Assembly: GCF_009674885.1 (NCBI RefSeq)
Contig: NZ_WKKA01000007.1
Coordinates: 124,001 to 188,000 of the forward strand
DNA from: Paracoccus sp. S-4012
GTDB lineage: Bacteria > Pseudomonadota > Alphaproteobacteria > Rhodobacterales > Rhodobacteraceae
DNA: 64,000 bases
Direction: 5' to 3'
Numbering within the stretch: the first letter of the stretch is position 1; each line of letters begins with the position of its first letter. The position numbers and the translations under genes are program-made. The notes below the pieces were generated by a model that saw only the letters and a program-made list of their open reading frames with translations, did not search any database and was not told the origin of the DNA. Below are positions 1-64,000 of this stretch, piece after piece.

Positions 1-809
1 ACGACGTTCTCGTGCCACCACTTCTCGCAGATCACGCGCGGGAAGTTCATCCACACCGCCGAGCCGCGCAGATGCGCCGCGTTCGACATCAGCTCATGCC
101 CGCCGAGATGCGATTCGAAGACCTTGCGGCAGGTCTCGACCGTCTCCTCCTTGGTCATGTGCTCGAAGCCCATGCGGTCCCAGACTTCCTGCGTCGTCTC
201 GACGATGAAGGTCGCGGTGTTCTCGTCGAACTGGTAGACATGGGCCCACATCCAGCCGGCGTCGGTCTTCTCGAAGATGAAGGTGAAGGCGTCGTTGAAG
301 TTCTGATGCGTGCCGAGCCAGATGAACTTGCACAGCCGGGTGTCGATGTCGGGCTTGAAGACGTCGGCATATTCCGCCCGCACGCGGCTGTTGATGCCGT
401 CGGCGCCGACCACGAGGTCGTAGTCCTGGCGGTATTCCTCGGCCGACTTGAACTCGGTCTCGAAGCGCATCTCGACGCCCAGCTCGCGGGCGCGCGCCTG
501 CAGCAGGACCAGCATCTGCTTGCGGCCGAGCCCGGCGAAACCGTGCCCGCCCGAGACGATCCGCTCGCCCTCCTTCACGACGGCGATATCGTCCCAGTAG
601 ATGAAGCTGTCGCGGATCGCGTCGGTGGACTTGGGGTCGTTCTTCTGCATCCGCTCGAGCGCGTCGTCGCTGAGGACCACGCCCCAGCCGAAGGTGTCGT
701 TGGCGCGGTTGCGCTCGATCACCGTGACCTCATGGGCCGGGTCGCGCAGCTTCATGCTGATGGCGAAATAGAGCCCCGCAGGCCCTCCTCCCAGGCACAG
801 AACCTTCAT
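1..809 (-). CDS. FAD-dependent aromatic-CoA monooxygenase, N-terminal part (3' end outside window)
   Basis: About 269 residues are visible, running off the left edge. The protein opens with a dinucleotide-binding glycine motif (LGGGPAGLYFA) and continues with the ERNRANDTFGWGVV segment and a DLVVGADGINS motif, the pattern of class A flavin hydroxylases. The overall sequence most resembles salicylyl-CoA 5-hydroxylase or anthraniloyl-CoA monooxygenase, in which this flavin domain is fused to an old-yellow-enzyme domain of about 370 residues. Whether that second domain is present cannot be seen. Such enzymes hydroxylate CoA-activated aromatic acids in the cytoplasm using NAD(P)H and O2. The ATG at 809 follows a GGGAGAG ribosome-binding site. 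The substrate is inferred from family resemblance only. Confidence 0.8.
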   Translation of the reverse strand, partial: MKVLCLGGGPAGLYFAISMKLRDPAHEVTVIERNRANDTFGWGVVLSDDALERMQKNDPKSTDAIRDSFIYWDDIAVVKEGERIVSGGHGFAGLGRKQMLVLLQARARELGVEMRFETEFKSAEEYRQDYDLVVGADGINSRVRAEYADVFKPDIDTRLCKFIWLGTHQNFNDAFTFIFEKTDAGWMWAHVYQFDENTATFIVETTQEVWDRMGFEHMTKEETVETCRKVFESHLGGHELMSNAAHLRGSAVWMNFPRVICEKWWHENV

Positions 810-888
810 CCGTCTCTCCCTCGCGCATGGCGCGTGTGTGGTGGGAGAGGTTGTGGCACGGGGAGGGGGGATGTTTCAAGCTTGAAGT

Positions 889-2217
889 TTAGGCGGGCAG
901 CACCTCGACCGCTGCGTCTGACTGCGGCTTAGCCAAAGCTTTCTGTCGCTGTCGAGCCGCGTGCAGTATCCGCTCCGTCGCATCAAGCGTGTCAAGATTC
1001 CGCGTTGCATCACAGAATTTCCAGAACTCGCCGGTTGAGTGAAAGCCTTGAGGATTGATCAGGAAATTTCCCAGCATCGGCCGGATCAGGTTCCGCAGTT
1101 GACTGATACAAGTATCATTGACGCCCAAGGTCCAGTTTTCACCATGTGTCGCGCTGTTCCGCCTAGCTCGGAGGTGAAGCCCCACGATCTCAGCAACATG
1201 GCTATCCGAATAGAACGACGCGACACGCCTGATAAGAACGTCTGACTTTTCCTCCTGCCCGCCAGCAATCACCTCCAGCAACCGCCATCCTGAAAAGATG
1301 GACTTAGATGACTGATGTTCGCTGAATGCATCATAGTACAAGAGGAGCGCCGCCTCACATTTTTCTCGCCAACACGACTGAACTACGGCATCCAGAACTC
1401 TGCCGACCTCCGCTGTTACGCTCGATATCCTCTCTTCCAGAGGCTGTGCAGGCAAGCGTCTCTTCGGCACCCACTCGGTATACCAGAAACCCTCGTAAGC
1501 GGATTGACCAGCCAGGTTGTGCACCGTGGACTGCGGGCCGATCAACAGTTGCAGCGAGGGCTTGTGGACCGACTTTCCGAAAATGTCAAAGGACTCGGAG
1601 CCGTCCACAAATGTTGTGCAACCGATAATCATGGCGATGGTCTTGTAGGCACGCTCAAAGGCGTCTTCCGGGGCGTTAGCGTACACCTTTGCTACGATAG
1701 TTTCATAGCTCGGATGATCGGAAAAGATTGTTTCAAACAGATACTTCGACTCATGTCGGATGCGCTCGCGCTCCCTCTCAATCGCAGCAGAAACGTCACC
1801 GGATATCTCCGGGAAGAACGTTACCCTCTGATCCAAGACAGGTAGAGGAGGCTTCAAGATCCCCGTTTTCCCCCATATCGAAAATGCGACAAGGTACGGA
1901 AGCTTTTTCCCGCGCAGCTTCTTTCGTTCCTCTGTATAGAGCGCGATGAATTGATCAGGCGTTGGCTCCTGGACGCGCCGCGAAGCGCGCTTAATGGCAG
2001 TCTCGTGGATAAACCCCGTCACTTGTGAATCCCGAACTGCTGTCTTGAGGAGTTCGATCCAGTAGTCGTCGCCGCCAAACCGACTGAAGGAGGTCGATCC
2101 ATCATCATTGATGGTACGGCTCTGCGATAAACCATGCAGAATTACTTTAGCTGAGTTCTTGTCTTGCCAACTAATCACCTCCTCACCCCCACACCCCCTC
2201 AAACTCGCGCCATTCAC
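889..2217 (-). CDS. Hypothetical protein with C-terminal HEPN-like (RNxxxH) RNase motif
   Basis: A protein of up to 442 residues that I do not recognise as a named family. The C-terminal third looks like a HEPN domain: helical segments around residues 285-320 (ending WRLLEVI) are followed by R-N-S-A-T-H at 353-358, which fits the R-x4-6-H active site of HEPN ribonucleases, including the N or D usual after the Arg. HEPN proteins of this layout (Apea-like) are often found in antiphage or toxin systems, but no partner antitoxin or nucleotidyltransferase is adjacent. Base composition is clearly lower in G+C than its neighbours, suggesting horizontal gain. The start is uncertain: the ATG at 2217 lies inside the end of thyX, while a GTG at 2178 sits directly against an AGGAGG and is poorly spaced. 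Confidence 0.6.
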
Positions 2218-3088
2218 CCTTGCTCATCCCGCTCGTCTCCTGCGTGACCGCCTCCCCGCGCAGCCGCCGCCGTATCACCTCCACCCCCTTCGCGGACAAC
2301 TGCACCCCGCCCAGCCGGTAATCCTCGAACGCCGCATGTGCCGCCGGGACCCAGTCGGCGACGATCTGTCCCATCACCTCGGCATAGGCGCGGATTTCCC
2401 ATTGCGCGTGGGCGTCGGCGCGCAGGCGCAGGAAGTGGAACAGGTTGTGCAAATCGCATTTCCAGTACCACTGGGTATAGACCGAGGCCGGCAGGTTCAT
2501 CCGCGCCAGCTCCCGCGCGAGGCCCTGCTGGCCGTCTGTGGACAGCATCGCCTCGTAATGGTCATAGGCCCGCGTCGCGTCCTCGCGCAGCAGGTCCAGC
2601 ACCCGCGCCGCCTCCGCCCCCTCCAGCACGGCGCCGCGGCCCTGGTGGTTGACCGAGGATTGCGCCGCCAGATGCTCGGGCGAGGGCGTGTAAAACTCGC
2701 GCTCGAGGATCGAATAGCGGGCGGAATATTCGTTCACATTGGCGGTGCGGTGCCTGATCCACTGCCGGGCCACGAAGACCGGCAGCTTGACGTGGAACTT
2801 GACCTCGCACATCTCGAACGGGGTCGAGTGCCAGTGCCGCATCAGGTAGCGGATCAGCCCGGCATCGTCGCTGACCTTCTTGGTGCCGGCCCCGTAGCTG
2901 ACCCGCGCCGCCTGCACGATGGCCGAATCATCGCCCATGTAGTCGATGACCCGCACGAAGCCGTGGTCGAGGACCGGATGCGCGGTGTAGAGGCGCGCCT
3001 CCATGCCGGGGCTGACGGGCCGCAGCGTGGGGCGGGGCGCGGCGCGGGAGGCCTCGATCTCGGCTTGCTGTTCGGGGGTCAGGGTCAT
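2183..3088 (-). CDS. thyX: FAD-dependent thymidylate synthase ThyX
   Basis: A 301-residue ThyX, which methylates dUMP to dTMP using methylene-tetrahydrofolate, FAD and NADPH, so no dihydrofolate is produced. The family signature is present as [15 protein letters not shown] from about residue 112; this ThyX motif binds FAD and dUMP. The start chosen is the ATG at 3088, with AGGAGG six bases upstream; longer in-frame extensions upstream look non-coding. Its 3' end overlaps the longest form of the following HEPN-motif gene on the same strand. It is divergent from the glyoxalase gene at 3225. Confidence 0.95.
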
Positions 3089-3224
3089 CGCGCGCCTCCT
3101 GTCTGCTTTCCACATCTTGTGGATCATGGCCGGGGTTCGCGCAACGGGCGGTGGCGTTCTCGCGGTGGCACCGGCGGCCGCGGCGTGGCAGGATCGGCGC
3201 GAACCGACCGCCAAGGGGGCCCGC

Positions 3225-3653
3225 ATGACGATCCGCTACCTGCACACCATGGTCCGCGTGAAGGACCTCGAGAAATCGATGGCCTTCTACCGGCTGCTGG
3301 GCCTCGAGGAGACCCGCCGGAGGGACGACGAGAAGGGCCGCTTCACGCTGGTCTTCATGGCCCCACCCGGCCAGCCGGAGACGCCGGTGGAGCTGACCTA
3401 CAACTGGGACGGGGACGAGGGCCTGCCCTCGGACAGCCGCCATTTCGGGCATCTGGCCTATGAAGTGGACGACATCTACGCCACCTGCCAGCACCTGATG
3501 GAGAACGGGGTGACGATCAACCGCCCCCCGCGCGACGGCCACATGGCCTTCATCCGCAGCCCCGACAACGTGTCGGTCGAGCTTCTGCAGAAGGGCGAGC
3601 GGCTGCCGCCCCAGGAGCCCTGGGCCAGCATGGGGAACACCGGCCACTGGTAA
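3225..3653 (+). CDS. gloA: Lactoylglutathione lyase / glyoxalase I family (VOC) protein
   Basis: A 142-residue single-domain vicinal-oxygen-chelate protein. It begins with the typical glyoxalase I segment ([17 protein letters not shown]) and contains VELTYNWD and [11 protein letters not shown], in which the His and Glu residues expected to bind the metal are present. Glyoxalase I isomerises the methylglyoxal-glutathione adduct to S-lactoylglutathione. The start is the ATG at 3225, agreeing with family length; GGGG lies a few bases upstream. It is divergent from thyX and followed immediately by a strong terminator. A related VOC enzyme with another substrate is possible but less likely. Confidence 0.9.
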
Positions 3654-3656
3654 GCA

Positions 3657-3680
3657 AAAGGGCGCCTCTCGGCGCCCTTT
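3657..3680. terminator. Bidirectional intrinsic terminator between gloA and the DEAD-box helicase gene
   Basis: Perfect 10-bp stem AAAGGGCGCC/GGCGCCCTTT with a TCTC loop. T residues follow the stem on the plus strand and an A-rich flank gives U residues on the minus strand. It lies 3 bases after gloA and 6 bases before the end of the convergent helicase gene, so it can serve both. Confidence 0.85.
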
Positions 3681-3686
3681 CCTGTC

Positions 3687-5045
3687 TCAGCCCCGCGCCC
3701 GCTGCGCGGATTTCGGCGCCCGCGAGGGCCGCCCCGCCGGGCGGTTGCGCTGCTGCGGCTTGTTGCCGCCGCCGTTCCGCCGCGGCGGCTCGGGACGGGC
3801 CGGGGGCTCGCCGCCGATGACCGGGATCTCGGCCTTCATCGCCCGCTCGATGTCCTTCAGCGCGCTCCACTCGTCCGGGGCGCAGAAGGCCACGGCGCGG
3901 CCGTCGCGGCCGGCGCGGGCGGTGCGGCCGATGCGGTGGACGTAGTTCTCGGGGACGTTCGGCAGGTCGTAGTTGTAGACATGCGCGACCTCGGGGATGT
4001 CGAGCCCCCGCGCCGCCACGTCGGTCGCCACCAGCACCTGCGTCTGCCCGGCGCGGAACGCGGAAAGCGCCCGCTCGCGCTGCCCCTGGCTCTTGTTGCC
4101 GTGGATCGCGGCGACCGAGAAGCCCCACTTCTCCATCAGCTTCGAAAGCTTGTCAGAGCCGTGCTTGGTGCGGCCGAAGACGATCGCCAGCTCGCCGGGA
4201 TGCTTGGCCACATATTCGGCCAGCAGCGCCGCCTTGTCGCCCTGGTTCACGAAGTGGACGCCCTGCGCGATCTTCTCGGCCGCTTTGCCGGGCGGGTTCA
4301 CCGCCACGCGGACCGGATCGGTCAGGTAGCTGTCGGCCAGCTCCTCCATCAGCTTCGGCATGGTGGCGCTGAACAGAAGCGTCTGGCGGTTCTTCGGCAG
4401 CACCCGCGCGATGCGGCGCAGCGCGTGGATGAAGCCGATGTCGAGCATCTGGTCGGCCTCGTCCAGCACCAGATAGCTGGTCTGGCTGAGGTCCACGGCG
4501 CCGCGGTCGATCAGGTCGATCAGCCGGCCCGGCGTCGCGACGAGCACATCCACGCCGCGCGAGAGCCGCTCGGCCTGTGCGTTCAGCGAGGCGCCGCCGA
4601 CGACGCGGTAGGCGCGGACGGGCGTCCCCTGGGCGTAGGAGTCAACGCTGGCGGTGATCTGCGTCGCCAGTTCGCGCGTGGGAGCGAGGATCAGCGCGCG
4701 CACGGTCTTCGGCGCCGGACGCCCGCCCGCTTTCAGCAGCCGCTCGATCATCGGCAGGCCGAAGGCGGCGGTCTTGCCGGTGCCGGTCTGGGCGAGGCCC
4801 AGCAGGTCGCGGCCGGAGACGATGGCGGGGATCGCCTCGCGCTGGATCGGCGTCGGCTCGGTCATGCCGAGCGGCGGCAGGTTGGCGCAGACTTGGGCGT
4901 CGATGCCCATCTCGTAGAACGGGCCCTCGGCCAGCGGCGGGGGCGCGGGCGCGCGGCGGCCGGCGTTGGCTTCGATCGCCGCTCCGAACGGCTTGCCCCC
5001 ACGGCGCGGCGCGCGGCGGGTGCGGGTCATGGTCATGTCGTTCAT
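3687..5045 (-). CDS. DEAD-box ATP-dependent RNA helicase (RhlE-like)
   Basis: A 452-residue DEAD-box helicase. Motifs in order: Q motif (MTEPTPIQ, about 61-68), Walker A AQTGTGKT (85-92), PTRELA, DEAD (195-198), SAT (226-228), VATDVAARGLDIP, and HRIGRTAR near residue 370. The C-terminus is a short basic Pro/Arg/Gly-rich tail, as in RhlE-type enzymes that remodel ribosome-assembly intermediates or structured mRNA. The ATG at 5045 (MNDMTM) is chosen because upstream codons look non-coding; its Shine-Dalgarno (GAAGA) is weak. It is transcribed alone and ends at the terminator shared with gloA. The subfamily (RhlE rather than another DEAD protein) is inferred. Confidence 0.93.
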   Translation of the reverse strand: MNDMTMTRTRRAPRRGGKPFGAAIEANAGRRAPAPPPLAEGPFYEMGIDAQVCANLPPLGMTEPTPIQREAIPAIVSGRDLLGLAQTGTGKTAAFGLPMIERLLKAGGRPAPKTVRALILAPTRELATQITASVDSYAQGTPVRAYRVVGGASLNAQAERLSRGVDVLVATPGRLIDLIDRGAVDLSQTSYLVLDEADQMLDIGFIHALRRIARVLPKNRQTLLFSATMPKLMEELADSYLTDPVRVAVNPPGKAAEKIAQGVHFVNQGDKAALLAEYVAKHPGELAIVFGRTKHGSDKLSKLMEKWGFSVAAIHGNKSQGQRERALSAFRAGQTQVLVATDVAARGLDIPEVAHVYNYDLPNVPENYVHRIGRTARAGRDGRAVAFCAPDEWSALKDIERAMKAEIPVIGGEPPARPEPPRRNGGGNKPQQRNRPAGRPSRAPKSAQRARG

Positions 5046-5313
5046 GTCTTCAATATTCTTTCGGTCGCCGCCCCGCCCCCGTATCGGGCGCAAGCGGCTG
5101 TCGCCGATGCGAATGGCGCATCCGGCAGGCGTCGGGGCGCGGGCGTGTGATACGAAGCCCGCTGGCACCCACGCGTGAAACGGGAACCTGTGAGGTGTCG
5201 GGCCAAGGCGGGGCAAAACCCCCGCGGCTGCTCACGCGGCAGCAGGCGGCGACGGGGGACAGATGAGGGGCGGGCGCCCGGAAGTCAAGGACAACCGCGG
5301 TGCGCGCCGCCGA

Positions 5314-5673
5314 TCATTCGCGCATCCGCCCCGTCCGGTCGCCGTCCCCGCGAACCTGGTCGTCATCCCCGAAGCGGGCGTCGTCGTCCGACTCGTCCTC
5401 GCCCTCGCCCACATACTTGGCCGAGAGCATGATCGAGTGGTTGTCGTGGCTGCGGTCCATCACGACGTCCGCGGGGATCTCGCCCGTCAGCCAGTCGCGG
5501 ACCTCCTCACGCGCGTCGACCGGCTCGATCTGCTCGAGTTCGGCGATATAGGCGACAAAGGCGCGCTGGTCGCCGTCGATATCCTCGAGCACCTCTTCCT
5601 CGGCATCGGGCCAGCGGCTCCGGATCGCCTCCGAGAAGGCCGCCCAGTTCTCCTGCACGTGCTGCCATTTCAT
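5314..5673 (-). CDS. CsbD-like small acidic protein
   Basis: 119 residues. The first 65 follow the spacing of CsbD stress-response proteins: a tryptophan-containing start (MKWQHVQENWAAF), RWPDAEEEVLEDIDGD, and a final DW. The tail (about residues 75-119) is hydrophilic and rich in Asp, Glu and Arg, and not part of the family. CsbD proteins are stress-induced and of unknown biochemical role. The gene is monocistronic. The 268-bp gap between it and the helicase start (5046-5313) shows no other gene or clear signal. The family match is moderate, based on pattern only. Confidence 0.6.
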   Translation of the reverse strand: MKWQHVQENWAAFSEAIRSRWPDAEEEVLEDIDGDQRAFVAYIAELEQIEPVDAREEVRDWLTGEIPADVVMDRSHDNHSIMLSAKYVGEGEDESDDDARFGDDDQVRGDGDRTGRMRE

Positions 5674-5759
5674 GTCGGAACGCCCTTCTTGCGTCTGTTG
5701 CGCGGGGGCCGCCCCGCGCCTCTCCCCGCGTCAACCGCGCAGGCGGGGCCGGGTTCCGG

Positions 5760-7628
5760 TCAGGGCGCCGTGGACCACCAGGCATCCGGCATCCAGCCGG
5801 GCCAGTCGCCATAGAGCGGCACCTGCGCCGGATAGGCCAGCCGCGCGCTGCGGGCGAGGCGCGAGACCTGCGGAAAGCCGACCGGGATGACGTAGCGTCC
5901 CGCCGTCAGCACCCGGTCGAGGGCCTGCACCGCGGCGGTGTAGTCGCCGGCCGTCTCCGCCCCCAGCATCGCCGCGATCATCGCCTCGGCGGCGGGCGCG
6001 TTCATCCCCATCCAGTTGCGGCTGCCCGGCTCGGTCACGCCCTGCGCGCCCCAGTAGAGCGTCTGCTCGTTCCCCGGCGAGAGCGACAGCGCGCGCTCGT
6101 ACCAGGTCATGTCGAACCGGTAGTTGTTCGTCCGCTCGACATATTGCGCGCTGTCGAGCAGCGTGACCTGCGCCTGCATCCCCAAGGGCCGCAGCGCCTC
6201 GAGGTAGATGTCCACGATCTGCTGCACCTCCGAGGAGGAGCGCATCGAGCTTCCGGTCTGGTTCAGCAGGATCTCGAAGGCGAAGGGGCGGCCCTCGGCG
6301 TTCTTCAGCACCCCGTCCTGCACCGTCCAGCCCGCCTCCTCCAGCAGCGCGATCGCCCGGCGGATGCCGGAGCGGTCGAGCGCGCGCTCGGACCCCTCGG
6401 GCAGCGCGTAGCCCTCCAGCGTGCCGGGGGGCAGGTCGGCCGCGTATGGCGCCAGCAACTCCGCCACCCGCCCCTCCGCCGCCCCCTCGTCCATCGCCAG
6501 CGGCGAGTTGGCGAAATAGGACGTGATGCGAGGGTCGTCGCCCCCGGTCAGCGTGGCGTTGATGAAGCGGAAGTTGAACGCCTCGATCATCGCCTGCCGC
6601 ACGCGCCAGTCCGCGAACAGCGGGTTGCGGGTGTTCATCACCAGCCCGACGATCCCCGAGGGCCGCTGATGCGGGATCTCCTCCTTCACCACCGCGCCCG
6701 AGGTCACCGCCGGGAAGCCGTAGTCGCGCGCCCAGCGGGCGGCGTTCTGCTCGCGCCAGATGTCGATCTCGCCGGCCTTGAAGGCCTCGAACATGGCGTT
6801 GCTGTCGGCAAAATAGTCGTAGCGGATGGTGTCGAAGTTGTTGAGCCCCTGCGTCAGCGGCAGGTCCCTGGCCCAGTAGTCCGGGTTGCGGCGGAAGCTG
6901 ATCGAACGTCCGGGATCGACCGCGCCCACGACATAGGGGCCGGAGCCGATGGGCACCTCCATCGAACTCGCGGTGAAATCCTGCCCCTCCCACTGGGCTT
7001 TCTTGAGGATCGGTCGCATCCCCATCAGCAGCGCAAGCTCGCGGTCGGGGGTGTTGAAGGTGAAGCGCACCGAACGCTCGCCGGTCTGCTCCATCGCCGC
7101 GACCTTGCCCCAGGTGCCGAGGTAGCGCGGATGCCCCTCGGTCCCGAGCGTCTCGTAGGACCACATCACGTCCTCGACCGTGACCGGGCTGCCATCCGAG
7201 AAGCGCGCCTCGGGCCGCAGCGTGAACTCGACCCAGCTCCGCGCCGCGTCTGTCTCGACCGTCTCGCAGAGCAGGCAATAGAGCGTGAAGGGCTCGTCCA
7301 CCGAACGCAGCATCAGCGTCTCGACCACCAGATTCGGCTGGATCGACAGCGGCATCACCGGGTTGCCCTTCAGCACCCAGGGCCTCAGCGAATCGAAGCT
7401 GCCCGGCTCGGCGAGGCGAATCGTCCCGCGCTTGGGCGCTTCGGGATCGGCATAGGGCAGGTGCGCAAGGTCGGCCGGAAGCGCGGGCTCGCCCACCATC
7501 GCGATGCCATGCGACGGCTCCGCGAGGCTTGCCCGCGGCATCGCGGCCACACCGATCAGGGCGGTGAGGAGGAGCGCAGGAACCCCGCCGATCGCGCGAA
7601 TGTCAGGAGATTTGAAGATTCGCGCCAT
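5760..7628 (-). CDS. ABC transporter periplasmic oligopeptide-binding protein (family 5, YejA-like)
   Basis: 622 residues. An N-terminal signal peptide (hydrophobic residues about 13-36, cleavage near ASLA-E) leads into a family 5 extracellular solute-binding protein. Characteristic segments are PYADPEAPKRGTIRLAEPGSFD near the mature N-terminus, DVMWSYETL and NMNAPAAEAMI-like text near the end. The long length and the PEAPKRG opening fit the YejA subgroup, which binds oligopeptides for YejBEF. No permease or ATPase genes are adjacent, so the partners must lie elsewhere. The ATG at 7628 follows AGAGGGCTAAGG. The peptide ligand is inferred from the family. Confidence 0.88.
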   Translation of the reverse strand: MARIFKSPDIRAIGGVPALLLTALIGVAAMPRASLAEPSHGIAMVGEPALPADLAHLPYADPEAPKRGTIRLAEPGSFDSLRPWVLKGNPVMPLSIQPNLVVETLMLRSVDEPFTLYCLLCETVETDAARSWVEFTLRPEARFSDGSPVTVEDVMWSYETLGTEGHPRYLGTWGKVAAMEQTGERSVRFTFNTPDRELALLMGMRPILKKAQWEGQDFTASSMEVPIGSGPYVVGAVDPGRSISFRRNPDYWARDLPLTQGLNNFDTIRYDYFADSNAMFEAFKAGEIDIWREQNAARWARDYGFPAVTSGAVVKEEIPHQRPSGIVGLVMNTRNPLFADWRVRQAMIEAFNFRFINATLTGGDDPRITSYFANSPLAMDEGAAEGRVAELLAPYAADLPPGTLEGYALPEGSERALDRSGIRRAIALLEEAGWTVQDGVLKNAEGRPFAFEILLNQTGSSMRSSSEVQQIVDIYLEALRPLGMQAQVTLLDSAQYVERTNNYRFDMTWYERALSLSPGNEQTLYWGAQGVTEPGSRNWMGMNAPAAEAMIAAMLGAETAGDYTAAVQALDRVLTAGRYVIPVGFPQVSRLARSARLAYPAQVPLYGDWPGWMPDAWWSTAP

Positions 7629-7747
7629 GCCTTAGCCCTCTCGCCTCGCTCGCGCTTCGTGACCGGCGCGTGCGCGCGAAACTACCCGTGCGTCAAAGGC
7701 TTCGCAATTTGCCCTTGGCCCGGTTGGCGGAAAAGCGTAAGGCTTGG

Positions 7748-7824
7748 GCACTGCTCGATAGGTTTCTTGCCTGTATGAAACCTGCCTCATGACTTGCGCC
7801 CGCCTTGTGCGGGCGCTTTTTTTT
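7748..7824 (+). ncRNA. Candidate small RNA ending in a strong intrinsic terminator
   Basis: No plus-strand gene lies upstream, yet this gap carries a textbook plus-strand terminator (7796-7824). Just before it is a second hairpin, AGGTTTC (7760-7766) paired with GAAACCT (7777-7783) around a 10-base loop. A possible promoter is TTGGCC at 7715-7720 and TAAGGC at 7738-7743 with a 17-base spacer, predicting a transcript of about 75 bases. The 5' end is an estimate and the promoter is weak. No resemblance to 6S, SRP or tmRNA is seen. Confidence 0.45.
7796..7824 (+). terminator. Strong intrinsic terminator
   Basis: Perfect 8-bp GC stem GCGCCCGC/GCGGGCGC with a CTTGT loop, followed by eight T residues. 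It faces the plus direction, between the minus-strand binding-protein gene and the bdhA start, so it should end transcription of the candidate small RNA. Confidence 0.85.
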
Positions 7825-7897
7825 CCGCCGCCCCGCCCTTCCCGTGCCGCGCGGCGGCTATAAGGTGCAGGGCGAGAGTGCAAACGGGAGACGGCAG

Positions 7898-8680
7898 ATG
7901 GCGGAGCGGGTGCTTGGCGGAAGGCGGGCGGTGGTCACGGGATCGAACTCGGGGATCGGGCTCGGCATTGCCCGGTCTCTGGCCGAGGCCGGGGCGGACG
8001 TGGTGCTCAACAGCTTCACCGACCGCGACGAGGACCACGCCCTCGCGCGCGACCTCGCGGCCGAGTTCGGCGTCACCGCCCGCTACATCGCCGCCGACAT
8101 GAGCCGGGCCGAGGACTGCCGGCGGCTGGTCGAGGAGGCGGGCGGCTGCGACATCCTCGTCAACAACGCGGGCATCCAGCACGTCGCGCCTATCGACGAG
8201 TTCCCGGTCGAACGCTGGGACCAGATCATCGCGATCAACCTCAGCTCCGCCTTCCACGGCACCGCCGCAGCCCTGCCGGGGATGCGCGAGCGGGGCTGGG
8301 GCCGCGTGGTCAACATCGCCTCGGCCCACGGGCTGACCGCCTCGCCCTACAAGTCCGCCTATGTCGCGGCCAAGCACGGGGTCGTCGGCCTGACCAAGGT
8401 CACGGCGCTCGAATGCGCGGGACAGGGCATCACCTGCAACGCCATCTGCCCCGGCTACGTGCTGACTCCGATCGTGGAGAAGCAGATCCCCGACCAGATG
8501 AAGACCCACGGCATGAGCCGCGAGGACGTGATCGCCAAGGTCATGCTGGCCCGCCAGCCCTCGGGCCAGTTCGCCACGGTCGAGCAGATGGGCGGCACGG
8601 CGGTGTTCCTGTGCAGCGAGGCCGCGGCGCAGATCACCGGGACGACGATCAGCGTGGACGGGGGGTGGACGGCGTTGTGA
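7898..8680 (+). CDS. bdhA: 3-hydroxybutyrate dehydrogenase (short-chain dehydrogenase)
   Basis: 260 residues of the classical short-chain dehydrogenase fold. The NAD-binding motif TGSNSGIGLGIA is near residue 15, NNAG near 90, and the catalytic Ser and YxxxK are seen in NIASAHGL and SAYVAAKHG. The segment IQHVAPIDEF and the PGYVLTPIVEKQIPDQ stretch are typical of D-beta-hydroxybutyrate dehydrogenase, which interconverts 3-hydroxybutyrate and acetoacetate in polyhydroxybutyrate and ketone-body metabolism. The ATG at 7898 has GGGAGA ten bases upstream. The gene is alone, between the small-RNA terminator and a large palindromic repeat. Confidence 0.92.
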   Translation: MAERVLGGRRAVVTGSNSGIGLGIARSLAEAGADVVLNSFTDRDEDHALARDLAAEFGVTARYIAADMSRAEDCRRLVEEAGGCDILVNNAGIQHVAPIDEFPVERWDQIIAINLSSAFHGTAAALPGMRERGWGRVVNIASAHGLTASPYKSAYVAAKHGVVGLTKVTALECAGQGITCNAICPGYVLTPIVEKQIPDQMKTHGMSREDVIAKVMLARQPSGQFATVEQMGGTAVFLCSEAAAQITGTTISVDGGWTAL

Positions 8681-8681
8681 G

Positions 8682-8763
8682 GGTGGCGGTGCGTGGAAAC
8701 CACGCACCCTACAGCCTATGCACCCTTTGAATGTAGGGTGCGTGCTCCGCACGCACCGCCACC
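8682..8763. repeat. Long intergenic double-hairpin palindrome (GGTGCGT..ACGCACC family)
   Basis: Two 32-base arms (8682-8713 and 8732-8763) are inverted copies of each other apart from the small central loops, separated by 18 bases. Each arm is itself a hairpin with GTGCGTG/CACGCAC cores. It starts just after the bdhA stop and ends just before the lysR stop, between convergent genes. A second member of the family is at 29967-30026 and a degenerate one at 33317-33344. Confidence 0.85.
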
Positions 8764-8766
8764 GCC

Positions 8767-9654
8767 CTACCCGTCCCCGTCCGCCGCCGCTTCCGCCAGC
8801 AAAAACTGCCGCAGCTGCCGGATCGCCGGTCGGTTGCGGCGCGCTGACGGATAGACCAGCCAGCAGGCGGTCCCCTGCCCCGCGACGATCGGGAACGGCT
8901 GAACCAGCGCCCCGGTCGCCAGCTCGAAGCGGAAGAACCGCGGGGTCAGCAGCGCCACCCCCTCGCCCGCCATCGCCGCCCGTGCGTCGTGGACCTGATT
9001 GCCCAGGGGCGGAAGCGTCGGCGCATGGTGCCCGTCCCCGTCGATCCCGGCCGCGGCAAGCCAGGTGCGCCACATGAAATCGCCGTTGTCGAGCCAGGGC
9101 AGCGGCACGAGTTGCTCGGGCCGCTCCAGCGGGCCCCACTCGGCCAGCCGCGCAGGCGAGAGCATCGGCGAGAACACCATGTCGAAGAGCTTCACCGCGA
9201 CCAGCCCCGGCCAGTCGCCGCGGCCGTGGCGGATCGCCACGTCCACCTCCTCGCGGGCGAAATCGACCACGTGGTCGGTGCTTTCCAGCCGCACCTCCTG
9301 CTCGGGATGCGCCATCTGGAAGCGGCCGATTCGCTGCGCGAGCCAGTTCGCGGCGACGCTGACGAAGGTCGAGATGACGAGCCGCCGCGAAGCCAGGTCG
9401 CCGTCCGTCCAGACCTCGCGCAGCCTGTCAAAGGCCTCGGTCGTGGGCGAGGCGAGCCGCGCGCCGAGGTCGGTGAGCGCCAGGCCCCGCGGCCGACGCA
9501 GGAACAGGGGCGCGCCCAGCCGCCCCTCCAGCAGGCGGATCTGGTGGCTGACCGCGGCCTGCGTCATCCCCAGCTCCCCCGCGGCCACGGTGAAGTTCAG
9601 GTGGCGCGCCGCGGCCTCGAAGACCCGCAGCGCCGCAAGAGGGGGCAACGACAT
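8767..9654 (-). CDS. LysR-family transcriptional regulator (GcvA-like)
   Basis: 295 residues. The N-terminal winged helix-turn-helix (LPPLAALRVFEAAARHLNFT through GMTQAAVSHQIRLLE, about 4-45) is the GcvA/TrpI-type LysR DNA-binding domain, followed by a periplasmic-binding-protein-like effector domain. The effector and targets are unknown. It is divergent from the DUF1127 gene at 9865, and the 210-bp gap between them holds a T-N11-A palindrome (9697-9711) close to its own start, suggesting autoregulation and control of the small gene. It ends against the large palindrome. Confidence 0.9.
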   Translation of the reverse strand: MSLPPLAALRVFEAAARHLNFTVAAGELGMTQAAVSHQIRLLEGRLGAPLFLRRPRGLALTDLGARLASPTTEAFDRLREVWTDGDLASRRLVISTFVSVAANWLAQRIGRFQMAHPEQEVRLESTDHVVDFAREEVDVAIRHGRGDWPGLVAVKLFDMVFSPMLSPARLAEWGPLERPEQLVPLPWLDNGDFMWRTWLAAAGIDGDGHHAPTLPPLGNQVHDARAAMAGEGVALLTPRFFRFELATGALVQPFPIVAGQGTACWLVYPSARRNRPAIRQLRQFLLAEAAADGDG

Positions 9655-9696
9655 GAGCCTGCCTTATGGCGACCAGTCGAGGGTGAGTTGGTGATT

Positions 9697-9711
9697 CTAC
9701 CGCAAGGGTAG
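9697..9711. promoter_or_regulatory. Probable LysR-type operator (T-N11-A palindrome)
   Basis: CTACC-GCAAG-GGTAG is a perfect inverted repeat containing T at 9698 and A at 9710 with 11 bases between, the core pattern of LysR binding sites. It is 43 bases upstream of the lysR start and 154 bases upstream of the DUF1127 gene. Confidence 0.5.
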
Positions 9712-9864
9712 CATTGTCGCGGCGTCGATCAAGGAATCACCGCCGCGACGCGGCCGGACTCTCGCAACAGGCGAGAACCGGACCGGCGATGCCGTGCCCG
9801 TCGGCGCGGCCCGGCGGAGCCTGCCGGGGCGCAACCCGGTCGCATTCGAGAAAGGAGCCCGCCG

Positions 9865-10095
9865 ATGACCGCCCCCACGTCCCTGCCGCTCGCGGGCCGC
9901 GTCGTCCGCCGCCTGCCCGTCGTGGTAACGCTCACCGCGCACCGCGACTGGCGGCTGCGCCGCCGCATGCGCGCTCAGATCGCCCGGCTCCCGGCCTATC
10001 TGCTGCAGGACGTTGGCCTCATCGATCAGGCTCCGCCCGAGGCCAATGGCAACCGTATGCTCGACCACAACCTGCGCGGCGGGCCGCACTGGTGA
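9865..10095 (+). CDS. Small DUF1127-like protein
   Basis: 76 residues, very basic, with the DUF1127 pattern: an Arg-rich helix (RLRRRMRAQIARL) followed by LLQDVGLI, where the family usually has LxDIGL. DUF1127 proteins in alphaproteobacteria are short, often stress-induced, and some act in RNA turnover and phosphate or carbon control. A good ribosome-binding site (AAAGGAG) lies eight bases before the ATG. Divergent from the LysR gene; convergent with the host-attachment-like gene. A weak hairpin with GGACGG/CCGTCC follows at about 10111-10127. No CCUCCUCCC-type sRNA motifs were found downstream. Confidence 0.72.
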   Translation: MTAPTSLPLAGRVVRRLPVVVTLTAHRDWRLRRRMRAQIARLPAYLLQDVGLIDQAPPEANGNRMLDHNLRGGPHW

Positions 10096-10144
10096 GGCGA
10101 AAGGGGCCACCCGGACCCGGACGGCCTCCCGTCCGCCCCTCCCG

Positions 10145-10528
10145 TCAGCCGAGCGCCCGCGCGATTTCCTCGCCCGAGGCCGAGGTCAGCGTCTTCGGCA
10201 CTTCCTTCTTCAGCCGCCCCTCAAGCTCCTTGTGGTAGTGCTTGCGCATCACCCCGAGCGTCGAGGGGTCCGCCACGATCGCCAGTTCCTCGACCTTGTG
10301 TTGCAGCACCATCAGGTTCAGCCGCTCGGTCAGCTGCTTGGCGAAGGTCGCCTCGTCCTCGTCCTTCGGCACCGTCTCCTCGGGCTGGCGGCCCTGGCTT
10401 TCGTCCTGCAGGTTCTGGGGCGTGATCTGCTCCTGCTCCTCGAGCTCGATGCCGTGGCGCGCGACGTTGCGGAACAGGACGGCGCGGTGGCCGTCGGCGA
10501 CGACGACGAGGGCCTTGTGGGCGAGCAT
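10145..10528 (-). CDS. Host attachment family protein
   Basis: 127 residues matching the pattern of the host-attachment protein family (named after an Agrobacterium attachment locus): an opening KALVVVADGHRAVLFRN, an acidic central region, and the C-terminal VEELAIVADPSTLGVMRKHYHKEL segment. The fold resembles release-factor/ribosome-rescue domains and the actual role is unclear. The start is the ATG at 10528, with AAGGAG upstream. It lies 55 bases after the aspartate aminotransferase gene on the same strand and may be co-transcribed with it. Confidence 0.8.
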   Translation of the reverse strand: MLAHKALVVVADGHRAVLFRNVARHGIELEEQEQITPQNLQDESQGRQPEETVPKDEDEATFAKQLTERLNLMVLQHKVEELAIVADPSTLGVMRKHYHKELEGRLKKEVPKTLTSASGEEIARALG

Positions 10529-10583
10529 GGCGGTCTCCTTGTCCGAACTCGCCGGGGAAACGCCGCCTTGCCGGGCCGGTTCC

Positions 10584-11867
<1,284 letters not shown>

Positions 11868-11912
11868 TCAAACAGACAAGCGAACGCACGGAAAACAAGG
11901 ACGGAGGGACCG

Positions 11913-12275
11913 ATGGAAGGCGACTTCTACGGCGACGACAAGGCCACGCTAGGCGACCGCATCACCGCTGCGCGCGAGCAGGCGGGACTGTCGCTGCGCG
12001 ACGCGGCCGCCCGCCTCGGCGTGCGCACCCGGACGCTGGCCGCATGGGAGGCCGACGACAGCGCGCCGCGCGCGAACCGGCTGCAGATGCTGGCGGGCAT
12101 GCTGGGCGTGCCGCTGATCTGGCTGATGACGGGCGGCGGCCCGCGCCCCTGGACCGCGCCGGCCGAGTCGCCGGAGCCGGCCCCCGGCCAGCTCACGGCC
12201 GAGCTGCGCAGCATCGGCCGGCTCGTCGCCGAGGCGACCGAGCGGCTGTCCCGGATCGAGGCGCGGCTCGGATGA
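11913..12275 (+). CDS. XRE-family helix-turn-helix regulator
   Basis: 120 residues. A Cro/C1-type helix-turn-helix occupies about residues 12-66 (LGDRITAAREQAGLSLRDAAARLG, TLAAWEAD), followed by a Pro-rich linker and a short amphipathic C-terminal helix (ELRSIGRLVAEATERLSRIEARL) that may form a coiled coil for dimerisation. The target is unknown. The stop overlaps the sdhE start by ATGA, so the two are translationally coupled. The ribosome-binding site is GGAGGG. Confidence 0.85.
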   Translation: MEGDFYGDDKATLGDRITAAREQAGLSLRDAAARLGVRTRTLAAWEADDSAPRANRLQMLAGMLGVPLIWLMTGGGPRPWTAPAESPEPAPGQLTAELRSIGRLVAEATERLSRIEARLG

Positions 12276-12556
12276 CGCCGGCGTCGGACCCGGCGCGCAA
12301 GCGGCTGCTGATGCGAAGCTGGCGCCGGGGCATGCGCGAGATGGACCTGCTGCTCGGCCCCTTCGCGGAGGCTGAGCTGGCGACGATGGACGGTCCCACG
12401 CTCGATATTTACGCCCGGATGCTGGAGGAGAACGACCAGGATCTCTACGCCTGGATCATCGCCAAAAGCCGGGGCGAGACGGGCTGTCCCGCCCCTTATG
12501 CGGGCCTGATCGCCCGCATCTCGGCGGCGGCGAGCGACAGAATCGGGAAAAACTGA
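12272..12556 (+). CDS. sdhE: Succinate dehydrogenase assembly factor SdhE (DUF339)
   Basis: 94 residues. The RKRLLMRSWRRGMREMDLLLG segment contains the RGxxE signature (here RGMRE) needed for covalent flavinylation of SdhA, followed by the helical DLYAWIIAKS part. SdhE helps attach FAD to succinate dehydrogenase and related flavoproteins in the cytoplasm. It starts inside the stop codon of the XRE gene. No sdh genes are adjacent. The family was also annotated as the antitoxin CptB, but the RGxxE motif favours the SdhE role. Confidence 0.9.
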   Translation: MTPASDPARKRLLMRSWRRGMREMDLLLGPFAEAELATMDGPTLDIYARMLEENDQDLYAWIIAKSRGETGCPAPYAGLIARISAAASDRIGKN

Positions 12557-12567
12557 GGCATTTCGGC

Positions 12568-12593
12568 CCGGAAACCGCCCCGCGGTTAACCGG
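12568..12593. promoter_or_regulatory. Palindrome between sdhE and the MarR gene (operator or terminator)
   Basis: AACCGC/GCGGTT around CCC, extended on both sides by CCGG (12568-12593). There is a T5 run at 12605-12609, so it could terminate sdhE transcription imperfectly, or be an operator for the MarR regulator that starts 58 bases downstream. Which of the two cannot be decided from sequence. Confidence 0.35.
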
Positions 12594-12650
12594 ACGGCAG
12601 GAGGTTTTTGGCAGTCTGCCCGGACCAGGTCGAATGCAGGGTCTTGTCCG

Positions 12651-13154
12651 ATGCTGTCACCCCTTCCCCACGCCGTCCCCCGCCACGAGGACGCCGATCA
12701 CCGCGGCGCCTACTTCGAGGCGCTCCACCTGATCGAGCGTCTGCACCGCCTGCAGCTCGATCTCGTGAAGGACGAGTTCGAGCGGCTCGGCATGGAGGAG
12801 TTGAACCCGGTGCAGGCGATGATCCTCTACAATCTCGGCTCGGCCGAGGTCTCGGCCGGCGAGTTGCGGAGCCGCGGCATGTATCAGGGCAGCAACGTCA
12901 GCTACAATCTCAAGAAGCTGGTGGCCACGGGCTATGTCCACCACGAGCGCTCGGACGTGGACCGCCGCTCGGTTCGGATCCGCCTGACGCAGCGCGGAGT
13001 CGAGGTCCGCAACGTCATCGGCGCCCTCTTCTCGCGCCATGCCGAGGGGCTGGCCCTCTCCGGCGTGCTGGACGACCCGCCGCTCGACGCGGTGAACCGC
13101 CAGTGGCGGCGGATCGAGCGCTACTGGGCCGACCAGATTCGCTACATCTACTAG
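12651..13154 (+). CDS. MarR-family winged-helix regulator (LdtR-like)
   Basis: 167 residues. The central winged-helix includes NPVQAMILYNLG, a recognition helix in MYQGSNVSYNLKKLV, and the wing DRRSVRIRLTQRG. This form, with the C-terminal RRIERYWADQIRYIY, resembles LdtR, the alphaproteobacterial regulator of an L,D-transpeptidase and osmotic-stress genes. No transpeptidase gene lies nearby, so the regulon is remote or the resemblance is only at family level. ATG at 12651; GTG-free alternatives are absent. A GC hairpin without a T-run follows at about 13157-13180. Confidence 0.85.
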   Translation: MLSPLPHAVPRHEDADHRGAYFEALHLIERLHRLQLDLVKDEFERLGMEELNPVQAMILYNLGSAEVSAGELRSRGMYQGSNVSYNLKKLVATGYVHHERSDVDRRSVRIRLTQRGVEVRNVIGALFSRHAEGLALSGVLDDPPLDAVNRQWRRIERYWADQIRYIY

Positions 13155-13187
13155 GGGCACCCGCCCCCGAGGGGGGCGGGGAAGGGG

Positions 13188-14591
13188 TCAGTTGTAGGCG
13201 CTCTCGCCGTGAGTGGTGATGTCGAGTCCCTGCTGCTCGTCGGTGGTCCCGACCCGCAGCCCGGCGACCGCGCCGACGAGCTTGATCGCGACGAGGGACA
13301 CGACGCCCGACCAGAGGACGCAGACCAGCACCCCCAGCAACTGCACCCAGAGCTGCGCGCCCATCGAATAGGGGGCTACGGCCCCGGCGGCGTAGTCGAA
13401 CACCCCCGCCCCGCCGAGGGCGGGCGCCGCGAAGACGCCCGTCAGCAGCGCGCCCACGATGCCGCCGATGCCGTGGATGCCGAAGACGTCGAGGCTGTCG
13501 TCGATCCCCAGCATCGCCTTCAGCCGCACCACGCCCCAGAGGCACAGCACCCCCGCCGCGAGGCCGATGACCATCGCCCCGACCGGACCGACGAAGCCCG
13601 CCGCAGGCGTCACGCCGACCAGCCCCGCGATCGCCCCGGAGACGCCGCCCAGCAGCGACGGGTGCCCGCGCAGCGCCCATTCGGTAAAGCTCCAGCCCAG
13701 CACCCCGGCAGCAGCGGCGGCGGCGGTGTTGAGCATCGCCAGCGCCGTCAGTCCGTTCGCCTCGAGGTTCGAGCCGGCGTTGAAGCCGAACCAGCCGATT
13801 AGCAACATGCAGCCCCCGGCGAGCGTCAGCGAGAGGTTGTGCGGCGCCAGCTGCTCGCGCCCGTAGCCGCGCCGCGGCCCGGCCGCCCAGGCCGCGACCA
13901 GCCCGGCCAAGCCCGCGTTGATGTGGATCACCGTCCCGCCCGCGAAGTCGAGCGCGCCGTGGCCGAAGAGGTAGCCCGAGGGCGCGTCGAAGGCGCTCGG
14001 CCCGCCCCACCACCAGACCATATGCGCCATCGGCAGGTAGGCCAGGAAGAACCAGATCGTCACGAAGGCGAGGATCGGGCCGAAGCGCATCCGCTCGGCC
14101 GTGGCGCCGACGATCAGCGCACAGGCGATGCAGGCGAAGGCCATCTGGAAGACGACGAAGGCGAGTTCCGGGATGAAGACTCCGGCAGAGAAGCTCTCGG
14201 CCAGCGACTGGGGCGTGACGCCGGCGAGGAAGGATTTCGACAAGCCGCCGATGAACGGAGTGAGCGGGCCGGCGTCCTCGGCCGTTCCGGCGCCGGTGAA
14301 GGCCAGCGAATAGCCGAAGGCGATCCACAACAGCGCCGTGGTCGAGAACACCGTCAGCACCTGCATCAGCACCGACAGCACGTTCCGCGCCCGCACGAGC
14401 CCGCCGTAGAAGAGGGCGAGGCCCGGCAGCGTCATGCTCATCACCAGGATCGCCGAGATCATCACCCAGGCGGCGTCGCCTTTGTCGGGGACCGGCGCCG
14501 CAGCCTGGGCGGCGGCTGGCCCGGCGAGGACCAAGGCCGCGAGGGCGAGGAGGGCGAGGGTCGGCCTTGGCTGGAAGATCGGTGCGCGCAT
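13188..14591 (-). CDS. amtB: Ammonium transporter Amt
   Basis: 467 residues: a signal-like first hydrophobic segment (about 7-30) followed by eleven predicted membrane helices. Family hallmarks are WVMISAILVMSMTLPGLALFYGG, AERMRFGPILAFV, the pore His-containing HGALDFAGGTVIHINAG, and the second His in DVFGIHGIGGIVGALLTG. It conducts ammonium into the cell. Unlike the usual arrangement, no glnK (PII) gene precedes it in this window; the next upstream gene on the strand is znuB, 144 bases away. The ATG at 14591 has AAGGGA upstream. No clear sigma-54 site is seen in the gap. Confidence 0.95.
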   Translation of the reverse strand: MRAPIFQPRPTLALLALAALVLAGPAAAQAAAPVPDKGDAAWVMISAILVMSMTLPGLALFYGGLVRARNVLSVLMQVLTVFSTTALLWIAFGYSLAFTGAGTAEDAGPLTPFIGGLSKSFLAGVTPQSLAESFSAGVFIPELAFVVFQMAFACIACALIVGATAERMRFGPILAFVTIWFFLAYLPMAHMVWWWGGPSAFDAPSGYLFGHGALDFAGGTVIHINAGLAGLVAAWAAGPRRGYGREQLAPHNLSLTLAGGCMLLIGWFGFNAGSNLEANGLTALAMLNTAAAAAAGVLGWSFTEWALRGHPSLLGGVSGAIAGLVGVTPAAGFVGPVGAMVIGLAAGVLCLWGVVRLKAMLGIDDSLDVFGIHGIGGIVGALLTGVFAAPALGGAGVFDYAAGAVAPYSMGAQLWVQLLGVLVCVLWSGVVSLVAIKLVGAVAGLRVGTTDEQQGLDITTHGESAYN

Positions 14592-14735
14592 CGGATGTCC
14601 CTTGAGCAGTGGTTGGTCCGGGAGGAGACCCCGATGCGGCCCCGGACCGGGCCTGCGGTAAAGCGCAGGCACCGCGCCGCATGGCGGCAGATGGCCGATG
14701 CTGCTTTTTCGCGCAGTTGGAGGCGGCGCGGCGCG

Positions 14736-15533
14736 TTATGCGGGCAGAAGCCGCTTCACGCCCGCGGCGGCGCTCGTCACCGCGAACAGGACCGCCGCGG
14801 CACAGATGATCGTCGGCCCCGCGGGCGTGTCGAGGTGCCACGCCCCGGCCAGCCCGCCCAGCGCCGCCGCACTGCCGATCACGGCCGTCGCGACCGCCAT
14901 CGCCTCGGGCGTGCGCGCCAGCGGCCGTGCGGCGGCGGCGGGGATGATGAGCATGGCGCCGATCAGCACCGCGCCGACGATGCGGATGCCCGCCGCCACG
15001 ACCAGCGCCAGCGCGATGTTCAGCACCCATTGCTCGGCCCGCGGGCTGATGCCCTCGGAGGCCGCCATCTCGGGTGAGAGGGTGGCGAGCAGCAGCGCCG
15101 ACCAGCGCCAGGCGATCAGCCCCCCGACCACCACAGCGCCGCCCCAGATCAGCGCGAGGTCGGCGCGGGTGACGGCGAGGATGTCGCCGAAAAGATAGCC
15201 CATCAGGTCCGAGCGCACACCCTCGAGGAAGGACACCGCGACCAGCCCGGCGGCCAGCGCGCCATGCGAGAGCACGCCCAGCAGCGTATCGGGCGCGTGG
15301 CGGCCCGACATGCCCGCGACCACCGCCGCCATCGCCAGCGCCACCACGATCACCGCCGGAAACAGCGGCACCGACAGCGCCAGCGACAGCGCCACGCCCA
15401 GCAGCGCCGCATGGGCCGTTGCGTCGCCGTAATAGGCCATCCGCCGCCAGACGACGAAGCAGCCGAGCGGCGCGCAGGCGAGCGCGAGGCCGACCCCGGC
15501 GAGGGCCGCGCGCAGCAGGAAACTGTCGAGCAT
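14736..15533 (-). CDS. znuB: Zinc ABC transporter permease ZnuB
   Basis: 265 residues, seven or eight hydrophobic helices, of the ABC-3 family. It opens with the family-typical LRAALAGVGLALACAPLGCFVVWRRMAYYGD and retains the SHGAL and GRHAP stretches. It forms the inner-membrane channel for zinc taken up by ZnuA. Its ATG overlaps the znuC stop (TGATG). Third gene of zur-znuC-znuB, transcribed away from znuA. Confidence 0.94.
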   Translation of the reverse strand: MLDSFLLRAALAGVGLALACAPLGCFVVWRRMAYYGDATAHAALLGVALSLALSVPLFPAVIVVALAMAAVVAGMSGRHAPDTLLGVLSHGALAAGLVAVSFLEGVRSDLMGYLFGDILAVTRADLALIWGGAVVVGGLIAWRWSALLLATLSPEMAASEGISPRAEQWVLNIALALVVAAGIRIVGAVLIGAMLIIPAAAARPLARTPEAMAVATAVIGSAAALGGLAGAWHLDTPAGPTIICAAAVLFAVTSAAAGVKRLLPA

Positions 15534-16285
15534 CAGGCGGCGTCCTCGTCCAGGGGCAGGTCGTGGCTGTGGCTGTGGTGATGGCGGTAGAGCGCCAGCG
15601 TCGAGGCGCCCTCGGCGCCGAAGAGGCGCAGATAGGCGGGCGAGGACGACACGCTCTCGGGCGTGCCCTCGCAGCAGACATGGCCGTTGAGGCAGACGAC
15701 GTGATCGGAGGCGCGCATCACGATTTGCAAATCGTGGCTGACCATCAGCACGGCGCAGCCCTGCGTGGCGCGGACCGCCTCGATCCGGGCGTAGAAGGCG
15801 GCGACGGCGGGCTGGTCGAGCCCGGCGGTCGCCTCGTCGAGAATCAGCAGGTCCGGCCGGTCCATCAGCGCGCGCGCCAGCAGCACCCGTTGCAGCTGCC
15901 CGCCGGACAGCGCGGTGATCTGCCGCCCCGCCGCGCCCGCCAGCCCGGCCTCGGCCAGCGCCGCTTCCACCGCGCTGCGGCTGCGCCCGCGCGGCAGCGC
16001 CATGAAGCGGCCCACGGTCATCGGCATGGTCGGGTCGATCGCCAGCCGCTGCGGCACATAGCCGATCCGCAACCCCGGCTGCCGCTGGACGCTGCCGGCG
16101 GAGGGGCGCAGGGTGCCGATGATCGCCCGCATCAGCGTCGTCTTGCCCGAGCCGTTCGGCCCGACGATGGTGACGATCTCGCCCCGGCGCAGCGTCAGAT
16201 TGACGCCGTCGAGCACCCGCCGGCCCTCGATCTCGACCGAAAGGCGGCGCAGCTCCAGCAGCCGATCATGGTCGGGCAGGGTCAT
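15533..16285 (-). CDS. znuC: Zinc ABC transporter ATP-binding protein ZnuC
   Basis: 250 residues with Walker A GPNGSGKTT, signature LSGGQLQRVLLARAL, Walker B LLILDEATAGLD and the switch His in VSHDL. The C-terminus is His-rich (RHHHSHSHD), a common feature of ZnuC that may sense or buffer zinc. It powers ZnuABC. The ATG at 16285 overlaps the zur stop by ATGA, so longer in-frame extensions upstream are not used. Expression is probably Zur-repressed together with zur. Confidence 0.95.
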   Translation of the reverse strand: MTLPDHDRLLELRRLSVEIEGRRVLDGVNLTLRRGEIVTIVGPNGSGKTTLMRAIIGTLRPSAGSVQRQPGLRIGYVPQRLAIDPTMPMTVGRFMALPRGRSRSAVEAALAEAGLAGAAGRQITALSGGQLQRVLLARALMDRPDLLILDEATAGLDQPAVAAFYARIEAVRATQGCAVLMVSHDLQIVMRASDHVVCLNGHVCCEGTPESVSSSPAYLRLFGAEGASTLALYRHHHSHSHDLPLDEDAA

Positions 16286-16737
16286 GCCGCGGCCCTCCGG
16301 CAGTCGGCGCAGAGGCCCTCGGCCTCGCGCACGGCCGATTCGATCGAGAAGCCCGCGCCCGCCGCGGCCTGCTCCAGCGTGCCGCCGCGGGTCTCGGTGG
16401 GGGTCTCGATCACCCGGCGGCAGGTGCGGCAGATCAGGAAGGCGGGCGCGTGGCCGGTGCCGCCGTGGCTGCAGGCAACAAAGGCGTTGAGCGTCTCGAC
16501 CCGGTGGACGAAGCCGTGGCGCATGAGGAAGTCGAGGGCGCGGTAGGCAACGGGGGGCTGGCTCTTCTGGCCCTCGGCGCGCAGGCGGTCGAGGATCTCG
16601 TAGGCGCCGAGCGCGCGGCCCTCCTCGAGCAGGATTTCCAGCACGCGGCGGCGTATGGGCGTCAGTTGCAGCCCACGGGCGCGGCAATGCGCCTCGGCAT
16701 CCATCAGGGCGCGGGTCTGGAGGGCGGGTTCGGTCAT
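16282..16737 (-). CDS. zur: Zinc uptake regulator Zur (Fur family)
   Basis: 151 residues. The N-terminal winged helix includes GLQLTPIRRRVLEILLEEGRALGAYEIL; the C-terminal domain has the metal-site text VACSHGG and the two CxxC pairs (CRTC and CADC) of a structural zinc site. With zinc bound it represses zinc-uptake genes. It heads zur-znuC-znuB and lies divergent from znuA, with two Zur-box-like palindromes in the gap, which is the standard layout for this regulator. Confidence 0.94.
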   Translation of the reverse strand: MTEPALQTRALMDAEAHCRARGLQLTPIRRRVLEILLEEGRALGAYEILDRLRAEGQKSQPPVAYRALDFLMRHGFVHRVETLNAFVACSHGGTGHAPAFLICRTCRRVIETPTETRGGTLEQAAAGAGFSIESAVREAEGLCADCRRAAA

Positions 16738-16772
16738 GGCGGCTTTCTGGCGGCAGCGGGTTGCCGCGCGGA

Positions 16773-16808
16773 ATGTTATATTATACTTGGTGTGATGATA
16801 TTACATCG
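16773..16808. promoter_or_regulatory. Two Zur-box-like operators between zur and znuA
   Basis: Site 1 (16773-16788) reads TGTTATATTATAC in its core and differs by about one base per half from the common TGTTATAnTATAACA box. Site 2 (16793-16808), GATGATATTACATC, is a looser inverted repeat. This AT-rich island contrasts strongly with the surrounding DNA and lies between the divergent starts at 16737 and 16820. Confidence 0.65.
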
Positions 16809-16819
16809 CAGGTCCGCCC

Positions 16820-17716
16820 ATGTCACGCCTCCTCGTCGCCGCCCTGCTGCTCCTCTCTCCGGTGCCTGCCATCGCCGCGCCGCGCGTGGTCGCGGATATT
16901 CCGCCCGTTCAGGGCCTCGTCGCGCGCGTGATGGAAGGCCTGGGCGAGCCGTCGCTGCTGGTCCGCCCCGGCGCGTCGCCGCATGGCTACGCGCTGCGCC
17001 CCTCGGAGGCGGCGGCGCTTGAGGCGGCGGATGCGGTGGTGTTCGTCGGACCGGAGCTGACGCCCTGGCTCACGCGGCCGATCGAGACGCTGGCCCCCGA
17101 CGCCGCGCATCTGCCGCTGCTGGCGGTGGAGGGGACGGTGACGCTGCCGAACCGAACCGATCCGGGCGGGGAGCATGACCGCGACCACGACCATGGCGGC
17201 ACCGACCCGCACGCCTGGCTCGACCCCGAGAACGGCAAGCTCTGGCTCGCCGCCATCGCCGCCGGGCTGTCGCGGCTCGACCCGGCCAATGCCGCCGCCT
17301 ACAGCGCCAATGCCGACGCCGGCGCGGCCGAGATCGACGCCGCGGCAGCGAAGGCGGCCGAGACCATCGCCAGCCTCGGCCCGTTCCGGTTCATCGTCGT
17401 CCACGACGCCTTCCAGTATTTCGAGGCCCGCTTCGGCCTCGAGGCGGCAGGCGCGATCTCCCTCAGCGACGCCGCGCCGCCCGGCCCGGCCCGCGTCGCC
17501 GCGCTGCAGGAGCGGGTGGCGGCGCTGGACATCGGCTGCGCGCTGAGCGAGCCGCAGTTCAACCCCGACCTGCTCGCCACCGTCTTCGAGGGCACCGAAG
17601 CCCGAACCGCCGTTCTGGACCCGCTCGGCGTCGGGATCGAGGCCGGGCCAGGCTTCTATCCGGCGCTGATCGCCTCGCTGGCCGATGGGCTCACCGCCTG
17701 CACCGACGCCAGATAG
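16820..17716 (+). CDS. znuA: Periplasmic zinc-binding protein ZnuA
   Basis: 298 residues. Signal peptide about residues 1-19 (AIA-APR), then the cluster A-I binding-protein fold. Predicted zinc ligands: His in GASPHGYALRPSE (about 55), His in GTDPHAWLDPEN (about 130), and His in VVHDAFQYF (about 194). The His/Asp loop that many ZnuA proteins carry is short here (EHDRDHDHGG). It captures zinc for ZnuBC. The last 61 bases overlap, tail to tail, the 3' end of ptsP. Confidence 0.93.
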   Translation: MSRLLVAALLLLSPVPAIAAPRVVADIPPVQGLVARVMEGLGEPSLLVRPGASPHGYALRPSEAAALEAADAVVFVGPELTPWLTRPIETLAPDAAHLPLLAVEGTVTLPNRTDPGGEHDRDHDHGGTDPHAWLDPENGKLWLAAIAAGLSRLDPANAAAYSANADAGAAEIDAAAAKAAETIASLGPFRFIVVHDAFQYFEARFGLEAAGAISLSDAAPPGPARVAALQERVAALDIGCALSEPQFNPDLLATVFEGTEARTAVLDPLGVGIEAGPGFYPALIASLADGLTACTDAR

Positions 17717-19941
17717 GCCGCGACGGGCGCGCGCATGTTCGTCAGGCCGCTTGCTCGCGCCGCCTCCATCGTGGCCCGAACCGCGTCGAGATCGGCGGCG
17801 CGGATCATGCTCTTGATGAGGCCGATGGAGGCCGGGCGCATGCTCAACCGCGTGATCCCGAGGGCGGCGAAGGCCAGTGCTTCGACCGGGCGGCCCGCAT
17901 CCTCGCCGCAGAAGCTGAGCGGCACCCCGGCCTCCCCCGCCCGCGCGGCGATGGTAGCGATGAGGTCCAGGAAGGCCGTGTTCATCGTGTCGTAGCGCCG
18001 CCGCACCTGCTCGTTCTCGCGGTCGGCGGCGTAGAAGAACTGCTTGAGGTCGTTGCCGCCGATCGACACGAAATCGCACATGCGAAAGAACGAGGCCGGC
18101 GCGAAGGCCATCGAGGGCGTCTCGATCATGGCGCCGACGCGGATGTCGGTCGGCAGCGCATGGCCCATCGCCTGCTCGCGCGCGACATACTCCATCAGCA
18201 TCCGGTGCGCCTGATCGAACTCGGCCGGGTCGGCGATGAAGGGGAACATCACGTGCAACGGCCGCCCCGCCGCCGCGCGGATCAGCGCCTGCAGCTGCAT
18301 CCCAAGGATGCCCTTGCGGTCGAGCCCGACCCGGATCGCGCGCCAGCCCATCGCCGGGTTCGGCTCGTCGATGCGCTTCATGTAGGGCAGCACCTTGTCC
18401 GAGCCGATGTCGAGGGTGCGGAACACCACCGGCCGCCCCTGGGCGTTGTCCATCACGCGGCGATACATCTCGGCCAGTTCGGCCCGGCGCGGCACGCGGG
18501 TGCGGGTGAGAAACTGCAACTCCGTGCGGAAGAGGCCCACGCCCTCGGCCCCCGACCCTTCCAGCGAGGGCAGGTCCGCCATCAGCCCGGCATTCATGTA
18601 GAGCTCGACCCGCTGCCCGCAGGTGGAGACCGCGGGCAGGGCGCGCAGGCCCGCATAGCGCAGGGTCGCGGCCTCTTGCATGGCGAGCTTCTCGCCGAAC
18701 GCGGCGGCGACGTGTTCCTCCGGGCGCAGGTGGACCATGCCGGAATCGCCGTCCACGAGGATCGTGTCGCCGTTCAGCGCCTCCGACGTGATGCGATGCG
18801 CCTGCACCACCAGCGGAATCGCGAGCGCGCGGGCGACGATCACCGCATGGCTGCCGACCGAGCCCTCCTCCAGCACCACGCCGCGCAGGCTGCGGCCATA
18901 ATCGAGCAGGTCGGCCGGGCCGATGTTGCGCGCCACGAGGATCGGGTCGGGCGGCATCGCGGCCCCGGTGTCGCGCCCCTGCCCGGTCAGGATCCGCAGC
19001 AGCCGGTTCGAGAGGTCGTCGAGGTCGTGCAGCCGGTCGCGCAGATAGGGGTCGGCCACGCTCTCCAGCCGGGCGCGGGCCGAGGACTGCTCCTTCTCGA
19101 CCGCCGCCTCGGCCGAGAGGCCAAGGTCGATGTCCTCCTCCATCCGCCGGAGCCAGCTTTTCGAGCGGGTGAACATGCGGAAGGCTTCCAGCACCTCGGC
19201 ATGGTCGCCGTCGCCGAAGTCGCTGCCGTCGAGCAGCGCGTCGATCTGCTGGCGCAGTTTGTCCACCGCATCGTTGAGGCGCGCGCGCTCCTTCCGCGGG
19301 TCGTCGCCGAAGGGGTTGGAGATCACCACCCGCGGCTCGTGCAGCCAGACATGCCCCTCGGCCGCGCCCTCCTGCCCGGGCCGGCCCCGGAACACCTGCG
19401 GGAAGCGGTGCGCCAGCGGCAGGGAATCCTCGGCCGTGCCGAGGAAGGCACCAAGCTCGGCCATCTCGGCCAGCACCATGGCCACGACCTCGAGGCCGTA
19501 GACCTCGTCCTCGCTGAAGAGGCGCTTGTCGCGGGACTGGACCACGAGGACGCCGACCCGCTCTCCCACCCGCTGGATCGGGACGCCGAGGAAGGACGAG
19601 TAAATCTCCTCCCCCGTCTCGGGCATGTAGCGAAAGCCGCGCTGCGCCGGCGCGTCAGCGGTGTTCAGCGGCTGCCCGAGGCGGGCGACGCGGCCGACCA
19701 GCCCCTCGCCAAGACGCAGGCGGGTCTTGTGGACGGCCTCCGGCCGCAGCCCCTCCGAGGCGCAGAGCTCGAGCGTATCGGGATCGCGGAACAGGTAGAT
19801 CGAGCACACCTGCGTGCCCATCGAATCGGCGATCTGGCGCGTGATGCTGTCGAGCCGCGCCTGCCCGCCGCCCGGCGCGGCCAGCGTCTCGCGCAGCCGC
19901 TTCAGCAGCTTGCGCGACTCGCTCTCCTTCCGATCGGGCAT
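17656..19941 (-). CDS. ptsP: Phosphoenolpyruvate-protein phosphotransferase PtsP (EI-Ntr)
   Basis: 761 residues. An N-terminal GAF domain (about 20-160) is followed by the PTS enzyme I body: an alpha-helical domain, the phospho-His domain with the active His at about 365 in GSVGSHAVIVARA, and a PEP-binding TIM barrel containing GVGLFRTELQFL, FRTLDIGSDK and the terminal catalytic Cys in LSFCGEDAG. It starts the nitrogen-related phosphorelay to NPr and EIIA-Ntr, which controls nitrogen, potassium and polymer metabolism. The lysC-ptsP order is typical of alphaproteobacteria. The ATG at 19941 follows AAGGGGG. Its 3' end overlaps znuA on the other strand. Confidence 0.94.
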   Translation of the reverse strand: MPDRKESESRKLLKRLRETLAAPGGGQARLDSITRQIADSMGTQVCSIYLFRDPDTLELCASEGLRPEAVHKTRLRLGEGLVGRVARLGQPLNTADAPAQRGFRYMPETGEEIYSSFLGVPIQRVGERVGVLVVQSRDKRLFSEDEVYGLEVVAMVLAEMAELGAFLGTAEDSLPLAHRFPQVFRGRPGQEGAAEGHVWLHEPRVVISNPFGDDPRKERARLNDAVDKLRQQIDALLDGSDFGDGDHAEVLEAFRMFTRSKSWLRRMEEDIDLGLSAEAAVEKEQSSARARLESVADPYLRDRLHDLDDLSNRLLRILTGQGRDTGAAMPPDPILVARNIGPADLLDYGRSLRGVVLEEGSVGSHAVIVARALAIPLVVQAHRITSEALNGDTILVDGDSGMVHLRPEEHVAAAFGEKLAMQEAATLRYAGLRALPAVSTCGQRVELYMNAGLMADLPSLEGSGAEGVGLFRTELQFLTRTRVPRRAELAEMYRRVMDNAQGRPVVFRTLDIGSDKVLPYMKRIDEPNPAMGWRAIRVGLDRKGILGMQLQALIRAAAGRPLHVMFPFIADPAEFDQAHRMLMEYVAREQAMGHALPTDIRVGAMIETPSMAFAPASFFRMCDFVSIGGNDLKQFFYAADRENEQVRRRYDTMNTAFLDLIATIAARAGEAGVPLSFCGEDAGRPVEALAFAALGITRLSMRPASIGLIKSMIRAADLDAVRATMEAARASGLTNMRAPVAAYLASVQAVSPSASEAISAG

Positions 19942-19999
19942 CGTTCCCCCTTCCGGCGGCGCGCAGGACGCCCTCTGGTCGGGCGCGCGGCCCCCCGGC

Positions 20000-21256
20000 T
20001 CAGGCCCGCTCCAGCTCGAAGGCATCGTGGAGCGCCTGGACCGCCAGTTCCATATACCTGCGGTCGATCAGAACCGAAATCTTGATCTCCGAGGTTGAGA
20101 TGACCTTGATGTTGATGTTCTCGTCGGCCAGCGCGCGGAACATGCGCCCGGCGACACCCGCCTGGCTGCGCATGCCGATGCCCACGACAGAGACCTTGGC
20201 GACCTCCTCGTCCACGACCAGCTCGTCATAGGCGATCTTGCCCGCGGCGCGCGCGTCCTCCACCGCCTTGCGAGCCCGCGCGACCTGGTTGACCGGAACC
20301 GAGAAGGTCATGTCGGTAACGGCGCCGGGATGCTCCTCGTAGTCACGCTCGGAGATGTTCTGGACGATCATGTCCACGTTCACGCCGGCCTCGGCCAACG
20401 GCTCGAAGATCGCGGCCGACACGCCGGGCCGGTCCTCGACCGTGACCAGCGTGATCTTGGCCTCGTCGCGCGAGCCGGCGATACCGGAGACGACCTTGGA
20501 TTCCATGATTTCCTCCTCAGCGCAGACCAGGGTTCCCGAGGTCCCGTCGGTGTCCTCGAAGGACGACAGCACTCGCAGGCGGACATTGTAGCGCATCGCC
20601 AGCTCGATCGAGCGGGTTTGCAGCACCTTCGCCCCCAGAGAGGCCAGCTCCAGCATTTCCTCGAAGGCGATCCGGTCGAGCTTGCGCGCCCTGCGGACGA
20701 TCCGCGGGTCGGTGGTGTAGATGCCGTCCACGTCGGTGTAGATGTCGCAGCGATCGGCCTCGAAGGCGGCGGCGAAGGCGACGGCGGTGGTGTCCGAGCC
20801 GCCGCGGCCCAGCGTGGTGATGCGCCCGTCGGGGGCGATGCCCTGGAAGCCCGCGACGACGGCGACGCGCATGCCTTCGGCGAATTTCTGGTCGATGTTG
20901 TCCCGCGGGATCGAGACGAACCGCGCAGCCCCATGCTGCGCCGTGGTGTTGATCGGCACCTGCCAGCCCTGCCAGCTGCGCGCCGGCACGCCCATCTCCT
21001 GCAGCCGCAGCGCCGTCAGCCCCGCCGTCACGTTCTCGCCCGACGCCACGACCGCGTCGTATTCCCGCGCGTCGTAGAGGCGCGAGGTGCCTTCGACCCA
21101 GCCGACCAGCTCGTTGGTCTTGCCCGACATGGCGCTGACGATCACGATGACGTCGTAGCCGCGCTCGACCTCGGCCTTCACCTTGGCGGCGACATTGGCG
21201 ATGCGATCGAGATCGGCGACCGAGCTGCCGCCGAATTTCATCACCAGAAGCGGCAT
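20000..21256 (-). CDS. lysC: Aspartate kinase
   Basis: 418 residues: an amino-acid kinase domain opening with LVMKFGGSSVADLDRI and containing GRGGSDTTAVAFAAAFEADRC, then two ACT domains (VTVEDRPGVSAAIFEPL and VSVVGIGMRSQAGVAGRMF) that bind lysine or threonine for feedback control. It phosphorylates aspartate, the first step to lysine, methionine and threonine. It sits 58 bases upstream of ptsP and is probably co-transcribed with it. Confidence 0.96.
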   Translation of the reverse strand: MPLLVMKFGGSSVADLDRIANVAAKVKAEVERGYDVIVIVSAMSGKTNELVGWVEGTSRLYDAREYDAVVASGENVTAGLTALRLQEMGVPARSWQGWQVPINTTAQHGAARFVSIPRDNIDQKFAEGMRVAVVAGFQGIAPDGRITTLGRGGSDTTAVAFAAAFEADRCDIYTDVDGIYTTDPRIVRRARKLDRIAFEEMLELASLGAKVLQTRSIELAMRYNVRLRVLSSFEDTDGTSGTLVCAEEEIMESKVVSGIAGSRDEAKITLVTVEDRPGVSAAIFEPLAEAGVNVDMIVQNISERDYEEHPGAVTDMTFSVPVNQVARARKAVEDARAAGKIAYDELVVDEEVAKVSVVGIGMRSQAGVAGRMFRALADENINIKVISTSEIKISVLIDRRYMELAVQALHDAFELERA

Positions 21257-21405
21257 GGACCGGGACCTCCGAGGCTCGCGGGAACGCGCGGGGTTTAGGG
21301 TCGGGGGCGGGGGAGCGCAAGACCCGGCTGCTTGCGCGCGCCCGCCCGCTCGGGCAGTCCTGCGCCCGGGTCTGCGCTGCGGCGGCGCGGCCGGAGGCCC
21401 GGACG

Positions 21406-22282
21406 ATGCCTGTCCCCCTGCTCTTTCTGCTCACCGTGCTCACCTGGGGCACGAGCTGGATCGGGATGAAGTTGCAGATCGACGCGGCGCCGGTCACGGC
21501 GGTGTTCTGGCGGATCATGGTGGCCGGCGCGGCGACGCTGGCCGGTCTCGCCGCGCTCGGACGGCTTCCGCTGCCGCGGGCGCGCGACCTGCCCTGGCTG
21601 GCGGGGCTCGGCGCCTGCATGTTCTCGACCAACTTCGTGCTCTTCTACTACGCCTCGCGCGGTCTGCCCTCGGGGCTGCTCTCGGTCATCTTCGCCACGG
21701 CCGCGCTCTTCAACGCCGTGAACGGCCGGATCTTCTACGGCGACCGGATCACCGCGCGGATGGTGCTCGCGACCCTGATCGGCGTCGCGGGGCTGGCCCT
21801 GCTGTTCGGCCCGGGCCTCGCCTCCGGCATGGGCCCGGGCGCGGGGGTGGGCGTGCTTTGTGGGCTGGGCGGCACGCTGCTCTTCTCGCTGGGCAACATG
21901 ATCGCTCGGCGCAACTCCGAGGCGGGGCTGCCGGTGATGTGGAGCACGGGCTGGGGCATGGGCTTCGGCGCGGCGCTTCTCGCGGCCCTCGTGATGATCA
22001 GCGGCGCGGGCTTCCCGGTCCCGGCCACGCCGAGCTTCCTCGGCGCGCTCGTCTATCTGGCGCTGTTCAGCTCCGTCGCGGGCTTCGCGGCCTATCTCAA
22101 CCTCGCCGTGGCGGTCGGCCCGGCCCGTGCCGCCTACACGACCGTCGCGGCACCGGTCGTCGCCCTGACGCTCTCGTGGCTGGTGGAGGGCTATGCCTGG
22201 GACTGGAGCACCGTCCTCGGCTTCGCCCTCGTGGTCGCCGGGAACGTGGCGGTCTTCACCGCCCCGCGCGCGCCACCGCGGC

Positions 22283-22305
<23 letters not shown>
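21406..22305 (+). CDS. EamA/DMT-family transporter
   Basis: 299 residues with ten hydrophobic helices arranged as two EamA repeats, beginning [20 protein letters not shown]. Drug/metabolite transporter superfamily members export amino acids or other metabolites, but the substrate here cannot be told. It is divergent from lysC; closeness to lysine-pathway and amino-acid uptake genes is suggestive only. Its end overlaps the end of bztD (opposite strand) by 23 bases. Confidence 0.88.
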
Positions 22306-23092
<787 letters not shown>

Positions 23093-23099
23093 CTGGCCC

Positions 23100-24557
23100 T
23101 CAATGGCTGTCGCCGCGCTTCAGCCGCGTCTCGAGATACATCGAGTATCGGGACATGGCGAAGCACAGGATGAAGAAGATCGCGCCGGTGAAGATGTAGG
23201 GCTCCCAGTAGGTGCCCTTCCATGCGATCGAGGCGCGGACGGAATCGGCGGTGGATTTCAGCGGATCGTAGAGCCCGACGAAGGTGACGAGGGTGGTGTC
23301 CTTGAAGATGCCGATGAAGGTGCCGACGATGCCGGGGATCGAGACCTTCAGCGCCTGCGGCAGAATGATGAGCCGCTGCGCCTTCCAGTAGTCGAGCCCG
23401 AGGGCGTCGGCCGCCTCGTACTGCCCGCGCGGCAGCGCCGCGAGGCCGCCGCGGATCACCTCGGCCATGTAGGCCGCGGCGAACAGCGTCACCATGATGA
23501 TGACCCGCAGGATGATGTCGAAACTGGTCCCCGGCGGCAGGAAGTAGTTCAGCAGCAGCGAGGCCACGAACAGCAGCGCAATCAGCGGCACGCCGCGGAT
23601 GAACTCGATGAAGGTGACCGCCAGCATCTTCACCAGCGGCAGGTCCGACCGCCGTGCGAGGGCGAGGATGATGCCCAGCGGCAGCGACATCGAGATCGCG
23701 GTGACGCCGATGGTGATCGACAGAAGGAAGCCGCCGAAGGTGTCCGAGGTGACGGCGGCGATGGCCAGCGGCAGCGCGGCCGCGAGGGTCTGGGCGACAA
23801 GCGGCCCGAGCCAGAGCCACCAGGCCACGACGGCGAGGACCGCCGCGACCATCCGCAGGATCGGCGCGCCGCGGCCGACGAGCCGGTAGATGCCCCAGCC
23901 GACGAAGAACCCCGCCAGCACCATCAACGGCTGCCAGAGCGAGCCGCCCCAGAGCAGCCAGTAGGCCAGCACCGGATAGAAGCCGCTGAAGGCCAGCAGC
24001 GCCGAGGGACGGCGCTCGGACAGGACCAGCCCGCCGACCATCACCGCGGCCACCGCGACCAGCCAGCCATCGGGCGCGTTCACCGCCCACATCGCCAGCA
24101 GCGTCAGCACCGCCGCAACGCCGAGCACCACACGGCGGATGCGCCGCTCGTCAGCAAAGAGGATCGGCGCGATCGCCACGAAGAGCAGCCCGAAGGCTGC
24201 GACCGGGCGCCAGTAGAGGGCGCGCGGATAGAAGCCGAAGGTGAACTGCCACCAGCGTTCGCGGATCACCGCCCAGCACGCCCCGGTCGTGCCTTCGCCC
24301 GCGCGCGCGGTGATGATCGCCCGGCACTCCTGCAGCCCGTCCGCGCGCCAGACGGAATTGGCCAGCCACGGCCAGACGCCGCTGACCAGGTACCAGACCA
24401 CCGCGATGCCGAGGATGGTGAGCAGGATGTTCAACGGCCCCGAGAGCAGGTTCTCGCGCAGCCACAGGATGGCGCCGCTCTGCCGCTGCGGCGGCGGCTG
24501 CGGTGGCAGCATGGTGTTGCGCGTGTAGCCGACGGTCTCGGCGTGGATCTCGCTCAT
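23100..24557 (-). CDS. bztC: General L-amino acid ABC transporter, permease BztC
   Basis: 485 residues. One membrane helix near residue 45, a soluble loop, and then a series of helices lead to the C-terminal permease domain (about 270-480) of the HisM type. The EAA-like loop that docks on the ATPase is seen in [33 protein letters not shown]. The long extra region before the permease core is characteristic of the Bzt/Aap group. The gene begins 4 bases after bztB ends. Confidence 0.93.
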
Positions 24558-24560
24558 CGC

Positions 24561-25817
24561 TCAGCGCTCCCTCAGCCGGATGCGGGCGTTGTAGATGTTC
24601 ATCCCGCCCGAGATGATGAGGCTGAGGACAAGGTAGATCAGCATCATCAGCACCATCGCCTCGAGCTCGCGCCCGGTCTGGTTCAGCGTGGTCCCGCCCA
24701 GCGTGGCGCGCAGGTCCATGTAGCCGGTGGCGATGGCGAGGCTGCTGTTCTTGGTCAGGTTCAGCCATTGCGAGATCAACGGCGGCACGATCACGCGCAG
24801 CGCCTGCGGCAGCACCACGAGGCTCATGGTCCGGCCGGGCCGCAGGCCGAGCGCATAGGCGGCCTCGGTCTGGCCCTTGCTGACGGCGAGGATGCCCGCG
24901 CGCACGATCTCGGCAATGAAGGCGCCGGTATAGAGGGTCAGCGCCAGCCACAACGCCACGAGGGCGTTGTGCACGTTGCTGCCGCCGGCGAAGTTGAACC
25001 CGGCCAGCACCGGCCGCTCGACCGTGATGCCGAACCAGAACCACAGCACCACGGCGGGCACCACATAGAGCCCGAGGCTGATCGGCCAGGTGGTCGGGCG
25101 GGCGCCGGTCTCCTCCTGCCGCGCCTTGGCCCAGCGGCGGATCGCGCGATGGGCGATCACCGCCGCCACGAAGGCGAGGACGAAGGCCACCGCCGCCCAG
25201 CTGATCAACACGCCCCAGCCGAGCGACAGGCTGCCGGGGTCACTCGTCGCGTGCAGCGAGGGGATGGCCGTGTAGCGGTTCGTCAGCGCGATGCTGTCGA
25301 AAAGGACCATGGAGGCCGCCGGGTCCTCGCCCCGGAAGGCGTTCGGCGGCGGCAGGGCCTCGGTGAAGATCGCGTAGATCACGAGGATCCACAGCAGCAG
25401 CGGGATGTTGCGGAAGATCTCCACATAGATTGTCAGCAGCCGCGCGACGATCCAGTTGTTCGAGAGCCTCAGCACCCCGGCCACGACGCCCAGGACGGTG
25501 GCCGCGATGCAGCCGAGGATCGACACCAGCAGCGTGTTCAGCAGCCCCACCACCGTCGCCCGCAGATGGGTGCTGTCGGCGGTGTAGGGGATCAGCCGCT
25601 GCGGAATGTCGTAGCCGGCGCGCTGCCCGAGGAAGCGGAAGCTGAAGTCCTTGCCGAGCGCGGCCAGGTTTTCGAGCGTGTTGTTGATGAGCCATGCGGC
25701 CGCGGTCATCACGACCAGGAACACGACGATCTGGATCGTCCAGCCGCGATAGCGGCGGTCGTAGATCAGCATGCTCAGCCGGAACGGCGGGTCCGCCGGG
25801 GCCGCAGTGTCTGCCAT
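24561..25817 (-). CDS. bztB: General L-amino acid ABC transporter, permease BztB
   Basis: 418 residues, membrane protein with a long loop between the first helices and the HisM-type core, as in BztC. The EAA-like motif is in GQTEAAYALGLRPGRTMSLVVLPQALRVIVPPL. With BztC it forms the heterodimeric channel. The ATG at 25817 (MADTAAPADP) has a CAGGGAG ribosome-binding site; the reading frame is open further upstream but crosses the intercistronic hairpin and is not expected to be translated. Confidence 0.93.
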   Translation of the reverse strand: MADTAAPADPPFRLSMLIYDRRYRGWTIQIVVFLVVMTAAAWLINNTLENLAALGKDFSFRFLGQRAGYDIPQRLIPYTADSTHLRATVVGLLNTLLVSILGCIAATVLGVVAGVLRLSNNWIVARLLTIYVEIFRNIPLLLWILVIYAIFTEALPPPNAFRGEDPAASMVLFDSIALTNRYTAIPSLHATSDPGSLSLGWGVLISWAAVAFVLAFVAAVIAHRAIRRWAKARQEETGARPTTWPISLGLYVVPAVVLWFWFGITVERPVLAGFNFAGGSNVHNALVALWLALTLYTGAFIAEIVRAGILAVSKGQTEAAYALGLRPGRTMSLVVLPQALRVIVPPLISQWLNLTKNSSLAIATGYMDLRATLGGTTLNQTGRELEAMVLMMLIYLVLSLIISGGMNIYNARIRLRER

Positions 25818-25876
25818 GCGCGTCTCCCTGTGCCCGGCGGCGGCCTCTATGCGGGCCGGTTCTCGCCGGAAGCCTG

Positions 25877-25904
25877 GGCCGCGCGGCATCGTCGCCGCGC
25901 GGCC
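25877..25904 (-). promoter_or_regulatory. Intercistronic stem-loop between bztA and bztB
   Basis: Perfect 11-bp GC stem (GGCCGCGCGGC/GCCGCGCGGCC) with a 6-base loop, lying in the 113-bp gap after the binding-protein gene. No T-run follows it on the minus strand, so it more likely protects the bztA message 3' end or partly attenuates readthrough, giving more binding protein than membrane subunits. Confidence 0.65.
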
Positions 25905-25930
25905 TGGGTCTTGTCAGCCGTCACCCGCCC

Positions 25931-26947
25931 TCAGCGGAACGGCGGGGCGTACATCAGCCCGCCCTGGGTCCACTGCGCGTTCAGGCCGCGGTTCAGCTTG
26001 ATCGGGGTCGCCTCGCCGATCGTGGCGTTGAAGATCTCGCCGTAGTTGCCCGAGGCGGCGATGGCGCGCTTGGCCCAGTCCGCGTCGAGGCCGATCATGG
26101 CGCCAAGGTCGTCGGTCTTGCCGAGCAGACGCTGCACCTCGGGGTTTTGCGAGTTCGCTGCCTGCTCCTCGAGATTGGCGGAGGTGATGCCGTAATCCTC
26201 TGCCGCGACGAGCGCGAAGAAGGTCCAGCGGACGATGTCGCCCCACTCGTTGTCGCCGTGGCGCACCGCGATCGCCAGCGGCTCCTTGGAGATGATCTCT
26301 GGCAGGATGATGTGGTCGTCGGGGTTGGCGAAGGCCGCGCGGGTGGCGGCGAGGCCCGAGGCGTCGGTCGTGTAGGCGTCGCAGGCACCGGCGAGATACT
26401 GCTGCTCGCCCTCGGCGTTGCTGTCGATGTTGACCGGCTGATAGGTGATGTTGTTGGCGCGGAACCAGTCCGCGAGGTTCAGCTCGGTCGTGGTCCCGGT
26501 CTGGATGCAGACCGTCGCGCCGTCGAGCTCGGTCGCCGAGGTCACGCCGAGCGCGCGCGGCACCATGAAGCCCTGGCCGTCGTAATAGTTGGTGGCCACG
26601 AAATCGAGCTTGAGGTCGGTGTCGCGCTGGAACGACCAGGTCGAGTTCCGCGCCAGCACGTCGACCTCGCCCGAGGAGAGCGCCGTGAAACGCGTCTGGC
26701 CGGTGGTCGGCACATACTTGACCTTGGTCGCATCGCCCAGGACCGCCGCCGCCAGCGCCTTGCAGACCGCGACGTCGAAGCCCTGCCAGTTGCCGTTGGC
26801 ATCCGGCGCGGCGAAGCCGGCCAGGCCGGTGTTGACGCCGCAGTTCAGGACGTCGCGCGCCTTGACCTCGTCGAGGGTGGCGGCCGACGCCATTCCTCCG
26901 GCGAGAACGGCCCCGCCAAGCGTGGCGAGGAGAACGGATCTCTTCAT
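25931..26947 (-). CDS. bztA: General L-amino acid ABC transporter, periplasmic binding protein BztA
   Basis: 338 residues with a Sec signal peptide (LLATLGGAVLAGGMASA, cleavage about residue 22) and a family 3 solute-binding domain. Typical BztA/AapJ text includes LNCGVNTGLAGFAAPD, TRFTALSSGEVDVLARNSTWS and WFRANNITYQPV. It binds acidic and amide amino acids in the periplasm. First gene of bztABCD; the ATG at 26947 follows AGAGG. A candidate promoter lies at 27059-27087. Confidence 0.94.
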   Translation of the reverse strand: MKRSVLLATLGGAVLAGGMASAATLDEVKARDVLNCGVNTGLAGFAAPDANGNWQGFDVAVCKALAAAVLGDATKVKYVPTTGQTRFTALSSGEVDVLARNSTWSFQRDTDLKLDFVATNYYDGQGFMVPRALGVTSATELDGATVCIQTGTTTELNLADWFRANNITYQPVNIDSNAEGEQQYLAGACDAYTTDASGLAATRAAFANPDDHIILPEIISKEPLAIAVRHGDNEWGDIVRWTFFALVAAEDYGITSANLEEQAANSQNPEVQRLLGKTDDLGAMIGLDADWAKRAIAASGNYGEIFNATIGEATPIKLNRGLNAQWTQGGLMYAPPFR

Positions 26948-27058
26948 GAAAAACCTCTTCCCTGTGGTCGCGGACACCCCTCCCCGGAGGCGCCGCATGT
27001 TGCGGGCCCTCGCGACGGCCCGTTGGCAGGGCCGTGAGTTCCACGGCCGCATGCGCGA

Positions 27059-27087
27059 ACAGTTGCCGAAGGATTTCCGTCCGTCAA
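27059..27087 (-). promoter_or_regulatory. Candidate promoter of bztABCD
   Basis: On the minus strand TTGACG (27087-27082) is followed after 17 bases by AACTGT (27064-27059), about 110 bases upstream of bztA. The -35 is good and the -10 poor. It overlaps the stop codon of the preceding ATP12-type gene. Confidence 0.3.
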
Positions 27088-27815
27088 CCGCCGTGGTTGA
27101 CCTCGTTGCCGAGCAGTTGAAGCAACCGGCCGGCCGAGCGCATGGCGGCGAGACGGCCCGCCGCCGCCGCCTCGGCCTCGTCATCGGTGCCCCATTGCTC
27201 GGCCTGGAAGAGTTCGTCGGTGCGCCCGATCGCATGGGCAGCGTCCGGGTCCAACCGCCCCTCCAGCACCGCGAGGCCGAGGATGAGGGAGCCGGGCAGC
27301 GTCACCAGATCGTGCAGCGCGGTCAGGCGGAACGGATCGAGCCCGCTTACCCGCTGCGCGAGGGCGGCGAGCGCGGCCGCGTCCTGTGCAACCGGAAGGA
27401 TCCCCGCCGTGACCCGCAGCCGCGCGCCATAGCGTCCCGCGGCCCAGTCGAGCAGCGGGTCCCAGGCGGCCGCCTGACGTTGCGTCAGGCTCAGCGGCGC
27501 CTCGGCCCGGTAGCAGAGCAGGTCGGTGCCGCCATATTCGCAGAGCATCGCCGCCACGGCCTCGCGCTGCGGCGTCACCCGCTCCACCGCCGAGTTGACG
27601 GCGCGGGTCAGCGGCATGGTCAGGGGCGCGATGAGGTCGCCCTGCGCCTGCCATTCCTCGGCCACGGCGCGGGCGAGTTCGGGCGTCGGCAACAGCAGGG
27701 GCAGTTTGCCGGGCGTCCGCAGAACGCGGTCGTCCAGCGCAACCTCCCAGCCGCCTTCGGCCTGGCGCGGATCGGCCGCGGTCCAGAACCGCCGCGCCTT
27801 CCACTCGCCGCTCAT
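27084..27815 (-). CDS. ATP12-family F1-ATPase assembly chaperone
   Basis: 243 residues matching the ATP12 family: KARRFWTAADP near the start, VALDDRVLRTPGKLPLLLPT, the conserved core AVAEEWQAQGDLIAPLTMPLTRAVNSAVERV, and GTDLLCYRA. In mitochondria ATP12 binds the F1 alpha subunit before assembly; the alphaproteobacterial homologue is presumed to do the same in the cytoplasm. The start at 27815 overlaps the stop of the HAD gene by ATGA. Last of a four-gene coupled chain from crcB. Confidence 0.9.
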   Translation of the reverse strand: MSGEWKARRFWTAADPRQAEGGWEVALDDRVLRTPGKLPLLLPTPELARAVAEEWQAQGDLIAPLTMPLTRAVNSAVERVTPQREAVAAMLCEYGGTDLLCYRAEAPLSLTQRQAAAWDPLLDWAAGRYGARLRVTAGILPVAQDAAALAALAQRVSGLDPFRLTALHDLVTLPGSLILGLAVLEGRLDPDAAHAIGRTDELFQAEQWGTDDEAEAAAAGRLAAMRSAGRLLQLLGNEVNHGG

Positions 27816-28468
27816 GCCGCCCAGTCGCCGACCCAGCGGGTCAGCGCCGGATAATCGGGGGCGATCCAGCCCGCGCCCGCGGCGGTCAGCGATTCGACCG
27901 GGTGGTAGCCCCATTGGACGCCCACTGGCAGCACCCCGGCCGAGACCGCCATCTCGATGTCGAAGGTCGTGTCGCCGACCATGATGGCCCGCGCGGGCGG
28001 GATGCCCACCGCCGCGCAAGCCGCCTCGAGCATCGCCGGATGCGGCTTCGAGGGGTGGCCGTCGGCACATTGCGTGGTCATGAAGAACCGCGAGAGGCCA
28101 TGCAGGTCCAGCATCGCGTCGAGCCCGCGGCGGCCCTTGCCGGTTGCGATGCCGAGCACGAGGTCGTCGCAGGCCGCGAGCGTGGTCAGGCAGTCGACCA
28201 CGCCCGGAAACAGCGGCGCGTCCTCCTGCAGCCGCCGCTCGAGGAAGCTCGCCTTGTAGGCGCCCACGATGCGGTCGACGGTCGCGTGGGGCAGGTCGGG
28301 CCGGATCGCGGCGACGGCGATGGGCAGCGTCAGGCCGACGATGGCATGGACCTGCGAAAGCGTCGGCGGCTCCAGCCCGGCCTCGGCGAAGGCGGCGCTC
28401 ATGGCGGCATGGATGTGGTGCTGGCTGTCGATCAGCGTGCCGTCGACGTCGAACACGACGAGTCTCAT
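27812..28468 (-). CDS. HAD-IA family phosphatase (phosphoglycolate phosphatase-like)
   Basis: 218 residues. HAD motif I FDVDGTLID (nucleophile Asp7), motif II IATGK, and motifs III/IV around HPAMLEAACAAVGI and MVGDTTFDIEMA. A helical cap sits between motifs I and II, so this is a small-molecule phosphatase of the Gph type. In alphaproteobacteria this gene is usually found between rluC and the ATP12 gene, as here; substrate unknown. Overlaps both neighbours by ATGA. Confidence 0.88.
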   Translation of the reverse strand: MRLVVFDVDGTLIDSQHHIHAAMSAAFAEAGLEPPTLSQVHAIVGLTLPIAVAAIRPDLPHATVDRIVGAYKASFLERRLQEDAPLFPGVVDCLTTLAACDDLVLGIATGKGRRGLDAMLDLHGLSRFFMTTQCADGHPSKPHPAMLEAACAAVGIPPARAIMVGDTTFDIEMAVSAGVLPVGVQWGYHPVESLTAAGAGWIAPDYPALTRWVGDWAA

Positions 28469-29508
28469 GCGTCTTCCTCGAAGGGATCGGCCGGCACGTC
28501 GCGCTCGTGCCAGCCGAGATTGGCCCAGGTGCGGGCCATGTGCTGCGGCATGGGCGCGGTGATCGTGACGCGCGCGCCGGTGATCGGGTGGTCGAAGGCG
28601 ATCGAGCGGGCGTGCAGGTGCAGCTTGCGGCTGATCTCGCCGCCGAGCTGCGCGCCCCAGCCGTCGCCGAGGTTCTCCTGCCCCGAGCCGCCATACTTGC
28701 CGTCGCCGATGACCGGATGGCCAAGCTCGGCCATATGCGCGCGCAGCTGGTGCGTGCGGCCGGTCACGGGCACGAGCGCACACCACGAGGCGCGGGTGCC
28801 GAGCGCGTCCAGCACCGCGTAGTCGGTCGTGGCGCGCTTCGCGCCCTCCGTCTCAGCGATCTTCGCGGGGTGGACGCAGATCATCCGCTCGCCCTCGCCG
28901 CTGCGGCCGTGGCCGGGCGCCTTGACGAGGCCGAAGCGGATCGTGCCCATCTTGGGGCTGGGCACGCCCGCCACGGCGGCCCAGTAGATCTTGCGCGTGC
29001 TGCGCGCCGCAAAGGCGGCCGAGAGGGCGCGGGCGATGCGGTCGGTGCGCGCCAGAAGCAGCACGCCCGAGGTGTCCTTGTCGAGCCGGTGGACCAGCTT
29101 CGGACGCTCCTTGTAGCCGAACATCAGGGCGGGCGTGAGGCCATCCACATGCCTGTCGCCCTGCCCCGATCCGCCCTGCGACGGCAGTCCCGGCGGCTTG
29201 TTCAGCGCGATGATGTGCTGGTCCTTCCACAGCACCGCGGCCTGGATCATGGCGGCATCCGCGTCGGACGCCTCGGCCCGGCGAGGGGCGAGGGCCGGCG
29301 CGTCCGGCAGCGGCGGCACGCGGACCTGCTGCCCGGGCAGGACGCGGGTCGCCGGTTTCACCCGGCCGCCGTCCACCCGCAGCTGCCCCGTGCGGCAGAG
29401 CTTCTCGATGGCGATCTGATTCAGCTGCGGGTAGCGCCGCCTGAGCCAGCGGTCGAGTCGCTGCTCGCCCTCGTCCTCCGACACGGTAAGAGTCTGGACG
29501 CCGCTCAT
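28465..29508 (-). CDS. rluC: Ribosomal large subunit pseudouridine synthase (RluC/RluD family)
   Basis: 347 residues: an N-terminal S4 RNA-binding domain (about 14-65: QRLDRWLRRRYPQLNQIAIEKLCRTG) and a pseudouridine synthase domain with the catalytic Asp143 in VHRLDKDTSGVLLLAR. It isomerises uridines in 23S rRNA. RluC is favoured over RluD from the length and the context, but the exact target positions are inferred. It overlaps crcB upstream and the HAD gene downstream by 4 bases each. Confidence 0.9.
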   Translation of the reverse strand: MSGVQTLTVSEDEGEQRLDRWLRRRYPQLNQIAIEKLCRTGQLRVDGGRVKPATRVLPGQQVRVPPLPDAPALAPRRAEASDADAAMIQAAVLWKDQHIIALNKPPGLPSQGGSGQGDRHVDGLTPALMFGYKERPKLVHRLDKDTSGVLLLARTDRIARALSAAFAARSTRKIYWAAVAGVPSPKMGTIRFGLVKAPGHGRSGEGERMICVHPAKIAETEGAKRATTDYAVLDALGTRASWCALVPVTGRTHQLRAHMAELGHPVIGDGKYGGSGQENLGDGWGAQLGGEISRKLHLHARSIAFDHPITGARVTITAPMPQHMARTWANLGWHERDVPADPFEEDA

Positions 29509-29885
29509 GCGAACACCGCCCGGCCTGCGGAGAGGCCCGCGACCACGGCCAGCAGCGACAGCGCCACGGACCCAGCGACATAGGCGAGCGCGAGGCCGCC
29601 CTGCCCCTGCTGCCATAACGTCAGCGCGTCGAGCGAGAAGGCCGAGAAGGTGGTGTAGCCGCCGAGGATGCCGGTCATCAGGAACGGTGCGAGATGGTGC
29701 CCGCCGCGATGCGCGAAGAGGGCGGCGAGGAATCCCATGACGAAGCAGCCCAGCACGTTGACGACGAAGGTGCCGACGGGCAGCCCCGGCCCATGCCACG
29801 GCAGCCCGCGCGTGGTCGCGAGGCGCAGCACGGCCCCGACCGCGCCGCCGAGGGCGACCTGAAGATAGATGTTCATGCGGCTCAT
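29505..29885 (-). CDS. crcB: Fluoride channel CrcB (Fluc)
   Basis: 126 residues, four membrane helices. Family motifs are GGAVGAVLRL, FVVNVLGCFVMGF and GGYTTFSAFSLD, the last carrying the fluoride-path Phe and Thr residues. It exports fluoride as an antiparallel dimer. Start at 29885 (MSR), with an alternative ATG at 29876. No fluoride riboswitch is recognisable upstream; the 154-bp gap there is filled mainly by a long palindrome. First gene of crcB-rluC-HAD-ATP12. Confidence 0.9.
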   Translation of the reverse strand: MSRMNIYLQVALGGAVGAVLRLATTRGLPWHGPGLPVGTFVVNVLGCFVMGFLAALFAHRGGHHLAPFLMTGILGGYTTFSAFSLDALTLWQQGQGGLALAYVAGSVALSLLAVVAGLSAGRAVFA

Positions 29886-29966
29886 GTCGCGGCGTGCGGG
29901 GCGGGAGTCAACCGGGGCCCTTCGCGCGTAGCGCAACGGAGGGCGGCACGCACCGGCCTCACGGGC

Positions 29967-30026
29967 ATGGTGCGTTCGGAGAACGCACCTACGGCGATTG
30001 GTAGGTGCGTGGTCCCCACGCACCAT
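29967..30026. repeat. Intergenic double-hairpin palindrome (second copy)
   Basis: Two 26-base arms (29967-29992 and 30001-30026) are inverted copies apart from their loops, separated by 8 bases. Each arm is a hairpin with GGTGCGT/ACGCACC cores, as in the copy at 8682. It lies between rarA and crcB, 13 bases after the rarA stop in the direction of transcription. Confidence 0.85.
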
Positions 30027-30039
30027 CTCCTGCGCCCCC

Positions 30040-31353
30040 TCACCCCTGCCGCTTCAACCGCTGCTGCACGAACCAGTCCAGCCGCTTCTTCAGATCCCGC
30101 TCGAATCCCCGCTCCACCGGCTGATAGAGCACCGGCCGCTTCATCCCCTCGGGGAAATAGTCCTGCCCCGAAAACCCGTCCTCGGCGTCGTGGTCATAGG
30201 CATAGCCCTTGCCGTAGCCCTGCTCCTTCATCAGCTTCGTTGGCGCGTTCAGGATATGGGCGGGCGGCATCAGGCTGCCGGTGCGCCGGGCCTCGGCCCG
30301 CGCGGCCTTGTAGGCCGCGTAGCCCGCGTTCGATTTCGGCGCGAGCGCGAGATAGATCAGCGCCTGCGCGAGCGCGAGTTCGCCTTCGGGACTCCCCAAT
30401 CGCTCGTAGGTCTCCCAGGCCTGCAGGCAGATGGCCTGCGCCTGCGGGTCGGCGAGGCCGATGTCCTCGACCGCCATGCGGGTGATGCGGCGCGCCAGAT
30501 AGCGCGGGTCCTCGCCCCCCTCCAGCATCCGCGCCAGCCAGTAGAGCGCCGCGTCCGGGTCGCTGCCGCGCACCGATTTGTGCAGCGCCGAGATCAGGTT
30601 GTAATGCTCGTCCCCCGACTTGTCGTATTTCGCCGCCCGCCGCATCAGCCGCTGGCCGAGCGCTTGCGGATCGAGCGGCGCGTCGAGCTTCCAGGCCGTC
30701 ACCTGCTCGACCAGGTTCAGGATCGCCCGCCCGTCGCCGTCCGCCATCTCCAGCAGCCGGTCGCGCGCCTCCGGCGTCAGCGGCAGCTTGCGGCCCAGCT
30801 CGCGCTCGGCCCGTTGCGCCAGTTGCTCGAGGTCGGCGGGCGAGAGGCGCTCGAGCACGATCACCTGCGCGCGCGACAGCAGCGCGGCGTTCAGCTCGAA
30901 GCTGGGGTTCTCGGTCGTGGCGCCGACGAGGAGGATGGTGCCGTCCTCCATATGCGGCAGGAAGCTGTCCTGCTGCGCTTTGTTGAAACGGTGGATCTCG
31001 TCAACGAAGAGCAGCGTCCCCTGCCCCTGATCGCGGCGCAGGCGTGCGGCCTCGAACACGCGGCGCAGTTCCGGCACGCCGGAGAAGATCGCGCTGATCT
31101 GCACGAAGGCGAGGTCGGTCTCGTCCGCCAGCAGCCGCGCGATGGTGGTCTTGCCGACCCCCGGTGGCCCCCAGAGGATCAGCGAGCCAAGGCTGCCCGC
31201 GGCCAGCATCGAGCCGAGCGGGCCTTCGGGCGAGAGCACCTTGCCCTGCCCGATCACCTCGCTGAGCGTGCGCGGCCGCAGCCGGTCCGCGAGCGGCCGG
31301 TGCGCGGCCGCGCGCGGTGCGGCGGGTTCGGGGCGGTCGAACAGGTCTTGCAT
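30040..31353 (-). CDS. rarA: Replication-associated recombination protein A (RarA/MgsA ATPase)
   Basis: 437 residues of AAA+ clamp-loader-like ATPase. Walker A GPPGVGKTT (about 62-70), Walker B LLFVDEIHRFN, sensor 1 GATTENPSFE, and a C-terminal tetramerisation region (ALYWLARMLEGGEDPRYLARRI). It acts at stalled replication forks with SSB. It begins 45 bases after luxI ends on the same strand, so some readthrough from the quorum-sensing genes is possible. Confidence 0.95.
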   Translation of the reverse strand: MQDLFDRPEPAAPRAAAHRPLADRLRPRTLSEVIGQGKVLSPEGPLGSMLAAGSLGSLILWGPPGVGKTTIARLLADETDLAFVQISAIFSGVPELRRVFEAARLRRDQGQGTLLFVDEIHRFNKAQQDSFLPHMEDGTILLVGATTENPSFELNAALLSRAQVIVLERLSPADLEQLAQRAERELGRKLPLTPEARDRLLEMADGDGRAILNLVEQVTAWKLDAPLDPQALGQRLMRRAAKYDKSGDEHYNLISALHKSVRGSDPDAALYWLARMLEGGEDPRYLARRITRMAVEDIGLADPQAQAICLQAWETYERLGSPEGELALAQALIYLALAPKSNAGYAAYKAARAEARRTGSLMPPAHILNAPTKLMKEQGYGKGYAYDHDAEDGFSGQDYFPEGMKRPVLYQPVERGFERDLKKRLDWFVQQRLKRQG

Positions 31354-31398
31354 GGCGGGCGGCAGGTTACGCCGCCCGCCCTGCCGCCGGAAGTGGCA

Positions 31399-31989
31399 TC
31401 AGTGCAGCTTCTGGGCGAGGTTGATCGACACGCATTGCGACACGCTGTCCTCGAACTCCAGCGGGCGTCCGATGCCCGTGATGTCGAGATTGCAGCGCTT
31501 GGCCCAGCGCGGCCAGGTGGCCGAGATGATGCCGATGAGCCGCGTCGCGCCCAGTTCGCGGGCCGAGCGCGTCATCTCGCCGATCAGCATGCCGTGGACC
31601 TTGCGGCGAATCGCCATCGGGACCGAGTGGTTGACGAACACGCGCGAGCTTTCCCACACATGCGCCTCCACCGGGGCCTCCTCGTAGAGCAGATCCTGCG
31701 GGATCGTGTCCTTCAGGAGGCCGATCTGCGCGTCGCGGATCATGTAGCTGTAGATGCCGCATTTGGCCGTGGTCGGCGTCAGGCGGATGCCCGCCAGGAT
31801 GTCGCCGCGGTCGTGGATGGCGACCCAGCGGCTCTGCGGCGTGTCGTACTGGTCGAACTCCATGCCCTCGTCCTCCGGCAGCGGCCAGCGGTTCTGGACG
31901 ATGAAGCTCTGCTTGCGGGCGCGCAGCAGGTTGGCGAACAGCTCGCCGTGCTGGTGGAGGTTCGAGAAAGAAAGGGTGGTCGTCTGCAT
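31399..31989 (-). CDS. luxI: Acyl-homoserine lactone synthase (LuxI family, CerI/GtaI-like)
   Basis: 196 residues. Invariant LuxI residues are present: Arg and Trp in RKQSFIVQNRW, Asp residues in EFDQYDTPQSRWVAI, Arg in LAGIRLTPTT, and the Glu/Arg pair in VWESSRVFVN. It makes an acyl-homoserine lactone from SAM and acyl-ACP. The sequence resembles the Rhodobacterales group that usually produces long-chain signals, which is inference. The ATG at 31989 has AGGAG nine bases upstream; it is 66 bases downstream of luxR. An inverted repeat CTGA-TTT-TCAG (32010-32020) lies just ahead, but no standard lux box was found. Confidence 0.92.
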   Translation of the reverse strand: MQTTTLSFSNLHQHGELFANLLRARKQSFIVQNRWPLPEDEGMEFDQYDTPQSRWVAIHDRGDILAGIRLTPTTAKCGIYSYMIRDAQIGLLKDTIPQDLLYEEAPVEAHVWESSRVFVNHSVPMAIRRKVHGMLIGEMTRSARELGATRLIGIISATWPRWAKRCNLDITGIGRPLEFEDSVSQCVSINLAQKLH

Positions 31990-32055
31990 TGCTTGTGCTC
32001 CTGGGCTGAAAATCAGTTTCCCCAAGTGCATACGCCGAAGTTGATGAATGAACCC

Positions 32056-32667
32056 CTACAGCAGACGGTAGTCCTTGGCTCTCTGCAGCGCCTCGGCAGT
32101 AGTGCGCGCATCGAGGCGTTCGCGCGCCGAGATGAGCCTTGCCTTGAAAGCGCTTTCGGAAATCCCAAGTTTGGCAGCCGCCGCTGCGTAGCGGTCCCCT
32201 TCGGCGATGCATCTCAGGGCCTCCTGCTGAGCCTTCGTCAGGCTCTCCGGGGGCTTCAGCTGATCGTGAAGCCTGCGGATCGTGTCCGAGATAGTCGTGA
32301 TCTCGGCGTCTGTGAACTCGCGCGTGTCATGCGCGAAGTTGGCGATCGTCCGTGATGTGATCACACCACAGGAGACCGTCAACCCGTAGGTCAGGCCGTG
32401 GTCGGCCGCGTCCTTGAGGATGCCGAAGGGGTCGGGGACGGGAAGTTCGCTCCACCGGCAGGCGCCGGTGGTCGAGAAGCCCCAGGCGATGACGGGATCG
32501 CGCAGGGCATAGGCGTGGCGCGCGTAGCGGTCGCTCCACCGGGGCGAGTATGTCTGGAACTGCATCAGAGGTGCGGCGAAGCGGATATGGAATGCGATAT
32601 AATACCCCGAGGGCGAGAGCTTCTGCAGCTTCGGGAGGGCTGCCTGTATCTGGTGACGCGCTGACAT
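32056..32667 (-). CDS. luxR: LuxR-family quorum-sensing regulator
   Basis: 203 residues. The autoinducer-binding domain carries the expected Trp, Tyr and Asp pattern (YSPRWSDRYARHAYALRDPVIAWG), then PFGILKDAADHGLTYG. The C-terminal LuxR helix-turn-helix is SLTKAQQEALRCIAEGDRYAAAAAKLGISESAFKARL. At 203 residues it is shorter than most LuxR proteins (about 240) but both domains are recognisable. It probably controls luxI directly downstream. G+C is slightly lower than in its neighbours. ATG at 32667; the ribosome-binding site is weak (AGGCGATGAA). Confidence 0.88.
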   Translation of the reverse strand: MSARHQIQAALPKLQKLSPSGYYIAFHIRFAAPLMQFQTYSPRWSDRYARHAYALRDPVIAWGFSTTGACRWSELPVPDPFGILKDAADHGLTYGLTVSCGVITSRTIANFAHDTREFTDAEITTISDTIRRLHDQLKPPESLTKAQQEALRCIAEGDRYAAAAAKLGISESAFKARLISARERLDARTTAEALQRAKDYRLL

Positions 32668-32760
32668 TTCATCGCCTATTGGAGGGGCGAGAGAGCCGAG
32701 GTCAACTTATCAGTGCATAGAAAGATGCCCATCGTTCATCCGGTCGCACGGAAAACGCTT

Positions 32761-32786
32761 GGCCGGACCACTTGCGCGGCCCGGCC
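32761..32786 (-). terminator. Probable terminator of the rpsM-rplQ operon
   Basis: GGCCGG-ACC paired with GG-CCCGGCC (one mismatch), followed on the minus strand by AAGCGTTTT. It lies 25 bases after the rplQ stop and separates the ribosomal operon from luxR. Confidence 0.6.
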
Positions 32787-32811
32787 ATCATCACGAATCA
32801 GATAGGAGCGC

Positions 32812-33234
32812 TCAGGCTTCGGCCAGGGCATCCTCGGCCTGGAGCCGGGCCCGGTCGGCGGCGCCCTTGGCCTCCGGGTCGCGGTCCACGAACTCGATGA
32901 TCGCCATCGGCGCCATGTCGCCATAGCGGAAACCGGCCTTCAGGATGCGGATGTAGCCGCCCTGACGCTCCTTGTAGCGCGGCCCGAGCTCGTCGAAGAG
33001 CTTGGCGACATACGGGTCCTGCTTCAGCTGCGCCGCGGCCTGGCGGCGGGCGTGCAGGTCGCCGCGCTTGGCGAGCGTGATGAGCTTCTCGACGATCGGA
33101 CGCAGTTCCTTGGCCTTGGGCAGCGTCGTCTTGATCTGCTCATGCTCGATCAGGCTGCCGGCCATGTTCGCGAACAGGGCCTTGCGGTGCTCATGGGTGC
33201 GGTTGAGGCGGCGGTAGCCGCGGGCGTGGCGCAT
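32812..33234 (-). CDS. rplQ: 50S ribosomal protein L17
   Basis: 140 residues, starting [20 protein letters not shown], the unmistakable L17 N-terminus, with [23 protein letters not shown] in the core. The C-terminal extension ([21 protein letters not shown]) is common in alphaproteobacteria. It lies at the 50S exit-tunnel region. Last gene of the alpha operon; separated from rpoA by an unusually long 142-bp gap carrying hairpins. Confidence 0.97.
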
Positions 33235-33316
33235 GGGTGTCTCCTATAGCGTTTTATGCTTTGTCTGGCGGCGCTGCGTGGACGCCGCTCTCCTTGGGGC
33301 GGGATGCCCGGTGGTC

Positions 33317-33369
33317 GCAGGTGCGTCCAGAGGACGCATCCTGCGTTGGCGCGCGGTTCCCCGCGCGCC
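33317..33369. repeat. Two hairpins in the rpoA-rplQ gap
   Basis: First, an imperfect palindrome GCAGGTGCGTCC/GGACGCATCCTGC (33317-33344), a degenerate member of the GGTGCGT repeat family. Second, a perfect 9-bp stem GGCGCGCGG/CCGCGCGCC with a TTCC loop (33348-33369). Both are inside a single ribosomal transcript, 7 bases after the rpoA stop. Confidence 0.7.
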
Positions 33370-33376
33370 GAACTCG

Positions 33377-34393
33377 TCAGAACTGCTCGTCGAACCGCTT
33401 GGCCAGGTCCTCGATGTTCTCCGGCGGCCAGTCGACCACGTCCATGCCGAGATGCAGGCCCATGCCCGAGAGCACTTCCTTGATCTCGTTCAGCGACTTG
33501 CGGCCGAAGTTCGGGGTCCGCAGCATCTCGGCCTCGGTCTTCTGAATCAGGTCGCCGATATACACGATGTTGTCGTTCTTCAGGCAGTTGGCCGAGCGGA
33601 CCGACAGCTCCAGCTCGTCGACCTTCTTCAGCAGGCGCGGATCGAACTCCAGCCCATCCTCGGCGGTCTGGGCGCGGGCGCTCTCCGGCTCCTCGAAGTT
33701 GACGAACACCGCCAGCTGGTCCTGCAGGATGCGGGCGGCATAGGCTACCGCGTCCTCGGGGCTGAGGCTGCCATCGGTCTCGACCCGCATGGTCAGGCGG
33801 TCATAGTCCAGCACCTGCCCCTCGCGGGTCGGCGTGACCTCGTAGCTGACGCGCTTGACCGGCGAGAAGATGGCGTCGATCGGGATCAGGCCGATCGGCG
33901 CGTCCTCGGGCCGGTTCTTGTCGGCCGCGACATAGCCCTTGCCGTTCTGGACGGTCAGTTCCATGTGCAGCTCCGCCCCCTCGTCGAGGTGGCAGATCAG
34001 GTGGTCGCGGTTCAGGATGGTGATGCCCGCGGTTTCCTGAATCTGGCCGGCCTTGACCTCGCCCGGACCCTTGGCGCTGAGCGTCAGGCGCTTGGGCGTG
34101 TCCACGTCCATCTTCAGCGTCACGCCCTTGAGGTTCAGCACGATGTCGGTAACGTCCTCGCGGACGCCGGCGACCGAGCTGAACTCGTGCAGCACGTTGT
34201 CGATCTGGACCGAGGTGATGGCCGCGCCCTGCAGCGACGACATCAGCACCCGGCGCAGCGCGTTGCCGAGGGTCAGGCCGAAGCCCCGCTCCAGCGGCTC
34301 GGCGATGACGGTGGCGGTGCGGCTGGCGTCGGCGCCCGGACGAATATCGAGCTGGCCGGGCTTGATGAGCTCGGCCCAGTTCCTGTGGATCAT
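33377..34393 (-). CDS. rpoA: DNA-directed RNA polymerase alpha subunit
   Basis: 338 residues. The N-terminal assembly domain has [24 protein letters not shown]; after a linker, the C-terminal domain (about 265-330) contains [47 protein letters not shown], which contacts UP elements and activators. The ATG at 34393 ([12 protein letters not shown]) follows GGAGGG. It is 112 bases after rpsK. Confidence 0.97.
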
Positions 34394-34505
34394 GCGTCCC
34401 TCCATTCCTGTTTCCGGCCCATGTCCAGCGACCGGAAACGCCCGAGGAAAAAATGCGTGGACCGGACCGCGCGGGCAGGCGCGATCCGGCAAAGGCGAGA
34501 ACGGG

Positions 34506-34895
34506 TCAGACGCGCCGGCGCTTGGGCGGGCGGACGCCGTTATGCGCGATCGGCGTCACGTCGCGGATCGCGGTGATGTTGAAGCCGACCGCGGCCAGCG
34601 CCCGGAGCGCCGATTCGCGGCCCGAGCCGGGGCCCTGGACCTCGACCTCGATGGTGCGCATGCCGTGCTCCTGCGCCTTGCGGCCGGCGTCCTCGGCGGC
34701 CATCTGCGCGGCGTAGGGGGTCGATTTGCGCGAACCCTTGAAGCCCATGGTGCCGGCCGACGACCACGAGATCGCGTTGCCCTGCACGTCCGAGATCAGG
34801 ATCTTGGTGTTGTTGAAGCTGCTGTTCACATGCGCCACGCCGGTGGCGATGTTCTTGCGCTCCTTGCGCTTCATGCGCGTCTTGTCGCGTGCCAT
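34506..34895 (-). CDS. rpsK: 30S ribosomal protein S11
   Basis: 129 residues; [26 protein letters not shown] and [20 protein letters not shown] are standard S11 text, and the basic C-terminus [18 protein letters not shown] is complete. It forms part of the 30S platform. It lies 12 bases after rpsM. Confidence 0.97.
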
Positions 34896-34907
34896 CTGCC
34901 TTGCCCC

Positions 34908-35276
34908 TTACTTCTTCTTGCCGGCGATCGGCTTGGCCGGGCCCTTGCGGGTGCGGGCATTGGTGTGGGTCCGCTGACCGCGCACCGGCAGGCCGCGGCG
35001 ATGGCGCAGGCCACGGTAGGAGCCGAGGTCCATCAGCCGCTTGATGTTCATCTGCGTGTCGCGGCGCAGGTCGCCCTCGACCGTCAGGTTCGCGTCGATG
35101 AACTCGCGGATCTGCAGCACTTCGGCGTCCGAGAGCTCGTTCACGCGGCGGGTCGGATCGATGCCGACGGCCTGGACGATCTGCTCGGCGTTGTGGGCGC
35201 CGATTCCGTGGATATAGGTCAGCGCGATGGGGACGCGCTTGCCCGTGGGGATGTTGACGCCGGCGATACGAGCCAC
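34908..35276 (-). CDS. rpsM: 30S ribosomal protein S13
   Basis: 122 residues; begins with [25 protein letters not shown] after a GTG initiator at 35276 (AAGGAAGAG upstream). The S13 end [24 protein letters not shown] is complete. It sits in the 30S head and contacts the P-site tRNA. First gene of this cluster in the window; the usual upstream adk/secY are not here, so the operon is split from the rest of the ribosomal genes. Confidence 0.96.
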
Positions 35277-35408
35277 GCTGTCTCTTCCTTTTCGTTGCGG
35301 TTCCGTAGTGCCGGAACCTTTTTTCACAACCGATGACCCGAAGACACGCGCCTCCGGGCCATTGACGACGACCCCGTGACGGGGTGATTCTCTTGCGAGA
35401 TACTGCGA

Positions 35409-35435
35409 CGTATAGGTCGGGGTGGGGAGCGTCAA
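35409..35435 (-). promoter_or_regulatory. Candidate sigma-70 promoter of the rpsM operon
   Basis: On the minus strand TTGACG (35435-35430) is followed by TATACG (35414-35409) with a short 15-base spacer, 133 bases upstream of rpsM and directly after the end of the oxidoreductase operon. Confidence 0.45.
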
Positions 35436-35451
35436 GCCCGGGCGCCAAGGG

Positions 35452-36849
35452 TCAGCGGACCACCGCGGCGCGGGCCTCGTCGTCGGCTGGCAGGTTCGCC
35501 AGTTCCTCCAGCGTGATCGGCTTCACCGGCGGACGCAAGCGGTAATGGCCGATCTGCTGCGGCGTGCGGCCGCGGGCCCGGGCGATCAGCTCCGTCACGG
35601 TGAGGCCGCAGAGGCGGCCCTGGCACGGGCCCATCCCGGCGCGCAGATAGGCCTTGGCCTGGTTCGGCCCCGCCGCCCCGATCTCGACGGCGCGCAGCAC
35701 GTCGCGGGCGCGCACCTCCTCGCAACGGCAGACGATGGTGTCCCCCGCCGGGATGCGGAAGCGGTCGGGTGGGCGGTAGAGGCGGTCGAGGAAGGCCCGG
35801 CCGCGCAGCGCGCGCCGGAGGCCGCGGCGGGCGGCGGCGAGGGCCGCGGCGTCCGTGTCGCGCCCGAGCGCGGTCAGCGCCGCATGGCCCGCGATCCGCC
35901 CGGCCAGCGTCGCCGCCCCGGCCCCGCCGATCCCGGCCCCGTCGCCCGCGATGGCGATCCCCGGCACGCTTGTCTGACCGTCCGCGTCCGTCTCCGGCCG
36001 CCAGCAGAGCTGCGCCTCGTCCCAACCATGCCGCACCCCCGCGGCCATGGCGAGGTTGACCTCCGGCACCACGCCCTGATGCAGCAGGAGCAGCCCGGCG
36101 GCGAACTCCTCGTGCCGTCCGCCAGCCTCATATCGCACGGCCTCGAGACGATCCGCCCCGAGCGCCTCGAGCGCGGTGACTCGCACGACCGGCACGCTCC
36201 CCCGCACCTCGCGCATCAGCGCCAGCCCCTTGCGGAAATAGGGCGAGAGCACGAACCCCGGCGCATGGCGCAGCGCCGCCGCCGTCAGCCGCGGCGTGGT
36301 CTCGAGGATGCGCTCGATCCGCCCGCCCGCGCGCAGGATCTGCGCCGCGAGCAACCAGAGGAGCGGCCCCTGCCCCGCCAGAACGGTCGGCACATCCGGC
36401 ACCAGCCCCGAACCCTTCAGCAGCCCCTGTGCCGCCCCCGCGGTCATCACGCCCGGCAGCGTCCAGCCGGGGATCGGAAACGGCCGCTCCATCGCGCCGG
36501 TGGCGAGGATCACGCGCCGCGCCTGCAGCACCGCCGAGCCGCCGCCGACCGACACGGCGATCTCCAGATGGCGGTCGAGCGACCAGACCGTGGCGCGGTG
36601 GATCACTTCGGCGGGGCTCGCTCGCAGCCGCTCGACCTCGCGCCGCCCGGCCCAGTAATCGGCCCCCAGCAGCGCCTCGTCCCGCAGCGGCGTGCTGTCG
36701 ATCGCGCGCCAGACCTGCCCTCCGGGACCGGGATTTTCGTCCAGCAGCAGGGTCCGCGCGCCGCCCTCGGCCGCCACGGTCGCCGCGGCGATGCCGGCCG
36801 GTCCGGCGCCGACGACGACCACATCGTAGCTCTCATGGGGCGGGCTCAC
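35452..36849 (-). CDS. FAD/[2Fe-2S] oxidoreductase subunit (HcnB/OoxA/LhpE-like)
   Basis: 465 residues. An N-terminal FAD-binding motif ([15 protein letters not shown]), a central pyridine-nucleotide-disulphide-type fold with [28 protein letters not shown], and a C-terminal BFD-like [2Fe-2S] domain with cysteines in VCRCEE and [11 protein letters not shown]. Such subunits form hetero-oligomeric dehydrogenases for opines, D-hydroxyproline or glycine (HcnABC). GTG start overlapping the ferredoxin-like gene by GTGA. Substrate cannot be assigned. Confidence 0.88.
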
Positions 36850-37142
36850 CGCCCCACCTGGCGCGCCCCGCGCTGCACCTCGACCCGCATCCCCTCGCGC
36901 ACCGCGATCAGGCAGCCCTGCCGGTTGCCGACCCCGTCGATGCTCACCAGGCAGTCGAAGCAGACGCCCATCATGCAAAAGGGCAGCCGCGCCGCGCCCG
37001 AGACCGCCGTCCGCCGCCGCACGTCGCGCCCGGAGGCGAGCAGCGCCGCGGCCACCGTGTCGCCCTCGCGGGCCCTGACGGCCGCGCCGTCGATGGTGAT
37101 GCCGACCTCGGGGCGCGGGTCGGCCATGGCGCGGCGGAACAT
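36846..37142 (-). CDS. Small [2Fe-2S] ferredoxin-like subunit (HcnA-like)
   Basis: 98 residues with cysteines in LPFCMMGVCFDCLVSID and NRQGC, the plant-type [2Fe-2S] pattern of HcnA/LhpF-type gamma subunits. It shuttles electrons between the two flavin subunits. ATG at 37142, two bases after the DAO-type gene; coupled to the FAD subunit downstream. The alternative start MADPRPEV (residue 6) is possible. Confidence 0.88.
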   Translation of the reverse strand: MFRRAMADPRPEVGITIDGAAVRAREGDTVAAALLASGRDVRRRTAVSGAARLPFCMMGVCFDCLVSIDGVGNRQGCLIAVREGMRVEVQRGARQVGR

Positions 37143-37144
37143 GC

Positions 37145-38269
37145 TCAGGCCGCCAGTGTGGCGGGCGCGTCGGCGAAGCGGCGGGCCGAGAAGGGGGCGG
37201 CGCGGGCGTCGAGGCGGCCCGCAAGGATCATCGGCGCGAGGACGAAGGCATGCTGCGCGGCGAGGGTCACGCCCGAGTGGCAGCAGGCCACGAAGGCGCC
37301 GGGGTGGCTGGTGGACTCGTCGTAGATCGGGAAGCCGTCGCGGGTCATCACCCGGATGCCCGACCAGGTCCGCACCACGTTGAGCCGCGCGAGCGCCGGG
37401 AAGATCCGCCGCGCCCGGTCGGCGATCACGGCGCCGACGCGGAGGGTGGTCTCGGCATCCTCCAGCACCTCCTCCTTGCTGTCGCCGATCATGATCGAGC
37501 CCTCGTCGGTCTGGCGGATGGTCATCACGAGATGATCGAGGAAGCGCCCGGTGCGCTCGGTCACGATGATCTGCCCGCGCGTCGGCAGCATCGGCGCGTG
37601 GAGCCCGACCTGCCGTGCGAGGCGCTCGTTGGCGTTGCCGGCCGCGAGGACCACCCGCGCCGCCCCCATCTCGCCGGCAGGCGTCCGCAGCTCGAAGCCG
37701 CCGCCGGGCCGGGCTTCGATCGCCTCCACCGGGGCCTCGGCCCGGTAATCCACGCCCAAGCCGCGCATCCCCTCATGGAAGGCGCGGAAGGTGCGAAGCG
37801 AGTTCACATGCCCGTCCATCGGGCAGTAGCTCGCACCCACGACGTCCGGTCCGATCTGCGGCATCAGACGCCGCAATTCGTCGCGGCCCAGCAACTCGAT
37901 CCCGGCCGCCGCGCCCTGCGCCGCCATGCGCGAGGCCACCGCCGCGCGCGCCTCCATCTCGCGCTCGCTCAGGGCCATGTGGAACCCGCCGGGCCTTTCG
38001 TAGCACAGGTCGAGGCCGGTCTGGTACCGCAGCGCCTCCGCAAGCTCGGGCCAGCGCCCGGCGCCCTCAACGGTCCAGTCCGCATAGGCCGGGAACCCCA
38101 GCCCTTTCCCCTGCACCCAGACCAGCGCGAAATTGGCGCGCGAGGCGCGCCGCGCGATGTCGCCCTCGTCGAGAACGCAGACCCGCGCGTCCAGCCTTCC
38201 CAGCCCCCAGGCGATGGCCGAGCCGAGCAGTCCGCCGCCGATCACCGCCACGTCATAATCGCGCCTCAT
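37145..38269 (-). CDS. FAD-dependent amino-acid/opine dehydrogenase subunit (DAO family, HcnC/LhpB-like)
   Basis: 374 residues of the DAO family with the N-terminal FAD motif DVAVIGGGLLGSAIAWGLG and the terminal SGIRVMTRDGFPIYDES segment. This is the likely catalytic subunit that oxidises a secondary or D-amino acid or an opine, passing electrons to the two downstream subunits and then to the respiratory chain. First of three coupled genes. The upstream gap with the M20 gene carries a perfect palindrome that may be the shared operator. Confidence 0.88.
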   Translation of the reverse strand: MRRDYDVAVIGGGLLGSAIAWGLGRLDARVCVLDEGDIARRASRANFALVWVQGKGLGFPAYADWTVEGAGRWPELAEALRYQTGLDLCYERPGGFHMALSEREMEARAAVASRMAAQGAAAGIELLGRDELRRLMPQIGPDVVGASYCPMDGHVNSLRTFRAFHEGMRGLGVDYRAEAPVEAIEARPGGGFELRTPAGEMGAARVVLAAGNANERLARQVGLHAPMLPTRGQIIVTERTGRFLDHLVMTIRQTDEGSIMIGDSKEEVLEDAETTLRVGAVIADRARRIFPALARLNVVRTWSGIRVMTRDGFPIYDESTSHPGAFVACCHSGVTLAAQHAFVLAPMILAGRLDARAAPFSARRFADAPATLAA

Positions 38270-38311
38270 GCCCGACCGTCCACCGCGGCCAAGGTCGCGT
38301 CAAGCCGGTGG

Positions 38312-38503
38312 TCAGCGGCGCCCCGACCTGCGGCCGTGGAACGTGTCGATCGCGTAGGCGGGCAGGAAGGTGGCGACCTCGAACGGCGCAAACATCATGC
38401 GCAGCGGCGTGCCCGGCGGGCCCAGCGCGCAGAACGGGTTGAGCGCCGCCCCTCCGCCGTCAGTCTTGTCGAGGGTGGAGACATCCTGGCGCGACTTCAA
38501 CAT
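38312..38503 (-). CDS. Possible small protein upstream of the oxidoreductase operon
   Basis: 63 residues, no recognised family. An AAGGA sequence lies eight bases before the ATG, and the position, 42 bases before the DAO-type gene on the same strand, fits a leader gene of that operon. The C-terminal half is moderately hydrophobic (LRMMFAPFEVATFLPAYAID) but too short to call a membrane segment with confidence. It may be spurious. Confidence 0.35.
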   Translation of the reverse strand: MLKSRQDVSTLDKTDGGGAALNPFCALGPPGTPLRMMFAPFEVATFLPAYAIDTFHGRRSGRR

Positions 38504-38580
38504 GGTACTGATCCTTACTCGATGACAACAGCCTGCGCCCGGTTCGACGTTTTCTGACGCGTGCCTGAGATCAAACCCGA

Positions 38581-38604
38581 TTTGTCGCGCTTCGGTTCGA
38601 CAAA
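38581..38604. promoter_or_regulatory. Perfect palindrome TTTGTCG-N10-CGACAAA, probable operator
   Basis: Two perfect 7-base inverted arms separated by 10 bases, one helical turn centre-to-centre apart from the arms, in the divergent gap between the oxidoreductase operon and the M20 deacylase. A similar half-site GTTCGACG is at 38542-38549. The regulator is not encoded nearby. Confidence 0.55.
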
Positions 38605-38697
38605 AACGTGAGTCAACGTGATCGGTGTGTCTTTTCGCCCCTCGACACCACCGGCGCCATCGTCCCTTCTCCGGCAGGGAAAACGAGGAGGACGACC

Positions 38698-39975
38698 GTG
38701 GACGCCGAGCTTCGCGCCGCCATCATGCGTTCCGTCGACGAGGGTTTCGACGCGCAGATCGCCTACACCCGCCAGCTCGTGGGCTTCGCCTCGCAGCGCG
38801 GCGAGGAGTTCGCGATCCAGGATTTCCTCTATGAAGACTACGCCGCGCGCGGCTTGAGGATGGACCGCTTCGACATGGACGAGGCGGCGCTCGCAGCCCA
38901 TGAGGGCGGCGCCCCGTTCTCGGCCGACCATTCCCGCGCGCCGATCGTCGTCGGCATCCACCATCCGCGCGACGAGAAGGGCCGCTCGCTCATCCTCCAG
39001 CATCACGTGGACGTGGTGCCCACGGGTCCGCGCGACATGTGGGAGCATGACCCCTATGGCGGCGAGGTCGTGGGCGACCGCATGTATGGCCGCGGCGCGG
39101 GCGATATGAAGGCGGGCGCGGCAGCCAATGTCTTCGCGCTCGAGGCGCTGCGGCGCATCGGCTTGCAGCCGGCGGCGACGGTGTATCTGCAATCCGTGGT
39201 CGAGGAGGAATCGACCGGCAACGGCGCCTTGCAAACCTTCCTGCGCGGCTACACCGCCGATGCGGTCCTGATCCCCGAGCCGGAGGAGAACATGCTCGTC
39301 CGCGCCAATGTCGGCGTGCTCTGGTTCGAGGTCGAGGTCCGTGGCATCCCCGTCCATGTCCGCGAGATGGGCGAGGGCGCCAACGCCATTGACGCCGCGT
39401 ATCGCGTCATCGGCGCGCTGCGCGAGGTCGAGGCGCGGTGGAACGCCGAGAAGGTGCAGCATCGCGGATTCGAGGACATGGACCATCCGATCAACATGAA
39501 CATCGGGCTGATCCGGGGCGGCGACTGGGGCTCCTCGGTTCCGGCCTGGTGCCGGTTCCAGACCCGCGTCTCGATCTATCCGGGGCAGAAGGCGCAGGAG
39601 AAGCTGGCCGAGATCGAGCGCCATATCGCAGCCTTCGCCCGCCACGACCCTTTCCTCGCCCAGAACCCGCCGCGGATCACGCTGAACGGCTTCAATTCCG
39701 AGGGCTATCATCTCGAGCCCGGCTCCGAGGCCGAAGCCGTGCTGGCGACGGCCCACAAGACCGCCTTCGGCGAGCCGCTGCAGAGCTTCACCACGCCCGG
39801 CTACCTCGATGCCCGCGTCTATGCGCTTTACAACCGCATCCCGGCGCTCTGCTACGGGCCGGTGTCGCGCAACATCCACGGCTTCGACGAATGGGTCAGC
39901 CTGCAATCCCTGCGCTGGATCACGCAGGCCATGGCGCTCTTCATCGCCGAGTGGTGCGGGACCGAGGCCGTCTGA
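38698..39975 (+). CDS. M20 family metallo-deacylase (ArgE/DapE-like)
   Basis: 425 residues. Metal-binding motifs: ILQHHVDVVPTG (His and Asp), GRGAGDMKAG (bridging Asp), the catalytic Glu pair in VVEEESTGNG, and a His near the C-terminus (RNIHGFDEW). It hydrolyses an N-acyl amino acid or similar amide. The GTG at 38698 is chosen for GAGGAGG five bases upstream; the frame is open earlier but looks non-coding. Its divergent pairing with the oxidoreductase suggests a pathway in which an acylated or opine-like amino acid is deacylated and then oxidised, which is inference. Confidence 0.9.
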   Translation: MDAELRAAIMRSVDEGFDAQIAYTRQLVGFASQRGEEFAIQDFLYEDYAARGLRMDRFDMDEAALAAHEGGAPFSADHSRAPIVVGIHHPRDEKGRSLILQHHVDVVPTGPRDMWEHDPYGGEVVGDRMYGRGAGDMKAGAAANVFALEALRRIGLQPAATVYLQSVVEEESTGNGALQTFLRGYTADAVLIPEPEENMLVRANVGVLWFEVEVRGIPVHVREMGEGANAIDAAYRVIGALREVEARWNAEKVQHRGFEDMDHPINMNIGLIRGGDWGSSVPAWCRFQTRVSIYPGQKAQEKLAEIERHIAAFARHDPFLAQNPPRITLNGFNSEGYHLEPGSEAEAVLATAHKTAFGEPLQSFTTPGYLDARVYALYNRIPALCYGPVSRNIHGFDEWVSLQSLRWITQAMALFIAEWCGTEAV

Positions 39976-39981
39976 CGCGGG

Positions 39982-40914
39982 TCAGCCCCGCGCCGCCATC
40001 CCGGCCTTCAGCATCGCCGTGATGATCGCGTCCCGCTTCGCCGAGAGCGCCGCCGGGCTCCCGCCCCCCGCCTCCGCCTCGACGCCCGCGACCATCTTGC
40101 GGGCGATCTCGTCGTTCAAGAACGGCTGCCCGAGATCGCGCCACCAGGTGTTGAAGCTGTCCTCGTAACGCGCGCAGAACTCGGCCAGGCCGCCCTGCCC
40201 GGCGCCGAGGTGAAACAGCATGGTCGGCCCCATGGCCGCCCAGCGCAGGCCCGGCCCGGCCCAGACGGCGGTGTCCACGTCCTCGACCGTCGCCACCCCG
40301 GTCTCGACGAGATGGATCGCCTCGCGCCACAGCGCCGCCTGCAGGCGGTTTGCCACATGGCCCGGCACCTCGCGGCCGACGCGGATCGTGACCTTGCCGA
40401 TGGCGCGGTAGAAGGCCTCCGCCGCCTCCACCACGCCCTCGCCGGTGCGGTCGTTGCCCATCACCTCCACCAGCGGGATCAGGTGCGGCGGGTTGAAAGG
40501 GTGCCCGAGGACGAAGCGCGCGGGGTCGGCCCAGCCGCCCTGCATCTCGGTCAGCGTGAGGCCGGAGGCGGAGGAGGCGACGATCGCTCCGGGCTTCAGC
40601 CGCGGCTCGATCTCGGCATAGAGGGCGTGCTTGAGGGCGATGCGCTCGGGGACGCTCTCCTGCACGAAATCCGCGCCGCCGACCGCCTCGGCCGCGGTGG
40701 CGCAGAACCGGAGCGCGCCCGGTGCGCCGTCGCGGATCAGGCCAAGCTCGGCCAGCGTCGGCCAGGCCTCGTCCACATAGGCCCGCACCGCGGCCTCGGC
40801 CCCGTCGGCGGGGTCGAAGACCGCGACATTGCGCCCCGCGGCCAGAAACAGCGCAGCCCAGCTGCTTCCGATCACTCCGGCGCCGAGAACGGCGGTATTC
40901 GCAAGGTCGGTCAT
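39982..40914 (-). CDS. 3-hydroxyacyl-CoA / L-carnitine dehydrogenase-like NAD enzyme
   Basis: 310 residues of the 3-hydroxyacyl-CoA dehydrogenase family. NAD motif AVLGAGVIGSSWAALFLAAG (about 8-27), FVQESVPERIALKHALYAEIE, the catalytic region VLGHPFNPPHLIPLVEV, and VPGHVANRLQAALWREAIHLVE. The single C-terminal domain and length fit the group that includes L-carnitine dehydrogenase and lambda-crystallin-like enzymes. ATG at 40914. Convergent with the M20 gene (6-base gap). Substrate not known. Confidence 0.85.
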   Translation of the reverse strand: MTDLANTAVLGAGVIGSSWAALFLAAGRNVAVFDPADGAEAAVRAYVDEAWPTLAELGLIRDGAPGALRFCATAAEAVGGADFVQESVPERIALKHALYAEIEPRLKPGAIVASSASGLTLTEMQGGWADPARFVLGHPFNPPHLIPLVEVMGNDRTGEGVVEAAEAFYRAIGKVTIRVGREVPGHVANRLQAALWREAIHLVETGVATVEDVDTAVWAGPGLRWAAMGPTMLFHLGAGQGGLAEFCARYEDSFNTWWRDLGQPFLNDEIARKMVAGVEAEAGGGSPAALSAKRDAIITAMLKAGMAARG

Positions 40915-41014
40915 CAGGTCATCCCGGCTGGAGGGGCAGCGCGGCTGCGGCCGCTGCAAGGCTTCCGGCAGAGAAGCCCGGCGCCCTTGAACCTGCAAGA
41001 CCATTCGGAAAGGA

Positions 41015-41090
41015 TGGTGCCCGGAGACGGATTTGAACCGCCGACACGCGGATTTTCAATCCGCTGCTCTACCAACTGAGCTATCCGGGC
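41015..41090 (-). tRNA. tRNA-Phe (anticodon GAA)
   Basis: A complete 76-base cloverleaf: acceptor stem GCCCGGA/TCCGGGC, D-arm AGCTCAGTTGGTAGAGC, anticodon stem GCGGA/TCCGC around TTGAAAA, T-arm with GTTCAAATC, and an encoded CCA. It follows yacG by 66 bases on the same strand and may be transcribed with the infA operon. Confidence 0.97.
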
Positions 41091-41156
41091 CCCGGTCGGC
41101 CCTCTGCGGGCCGGGGTGCGGGCGTGATTAGCGGCGGCGGGCGCGGCTGTCCAGTG

Positions 41157-41336
41157 CTATTCGTCCTCGCCGCAGGGCGCGTCGGGCGGGGGGCTGTCCT
41201 CGGCCGGCTCGCCGGGGATGCGATAGTCGCCGCGCAGCCAGCGGGCGAGGTCCACATCCGCGCAGCGCTTGGAGCAGAAGGGGCGGAACTCCTGCAGCGC
41301 GGGCTTGCCGCAGATCGGGCATCTGGCCTGCGTCAC
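41157..41336 (-). CDS. yacG: DNA gyrase inhibitor YacG (zinc-binding)
   Basis: 59 residues with the YacG zinc motif CPICGKP...[15 protein letters not shown], followed by an acidic tail. In E. coli YacG binds the GyrB C-terminal region and blocks DNA binding. The GTG start overlaps the RNase gene stop (GTGA). Last gene of infA-maf-RNase-yacG. Confidence 0.9.
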
Positions 41337-42397
41337 GACGCGGCCTCCGCGGCGGCGGCGAGGCGGGCGAGCGGCACGCGCTCGCGCTTGCGGCTGATCT
41401 CGTAGAGGCCGAGGGCGGTCCAGCCGGCGAGCGTCGTGGCGCCGCCGTCGCCGCGGAACGCCGCGCGCAGCACCTGATCCAGTGTGCCGCGGTCCCGCTT
41501 GGGGATCGGCGCGAAATCGATCACCACCTGCCCGCCGAGGCCCCGCAGCCGCAACTGCCGCGGCAGGTCGCGGGCGAGCGCGATGTTGGCTTTCAGCCCG
41601 GCGGCGGGGCTGGTGTCGGGGCCGGTGTTGACGTCGATGGCCACGAGGGCGCGGGTCGGCTCGATGGCGGCGGAGGCTCCGGCGGACAGCGCGACATCGG
41701 GGCCGAGGAGCGCGGCCACGGCATCCTCGGCGCCGCTCGCCACGAAGGCGTCGGAGCCTTCCAGCACGTCGTCCGGCGGCGGCTCGGCCCAGTCGCGCCA
41801 GGCCGCTTCCCACGGGCCGGGCGCGTCGAGCAGAAGCTCCGCCGGGCCGGACGTGTCAGTCGCAAGGGCGGTGGCGAGGGCCACCAGTTCAGCCGCCTCG
41901 GCCGCGATTTCGGCGTCGTCTGCGGCAGCGGCGGCGGTCCTCAGGATCAACCCCAGATCTTCCGGCGCCCCGGTCAGCGCGGCCTCGCCGAGCGCCGTCA
42001 GTTCGGCGCGGCGGTCCTCGTCGCGCAGGCTGCGCGAGACATTGACGCCCGGCGCGGCGGGCGTGGCGATCACATGCCGCCCGCGGACGAGCAGCCGGCG
42101 CGTGACCGGCAGCGCCTTGCCCGCCTCGGCGACGCCCGCGACCTGCACGACCAGCGGCTGCCCCTCGGACACGCCGCGCACGTCGCGCAGGAAGCCGCGG
42201 GCGCCGTCCGGCAGGCGCAGGAACACGCCGCCCTGCCCCTTCACCAGCCGGTCCACCCGCCCGCGCAGGATCGCGCCGGGGGCGAAGGGCGTCAGCGCGC
42301 CGGGGTCGAGGATCAGGTCCTCAAGCCGCCCGTCCACCATCAGCGCCGCCGCCTCGCGGCCCCAGAGGCGGCCGAGGACGACCTGCCGCCCCTTCAT
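41333..42397 (-). CDS. Short ribonuclease E/G-family protein
   Basis: 354 residues. An S1-like RNA-binding region near residues 35-105 ([29 protein letters not shown]) is followed by the RNase E/G catalytic domain with the magnesium-binding Asp in [10 protein letters not shown] and a second in [15 protein letters not shown]. It lacks the zinc-link cysteines and the long C-terminal scaffold of RNase E, and several parts of the 5'-sensor region look reduced, so this is the short Rhodobacterales paralogue encoded between maf and yacG rather than the main RNase E. ATG at 42397 overlaps maf by 4 bases. Confidence 0.87.
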
Positions 42398-42969
42398 GCC
42401 CGCACCCCGGCGGCGGCGAGCAGCGCGGCCGTCTCGGCCAGCGGCAGGCCGACGACGCCGCTCCACGAGCCCTGCAGCCACGGCGCGAAAGCCGCTGCGC
42501 GGCCCTGGATGCCGTAGCCGCCGGCCTTGCCGCGCCACTCGCCGCTGGTAACGTAGGCGTCGATCTCGGCCGGGCGGAGGGGGCGGAAGCGGACCACGGT
42601 CTCGACCAGTTTCAACGCGATGCGCCCGCCTGCCGCGACGGCGACCGCGGTGCCGACCCGGTGACGGCGGCCGGAGAGGAGGCGCAGGAAGGCCGCGGCC
42701 TCGTCGGGCGATTCGGGCTTGCCGAGGATCCGGCGGCCGGCGGAGACGACCGTGTCGGCGGCCAGCACCACCTCGCCCTCGCGGGCGGCGGCCTCGGCCT
42801 TCCCGGCCGCCATGCGCCGCGCATAGGCGCGCACCGGCTCATCCCTGCGGGGCGTCTCGTCGATATCGGCCGGGCGGACCTCATCCGGCACCAGACCCAG
42901 CTGCGCCAGCAGCTCCAGCCGCCGCGGACTCGCTGAGGCCAGCACCAGGCGCGGTGCGGTATCAGTCAC
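42394..42969 (-). CDS. maf: Maf-family nucleotide pyrophosphatase
   Basis: 191 residues. [19 protein letters not shown] at the N-terminus, the catalytic Asp region [18 protein letters not shown] and [12 protein letters not shown] near the end define the Maf/YhdE family, which hydrolyses dTTP/UTP or modified nucleotides. It starts with GTG at 42969 overlapping the infA stop (GTGA). Confidence 0.93.
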
Positions 42970-43184
42970 TTGAAGCGGTAGTTGATGCGCCCCTTGGTGA
43001 GGTCGTAGGTGTTCATCTCGACCTGCACCTTGTCGCCGGCAAGAACCCGGATGCGGTTCTTGCGCATCTTGCCTGCCATATGCGCGATGATCTCGTGGCC
43101 GTTTTCGAGCTCGACCTTGAACGTCGCGTTGGGCAGGAGTTCCTTCACGACGCCGGGGAATTCGAGCATCTCTTCCTTGGCCAT
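42966..43184 (-). CDS. infA: Translation initiation factor IF-1
   Basis: 72 residues, the standard IF-1 length, with the OB-fold text [56 protein letters not shown] at 43184. It binds the 30S A site during initiation. First gene of the four-gene coupled operon; divergent from the FliM-like gene. Confidence 0.97.
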
Positions 43185-43353
43185 GATCACTCCGCTGAAT
43201 CCGCCCGCGGGGACGGTGCGGGCTGATGGTAGATGCGCGCGAACGGGTCGGATTTCAAGCGTCACCGGGCCGTTAGCGATTTGGAAAGGGGTGCGGGGCT
43301 AGCGTCCGAAAGGAAGCGCGGCGATTCGGGCGATGATGGACAGGGGACGCGAC

Positions 43354-44418
43354 ATGGCGGGGGGCGTGCTGCGCGGATTGCTGAAGCCCCGCGCCGCGCC
43401 GGTTGCGCCTGCGGGCGGGGTGGCGGTGCCCCCGCCGCCGCCCCCCTCGCTCGAACGGGCGGTGGCGGGCGCGCTCGCCCGCGCGGCCGAACGGACCCAT
43501 GGTCTCGCGCTCTATGCCGAGCGAATCCGGCTGCAGGGGCTGAGCCTCGCGGAGATCGCCGAAACGCTGCCCGAGGGCGGGCTGCTGGCCGTGGTGGAGG
43601 GACCGGGCGAGGCTTTGGGCGTGGTCGCCCTCTGCCCGCTGGCCGTGGCGGCGCTGATCGAGATGCAGGCCATGGGCCGCCTCGCCGCACAGGCCCCGGC
43701 GGCGCGGCGTCCGACGCGCACCGACGCGGCCATCGCCGCGGGCTTCGTCAACCAGGCCCTGGCCGAGATCGCCGCCGCGACCGCCGCGCTGCCCTTCGGC
43801 GCGGGCCTCGAGGGCTACCGCTATGCCAGTCATCTGGACGATCCCCGCCCGCTGCCGCTGATGCTGGAGGAGGTCGGGTTTCGCGCCATCGACGCCCGGC
43901 TGCGTCTCGGGCCGGGCGGGCGGCGCGAGGCGCGGGTGTTCATCGCGCTGCCCGGCCCGGACGCCGTGGGACGCAAGCTGGCCGAACCTGCTGCCGCCCC
44001 CGCGCCCGTCAATCCGCCGAAGCGGCCGCGACGGACCCTTGCAGCCGCCGTTGCCGCCGCCCCCGTTCCCCTGACTGCGGTCCTGTGCCGCCGCAGCGTC
44101 ACCCTGCGCGAGTTGCGCCAGCTCGCCCCCGGCGCGACTCTGACGCTGCCTCGCGCCGCCCTCGGCGAGGTGACGCTCGAGACCGCGACGGGGCAGACCG
44201 TCGCCCGCGGGCGGCTGGGCGAGAATGACGGCGCCTATGCGGTCCGCCTGCACGGGCGTGAGGACGCAGGAGGCGCCGGGCCGCAGCCCGCCGAGCCTCC
44301 CATCGCCGATCTTGGTCTGCCCGATGCCTTTCGACAGGAGACCATGACGGCGGCCGCTTCGGCCTGGCCTCGGCCGGAGGATTCCGCCGACGACACCCTG
44401 CCGGCGGCCGCCCCGTGA
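43354..44418 (+). CDS. FliM/FliN-family (SpoA-domain) protein, not in a flagellar cluster
   Basis: 354 residues from the ATG at 43354, which has AGGGGA seven bases upstream (an earlier ATG at 43333 lacks a site). The middle (about 60-210) resembles the FliM phosphatase-like domain in outline, and the C-terminal part (about 245-305, VTLRELRQLAPGATLTLPRAALGEVTLETATGQTVARGRLGENDGAYAVRL) is a SpoA domain as in FliM, FliN and type III secretion C-ring proteins. An acidic/Pro-rich tail follows. No flagellar or secretion genes are near. Its role is unknown. Confidence 0.75.
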   Translation: MAGGVLRGLLKPRAAPVAPAGGVAVPPPPPPSLERAVAGALARAAERTHGLALYAERIRLQGLSLAEIAETLPEGGLLAVVEGPGEALGVVALCPLAVAALIEMQAMGRLAAQAPAARRPTRTDAAIAAGFVNQALAEIAAATAALPFGAGLEGYRYASHLDDPRPLPLMLEEVGFRAIDARLRLGPGGRREARVFIALPGPDAVGRKLAEPAAAPAPVNPPKRPRRTLAAAVAAAPVPLTAVLCRRSVTLRELRQLAPGATLTLPRAALGEVTLETATGQTVARGRLGENDGAYAVRLHGREDAGGAGPQPAEPPIADLGLPDAFRQETMTAAASAWPRPEDSADDTLPAAAP

Positions 44419-44423
44419 CGGCT

Positions 44424-45299
44424 TCAGACCGCCAGCCCGCGGCGTCCCGCGAGGTCGGTGAAGAACTGCCACGCGACCCGCCCGGAGCGCGCGCCGCGCG
44501 TCGCCTGCCATTCGATCGCCTCGGCCCGGATCTGCTCCTCGGGCAAATCCAGCCCGGCGGCGGCGCAGTAGCCGCGGATCATCGCCAGGTATTCGTCCTG
44601 GCTGCAGGGGTGGAAGCCCAGCCACAGACCGAAGCGGTCCGAGAGCGAGACCTTCTCCTCCACCGCCTCGCCGCCGTGGATCGCGGTCGCGCGCTCGTTG
44701 TCGATCATCTCGCGCGGCATCAGGTGGCGGCGGTTCGAGGTCGCATAGAGGACCACGTTCGCCGGCCGCCCGGCGATGCCGCCGTCGAGCACCGCCTTCA
44801 GCGACTTGTACTGCGCGTCCTCGGCCACGAAGCTGAGGTCGTCGCAGAAGAGCAGGAAGCGCCGCTCCGGCACCTCGCCCAGCATCTTCAGCAGCCGCGC
44901 CACCGACGAGAGGTCGTCGCGCGCGATCTCGACCAGCGTGAGCGGCAGCCCCTCGGCCCGCGCCTCGGCATGCACCGCCTTGACCAGCGACGACTTGCCC
45001 ATCCCCCGCGCGCCCCAGAGGAGGGCGTTGTTGGCGGCGTGTCCGCGCGCGAACTGCAGCGTGTTCGCGACGAGCGTGTCGCGCGCGCGGTCGATGCCGA
45101 CGAGGCGCTCGATCTCCACCCGCGCCACCTGCGCCACCGGCTCCAGCCGGTCGGGATCGGGGTGCCAGATGAAGGCGTCCGCGGCGTCGAAGTCGGGCGC
45201 GGGCGCGGGCGGCGGCGCCAGGCGCTCGAGCGCGTCGGCCATCCGGCCGAGGGCCGCTTCGGCCGTTGGCGCGGCGGGGCGTGGGTTCATGTCATTCAT
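44424..45299 (-). CDS. DUF815-family P-loop ATPase
   Basis: 291 residues. Walker [10 protein letters not shown] (about 96-104), Walker [11 protein letters not shown], a sensor motif [13 protein letters not shown] and the basic HLMPREM segment are typical of DUF815 AAA+ proteins of unknown function. The start overlaps the tatC stop by ATGA, so it is translated with the Tat translocase genes. A link with protein export is suggested only by this coupling. Confidence 0.88.
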
Positions 45300-46192
45300 C
45301 CGCGCGGCTCCGCTGCGTCGCTGCCCTCGTCGTCCTCGATCCAGAGGCCCTGTGCCCGCAGCTCCGCCTCGCGGCGTTTCTCGATCCGGCGGACCAGCCA
45401 GATCGACACCTCGTAGAGGCTGTAGATAACCGCGAAGAGGACGATCTGCGACACCACGTCGGGCGGCGTCACGACCGCCGCCAGCACCAGGATGCCGACG
45501 ATGGCGTAGCGGCGAATGCCCGCGAGGCTGTCGGCCGAGATCAGCCCCGCCTTGCCCATCAGCGTCAGCAGCACCGGCAGCTGGAAGGACATGCCGAAGG
45601 CCATGATGAAGCGGACCGTCAGCCCCAGATACTCGCTGACCGAGCCCTGGAACACGATCCCGGCGAGGTCCGCGCTCTCGGGCGTGACCGCCAGGTCGGG
45701 GTCGTCGGGCAGTTGCAGCGGACCCTGCTGGAAACCGAGGAAGAAGTCATAGGCCATCGGCAGGATGATGTAATAGGCGAAGGCCGCGCCAAGCAGGAAC
45801 ATCACCGGCGAGGCGACCAGGAAGGGCAGGAACGCGTTGCGCTCGGAGCGGTAGAGGCCCGGCGCCACGAAGCGCCACAGCTGGTAGCCGATGATCGGAA
45901 AGCTGAGGACGAAGCCGCCCAGGAACGAGATCTGGATGGCGACGAAGAACCCCTCCTGCAGCTTCAGCAGGATCAGGCCGCAGTCCTGGCCGCGTTGCTC
46001 GAGGGCCGAGCAGATCGGCCGGGTGAGGAAGTTGAAGATCGGGTTCCAGATGGTGAAGCAGATCACCATGGCCACGACGAAGGCGAGCGCCGACCAGATG
46101 AGCCGCGTGCGCAGCTCCTTCAGATGCTCGATCAGCGGCGCGGAGCTTTCGTCGATATCGTCCGGGCGCGGCGGCGGAGTGGCCATGTTCAC
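45296..46192 (-). CDS. tatC: Twin-arginine translocase subunit TatC
   Basis: 298 residues, six membrane helices. Family text: [23 protein letters not shown], which binds signal peptides, and the conserved [14 protein letters not shown] and [23 protein letters not shown]. It recognises twin-arginine signals in the inner membrane. A GTG at 46192 is better placed for the AGGGA site than the ATG at 46186. It begins 3 bases after tatB. Confidence 0.95.
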
Positions 46193-46195
46193 GGG

Positions 46196-46693
46196 CTATC
46201 CCTGCAGATCGGAGCGGCGCACCGCCTTGAGCTGGCGCTTGCCGGGTGCGGCCTCGCCCGGCTCGGGCGCCACCGCCGCCGAGGGCGCTGCGGCGGCCAC
46301 CCCGGTCCCGGGCGCGGCAGCAGCGGGAGCCGCAGCCGGCGGCACCGGCGTCTTGCCCGGAGCCGCCGGGTCGGGCTTCATGCCGACGGTCTTGGCGGTG
46401 GGCAGCTTCGGATCCCATTTCTCGAACTTGTCCACCGCCCGGTCGAGCGCGTCGAGGCCGAGGGCCTTCTTCGAGGTCAGGTTCCGCATGCCCTTGAGGT
46501 CGTCGGTCGCCTCCTTGATGCCGCTCTGGCGGGCCGCGTCCTCCATCGCCGAGTTGAACTCGCGCGCCATCGACCGCGCCTTCGCGGTCATCCGGCCGAG
46601 CGTGTGGAACATGCGCGGCAGATCCTCGGGGCCGATCACGATCAGCGCCACGACGCCGATCAGCAGCAACTCGCTCCAGCCGACGTCAAACAT
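46196..46693 (-). CDS. tatB: Twin-arginine translocase subunit TatB
   Basis: 165 residues: one N-terminal membrane helix (MFDVGWSELLLIGVVALIVIGPEDLP), an amphipathic helix, and a Pro/Ala-rich disordered tail. The Glu and the GPEDLP hinge are diagnostic. It forms the receptor complex with TatC. Confidence 0.94.
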   Translation of the reverse strand: MFDVGWSELLLIGVVALIVIGPEDLPRMFHTLGRMTAKARSMAREFNSAMEDAARQSGIKEATDDLKGMRNLTSKKALGLDALDRAVDKFEKWDPKLPTAKTVGMKPDPAAPGKTPVPPAAAPAAAAPGTGVAAAAPSAAVAPEPGEAAPGKRQLKAVRRSDLQG

Positions 46694-46725
46694 GGCGCGC
46701 CTTTCAGCCTGTCAGCGGTCCGCGC

Positions 46726-46992
46726 TCAGACGCGGTCGCGCTCGGCCGCGGGCGTGACGTCGCGGGCGCGGGCCTCGGCGTCGGAGGCGCTGATGACCTT
46801 GGTCTCGGTGGTGCGCGTCCCCTCGGCGACCTCGCGGTCGTATTCCGCCGCGCCGTCATTCACGCCGCGCTTGAAGGCGGTGATGCCCTTGCCGACCTCG
46901 CCCATCAGCGAACTGACCTTGCCGCGGCCGAAAAGCACCAGCACCACGACCGCGATGAGCAACAGGCCGGGGAGGCCGATGTTGTTGAGCAT
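46726..46992 (-). CDS. tatA: Twin-arginine translocase subunit TatA
   Basis: 88 residues: a membrane helix ([23 protein letters not shown]), the FGRGK hinge, an amphipathic helix and a charged tail. It polymerises to form the pore. The ATG at 46992 is preferred because GGAG lies five bases upstream; a GTG at 47001 overlaps that site. First gene of tatABC. Confidence 0.94.
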
Positions 46993-47142
46993 GAACTCCA
47001 CTCCCTGAATCGGGGCAGGTGCCCCCGCCCCTTCCGGCCTGACACATCTAGAGCGTTGCGGGTCGAATGCAAAGGCCCGTCGCGGGTTGGTGTCGCGGCG
47101 GTGATCGGGCTAGAAACCGGGCGGCGCAGGCGGGGGAGCGGC

Positions 47143-47718
47143 ATGCAGGACCAGATCGGCCGGTTTCTCTACCTCGCGCTGCTGCTGGCGGCGATCGGCG
47201 GCTTCCTGATCGTGGAGTTTCGCGGCCGCGGCGGACAGGCGCTGCGTCAGGCGCTTGCATGGGGGCTGATCTTCGTCGGCGTGATCGCCGCGGGGGGGCT
47301 CTGGCAGGACGTGCGGCAGAGCGTCGCGCCCGAAGCGCGAGTGCTCGAGGGCGGGCGGATCGAGGTGCCGCTGGACCCCTCCGGTCACGCGCATTTGACC
47401 GCGGAGGTGAACGGCGTTCCCGTCCGTTTCGTCGTGGACACCGGCGCCACGATGCTGGCGCTGCGGCAGCGCGACGCGCGGCGCGTGGGCATCGACCCGG
47501 ACCGGCTGGCCTATACCTCGCAGGCGCGGACCGCGAACGGGATCGTCGGCACCGCGCCGGTGCGGCTCGATTCGGTCAGCCTCGGCGGCGTCACCGACCA
47601 TGACGTGCCGGCGATGGTGATCGGGGGCGAGCTTGACCGCTCGTTGATGGGCATGTCGTTCCTCAGCCGCTTCGCGCGGGTGAGCTTCGAGGGCGGCATG
47701 CTGGTGCTGGAGCGTTAG
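47143..47718 (+). CDS. Membrane-anchored retropepsin-like aspartic protease (TIGR02281 type)
   Basis: 191 residues. Two membrane helices (about 7-27 and 38-54) precede a periplasmic single-domain aspartic protease with the catalytic FVVDTGATMLALR motif (Asp99) and the family segment DRSLMGMSFLSRF near the end. Retropepsins act as dimers; the substrate of this alphaproteobacterial group is not known. The ATG at 47143 has GGGGGAG upstream. Divergent from tatA and convergent with holC (6-base gap). Confidence 0.88.
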   Translation: MQDQIGRFLYLALLLAAIGGFLIVEFRGRGGQALRQALAWGLIFVGVIAAGGLWQDVRQSVAPEARVLEGGRIEVPLDPSGHAHLTAEVNGVPVRFVVDTGATMLALRQRDARRVGIDPDRLAYTSQARTANGIVGTAPVRLDSVSLGGVTDHDVPAMVIGGELDRSLMGMSFLSRFARVSFEGGMLVLER

Positions 47719-47724
47719 GCGGCG

Positions 47725-48177
47725 TCACCGCTGCCGGGCCCAGCCGCCATCCGCATCGCTCCAGTATTCCGCCGTGACCCCGGCCGCGGTGAGACTGCGC
47801 CACTGGCCCCGCGCCACGTCAAGCGCCGCGGGATCGGCGCCGTCGAAGAGGATGCAGGTGCGCTCCAGTCGCTCGCATTCCGCCGCCTCCACGGGCGCGC
47901 CGTCGAGCGCGATCAGGCAGGCGGGCGCGTTCGCCGCCGGCCCCTCGCCCGCCAGCGTCAGCAGCACCGGCTGGCGCGCGTCATGCGGCCCGCCGGCGCG
48001 GCCATGCGGCAGGAAGCCCTCGCGCGTCCAAAGGAGGTCATCGTGGCGGGCGAGGCGCGCGGTATCGGTGCCGCGCAGCTCGACCCGCCAGCCCTGCGCG
48101 AGGGACTTCTCGATCAGGACCGGCACCAGCGATTCGGCCGGCGAGCGGGTCAGGTGGTAGAAGAGCGCCGCGCCCAT
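47725..48177 (-). CDS. holC: DNA polymerase III chi subunit
   Basis: 150 residues beginning ALFYHLTRSPAESLVPVLIEKSLAQGWRVELRG, the standard HolC opening, with LLWTREGFLPHGRAG and CILFDGADPAALDVARGQW. Chi links the clamp loader to SSB. The pepA-holC pairing (TGATG overlap) is a conserved arrangement in alphaproteobacteria. Confidence 0.93.
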   Translation of the reverse strand: MGAALFYHLTRSPAESLVPVLIEKSLAQGWRVELRGTDTARLARHDDLLWTREGFLPHGRAGGPHDARQPVLLTLAGEGPAANAPACLIALDGAPVEAAECERLERTCILFDGADPAALDVARGQWRSLTAAGVTAEYWSDADGGWARQR

Positions 48178-49796
48178 CAGCCCTTCTGCGCGTCCTCCCG
48201 GCGCTCGTAGCGGTCGCGCACCAGCCGGTCGAGCGTCATCACCCCCCAGCCCGAGGCGCCCTTGGGCGCAAGCGGCGTCTCGCCCGGCGGCAGGGCGACA
48301 CCGGCGATGTCGATATGCGCCCAGGGCGTGCCCTTGCGGATGAAGCGCTGCAGGAACTGCGCCGCCGTGATCGACCCCGCCGGCCGCCCGCCGGTGTTCT
48401 TCACATCCGCCAGCCGCGACTTGATGAGCTCGTCATAGGACGGCGCCAGCGGCATCCGCCAGGCGCCCTCGCCTTCGGCGTCCGCGGCAGCCAGCAGCGC
48501 CTTGGCCAGGCCGTCGTCGTTGACGAAGACGCCCGCCTTGTCATGGCCGAGCGCGATGATGATCGCCCCCGTCAGCGTCGCGAGGTCGATCACCGCGGAG
48601 GGCTTGAACCGCTCCTGCGCGTACCAGAGGACATCGGCCAGCACGAGGCGGCCCTCGGCGTCGGTGTTGTTGACCTCGATCGTGTCGCCCTTCATCGAGC
48701 GCACGATGTCGCCGGGACGCTGGGCGCGACCGTCGGGCATGTTCTCGACCAGGCCGACGAGGCCGACCACGTTGGCCTTGGCCTTGCGCAGCGCCAGCGT
48801 CCGCATGACTCCGGCGACGACCCCCGCGCCGCCCATGTCCATCGTCATCTCCTCCATGCCCGCCGCGGGCTTGATCGAAATGCCGCCGGTGTCGAAGACG
48901 ACGCCCTTGCCGACCAGCGCCAGCGGCGCCTCCTCGCCGCCGCCCTGCCAGCGCATGACGACGACCTTGGTCGGGCTCTCCGACCCCTGCCCGACGCCCA
49001 GCAGCGCGCGCATGCCGAGGCGCTCGAGCTCGTCCTCCTCCAGCACCTCCACCTCGAGGCCCAGCGTCTCCATCGCCTTCAGCCGGTCGGCGAAGTCGCT
49101 GGTGGTCAGCACGTTGGCAGGTTCGTTGACGAGGTCGCGGGTGAAGAACACGCCCTCGGCCACCGCCGCCGCATCGCGGGCCGAGCGAGCGAGCGCCTCG
49201 GGATCGGCGGCGACGAAGGTGACGGAGGCGCGCTCGGGCTTCGGCGCCTCGGCCGGGGTATCGGCGGGCGGCTCGCCGATGACGGGCGCCTGCGCGTCGT
49301 CGAGGCGGGCGCTGTCCGGCTGGCCCTGAGCCGAGACCGCCTGCGGCATCATCTCGGTCGGAGCGTCGGCCCCGACGCCGTCCGGCGCGGACTTGTAGGC
49401 CGAGAAGTCATAACCCCGCAGCGCGATGCCCAGTGCCACATCGGCGGCGCGGCGGTGGCGGCCGGCGAAGACCGTGACCTGCCCCTTGGCCATGCGCCCC
49501 CCGATCTGGCCTCCGGCCTTGCGCGCCGCCGCCACATCGGCGTCCCGCGGCAGCGAGACGAGCTGGATCGCATCGGCCGCCATCCCCGCCGGGAAGGCGA
49601 GTTCCATCGCCTCGCCGGGCTTCAGCTTGGCGAAGGCGGGCGAGGCGATCGCGCGCATGACCGCGGCGCGGGCGAGGCCCGGCAGGCCGCGGGGGGCGCC
49701 GCGCTCGCCCTCGATCAGGAACGCGAGGCGGCCGCCGCGCTCCCTGAGATCGTCCGGCAGGCTGTCGGTGAAGCTGATCTCGACGGGGTGGGTCAT
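48177..49796 (-). CDS. pepA: Leucyl aminopeptidase PepA (M17), with unusual linker insertion
   Basis: 539 residues. The M17 catalytic domain has [31 protein letters not shown] and the [16 protein letters not shown] signature, with all metal ligands apparent. It removes N-terminal residues from peptides using two metals. The linker between the N-terminal domain and the catalytic domain (about 139-189) is a 50-residue Pro/Ala/Gln-rich stretch, where other PepA proteins have only a few residues. The ATG at 49796 has GAGG upstream; an in-frame ATG at 49832 is an alternative. Divergent from lptF. Confidence 0.93.
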
Positions 49797-49939
49797 CGGG
49801 GCCTCGGCTGGCTGCGTTTCGGGCCGCGACACTAGCGGCGCCCCGGCGCCAAGGCCAGCGCCGCCCGCGGCCTGGGGACTATCCGCCCGGCCCGCCTGCG
49901 GGTTAGAGGGGTGTTCGAGCCCGAGCCGGAGGCCCGCGC

Positions 49940-51067
49940 GTGCCGCGCATCGATCGCTACATCCTGTCGCAGATGACCGCGCTGTTCGGCTTCTTCGCGC
50001 TGGTGCTGGTGTCGGTCTACTGGCTCAACCGGGCCGTGGCCCTCTTCGAGCAGCTGATCGCCGACGGCCAGACCGCGCTCGTGGTGCTGGAGTTCACGGC
50101 GCTGACGCTGCCCCATGTCATTGCGCTCGTCCTGCCGGTCGCGGCCTTCACCGCCGCCGCCTACGGCACCAACCGCCTCGCGGGCGAGAGCGAACTCGTG
50201 GCCATGCAGGCGGCGGGGATGTCGCCCTGGCGGCTGGCGCGGCCGGTGCTGGTCTTCGGACTAATGGTGGCGCTGATGGTGGCGATCCTCGTCCACGGCC
50301 TCGTGCCCTCGGCCCGCGCCCGCCTCAGCGCCCGGCAGGACGCGGTGGCCGAAGATGTCGCCGCCCGCTTCCTGCGCGCCGGCAGCTTCCAGTTCCCGAG
50401 CCGGGGCGTCACCCTCTTCATCCGCGAGATCGGCGCGGACGGCACCATGCACGACCTGTTGTTCGACGATTCGCGCGATCCTGTGCGGCGGCTCACCTAC
50501 ACCGCCGACGAGGCGCGGATCGTGCCTTCGGACCGCGGGCCGGTGCTGGTCATGGCCAGCGGCATGGCCCAGGAGGCGCGGCCCAGCGCGAACGGGGCCG
50601 AGCGACTGGCGGTCACGCGCTTCCGCGACCTCACCTTCGACATCGGCGACCTGATCGGCGGCGGGCGCCGGACCGGCACCGACCTGCGCGACTACGCCAC
50701 GCATCGGCTGCTGGCGCCCGACGCGGCGCTGCTGGAGGCGACCGGCGAGACGCCCGCGCGCGCCCGCCTCGAGGCGCATCTGCGGCTCGCCCAACCGCTG
50801 CTGTCGCCGGTAGCGGCGGTCCTCGGTTTCGCGCTGCTGCTGGTCGGCGGCTACAGCCGCTTCGGCGTCGGGCGGCAGGTGGTGCTGTCGGTGCTGGCGC
50901 TGATCGCGCTGCAATTCGCCAGCACCGCGGCCGAGAACGCCGCCGAAGGCGATCCGTCGCTGTGGCCGGTGGTCTATCTGCCCGCGCTGATCGGCGCCGC
51001 CGCCTGCGCTGCCGTGCTGTGGCTTGCCTCCGCCCCGAGGCGTCGACCAAGGGAGGCCCGCGGGTGA
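49940..51067 (+). CDS. lptF: LPS export ABC transporter permease LptF
   Basis: 375 residues of the LptF/LptG family: three helices (about 12-30, 55-75, 100-120), a periplasmic beta-jellyroll, and three more helices. It opens [38 protein letters not shown]. With LptG and LptB (not here) it extracts lipopolysaccharide from the inner membrane. GTG start at 49940. The stop overlaps lptG by GTGA. Confidence 0.94.
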
Positions 51068-52164
51068 TCCTCTCGCGCTACATCGCCCGGCGCTTCGCGC
51101 GGATGCTGCTGACGGTGGGCATCGGCTTCGTCGCCATCCTGTTCTTCGTCGAGCTGGTCGAGCAGGTGCGCCGCTTCGGTGGCGCGGGCGTGGGCCTCGG
51201 CGGGGCGGCGGCGCTCTCGGCCCTGCTGGTGCCGGGGACCTTCTATACGATCCTGCCGCTGATCGTGCTGCTGGCAGGCATGGGCATGTTCCTGGCCCTC
51301 TCGCGCAGCTCCGAGCTGGTGGCGATCCGGGCCTCGGGCCGTTCGGCGCTGCGTTTCCTCGCCGCGCCCTCGGCGGTGGCGGTGCTGGTCGGGCTGCTGG
51401 CCGTGGCGTTCCTCAACCCGATCGTCGCCGCGACCGTGCAGCGCTATGGCGATGCGGCCGACGCCCTCGACCGGGGCCGCGCGCAGACCGTCAGCGTGGC
51501 CGAGGACTCGCTGTGGCTCCGGCAGGCCCTGGGCGACGGCGGCGGGCAAGTGGTGATCCGGGCCGAGCGCGCCTCGCGCGACGCCACCACGCTCTACGAC
51601 GCCACCTTCCTCGTCTTCGACGCGCAGGCCGGGCCGCTGCGCCGCCTCATCGCGCGCGAGGCGCGGCTGGTCCCCGGCGCTTGGCAACTCGCCGACGTGA
51701 AGGTGTGGCCGCTCGCCCAGCCGAACCCCGAGGCGGTCGCCACCACTGCACCGACGCTGGAGTTGCCCTCCGACCTCACCGCCGAGCGCATCCGCGACGC
51801 CTTCGGCGCCCCCGAGGCGGTGCCGATCTGGCAGCTGCCGCAGTTCATCGCGGGGATGGAGCGCGCGGGCTTCTCGGCCCAGCGGCACCGGGTCTGGCTG
51901 CACACAGAACTCGCCCGCCCGGCGCTGCTGGCGGCGATGGTGCTGATCGCGGCGGCCTTCACCATGCACCACGTCCGCGGCCAGCGCACCGGCGGGCTGA
52001 TCCTCGCCGCCTTCGCCGCCGGTCTGGGGCTGTTCTTCCTGCGCCATTTCGCGCAGGTTCTGGGCGACAACGGCGACATTCCCCCGGCGCTCGCCGCCTG
52101 GGTGCCGCCGGCGGCCGGGACGCTGCTGGCGCTCGGGCGGCTCTTGCGGCTGGAGGACGGATGA
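51064..52164 (+). CDS. lptG: LPS export ABC transporter permease LptG
   Basis: 366 residues with the same fold as LptF, opening [37 protein letters not shown] and including the PGTFYTILPLIVLLAGMGMFLALSRSSELVAIRASG segment. GTG start coupled to lptF; its stop overlaps lptD by ATGA. Frame extensions upstream lie inside lptF and are not used. Confidence 0.94.
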   Translation: MILSRYIARRFARMLLTVGIGFVAILFFVELVEQVRRFGGAGVGLGGAAALSALLVPGTFYTILPLIVLLAGMGMFLALSRSSELVAIRASGRSALRFLAAPSAVAVLVGLLAVAFLNPIVAATVQRYGDAADALDRGRAQTVSVAEDSLWLRQALGDGGGQVVIRAERASRDATTLYDATFLVFDAQAGPLRRLIAREARLVPGAWQLADVKVWPLAQPNPEAVATTAPTLELPSDLTAERIRDAFGAPEAVPIWQLPQFIAGMERAGFSAQRHRVWLHTELARPALLAAMVLIAAAFTMHHVRGQRTGGLILAAFAAGLGLFFLRHFAQVLGDNGDIPPALAAWVPPAAGTLLALGRLLRLEDG

Positions 52165-54452
52165 GGGGCGCGCGGAGGCGATGGGGCGGGAGGCTGGCCG
52201 CGCTGCTCGTGGCGCTCGCCCTGCCCGCAGGCGCCTTGGCGCAACCCGCGCTCGCGCCGACCGACGGCGCGCTGCTTCCCGGCACCCGCGCCGACGGCAC
52301 CGAGGCGGTCGTGGTCCCGGCCGCGCCGGCCTCGCAGGTCATCGAGGCGACCCCCGCCGCCCCGGTGGAGGACGGCACCGAGGCCACGCTGCTCGCCGAC
52401 ATGGTCACGCTCAGCGGCAACCGCCGCCTCGAGGCCTCCGGTGGCGTCGTCGTCTGGTATCAGGGCACCCGCCTCATCGCCCCGCGCGTGATCTACGACG
52501 GCGAGGCCGACCGCCTCTACATCGAGGGGCCGATCCATCTCACCCGCCCCGGCGACCGCGGCACCGACCGCGAGGGCGTGCTAGTGGCCGAGGCGGCCGA
52601 GCTCGACGGCGATCTGCGCCAGGGCCTCATGCGCGGCGCCCGGCTGGTGCTGGCGCGCGAGCTGCAACTGGCGGCGGACGAGGTGCGCGTGCTGGACGAG
52701 GGCCGCGTGACCGTCCTCGACCGCGTCGTGGCGTCCTCCTGCCGCGTCTGCGCGGCCAGCCCGACGCCGCTCTGGGAGATCCGCGCCCGCCGCATCACCC
52801 ACGATCAGGACACGCGCCGCTTGACCTTCGAGCAGCCGCAATTCCGTGCCTTCGGCGTTCCGATCCTCAGCCTGCCCGGCCGCATCACCGCCCCCGGTCC
52901 GACCGTCGAGCGCATGTCGGGCCTCCTGCGCCCGACCCTGCGGACGACCTCCGAACTCGGCGTCGGGGTCAAGGCGCCCTATTTCCTGACCTTCGGCGAC
53001 AGCGCCGACCTGACGCTGACCCCCTACCTCGCCACCGGCCGCACCCTCACGCTCGAGGCGCGCTACCGGCAGGCCTTCACCAACGGCGCGCTCGAATGGC
53101 AGGGCGCGGTCAGCCGCGACGACATCCGCGAGGGCGAGACCCGCGGCATGAGCTTCGGCGCGGCGCAATTCGCACTCTCCAGCGGCTTCAACCTCGGCCT
53201 GCAGCAGCAATGGGTGTCCGACCGCGACTACCTTGACGACTACGGCATCTCGGATGCCGACCGGCTGTGGACCGGCGTGACCCTCGAGCGGGTGCGCGAG
53301 GGCGAGCTGATCGGCCTGCGCGCGGGGGCCTACCGTACGCTGCGCGAGGGCGAGGTGCAGGCGCTGCTGCCGACCGAGGTGCTGGATGCCGCGTGGATCC
53401 GCCGCTGGCAGGCGCCGGGGATCGGCGGCACGGTGGAACTGGGCTGGCAGGCCCATGCCCATCGCCGGCCGTCGGACCTCGACGTGCTCGGCCGTGACGT
53501 GGCCCGCCTCTCCGCCTGGGGCGGCTGGCAGCGCAGCGCGGTGCTGCCCGGCGGCGTGCTGGGCCGCATCGACACGCGGCTCGATGCCGACCTGTGGCGG
53601 GTGGAGGACGACAGCACGATCCGGGCCGAGGCGAGCCGCGTGGTCCCGACCGTCGCGGTGGAGCTTCGCTGGCCCTTGCTCCGTGCGGGCGCGGGCGCGG
53701 TGGACGTGCTGGAGCCGGTGGCGCAGATCGCCTGGTCGCCGCGCCGGGACGAGGACGACGAGGGCATCCCCAACGAGGACAGCCGCAGCGCCGAGCTGGA
53801 CGAGGGCAACCTCTACGCCCTCGACCGCCTGCCCGGCCGCGACCGGCGCGAGACCGGCCTGCGCGCGGCACTCGGCCTGACCTGGACGCGAACCCTCGCT
53901 GACGGGACTGCCTTCGGCGCGATGGCGGGGCGGGTCTGGCGCGACGAGGACGACCCGGACCTCGCCGGAACGCCGTTCGAGGGACGGCGCTCCGACTGGC
54001 TCCTCGCCGCGAACTGGCAGCACCCGCAGGGCCTCGCCGCGGTGGGCCGCGCCCTCTTCGCCGACGGCGGCGAGGTCAGCCGCGCCGATGCCCGCCTCGG
54101 CATCCTGCGCCCGGACATCCAGCTCTCGGCCGGCTACGGCTTCGTGGACGCGTCCGCCGGGACGGCCGAGCGCCACCAAATCGCCTTCGACGCCGGCTGG
54201 CAGGTCGCGCCCGGATGGTGGGCCGAGGCCGACACGCGCTACGACCTCGTCCTCGGCCGCCCGGAGAGCGCGGCGCTCGGCGTCACCTACCGCAACGAAT
54301 GCATCACCGTCGCGGGCGCGCTCAGCCGCGACTGGGCGGGCGAGGGGCGGGACGAGCCCGACACCTCGTTCGATTTCTCGGTCCGTCTCGGCGGCTTCGG
54401 CCGCGCTTCGGACCTGCCGGGCACGGTGGCGCGGCGCTCCTGCATGCGCTAG
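52161..54452 (+). CDS. lptD: LPS assembly outer-membrane protein LptD
   Basis: 763 residues. A signal peptide (about 9-29, ALA-QPA) leads to an OstA-like domain (about 70-170, LADMVTLSGNRRLEASGGVVVWYQG) and a C-terminal beta-barrel. Cysteines in ASSCRVCAAS and in NECITVAG/SCMR near the end are placed like those that form the inter-domain disulphides of LptD. It inserts LPS into the outer leaflet with LptE. ATG at 52161 overlaps lptG. Confidence 0.94.
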   Translation: MRGARRRWGGRLAALLVALALPAGALAQPALAPTDGALLPGTRADGTEAVVVPAAPASQVIEATPAAPVEDGTEATLLADMVTLSGNRRLEASGGVVVWYQGTRLIAPRVIYDGEADRLYIEGPIHLTRPGDRGTDREGVLVAEAAELDGDLRQGLMRGARLVLARELQLAADEVRVLDEGRVTVLDRVVASSCRVCAASPTPLWEIRARRITHDQDTRRLTFEQPQFRAFGVPILSLPGRITAPGPTVERMSGLLRPTLRTTSELGVGVKAPYFLTFGDSADLTLTPYLATGRTLTLEARYRQAFTNGALEWQGAVSRDDIREGETRGMSFGAAQFALSSGFNLGLQQQWVSDRDYLDDYGISDADRLWTGVTLERVREGELIGLRAGAYRTLREGEVQALLPTEVLDAAWIRRWQAPGIGGTVELGWQAHAHRRPSDLDVLGRDVARLSAWGGWQRSAVLPGGVLGRIDTRLDADLWRVEDDSTIRAEASRVVPTVAVELRWPLLRAGAGAVDVLEPVAQIAWSPRRDEDDEGIPNEDSRSAELDEGNLYALDRLPGRDRRETGLRAALGLTWTRTLADGTAFGAMAGRVWRDEDDPDLAGTPFEGRRSDWLLAANWQHPQGLAAVGRALFADGGEVSRADARLGILRPDIQLSAGYGFVDASAGTAERHQIAFDAGWQVAPGWWAEADTRYDLVLGRPESAALGVTYRNECITVAGALSRDWAGEGRDEPDTSFDFSVRLGGFGRASDLPGTVARRSCMR

Positions 54453-54488
54453 GCTCGCCGCCGCCGAGTGACGAAAGGACGCCCCCCG

Positions 54489-55799
54489 ATGCGCCAACTG
54501 ATGCCTGCCGGACTGCTCGCAGCAGTGCTCGCCGCGTTCGTGCCGGGGCTGCCGCTCGGGCCGCTTTCCGGGACGGCCGCGGCGCAGGACGCGCCCGCGG
54601 TGATCGTCAACGACGAGGTCATCACCGCTTATGAGCTCGAGCAGCGGCTGCGCTTCATGCAGGCCCTCGGCGCGCCGGGCACGACCGCCGAGGCGGCCGA
54701 GACCGCGCTCATCAACGAGCGGCTGCAATTGCAGGAGGCGCGGCGCATGGGCATCTCGCCCGGCGAGCAGGCGATCCAGGCCGGCATGACCGAATTCGCG
54801 GGCCGCGCCGGCCTCGACTCGATGAGTTTCATCGGCCAGCTGGCGCAGGCGGGCGTCGATGCCACCACCTTCCGCGACTTCATCCGCGCGGGCGTCGTCT
54901 GGCGCGAGATCCTGCGGGTCCGCGTGGCGCCGGGCGTGGTGGTCTCGGACCGGCAGGTGGCGCAGGCCCGGCAGCGCGCGATCGAGACGCCGCGCGTGAC
55001 CCAGGTGCTGATCTCGGAGCTCATCATCCCCGCCCCCCCGGGCACCGAGGAGCGCATCGCGGCGCAGGCCGCCCAGATCGCCGCGAGCGTGAGCAGCGAG
55101 GCCGAGTTCGCCGCCGCCGCGCGGCAGTATTCGGCCACGCCCTCCGCCCCGCAGGGTGGCCGCCTCGACTGGACGCGGGTGGACAACCTGCCGCAGGGCC
55201 TCGCGCCGATCCTGCTGGCGCTGCAGCCGGGACAGGTGACGCAGCCGCTCTCGATTCCGGGCGCGGTGGTGCTGTTCTACCTGCGCGACACGCGCGGCGA
55301 GGTTCGCCCCGGCGCGACGGCGGAGACGGTCGAGTTCCTGCGCCTGATGGTCGCCTCGACGGCGGAAGCCGCGCAGGTGCAGGCCGAGGCCGACACCTGC
55401 GGCACCTTTTACGTCGCCGCTCGCGGCCGCCCGGTCGAGCATCAGGTGGCGGATACCTCCGCCATCCCGGCCGAGACCGCATTGGTGCTGTCGCGGCTCG
55501 ACCCGAACGAGATCGCGGCCATCCCGCGCGGCGGCGCCGTGGAGGTCCTGATGCTCTGCGAGCGCGCGCCGACGCTGCTGGCCGAGGGCATGGGCGAGAA
55601 CCCGATCCCCGGCCTGCCGCAGCCGGTGATCGCGGGCGGCGCGCCCACCGTGGCCGAGCTGCCCGAGGCGCCCGACGGCTTCGATCCGGTGCCGACCGCG
55701 GGCGAGGCGCGCGAGGCGGTCTTTACCGCGGAGGTGAACCGCGCCGCCGAGACGCTGCTGGCGGAACTGCGCGCCAATGCCATCATCATCCGCCCCTGA
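54489..55799 (+). CDS. surA: Periplasmic peptidyl-prolyl isomerase / chaperone SurA
   Basis: 436 residues. A signal peptide (about 1-33) precedes the SurA N-terminal domain (VIVNDEVITAYELEQRLRFMQAL, ALINERLQLQEARRMGI) and one parvulin domain (about 165-270, RVTQVLISELIIPAPPGTEER, YSATPSAPQGGRLDW). It guides outer-membrane proteins such as LptD, which is encoded just upstream. ATG at 54489 with AAAGGA upstream; a GTG at 54468 is less likely. Its end overlaps pdxA by 23 bases. Confidence 0.92.
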   Translation: MRQLMPAGLLAAVLAAFVPGLPLGPLSGTAAAQDAPAVIVNDEVITAYELEQRLRFMQALGAPGTTAEAAETALINERLQLQEARRMGISPGEQAIQAGMTEFAGRAGLDSMSFIGQLAQAGVDATTFRDFIRAGVVWREILRVRVAPGVVVSDRQVAQARQRAIETPRVTQVLISELIIPAPPGTEERIAAQAAQIAASVSSEAEFAAAARQYSATPSAPQGGRLDWTRVDNLPQGLAPILLALQPGQVTQPLSIPGAVVLFYLRDTRGEVRPGATAETVEFLRLMVASTAEAAQVQAEADTCGTFYVAARGRPVEHQVADTSAIPAETALVLSRLDPNEIAAIPRGGAVEVLMLCERAPTLLAEGMGENPIPGLPQPVIAGGAPTVAELPEAPDGFDPVPTAGEAREAVFTAEVNRAAETLLAELRANAIIIRP

Positions 55800-56757
55800 G
55801 CCCGTCCCGCTGATCCTGACCTGCGGCGAGCCTGCGGGTATCGGGCCGGAGCTTGCACCGCTCGCGCGGGCCGCGGGCGAGGCCTTCGTATGGCTGGGCG
55901 ACCCCGCGCATCTGCCGCCCGGCACCCGCTGGACCGAGGACCGCGCGGCGGAGCCCGGCGTGCTTGCCGTCCTCCCGCACCGCTTCCCCGCCGCCGCCTG
56001 GCCGGGCCGCCCCGATCCCGTCAACGCGGCCGCCGTGATCGAGGTCATCGCCCGCGCGGTCGAACTGGCGCAGTCGGGCGCGGCCGCGGGCCTCGTTACC
56101 GCGCCGATCAGCAAGCTGGCGCTGAAGGAGGGCGCGGGCTTCGCCTTCCCCGGCCATACCGAGTTCCTCGCCCATCTCGCGGGGGGCGCGGAAGTGGCGA
56201 TGATGCTGGCCTCCTCGACCGTGAACCCGCCGCTGCGCGTGGTCCCGGCGACGATCCACATTCCGCTTTCGGCGGTGCCCGAGGCGCTGACGCCCAAGGT
56301 GCTGGAACGCGCGATCCGGGTGACGGCGGCGGGCCTCTCGCGGGATTTCGGGCTGCCGCACCCCCGGATCGCCGTCGCGGGCCTCAACCCCCATGCCGGC
56401 GAAGGCGGCGCGATGGGCGGCGAGGAGCGCGACTGGATCGCGCCGCTCCTCGACCGGCTGCGGGCCGAGGGCTTCGACTTGTCCGGCCCCCTGCCCGCCG
56501 ACACGATGTTCCACGCCCCGGCCCGCGCCCGCTACGACGCGGCGGTCTGCGCCTACCACGATCAGGCGCTGATCCCGATCAAGACGCTGGACTTCGCCGG
56601 TGGGGTCAACGTCACGCTCGGCCTGCCCTTCATCCGCACCTCGCCCGACCACGGCACCGCCTTCGACATCGCCGGCACCGGCCGGGCCGACCCGTCCAGC
56701 ACCATCGCGGCGCTCCGCATGGCCCGCGCCATGGCCGCCGCCCGCGCCGCGACATGA
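55777..56757 (+). CDS. pdxA: 4-hydroxythreonine-4-phosphate dehydrogenase PdxA
   Basis: 326 residues. [16 protein letters not shown] at the start and metal-binding His residues in [26 protein letters not shown] and [21 protein letters not shown] and [14 protein letters not shown] complete the family pattern. It is a step of pyridoxal 5'-phosphate synthesis. The surA-pdxA-ksgA order is widely conserved. Overlaps ksgA by ATGA. Confidence 0.95.
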
Positions 56758-57611
56758 GCGCCATCGACGGCTTGCCGCCCCTGCGCGAGGTGATCGCGCG
56801 GCATGACCTGCAGGCGAAGAAGCAGCTCGGCCAGAACTTCCTGCTGGACCTCAACCTCACCGCCCGCATCGCGCGGGCGGCGGGCGACCTGACGCAATGC
56901 GACGTGCTGGAAGTCGGCCCCGGTCCCGGCGGCCTGACGCGCGGGCTGCTGGCTGAGGGCGCGCGGCATGTGCTGGCGATCGAGAAGGACGCCCGCGCCA
57001 TCCCGGCGCTGGAGGAGATCGCCGCGGCCTACCCGGGGCGGCTGACGGTGATCCACGGCGACGCGCTCGAGGTGGACCCGCTGGCGCATCTGGCGCCGCC
57101 GATCCGGGTCGCGGCGAACCTGCCCTACAACATCGGGACCGAGCTTCTGACCCGCTGGCTGACGCCATCCGAATGGCCGCCCTTCTGGATGTCGCTCACG
57201 CTGATGTTCCAGAAGGAGGTGGCCGAGCGGATCGTGGCGAAGCCGGGCGGCAGGGCCTATGGCCGCCTCGCCGTGCTGGCGCAGTGGCGGACCGAGGCGC
57301 GGATCGTGCTGACCCTGCCGCCGCAGGCCTTCGTGCCGCAACCCAAGGTCGAGTCGGCCGTGGTGCATCTGACGGCGCTGCCGGGGCCGCGCTTTCCGGC
57401 CGATGCGAAGGTGCTGGAGGAGGTGACGCGCGCGGGTTTCGGCCAGCGGCGCAAGATGCTGCGGGCGAGCCTGCGCGGGTTGCACCCGCAGATCGAGACG
57501 CTGCTGTCGGAGGCGGCGATCGCGCCGACCGCGCGGGCCGAGGAAATCCCGCTCGAAGGCTTCTGCACGCTCGCGCGCGGCCTGAAGGCAGCGCGCGAGG
57601 CGGGGCGGTAG
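56754..57611 (+). CDS. ksgA: 16S rRNA dimethyladenosine methyltransferase KsgA
   Basis: 285 residues. [18 protein letters not shown], the SAM-binding motif [15 protein letters not shown] (about 56-69), and motif [16 protein letters not shown] (about 120-133) define KsgA, which dimethylates two adjacent adenosines near the 16S 3' end during 30S maturation. ATG at 56754 inside the pdxA stop. Last gene of the lptF operon; convergent with the DUF4167 gene. Confidence 0.96.
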
Positions 57612-57612
57612 C

Positions 57613-58437
57613 TTATTCGGAGGTCGCGGTCTCGTCCGGTGCGTCGGCGGCCGCCGCGGTCTTGCGCGGGGCCCGCGGGCGGGTCGTCGCGCGGGGCTGG
57701 CGGGCCGGGGCCGCAGGCTCGGCCCGGGCCTCGTCAGCGGCGGGAGCGGGCTGCCCGGCCGCGGCTTCGGCGGCCGGGACCTCGGCGCGGGCCTCGGGCA
57801 GCTCCACCGGGCCGCCCTCGTCCTCGCCGCCGACCGCGTCGGGAAGGCCGCCCTCGCCGCGCGCGGCCCAGGCCTGCCACGGCGGGGTGCCGGCATCGGC
57901 GGGGCCGTTGCCGCGATCCTCGCGGCGGTTGTCGTCGCGGCGGTCGCTGTCGCGGCGGCGGTCGTCACGCGGCTGGCGATCCTCGCGCGGACGCTCGTCG
58001 CGCTGCTGGCGGTCATCGCGCTGCGGACGCTCATCGCGCTGCTGGCGGTCGTCGCGGCGGTCATCGCGCGGCTGACGGTCGTCCCGCTGGGCGCGGTCGT
58101 CCCGCGGCTGGCGGTCGTCGTCGCGCCCGCCGTCGTCGTCGCGCTGCTGCGGGCCCTGCCCGCCGCCCTGCTGCTGCTGGCGTTCGGCCTGCTCGCGCAT
58201 CGCCTCGCCCAGCATCCGCGTGTAGTGCTCGGCGTGCTGCAGGAAGCTCTGCTCGGCCACGCGGTCGCCCGAGAGCTGCGCGTCGCGGGCGAGCGTCAGG
58301 TATTTGTCTATGATCTGCTGCGGCGTGCCGCGGACCTTGCCCTCGGGGCCGGAGCTGTCGAACACGCGGTTGACAACATTGCCCAGCGGACGCTGGCGGT
58401 TCGACTTGTTGCGCGAACGGGACTTGGATGATCTCAT
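57613..58437 (-). CDS. DUF4167 protein with long Arg/Asp repeat region
   Basis: 274 residues. The N-terminal DUF4167 domain (about 1-85) is basic (SSKSRSRNKSNRQRPLGNVVNRVFDSSGPEGKVRGTPQQIIDKY) and continues as LTLARDAQLSGDRVAEQSFLQHAEHYTRML, suggesting RNA binding. It is followed by a Gln run and a repetitive Arg/Asp/Gln region (about 99-175), then an Ala/Pro/Glu tail ending in a basic AT-hook-like stretch. The domain is specific to alphaproteobacteria; function unknown. It ends one base from ksgA, tail to tail. Confidence 0.88.
   Translation of the reverse strand: MRSSKSRSRNKSNRQRPLGNVVNRVFDSSGPEGKVRGTPQQIIDKYLTLARDAQLSGDRVAEQSFLQHAEHYTRMLGEAMREQAERQQQQGGGQGPQQRDDDGGRDDDRQPRDDRAQRDDRQPRDDRRDDRQQRDERPQRDDRQQRDERPREDRQPRDDRRRDSDRRDDNRREDRGNGPADAGTPPWQAWAARGEGGLPDAVGGEDEGGPVELPEARAEVPAAEAAAGQPAPAADEARAEPAAPARQPRATTRPRAPRKTAAAADAPDETATSE
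57913..58143. repeat. Degenerate tandem repeats coding for RDDRQ-type units
   Basis: Repeated GGCGGTCGTCGCG-type units on the plus strand encode about fifteen RDDRQ/RDERP/RDDRR variants in the DUF4167 protein. Unit length varies around 15 bases, with no unique spacers. Confidence 0.7.
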
Positions 58438-58840
58438 GTGCTCGTCTGTCGGTCAGGGATCCAGCCGGCGGCATGGAGGTTCGGGTCGGCCCTGCACCCT
58501 GCGCGCGGCCGCGGGCGTTTTACCCGTGGCGACAAGCGGCAGTGTGTCGGCTGACCCGTGCGGCGGCGCGAAAGCACCCCGTCACGACCTTTGGAGTAAC
58601 CACGCCGATGCCGCGTTACAAGCCGAAAACGCAGCCGCGCGCCGGAAAATCGCGAAAAACCCTCCGAAGCGGCCGAGATTGACCGGGGACGACGGGTCAA
58701 GCCCGCACCTGCCTGCCCGAAAAGTCCTCGCAGACATTCTCAGAGTTTTTTGCTCGCCTATTATGGACACCCCCTGCTTGCGGGATTAGGCAGCGGTTCG
58801 GCCCGCGTGCTGCGGACTGCCAGACCGAAAGGATTTCCCG
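58438..58840. other. 403-bp divergent intergenic region
   Basis: Separates the DUF4167 gene from the siderophore transporter. Small open frames here lack coding character. It holds TATTAT at 58759-58764, a good -10 for the transporter without a clear -35, in a T-rich patch (58745-58751). No perfect palindrome or iron-regulator box (Fur, RirA or Irr type) could be recognised. Confidence 0.5.
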
Positions 58841-59740
58841 ATGCGATCCCTCGCCCTCGCGCTCGCCCTGACGGCGGCGCATGCGGTGCCCGCCGCGGCC
58901 CAGGACGTGACCATCCCCACCGCGCAGGGCGAGGCGACGGTGCCCGCCGCGCCGGAGACCATCGCCGTGCTGGACCTCGGCGCGATCGACACGCTGCAGG
59001 CCCTCGGCGTGGCGCCGGACGCGGCGCCGGACAGCAACCTGATCGACCACATCGCCGAGGCCATCGCCGGCGCGGTGAAGGTCGGCACGCTGCAGGAGCC
59101 GAACCTCGAGGCGCTCGCGGGCGTGGGTCCCGACCTGATCGTGGTCGCCAACCGTTCGGCCACGCAGAAGGACGCGGTCTCGCAGGTCGCGCCGGCGATC
59201 GACATGACCGTGGACGGCGCGAATCTGGTGGCCGACACCAAGGCCCGGCTCGCCGCCTTCGCGCAGCTCTACGGCAAGGGGGCCGACGGCGAGGCGCTGC
59301 TGGCGCTGCTCGACGAGAAGCTGGCCGCGGTCGCGGCGGCGGGCGAGGGCAAGGGCACGATGCTGGTCGTGCTGACCAACGGGCCGAAGATGTCGGCCTA
59401 TGGCCCCGGCTCGCGCTTCGGCTGGGCCTATGACGTGACCGGCCTCACCCCGGCGGTCGAGACGCTCGACGCCACGGCGAACCACGGCGACGCGATCAGC
59501 CACGAGTTCATCGCGCAGGCCAATCCCGACTGGCTCTTCGTGCTCGACCGTGGCGCCGCGATCGGCGCCGACGTGCAGTCGGCCGAAGCCACGCTCGACA
59601 GCGCGCTGGTGAAGGGCACGACCGCTTGGACCGAGGATCAGGTCGTCTATCTCCCGGCCAGCAACGTCTATCTCTCGGCCGGCGGCTACACCTCGCTGCT
59701 CGAGATCCTCGACAGCCTTGAGGCGGCGCTCGCGGGATGA
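58841..59740 (+). CDS. Iron-siderophore ABC transporter, periplasmic binding protein
   Basis: 299 residues: a signal peptide (about 1-20, AAA-QDV) and a FepB/FatB-type periplasmic binding domain (ETIAVLDLGAIDTLQALGV, PNLEALAGVGPDLIVVANRSA, HEFIAQANPDWLFVLDRGAAI). It resembles the FatB/YclQ/CeuE group for catecholate or carboxylate siderophores. AAAGGA lies nine bases before the ATG. First gene of a four-gene coupled operon; no TonB receptor is nearby. Confidence 0.9.
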   Translation: MRSLALALALTAAHAVPAAAQDVTIPTAQGEATVPAAPETIAVLDLGAIDTLQALGVAPDAAPDSNLIDHIAEAIAGAVKVGTLQEPNLEALAGVGPDLIVVANRSATQKDAVSQVAPAIDMTVDGANLVADTKARLAAFAQLYGKGADGEALLALLDEKLAAVAAAGEGKGTMLVVLTNGPKMSAYGPGSRFGWAYDVTGLTPAVETLDATANHGDAISHEFIAQANPDWLFVLDRGAAIGADVQSAEATLDSALVKGTTAWTEDQVVYLPASNVYLSAGGYTSLLEILDSLEAALAG

Positions 59741-60690
59741 GGTTCGCCGCCGGTCTCGGCCTCGCGGCGCTGCTGGCGCTGATGCTGGTCAGCCTCGGGG
59801 TCGGGGCGGCCGAGATCTCGGTGCGGCAGGCGCGCTCGGATGCCTGGACGATGCTCGTGCTGATGGAGTCGCGGCTTCCGCGGACGCTGGCGGTCGCGCT
59901 CGCCGGGGCGGCGCTCGCCGTCTCGGGCACGCTGATCCAGAGCCTGGTGCGCAACCGCTTCGTCGGGCCGGACACCACGGGGACGAGCGAAAGCGCCGCC
60001 CTCGGCCTCCTCGCGGTGACGATCCTGGCGCCGGCCTCGCCCATCTGGGTGAAGATGGTCGCCGCCAGCTTCGCCGCGATGGCCGGGACCGCGCTCTTCA
60101 TCGTGGTGATCCGCCGCCTGCCCCGGCGCGAGGTCATGCTGGTGCCCATCGCGGGCTTGGTGCTGTCGGGCGTCCTCGGCTCGATCGTGACCTGGATCGC
60201 CTGGCAGGCGGACCTGCTGCAATATGTGGGCGTCTGGATGAGCGGCGAGTTCTCGGGCGTGACGGCGGGGCGCTACGAGCTTCTGTGGGTCGCGGGCCTC
60301 GCCGCCGGGCTGGCCTGGGTGGGCGCCGACCGCTTCGCCATCCTCTCGCTCGGCGACGGGGTGGCGACGGGGCTGGGCCTCTCGACAGCGAGCGTCATGC
60401 GCTTCGGCCTCGTCGTCGTGGCGGTCGTCTCGGCCCTCGTCGTGACCACGGTGGGCATGGTGCCCTTCCTCGGGCTGGTCGTCCCGAACATCGTCGCCCG
60501 CGTGATGGGCGACAACCTGCGCGCCTCGCTGCCGGTGGTGGCGGCCAGTGGGGCGGGGCTGCTGCTGGCCTGCGACATCATCGGCCGGCTGCTGATCGCG
60601 CCCTACGAAATGCCGGTCAGCGTGATTCTCGGCGTCCTCGGCGCGCTGATCTTCCTCGTCCTCCTCTACCGCCGGCCGGCCCATGCCTGA
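59737..60690 (+). CDS. Iron-siderophore ABC transporter permease (FecCD family, first)
   Basis: 317 residues, about nine membrane helices. FecCD pattern: SRLPRTLAVALAGAALAVSGTLIQSLVRNRFVGPDTTG near the N-terminus and FLGLVVPNIVARVMGDNLRASLPVVAASGAGLLLACDIIGR near the end, the latter containing the ATPase-docking region. Starts in the stop of the binding-protein gene (ATGA). FatD/YclN-like. Confidence 0.92.
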   Translation: MRFAAGLGLAALLALMLVSLGVGAAEISVRQARSDAWTMLVLMESRLPRTLAVALAGAALAVSGTLIQSLVRNRFVGPDTTGTSESAALGLLAVTILAPASPIWVKMVAASFAAMAGTALFIVVIRRLPRREVMLVPIAGLVLSGVLGSIVTWIAWQADLLQYVGVWMSGEFSGVTAGRYELLWVAGLAAGLAWVGADRFAILSLGDGVATGLGLSTASVMRFGLVVVAVVSALVVTTVGMVPFLGLVVPNIVARVMGDNLRASLPVVAASGAGLLLACDIIGRLLIAPYEMPVSVILGVLGALIFLVLLYRRPAHA

Positions 60691-61642
60691 GCGCGCCTCA
60701 TGGCAGGTGATCGCCGGGCTGACGGGGTTGCTGGTCCTGTCGTCGCTGGTCTGGATGTTCCAGGGCATCGGCGGCGGCAATCGCAGCTTCATCCTGACGC
60801 TGCGGGCCACGAAACTGGCGGGACTCATCACCGTGGGAGCCTCCATCGCCATCGCCACGGTGCTGTTCCAGACCGTCGCGGCGAACCGCGTGCTGACGCC
60901 CTCGATCATGGGCTTCGACGCGCTCTACCTGCTGCTCCAGACGCTGCTGGTCGCGAGCGTTGGCATCACCGGCTTCGCCATGCTGGACCCGACGCTGAAG
61001 TTCCTGGCCGAGATCGCCGTCATGGTCCTGCTGGCGGGGCTGCTGTTCGGCACGCTTCTGGGCCGTGGCGCGCGGGACATCCCGCGCACGATCCTCACGG
61101 GCGTGATTCTGGGCGTGCTCTTCCGGTCGATCAGCGGGTTCGTGTCCCGCATCCTCGATCCGAACGCCTATGCCGTGGTCCAGAGCGTCAGCTTCGCCAG
61201 CTTCGGCAGCATCAACGCCTCGCTGCTGCTGCCCGGCGGACTGATCGCGGCGGGGATGATCGCCGCGGCCTTCGCGCTCTCGTCGCGGCTCGACGTGCTG
61301 GCCCTCGGGCGGACGGCGGCGGTCTCGCTCGGGCTCCGGCACCGGCGGATGGTGCTGCTGACCCTCGCCCTCGTCGCGGTGCTGGTCTCGGTCTCCACAG
61401 CCCTCGTCGGCCCGGTCGGCTTCTTCGGCCTGCTGGTCGCGGGCCTCGCACACGGCGCCGCCGCCAGCGACCGCCACGCGGCGCTGCTGCCCATCGCCGG
61501 GCTGATCGGCGCCCTCATCCTCGTCGCCGGCCAGACGATCTTCGAGCGCGCCATGAGCCAGCCCGCCACCCTCTCGGTGGTGGTCGAGTTCGCGGGCGGG
61601 CTGTTCTTCCTCTACCTGCTGATGAAGGGACGGATCCGATGA
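60683..61642 (+). CDS. Iron-siderophore ABC transporter permease (FecCD family, second)
   Basis: 319 residues, about nine helices, with LRATKLAGLITVGASIAIATVLFQTVAANRVLTPSIMGFDALY and GPVGFFGLLVAGLAHGAAASDRHAALLPIAGL. Together with the previous gene it forms the heterodimeric channel (FatC/YclO-like). It overlaps the first permease by 8 bases and the ATPase by ATGA. Confidence 0.92.
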   Translation: MPERASWQVIAGLTGLLVLSSLVWMFQGIGGGNRSFILTLRATKLAGLITVGASIAIATVLFQTVAANRVLTPSIMGFDALYLLLQTLLVASVGITGFAMLDPTLKFLAEIAVMVLLAGLLFGTLLGRGARDIPRTILTGVILGVLFRSISGFVSRILDPNAYAVVQSVSFASFGSINASLLLPGGLIAAGMIAAAFALSSRLDVLALGRTAAVSLGLRHRRMVLLTLALVAVLVSVSTALVGPVGFFGLLVAGLAHGAAASDRHAALLPIAGLIGALILVAGQTIFERAMSQPATLSVVVEFAGGLFFLYLLMKGRIR

Positions 61643-62457
61643 TCGAGATTCACGACCTGCACTATCGCGTGGGCGCGGCCCCGATCCTCAGCGACATCAG
61701 CCTCAGCCTGCCCGAGGGCAGCCTGACCGCGCTGATCGGCCCCAACGGCGCCGGCAAATCGACGCTGCTGCGCCTCATGGCCCGGCTCGAGCCGCTGCAG
61801 TCCGGGCGGATCACCGTCGAGGGCCTCGACCTCGCCACCACGCCGACCGACGCGATGGCGCGGACGCTGGCGATCATGGGCCAGCAGAACAGCGTCGCCA
61901 GCCGGTTGCGGGTGCGCGAGCTGGTCGGCTTCGGCCGCTGGCCCCACCATCAGGGCCGCCCCCGCGCCGCCGACCGCGAGGCGGTGGAGGCCGCGATCGA
62001 CGCGTTCGGGCTGCAACCCTTTGCGGGCCGCTTCCTCGACGAGCTCTCGGGCGGGCAGGTGCAGCGGGCCTTCCTCGCCATGACCTTCGCGCAGGACACG
62101 GCGTGGATGCTGCTCGACGAGCCGCTGAACAACCTCGACGTGGCCCATGCCCGCGCGCTGATGGCGCGGTTGGCGCAACTGGTGCAGGACACCGGCCGCA
62201 GCGTCGTCGCGGTGGTCCACGAGGTCAACTACGCCGCCGCTTGGGCCGACCACGTCGTCGCCATGAAGCACGGCCGGATCGTGGCCCAAGGCGCCGCCGA
62301 GGCGGTGCTGACCGAGGACCTGCTGTCCGACCTCTACGACACGCCGGTCGAGGTCAGCCGCCACGACGGCCGCCCGCTGGTCCTGCACCACCACTCGCAC
62401 AGCCGCATCGCCGACCTGAGCCGCGGCCGCCTTCCCGATCGCGCCCGCCTGTCCTGA
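61639..62457 (+). CDS. Iron-siderophore ABC transporter ATP-binding protein
   Basis: 272 residues. Walker A GPNGAGKST, signature LSGGQVQRAFLAMTFAQ, Walker B WMLLDEPLNNLD and the switch His in VVHEVNYAA are intact. The C-terminus has a His cluster (LHHHSHSRI, about 248-256), which is not usual in siderophore ATPases and could bind metal. ATG at 61639. Last gene of the operon, 53 bases before tRNA-Cys. Confidence 0.93.
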   Translation: MIEIHDLHYRVGAAPILSDISLSLPEGSLTALIGPNGAGKSTLLRLMARLEPLQSGRITVEGLDLATTPTDAMARTLAIMGQQNSVASRLRVRELVGFGRWPHHQGRPRAADREAVEAAIDAFGLQPFAGRFLDELSGGQVQRAFLAMTFAQDTAWMLLDEPLNNLDVAHARALMARLAQLVQDTGRSVVAVVHEVNYAAAWADHVVAMKHGRIVAQGAAEAVLTEDLLSDLYDTPVEVSRHDGRPLVLHHHSHSRIADLSRGRLPDRARLS

Positions 62458-62510
62458 GCCACAAGCGGCTTGACCCGGGCGCGCCGAAACCCTAGCTCAC
62501 TCGGCACGGC

Positions 62511-62584
62511 GGTGGGTTGGCGGAGAGGTTACGCACCGGATTGCAAATCCGTGAAGACCGGTTCGATTCCGGTACCCACCTCCA
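62511..62584 (+). tRNA. tRNA-Cys (anticodon GCA)
   Basis: A 74-base cloverleaf: acceptor stem GGTGGGT/ACCCACC, D-arm GGCGGAGAGGTTACGC, anticodon stem CCGGA/TCCGT around TTGCAAA, T-arm GTTCGATTC, and an encoded CCA. Its 3' end faces a tyrosine recombinase gene 19 bases away, so the 3' part of the tRNA is the likely attachment site of the integrated element. Confidence 0.95.
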
Positions 62585-62602
62585 TGATTTTCCTAACTTT
62601 TC

Positions 62603-63700
62603 TCACCCGCCGCTTTCCTGTTCCGAAAGCCGTTCCGAAGTTCGCGCTCTGATCCCGGCCTGTTCTCGGGCCTCCATCGCCTGCCGCGCGCGCGCCTTCT
62701 GACGCGCCTCGTGGGTGTAGCTCCGCAACGTCGCGCTGTCCTTGTGGCCCGTCACCGACTGGATCACCTCGTCGGTCAAGCCCAGCTCGGCCAGCTCCAC
62801 CGCCGTTGCGTGGCGCAGGCCGTGAATGTCGAATCGCTCGGCCCGGATCTTCCGCCGCACCGCCATGATCTCGTCGGCAACGACGCGATAGCTGGCCGGG
62901 CCGCCGTCGAGACGCTGCACGATCGTCGGCCCGAGGTCGTGGCCCTTCACGGCCAGCCGCACCTTGGGCTCCAGCCCCGGCGTGGCGTCCAGCGCCGCCT
63001 TAAGGTCGGTCGTGATCGGCAGCCACAGCCGGGCATCGGTCTTGTTCTGGCGCACGCGGATCACGCCTTCGTCGATGTCGCTCCAGCGCATCTTGAGCAC
63101 GTCGCCGATCCGTTGCCCCGTGCCGATGCACATCTCGAACACGAGTCGGGCGCGGGTGCCGTGGGCCGCAGCCTCGCGGAACGCCTCGACCTTGCCCGGC
63201 GGCCACGGATTGCGCCCCACGGTCTTGGCCTTCACCAGCGCGACACCTTTCGCGGGGTTCTGCCCTGCCTTGATCCAGCCGAGGTCATGCGCGTGCTCGA
63301 ACAGAATGCGGAGCACCTGGACGATGTAGGAGGCGAAGCGCGCGCTGTCCTTGTTCGCGTCTCGAGCCCTGATTACGTCCTTGCGCTGCATCTTGTCGGC
63401 GGGCAGTTGCCCTAGCTTGTCCTCGATGTAGCGCAGCACGCGGTCGTAATCGGCCTTCGTCCGCGGCGCCCGGTCCTTGTAGCGGTCACTCTCGCGGTAG
63501 CTGGCGACAAACGCGCGGAAATCGCGCCCGGTCGGCATCCGCTGCTCGTCGGCCAGGACGCGGGCCAGTTCCATCTGGAACTCCGGCGTGCCGGGCCGCT
63601 CATGCAAGCGCACGCTGCGCCCGCCCCGCTCGAAATAGAGGTAGGTGCCGCTCTTGCGCTTCCGTGCGTAGACATGGGCCGGCAGGTTCCGCTTGGTCAT
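62603..63700 (-). CDS. Tyrosine recombinase / phage-type integrase
   Basis: 365 residues. An N-terminal SAM-like core-binding domain (about 58-145) precedes the catalytic domain with the full residue set: Arg197 (GTGQRIGD), Lys220, His293 and Arg296 (HGLRHA), His319 (TGHK) and Tyr328 (LRSYTH). It is oriented with its 3' end toward tRNA-Cys, the classic layout of prophages and genomic islands integrated at a tRNA 3' end. ATG at 63700 overlaps the preceding small gene by ATGA. Confidence 0.94.
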   Translation of the reverse strand: MTKRNLPAHVYARKRKSGTYLYFERGGRSVRLHERPGTPEFQMELARVLADEQRMPTGRDFRAFVASYRESDRYKDRAPRTKADYDRVLRYIEDKLGQLPADKMQRKDVIRARDANKDSARFASYIVQVLRILFEHAHDLGWIKAGQNPAKGVALVKAKTVGRNPWPPGKVEAFREAAAHGTRARLVFEMCIGTGQRIGDVLKMRWSDIDEGVIRVRQNKTDARLWLPITTDLKAALDATPGLEPKVRLAVKGHDLGPTIVQRLDGGPASYRVVADEIMAVRRKIRAERFDIHGLRHATAVELAELGLTDEVIQSVTGHKDSATLRSYTHEARQKARARQAMEAREQAGIRARTSERLSEQESGG

Positions 63701-63873
63701 CGCCGCAAGTCCGCATATCGAAGTCGTCGCAGCCCACGCTGAGTTTCGACTCTGCAGTGTCGACGGTGATCGTGCCGTCCGGGGCTGAGGGTGAACCGCT
63801 GGATCGCAAGTCCCTTCTCGCGAGCTACGTCGAGCGCCTTGCGCAGTTCCCTTTGGCTGAACCTAACCCCCAT
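63697..63873 (-). pseudogene. Small element-encoded gene with apparent frameshift
   Basis: The ATG at 63873 (GGGAGAGCGG upstream) opens a sensible small protein, MGVRFSQRELRKALDVAREK and onward to TLSP, reminiscent of short phage-island proteins that continue with an S-P-D-G-T-I motif. After TLSP the zero frame becomes Arg/His-rich and stops at 63697, overlapping the integrase start by ATGA. The +1 frame at the CCCC run (63778-63783 region) instead reads PDGTITVDTAESKLSVG, which looks like the real continuation. This is either a disabled gene, a sequencing error in the C-run, or a programmed shift. Confidence 0.5.
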
Positions 63874-64000
63874 CACCGCTCTCCCGGCGGCACGATCTTC
63901 CACCACTTCGCCTTGCGGCCGCGCTGTGGCCGACTCTCGCGATCAGCCTCGCGGATGAGCCCAGACAGCTTCAAATGGGTGCAGCCTGGCCAGACCACGC
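63873..64000 (-). CDS. Partial element-encoded protein (5' end outside window)
   Basis: The last 41 residues of an open frame that enters from the right edge and ends RKAKWWKIVPPGER, with its TGA overlapping the next gene's ATG (TGATG). Basic and Trp-containing; I do not recognise a family. The tight overlap with the following gene and the integrase indicates one operon within the integrated element. Confidence 0.55.
   Translation of the reverse strand, partial: VVWPGCTHLKLSGLIREADRESRPQRGRKAKWWKIVPPGER

Follow-up and report, generated by a model that had tools for sequence, protein, structure and literature searches.

A lone HEPN-type gene at the thyX stop codon of a Paracoccus genome as cargo of an apparently family-wide, high-turnover slot

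Lone HEPN defence proteins, core-genome defence hotspots and small, high-turnover phage hotspots are already known, as described in the accessible parts of the respective papers (PMC10250203, PMC10121019, PMC9122126, PMC11087260). Tha, a tail-activated antiphage HEPN protein of S. aureus prophages, is represented in the accessible text by Tha-1, a protein of 301 aa with the site R265NSIMH270 (PMC11087260). By analogy, the HEPN protein described here appears to be built like Tha, as a single protein with a C-terminal HEPN domain carrying RNxxxH and an N-terminal part that has no recognised domain and models poorly, and Tha, as presented there, is phage-borne, as are six relatives of the present protein (PMC11087260). 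The two are likened by architecture only: Tha-1 has 301 aa and is prophage-borne according to the same text, whereas the present protein has about 429 aa and is encoded in the chromosome, at the stop codon of thyX (PMC11087260). In ApeA, too, a HEPN domain of the catalytically active type is preceded by roughly 300 aa of N-terminal sequence, although ApeA-NTD1 is described in the available part of the source as mostly beta, and the weak N-terminal model obtained here is mixed alpha/beta (PMC3710099).

On the genomic side, the core defence hotspots of P. aeruginosa (PMC10250203) and the defence-island hotspots of E. coli (PMC10121019) hold variable defence genes between conserved core genes, an arrangement in which the slot behind thyX resembles both. 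As far as the accessible text goes, they are filled with mobile elements, frequently next to a tRNA or tmRNA gene, and may reach a large size (1-224 kb for cDHS1). The thyX slot is mostly small, with 19 of the 23 measured Paracoccus slots at 0.7-3.5 kb; no recombinase was found in its scanned cargo, whose first gene often begins at the stop codon of thyX. The antiphage hotspots of P2 and P4 are loci of about 1-5 kb with high turnover, for which the accessible text proposes exchange by recombination; they are similar to the thyX slot in being small, quickly changing and placed between two conserved genes, but reside in phages and satellites, whereas the thyX slot is chromosomal and occurs in many genera of one bacterial family (PMC9122126). 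A search for mobile-element hotspots in six Paracoccus chromosomes has been reported, and the passage on thyX in its accessible part concerns metabolism (PMC10732464). No earlier description of the thyX slot was found in the open-access literature searched and, as far as that literature shows, the thyX address, its family-wide spread, the start-at-stop geometry with an adapted thyX tail, and the HEPN family are new.

The window, that is, the whole stretch of 64,000 nucleotides analysed here, comes from Paracoccus sp. S-4012 (contig NZ_WKKA01000007.1, positions 124,001 to 188,000). Its minus-strand open reading frame (ORF) 889-2217 encodes 442 aa when counted from GTG 2217 and is followed by a 761-aa FAD monooxygenase-like ORF (named by eye); on its other side lies thyX, which encodes flavin-dependent thymidylate synthase (2183..3088, minus strand; the ORF reaches 3226, and the Met at 3088 is the start in many relatives). 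An earlier note on this DNA had remarked on a G+C content markedly below that of the flanks, and the figures agree: 0.538 for ORF 889-2217, 0.680 for thyX and 0.706 for the whole window. Among 210 sliding windows of 1290 nt (mean 0.708, sd 0.035), the lowest value, 0.536, falls on the HEPN locus, which also holds all five windows with G+C < 0.60. The same note had placed the gene at 889-2217, and the minus-strand ORF is indeed there. The relatives begin a few residues ahead of an invariant Trp (residue 17 of the 442-aa ORF), so the true start is probably GTG 2178, 4 nt past the thyX TGA (2183-2185), which gives a probable coding sequence of 429 aa (889..2178, minus strand). The 13 residues ahead of it in the 442-aa ORF lie almost wholly over the tail of thyX, in another frame. 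Within the coding sequence, a putative sensor region, residues 14-240 (1498..2178, minus strand), precedes the predicted all-helical HEPN-like domain at residues 240-442 (889..1500, minus strand), and the catalytic-type motif RNSATH occupies residues 353-358 of the 442-aa ORF (1144..1161, minus strand).

Profile libraries were of little help in placing this protein. The earlier note had named such a search as a check, and with an E cut-off of 10 the full-length sequence had no family match in Pfam, PADLOC or NCBIfam, nor one of ApeA type, although profiles can miss remote relatives. A single PHROGs match (E 0.11) was judged to be due to chance, as was OTUB1 (E 0.15 to 0.32), which alone was retrieved from PDB sequences by a 12-row profile, and the protein itself retrieved none there. 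The relatives scanned gave weak, scattered profile matches only. The family is undescribed in the libraries searched. The placement came from alignment and structure modelling instead. The RNxxxH motif that had been pointed out at residues 353-358 is real: R353, N354 and H358 are invariant in 12/12 rows (the HEPN protein and 11 relatives, 17-38% identical to it), which is beyond chance, and in 8/8 rows of a second alignment, so that the R-X4-6-H catalytic motif of the HEPN superfamily is present. Residues 240-442, modelled from 8 rows, are all helical (pLDDT 78.4, pTM 0.70). The top VIA-align rows for this model are HEPN toxins, led by 8xdj with Z 7.5 (rmsd 3.2, 107 aligned), a modest value, since Z below about 13 may mean helical bundles sharing only a common arrangement; 4nqf (Z 7.2), AbiV 9bj7 (7.0) and the sacsin HEPN domain 3o10 (6.7) come next. 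HEPN stands in the title of 12 of the best 21 rows (Z 6.0-7.5); another eight are structures that we take to be HEPN or HEPN-like (9bj7, which is AbiV, 5yep, 6m6u, 6m6w and 7bxo, which are toxin-antitoxin complexes, 1wwp, 1ylm and 1jog), and the remaining one, 3mfn, has no known function. Plainly unrelated structures begin at Z 5.7. Foldseek alone returned nothing at E <= 0.001 for the C-terminal model (its best row, at 0.63, is a HEPN protein), and a viral-structure search returned nothing at E 0.001. The full-length model, built from 7 rows, has a mean pLDDT of 50 with a weak, mixed alpha/beta N-terminal part, and its structural rows (Z <= 4.7) were discarded as uninformative. The N-terminal part, for which no profile match was found and whose model is too weak for a fold to be assigned, may be the sensor domain without obvious known counterpart that the earlier note had proposed. 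The predicted C-terminal domain has the helical HEPN arrangement that the earlier note had named as a check, and because a HEPN-like fold and a conserved motif coincide, the assignment of the modelled C-terminal domain to HEPN is taken as well supported. RNase activity would be expected of such a domain.

The gene is rare and patchily distributed. It was found in 3/61 relative genomes and 2/385 genomes of the class and, with a 5-row profile, in 3/345 genomes of the family and 1/349 of the phylum, each count including the window's own genome; uniform presence across the family, which the earlier note had set against horizontal gain, was therefore not what the comparison returned. The copy of Paracoccus chinensis is 39% identical, lies at the same site behind thyX and has an internal TGA. 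Further relatives reside on a Shewanella plasmid and in six viral contigs; in five of the latter the gene has a G+C of 0.41-0.44, below that of the surrounding contig stretch, and it is lower also in the six overall. No match was found among 50,697 phage records queried with the HEPN protein or with one phage relative. With relatives on a plasmid and in viral contigs counted as evidence of mobility, the view of a mobile, horizontally gained single gene is supported, together with the fold model and the patchy presence; it may act as an RNase against phages. One member of the family (L005:733-1950) starts about 48 nt past the stop of a uvrB-like ORF (named by eye) on the same strand, behind a core gene as in the thyX case, and two of the viral-contig relatives (L126:2683-3906 and L077:2435-3670) have an ORF resembling a Dam-type methyltransferase (by eye) within a few kb.

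Comparison of thyX loci suggests what kind of site the gene occupies. thyX itself is patchy in the genus, with 49/125 Paracoccus genomes lacking a match at E 1e-40; all 76 loci of the other genomes were fetched, and 73 were usable after L070, L071 and L083 had been left out (no complete thyX end, or < 600 nt past thyX). From other genera, 40 loci were taken, of which 37 were usable (L130, L131 and L142 run into contig ends). A slot was called occupied when the G+C of the first 600 nt after thyX was >= 0.09 below that of thyX; by this definition G002 and G425, whose BglII-type insert lowers the G+C by only 0.06, count as empty in the slot, coupling and tail counts, and were treated as occupied in the tree and pair analyses. 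Occupied slots make up 17/73 Paracoccus loci and 21/37 loci of other genera, the latter from near the top of the listing (260/335 genomes with thyX) and hence the closer ones, not a random draw. The anomaly is confined in space: low G+C is found in 12/73 Paracoccus loci at +600, 3/73 at +1200 and 1/72 at +1800, in none from +2400 to +8400 (n falling from 72 to 30), in 2/30 at +9000, 1/30 at +9600 and 0/30 at +10200 and +10800, and in 0/72 just upstream of thyX. Successive 600-nt windows after thyX in the other genera give 21/37 and then 14, 3, 0 and 0 of 36, with zero at +1800 and +2400. A convergent alpha/beta-hydrolase gene lies beyond thyX in 23/76 fetched Paracoccus loci, and among the 23 slots that it bounds, three are nearly empty (22-69 nt), one measures 11 kb and the rest are the 19 of 0.7-3.5 kb, some of which are not low in G+C. 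The window's genome has its best hydrolase match (66%) on another contig, and the place after the HEPN gene is taken by the FAD monooxygenase-like ORF. As in a core hotspot, the same core flank borders variable inserts of unrelated families, several of them defence families; the nearest tRNA within the window is at 41015. In many relatives, foreign genes of other kinds, often defence-like, sit at this position, so that it looks like a reusable docking site for antiviral genes; judging from the compared loci, the DNA behind thyX is a family-wide, high-turnover slot for often defence-like genes, which is the main finding of this work.

The contents of the slot differ between loci and appear to be often of defence type and often a single gene. 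In total, 38 cargo proteins were scanned against Pfam (18 from Paracoccus besides the HEPN protein, and 20 from other genera, where 19 of the 21 occupied loci were covered), and 20/38 had no family above the cut-off (8/18 and 12/20, respectively, two of the latter 12 with a weak match). The identified Paracoccus cargo includes BglII restriction-modification in G002 (MT-A70 with Endonuc-BglII; G425 and G1141 carry the same insert by DNA similarity), SocA_Panacea with an unknown protein in G020, YaaC in G438, TIR_2 in G424, Abi_alpha in G024, SIR2_2 beside ParA-like frames (by eye) in G013, a ParA-type AAA_31 in G1106 and DUF6973 in G1111; the methyltransferase of G028 and the sugar or polysaccharide-type ORFs of G437 (by eye) are not defence-like. 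Pfam families in other genera are TIR_2 (twice), GmrSD_N with a weak SLFN_AlbA_2, AAA_15/AAA_21 (twice), HATPase_c, RelA_SpoT and HicB. PADLOC matched 4 of 10 Paracoccus cargo proteins (type II methyltransferase, TIR, PDC-S47 and ThsA-like SIR2) and none of the remaining 6 and, among the 25 commonest families listed for 23 proteins of other genera, there are HEC-04 in three members (best 1.4e-186), TIR-TM in two and PtuA/GajA/Old-type ATPases in two; these defence matches are raw counts. The ParA-like and SIR2 frames of G013 (L048) and the HEPN copy of P. chinensis seem disrupted, and slot genes hence appear to decay.

Turnover is visible between close relatives. G020 and G033 match at 93.1% in thyX and 90.6% in the hydrolase gene, yet one carries the SocA pair and the other HEPN; the cargo of G006 and G1141 is different at 97.6% and 91.5%, respectively, and the sole DNA similarity found between these two slots is the same 70-nt hairpin at the far end (95.7%). 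On a thyX tree of 110 rows, built without the last 48 nt of the gene, the cargo state changes at least 14 times. The BglII-type insert shared by G002, G425 and G1141 has diverged roughly as far as the sequence flanking it, so it may be old, which argues against rapid turnover everywhere. A far-end hairpin of the type GTAGGGTG...CACCCTAC abuts the hydrolase stop codon in L043, L047, L068, L069 and L117; it is common to loci that differ in cargo, and might have a role in transfer. In L084 (about 3679-3858) and L087 (about 3488-3679; thyX forward in both), part of another hydrolase 3' end is present between the cargo and the complete hydrolase gene; the L087 piece resembles G434 more (92% over 183 nt) than it does the hydrolase of its own locus (88% over 175 nt). 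With such remnants next to the cargo in G1119 and G1111, no recombinases in the scanned cargo and no end repeats in the window, the data fit homologous recombination in the conserved flanks as the probable route of exchange. Carriage by gene-transfer agents was considered as a route because most slots are < 4 kb.

Occupied slots also differ in how the insert meets thyX. A gene starts at the thyX stop in 24/38 of them, commonly as GTGA: a long low-G+C ORF begins within -20 to +15 nt of the stop in 9/17 occupied Paracoccus loci against 0/56 others, and in 15/21 against 0/16 in other genera. The G+C filter behind these counts works in favour of occupied loci; when it is dropped, ORFs of >= 180 aa give 8/17 against 0/56 in Paracoccus. 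The eight occupied Paracoccus slots without a long ORF at the stop are those of G1106, G013, G020, G028, G1141, G1111, G006 and G437. The last 27 coding nt of thyX (2186..2212 in the window, minus strand) are C-poor and would form a Shine-Dalgarno-like leader for the downstream gene, as tail composition and predicted anti-Shine-Dalgarno binding suggest. Their mean C count is 1.4 in occupied against 5.5 in other Paracoccus loci and 1.9 against 5.1 in other genera, and the predicted binding is -13.7 against -8.6 kcal/mol and -11.3 against -9.7 kcal/mol (p 0.047), respectively. The stretch from -40 to +20 folds more weakly when the slot is occupied (-12.2 against -21.1 in Paracoccus, -11.0 against -19.5 in the others), in part owing to the 20 nt of low-G+C cargo within it, and a control 150 nt upstream shows no weaker folding in occupied loci. 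Lineage explains part of the tail effect: in Paracoccus, occupied loci have less C (p 7e-6) and better anti-Shine-Dalgarno binding (p 2e-5) in the blocks preceding the tail as well; in other genera, the block adjacent to the tail is not C-poorer (p 0.58), and the next two are slightly so (p 0.007 and 0.006). Across 10 independent pairs, the tail goes with the cargo in 6.7 on average and against it in 0, with no difference in 3.3 (median p 0.016). No match to a sigma-70-like promoter was found at 600-3700 of the window, where only 0.5 would be expected. Coupling of cargo translation to thyX in vivo is what we infer from this geometry.

Other accounts of the site have to be weighed against these observations. 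Any harmless gap between convergent genes may gather foreign DNA, in which case thyX would be irrelevant and the HEPN gene there by chance. The convergent hydrolase gene of 23/76 Paracoccus loci makes for a typical harmless site, and part of the cargo is not defence-like; however, within the examined stretches (<= 11.4 kb in Paracoccus, 3 kb in other genera) the only peak of low-G+C inserts is the one behind thyX. Cargo also begins next to the stop codon of thyX, whose tail differs with occupancy, so we regard a mere neutral landing strip as unlikely. Distinctly improbable, in our estimate, is site-specific insertion, by which some recombinase would recognise the thyX tail and cassettes would carry their own copy of it, like integrase islands that restore tRNA ends. 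Two observations speak for it: the tail is very similar among occupied loci from divergent lineages (CGGGAGTTT in 11/17 occupied against 1/56 other Paracoccus loci, and in 15/21 against 3/16 in other genera), and many insert junctions are exact at the thyX stop. The tail sequence was found only at thyX, however: all 28 matches with <= 3 mismatches in 125 Paracoccus genomes are at thyX ends by coordinates, 8 of them in loci counted as unoccupied, with 2-3 mismatches. Moreover, the 38 Pfam-scanned cargo proteins, which cover part of the slot ORFs, include no integrase or transposase family, and no repeat links one end of the insert in the window to the other. The confinement of the tail to thyX and the lack of end-linking repeats likewise speak against an initial suspicion, an integrase attachment site within that tail.

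Rather than a defence effector, the HEPN protein itself might be a toxin with an antitoxin partner, or an enzyme that processes RNA. Many HEPN proteins are toxins, and toxins of the HEPN and HEPN-MNT kinds are the closest solved structures; near two relatives there are also genes that resemble antitoxins: close to the Shewanella plasmid copy, on the opposite strand, one annotated as RelB/DinJ, and just upstream of the L075 copy a 95-aa ORF that is Phd/YefM-like by eye. In the window, however, no small partner gene lies beside the HEPN gene, its flanks being thyX and the monooxygenase-like ORF, and no MNT antitoxin gene is adjacent (neighbours named by eye); in addition, the patchy occurrence argues against a housekeeping function. 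A role of this kind is thus quite unlikely.

The reading that we prefer, with a probability of about two in three, is that of a HEPN RNase, most likely of abortive infection, carried as cargo in a refillable thyX slot with coupled expression and exchanged by homologous recombination. In this single protein, some 230 N-terminal residues would probably sense infection and keep the nuclease, the C-terminal HEPN domain with its RNxxxH site, switched off until then, and the gene would most likely act as an abortive-infection defence gene. Across Rhodobacteraceae, the slot at the 3' end of thyX would be filled, emptied and refilled with small inserts, often of one gene and often of defence type, swapped by homologous recombination in the conserved flanks. 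The insert would be transcribed by read-through from thyX; as it often starts at the thyX stop, it may be translated by coupling or by termination-reinitiation, with its ribosome-binding leader within the last thyX codons. Expression coupled in this way could give a constant supply of a nuclease held off by its N-terminal part.

A bolder and more tentative reading, which we consider possible though somewhat doubtful, is that thyX in Rhodobacteraceae ends in an expression dock shaped by evolution. The final codons would double as a ribosome-binding leader, so that any gene whose start abuts the stop would be expressed immediately and be linked to thymidylate synthesis, and the dock would serve across genera as a recombinase-free platform for immune cassettes, with many undescribed defence families, including the lone HEPN protein. 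Nucleotide metabolism is commonly disturbed by phages and, if this reading is true, immune genes borrow the promoter and the translation of a housekeeping gene of that very metabolism. The fixed address after thyX would let candidate antiphage genes be listed throughout the family without prior knowledge of what they are.
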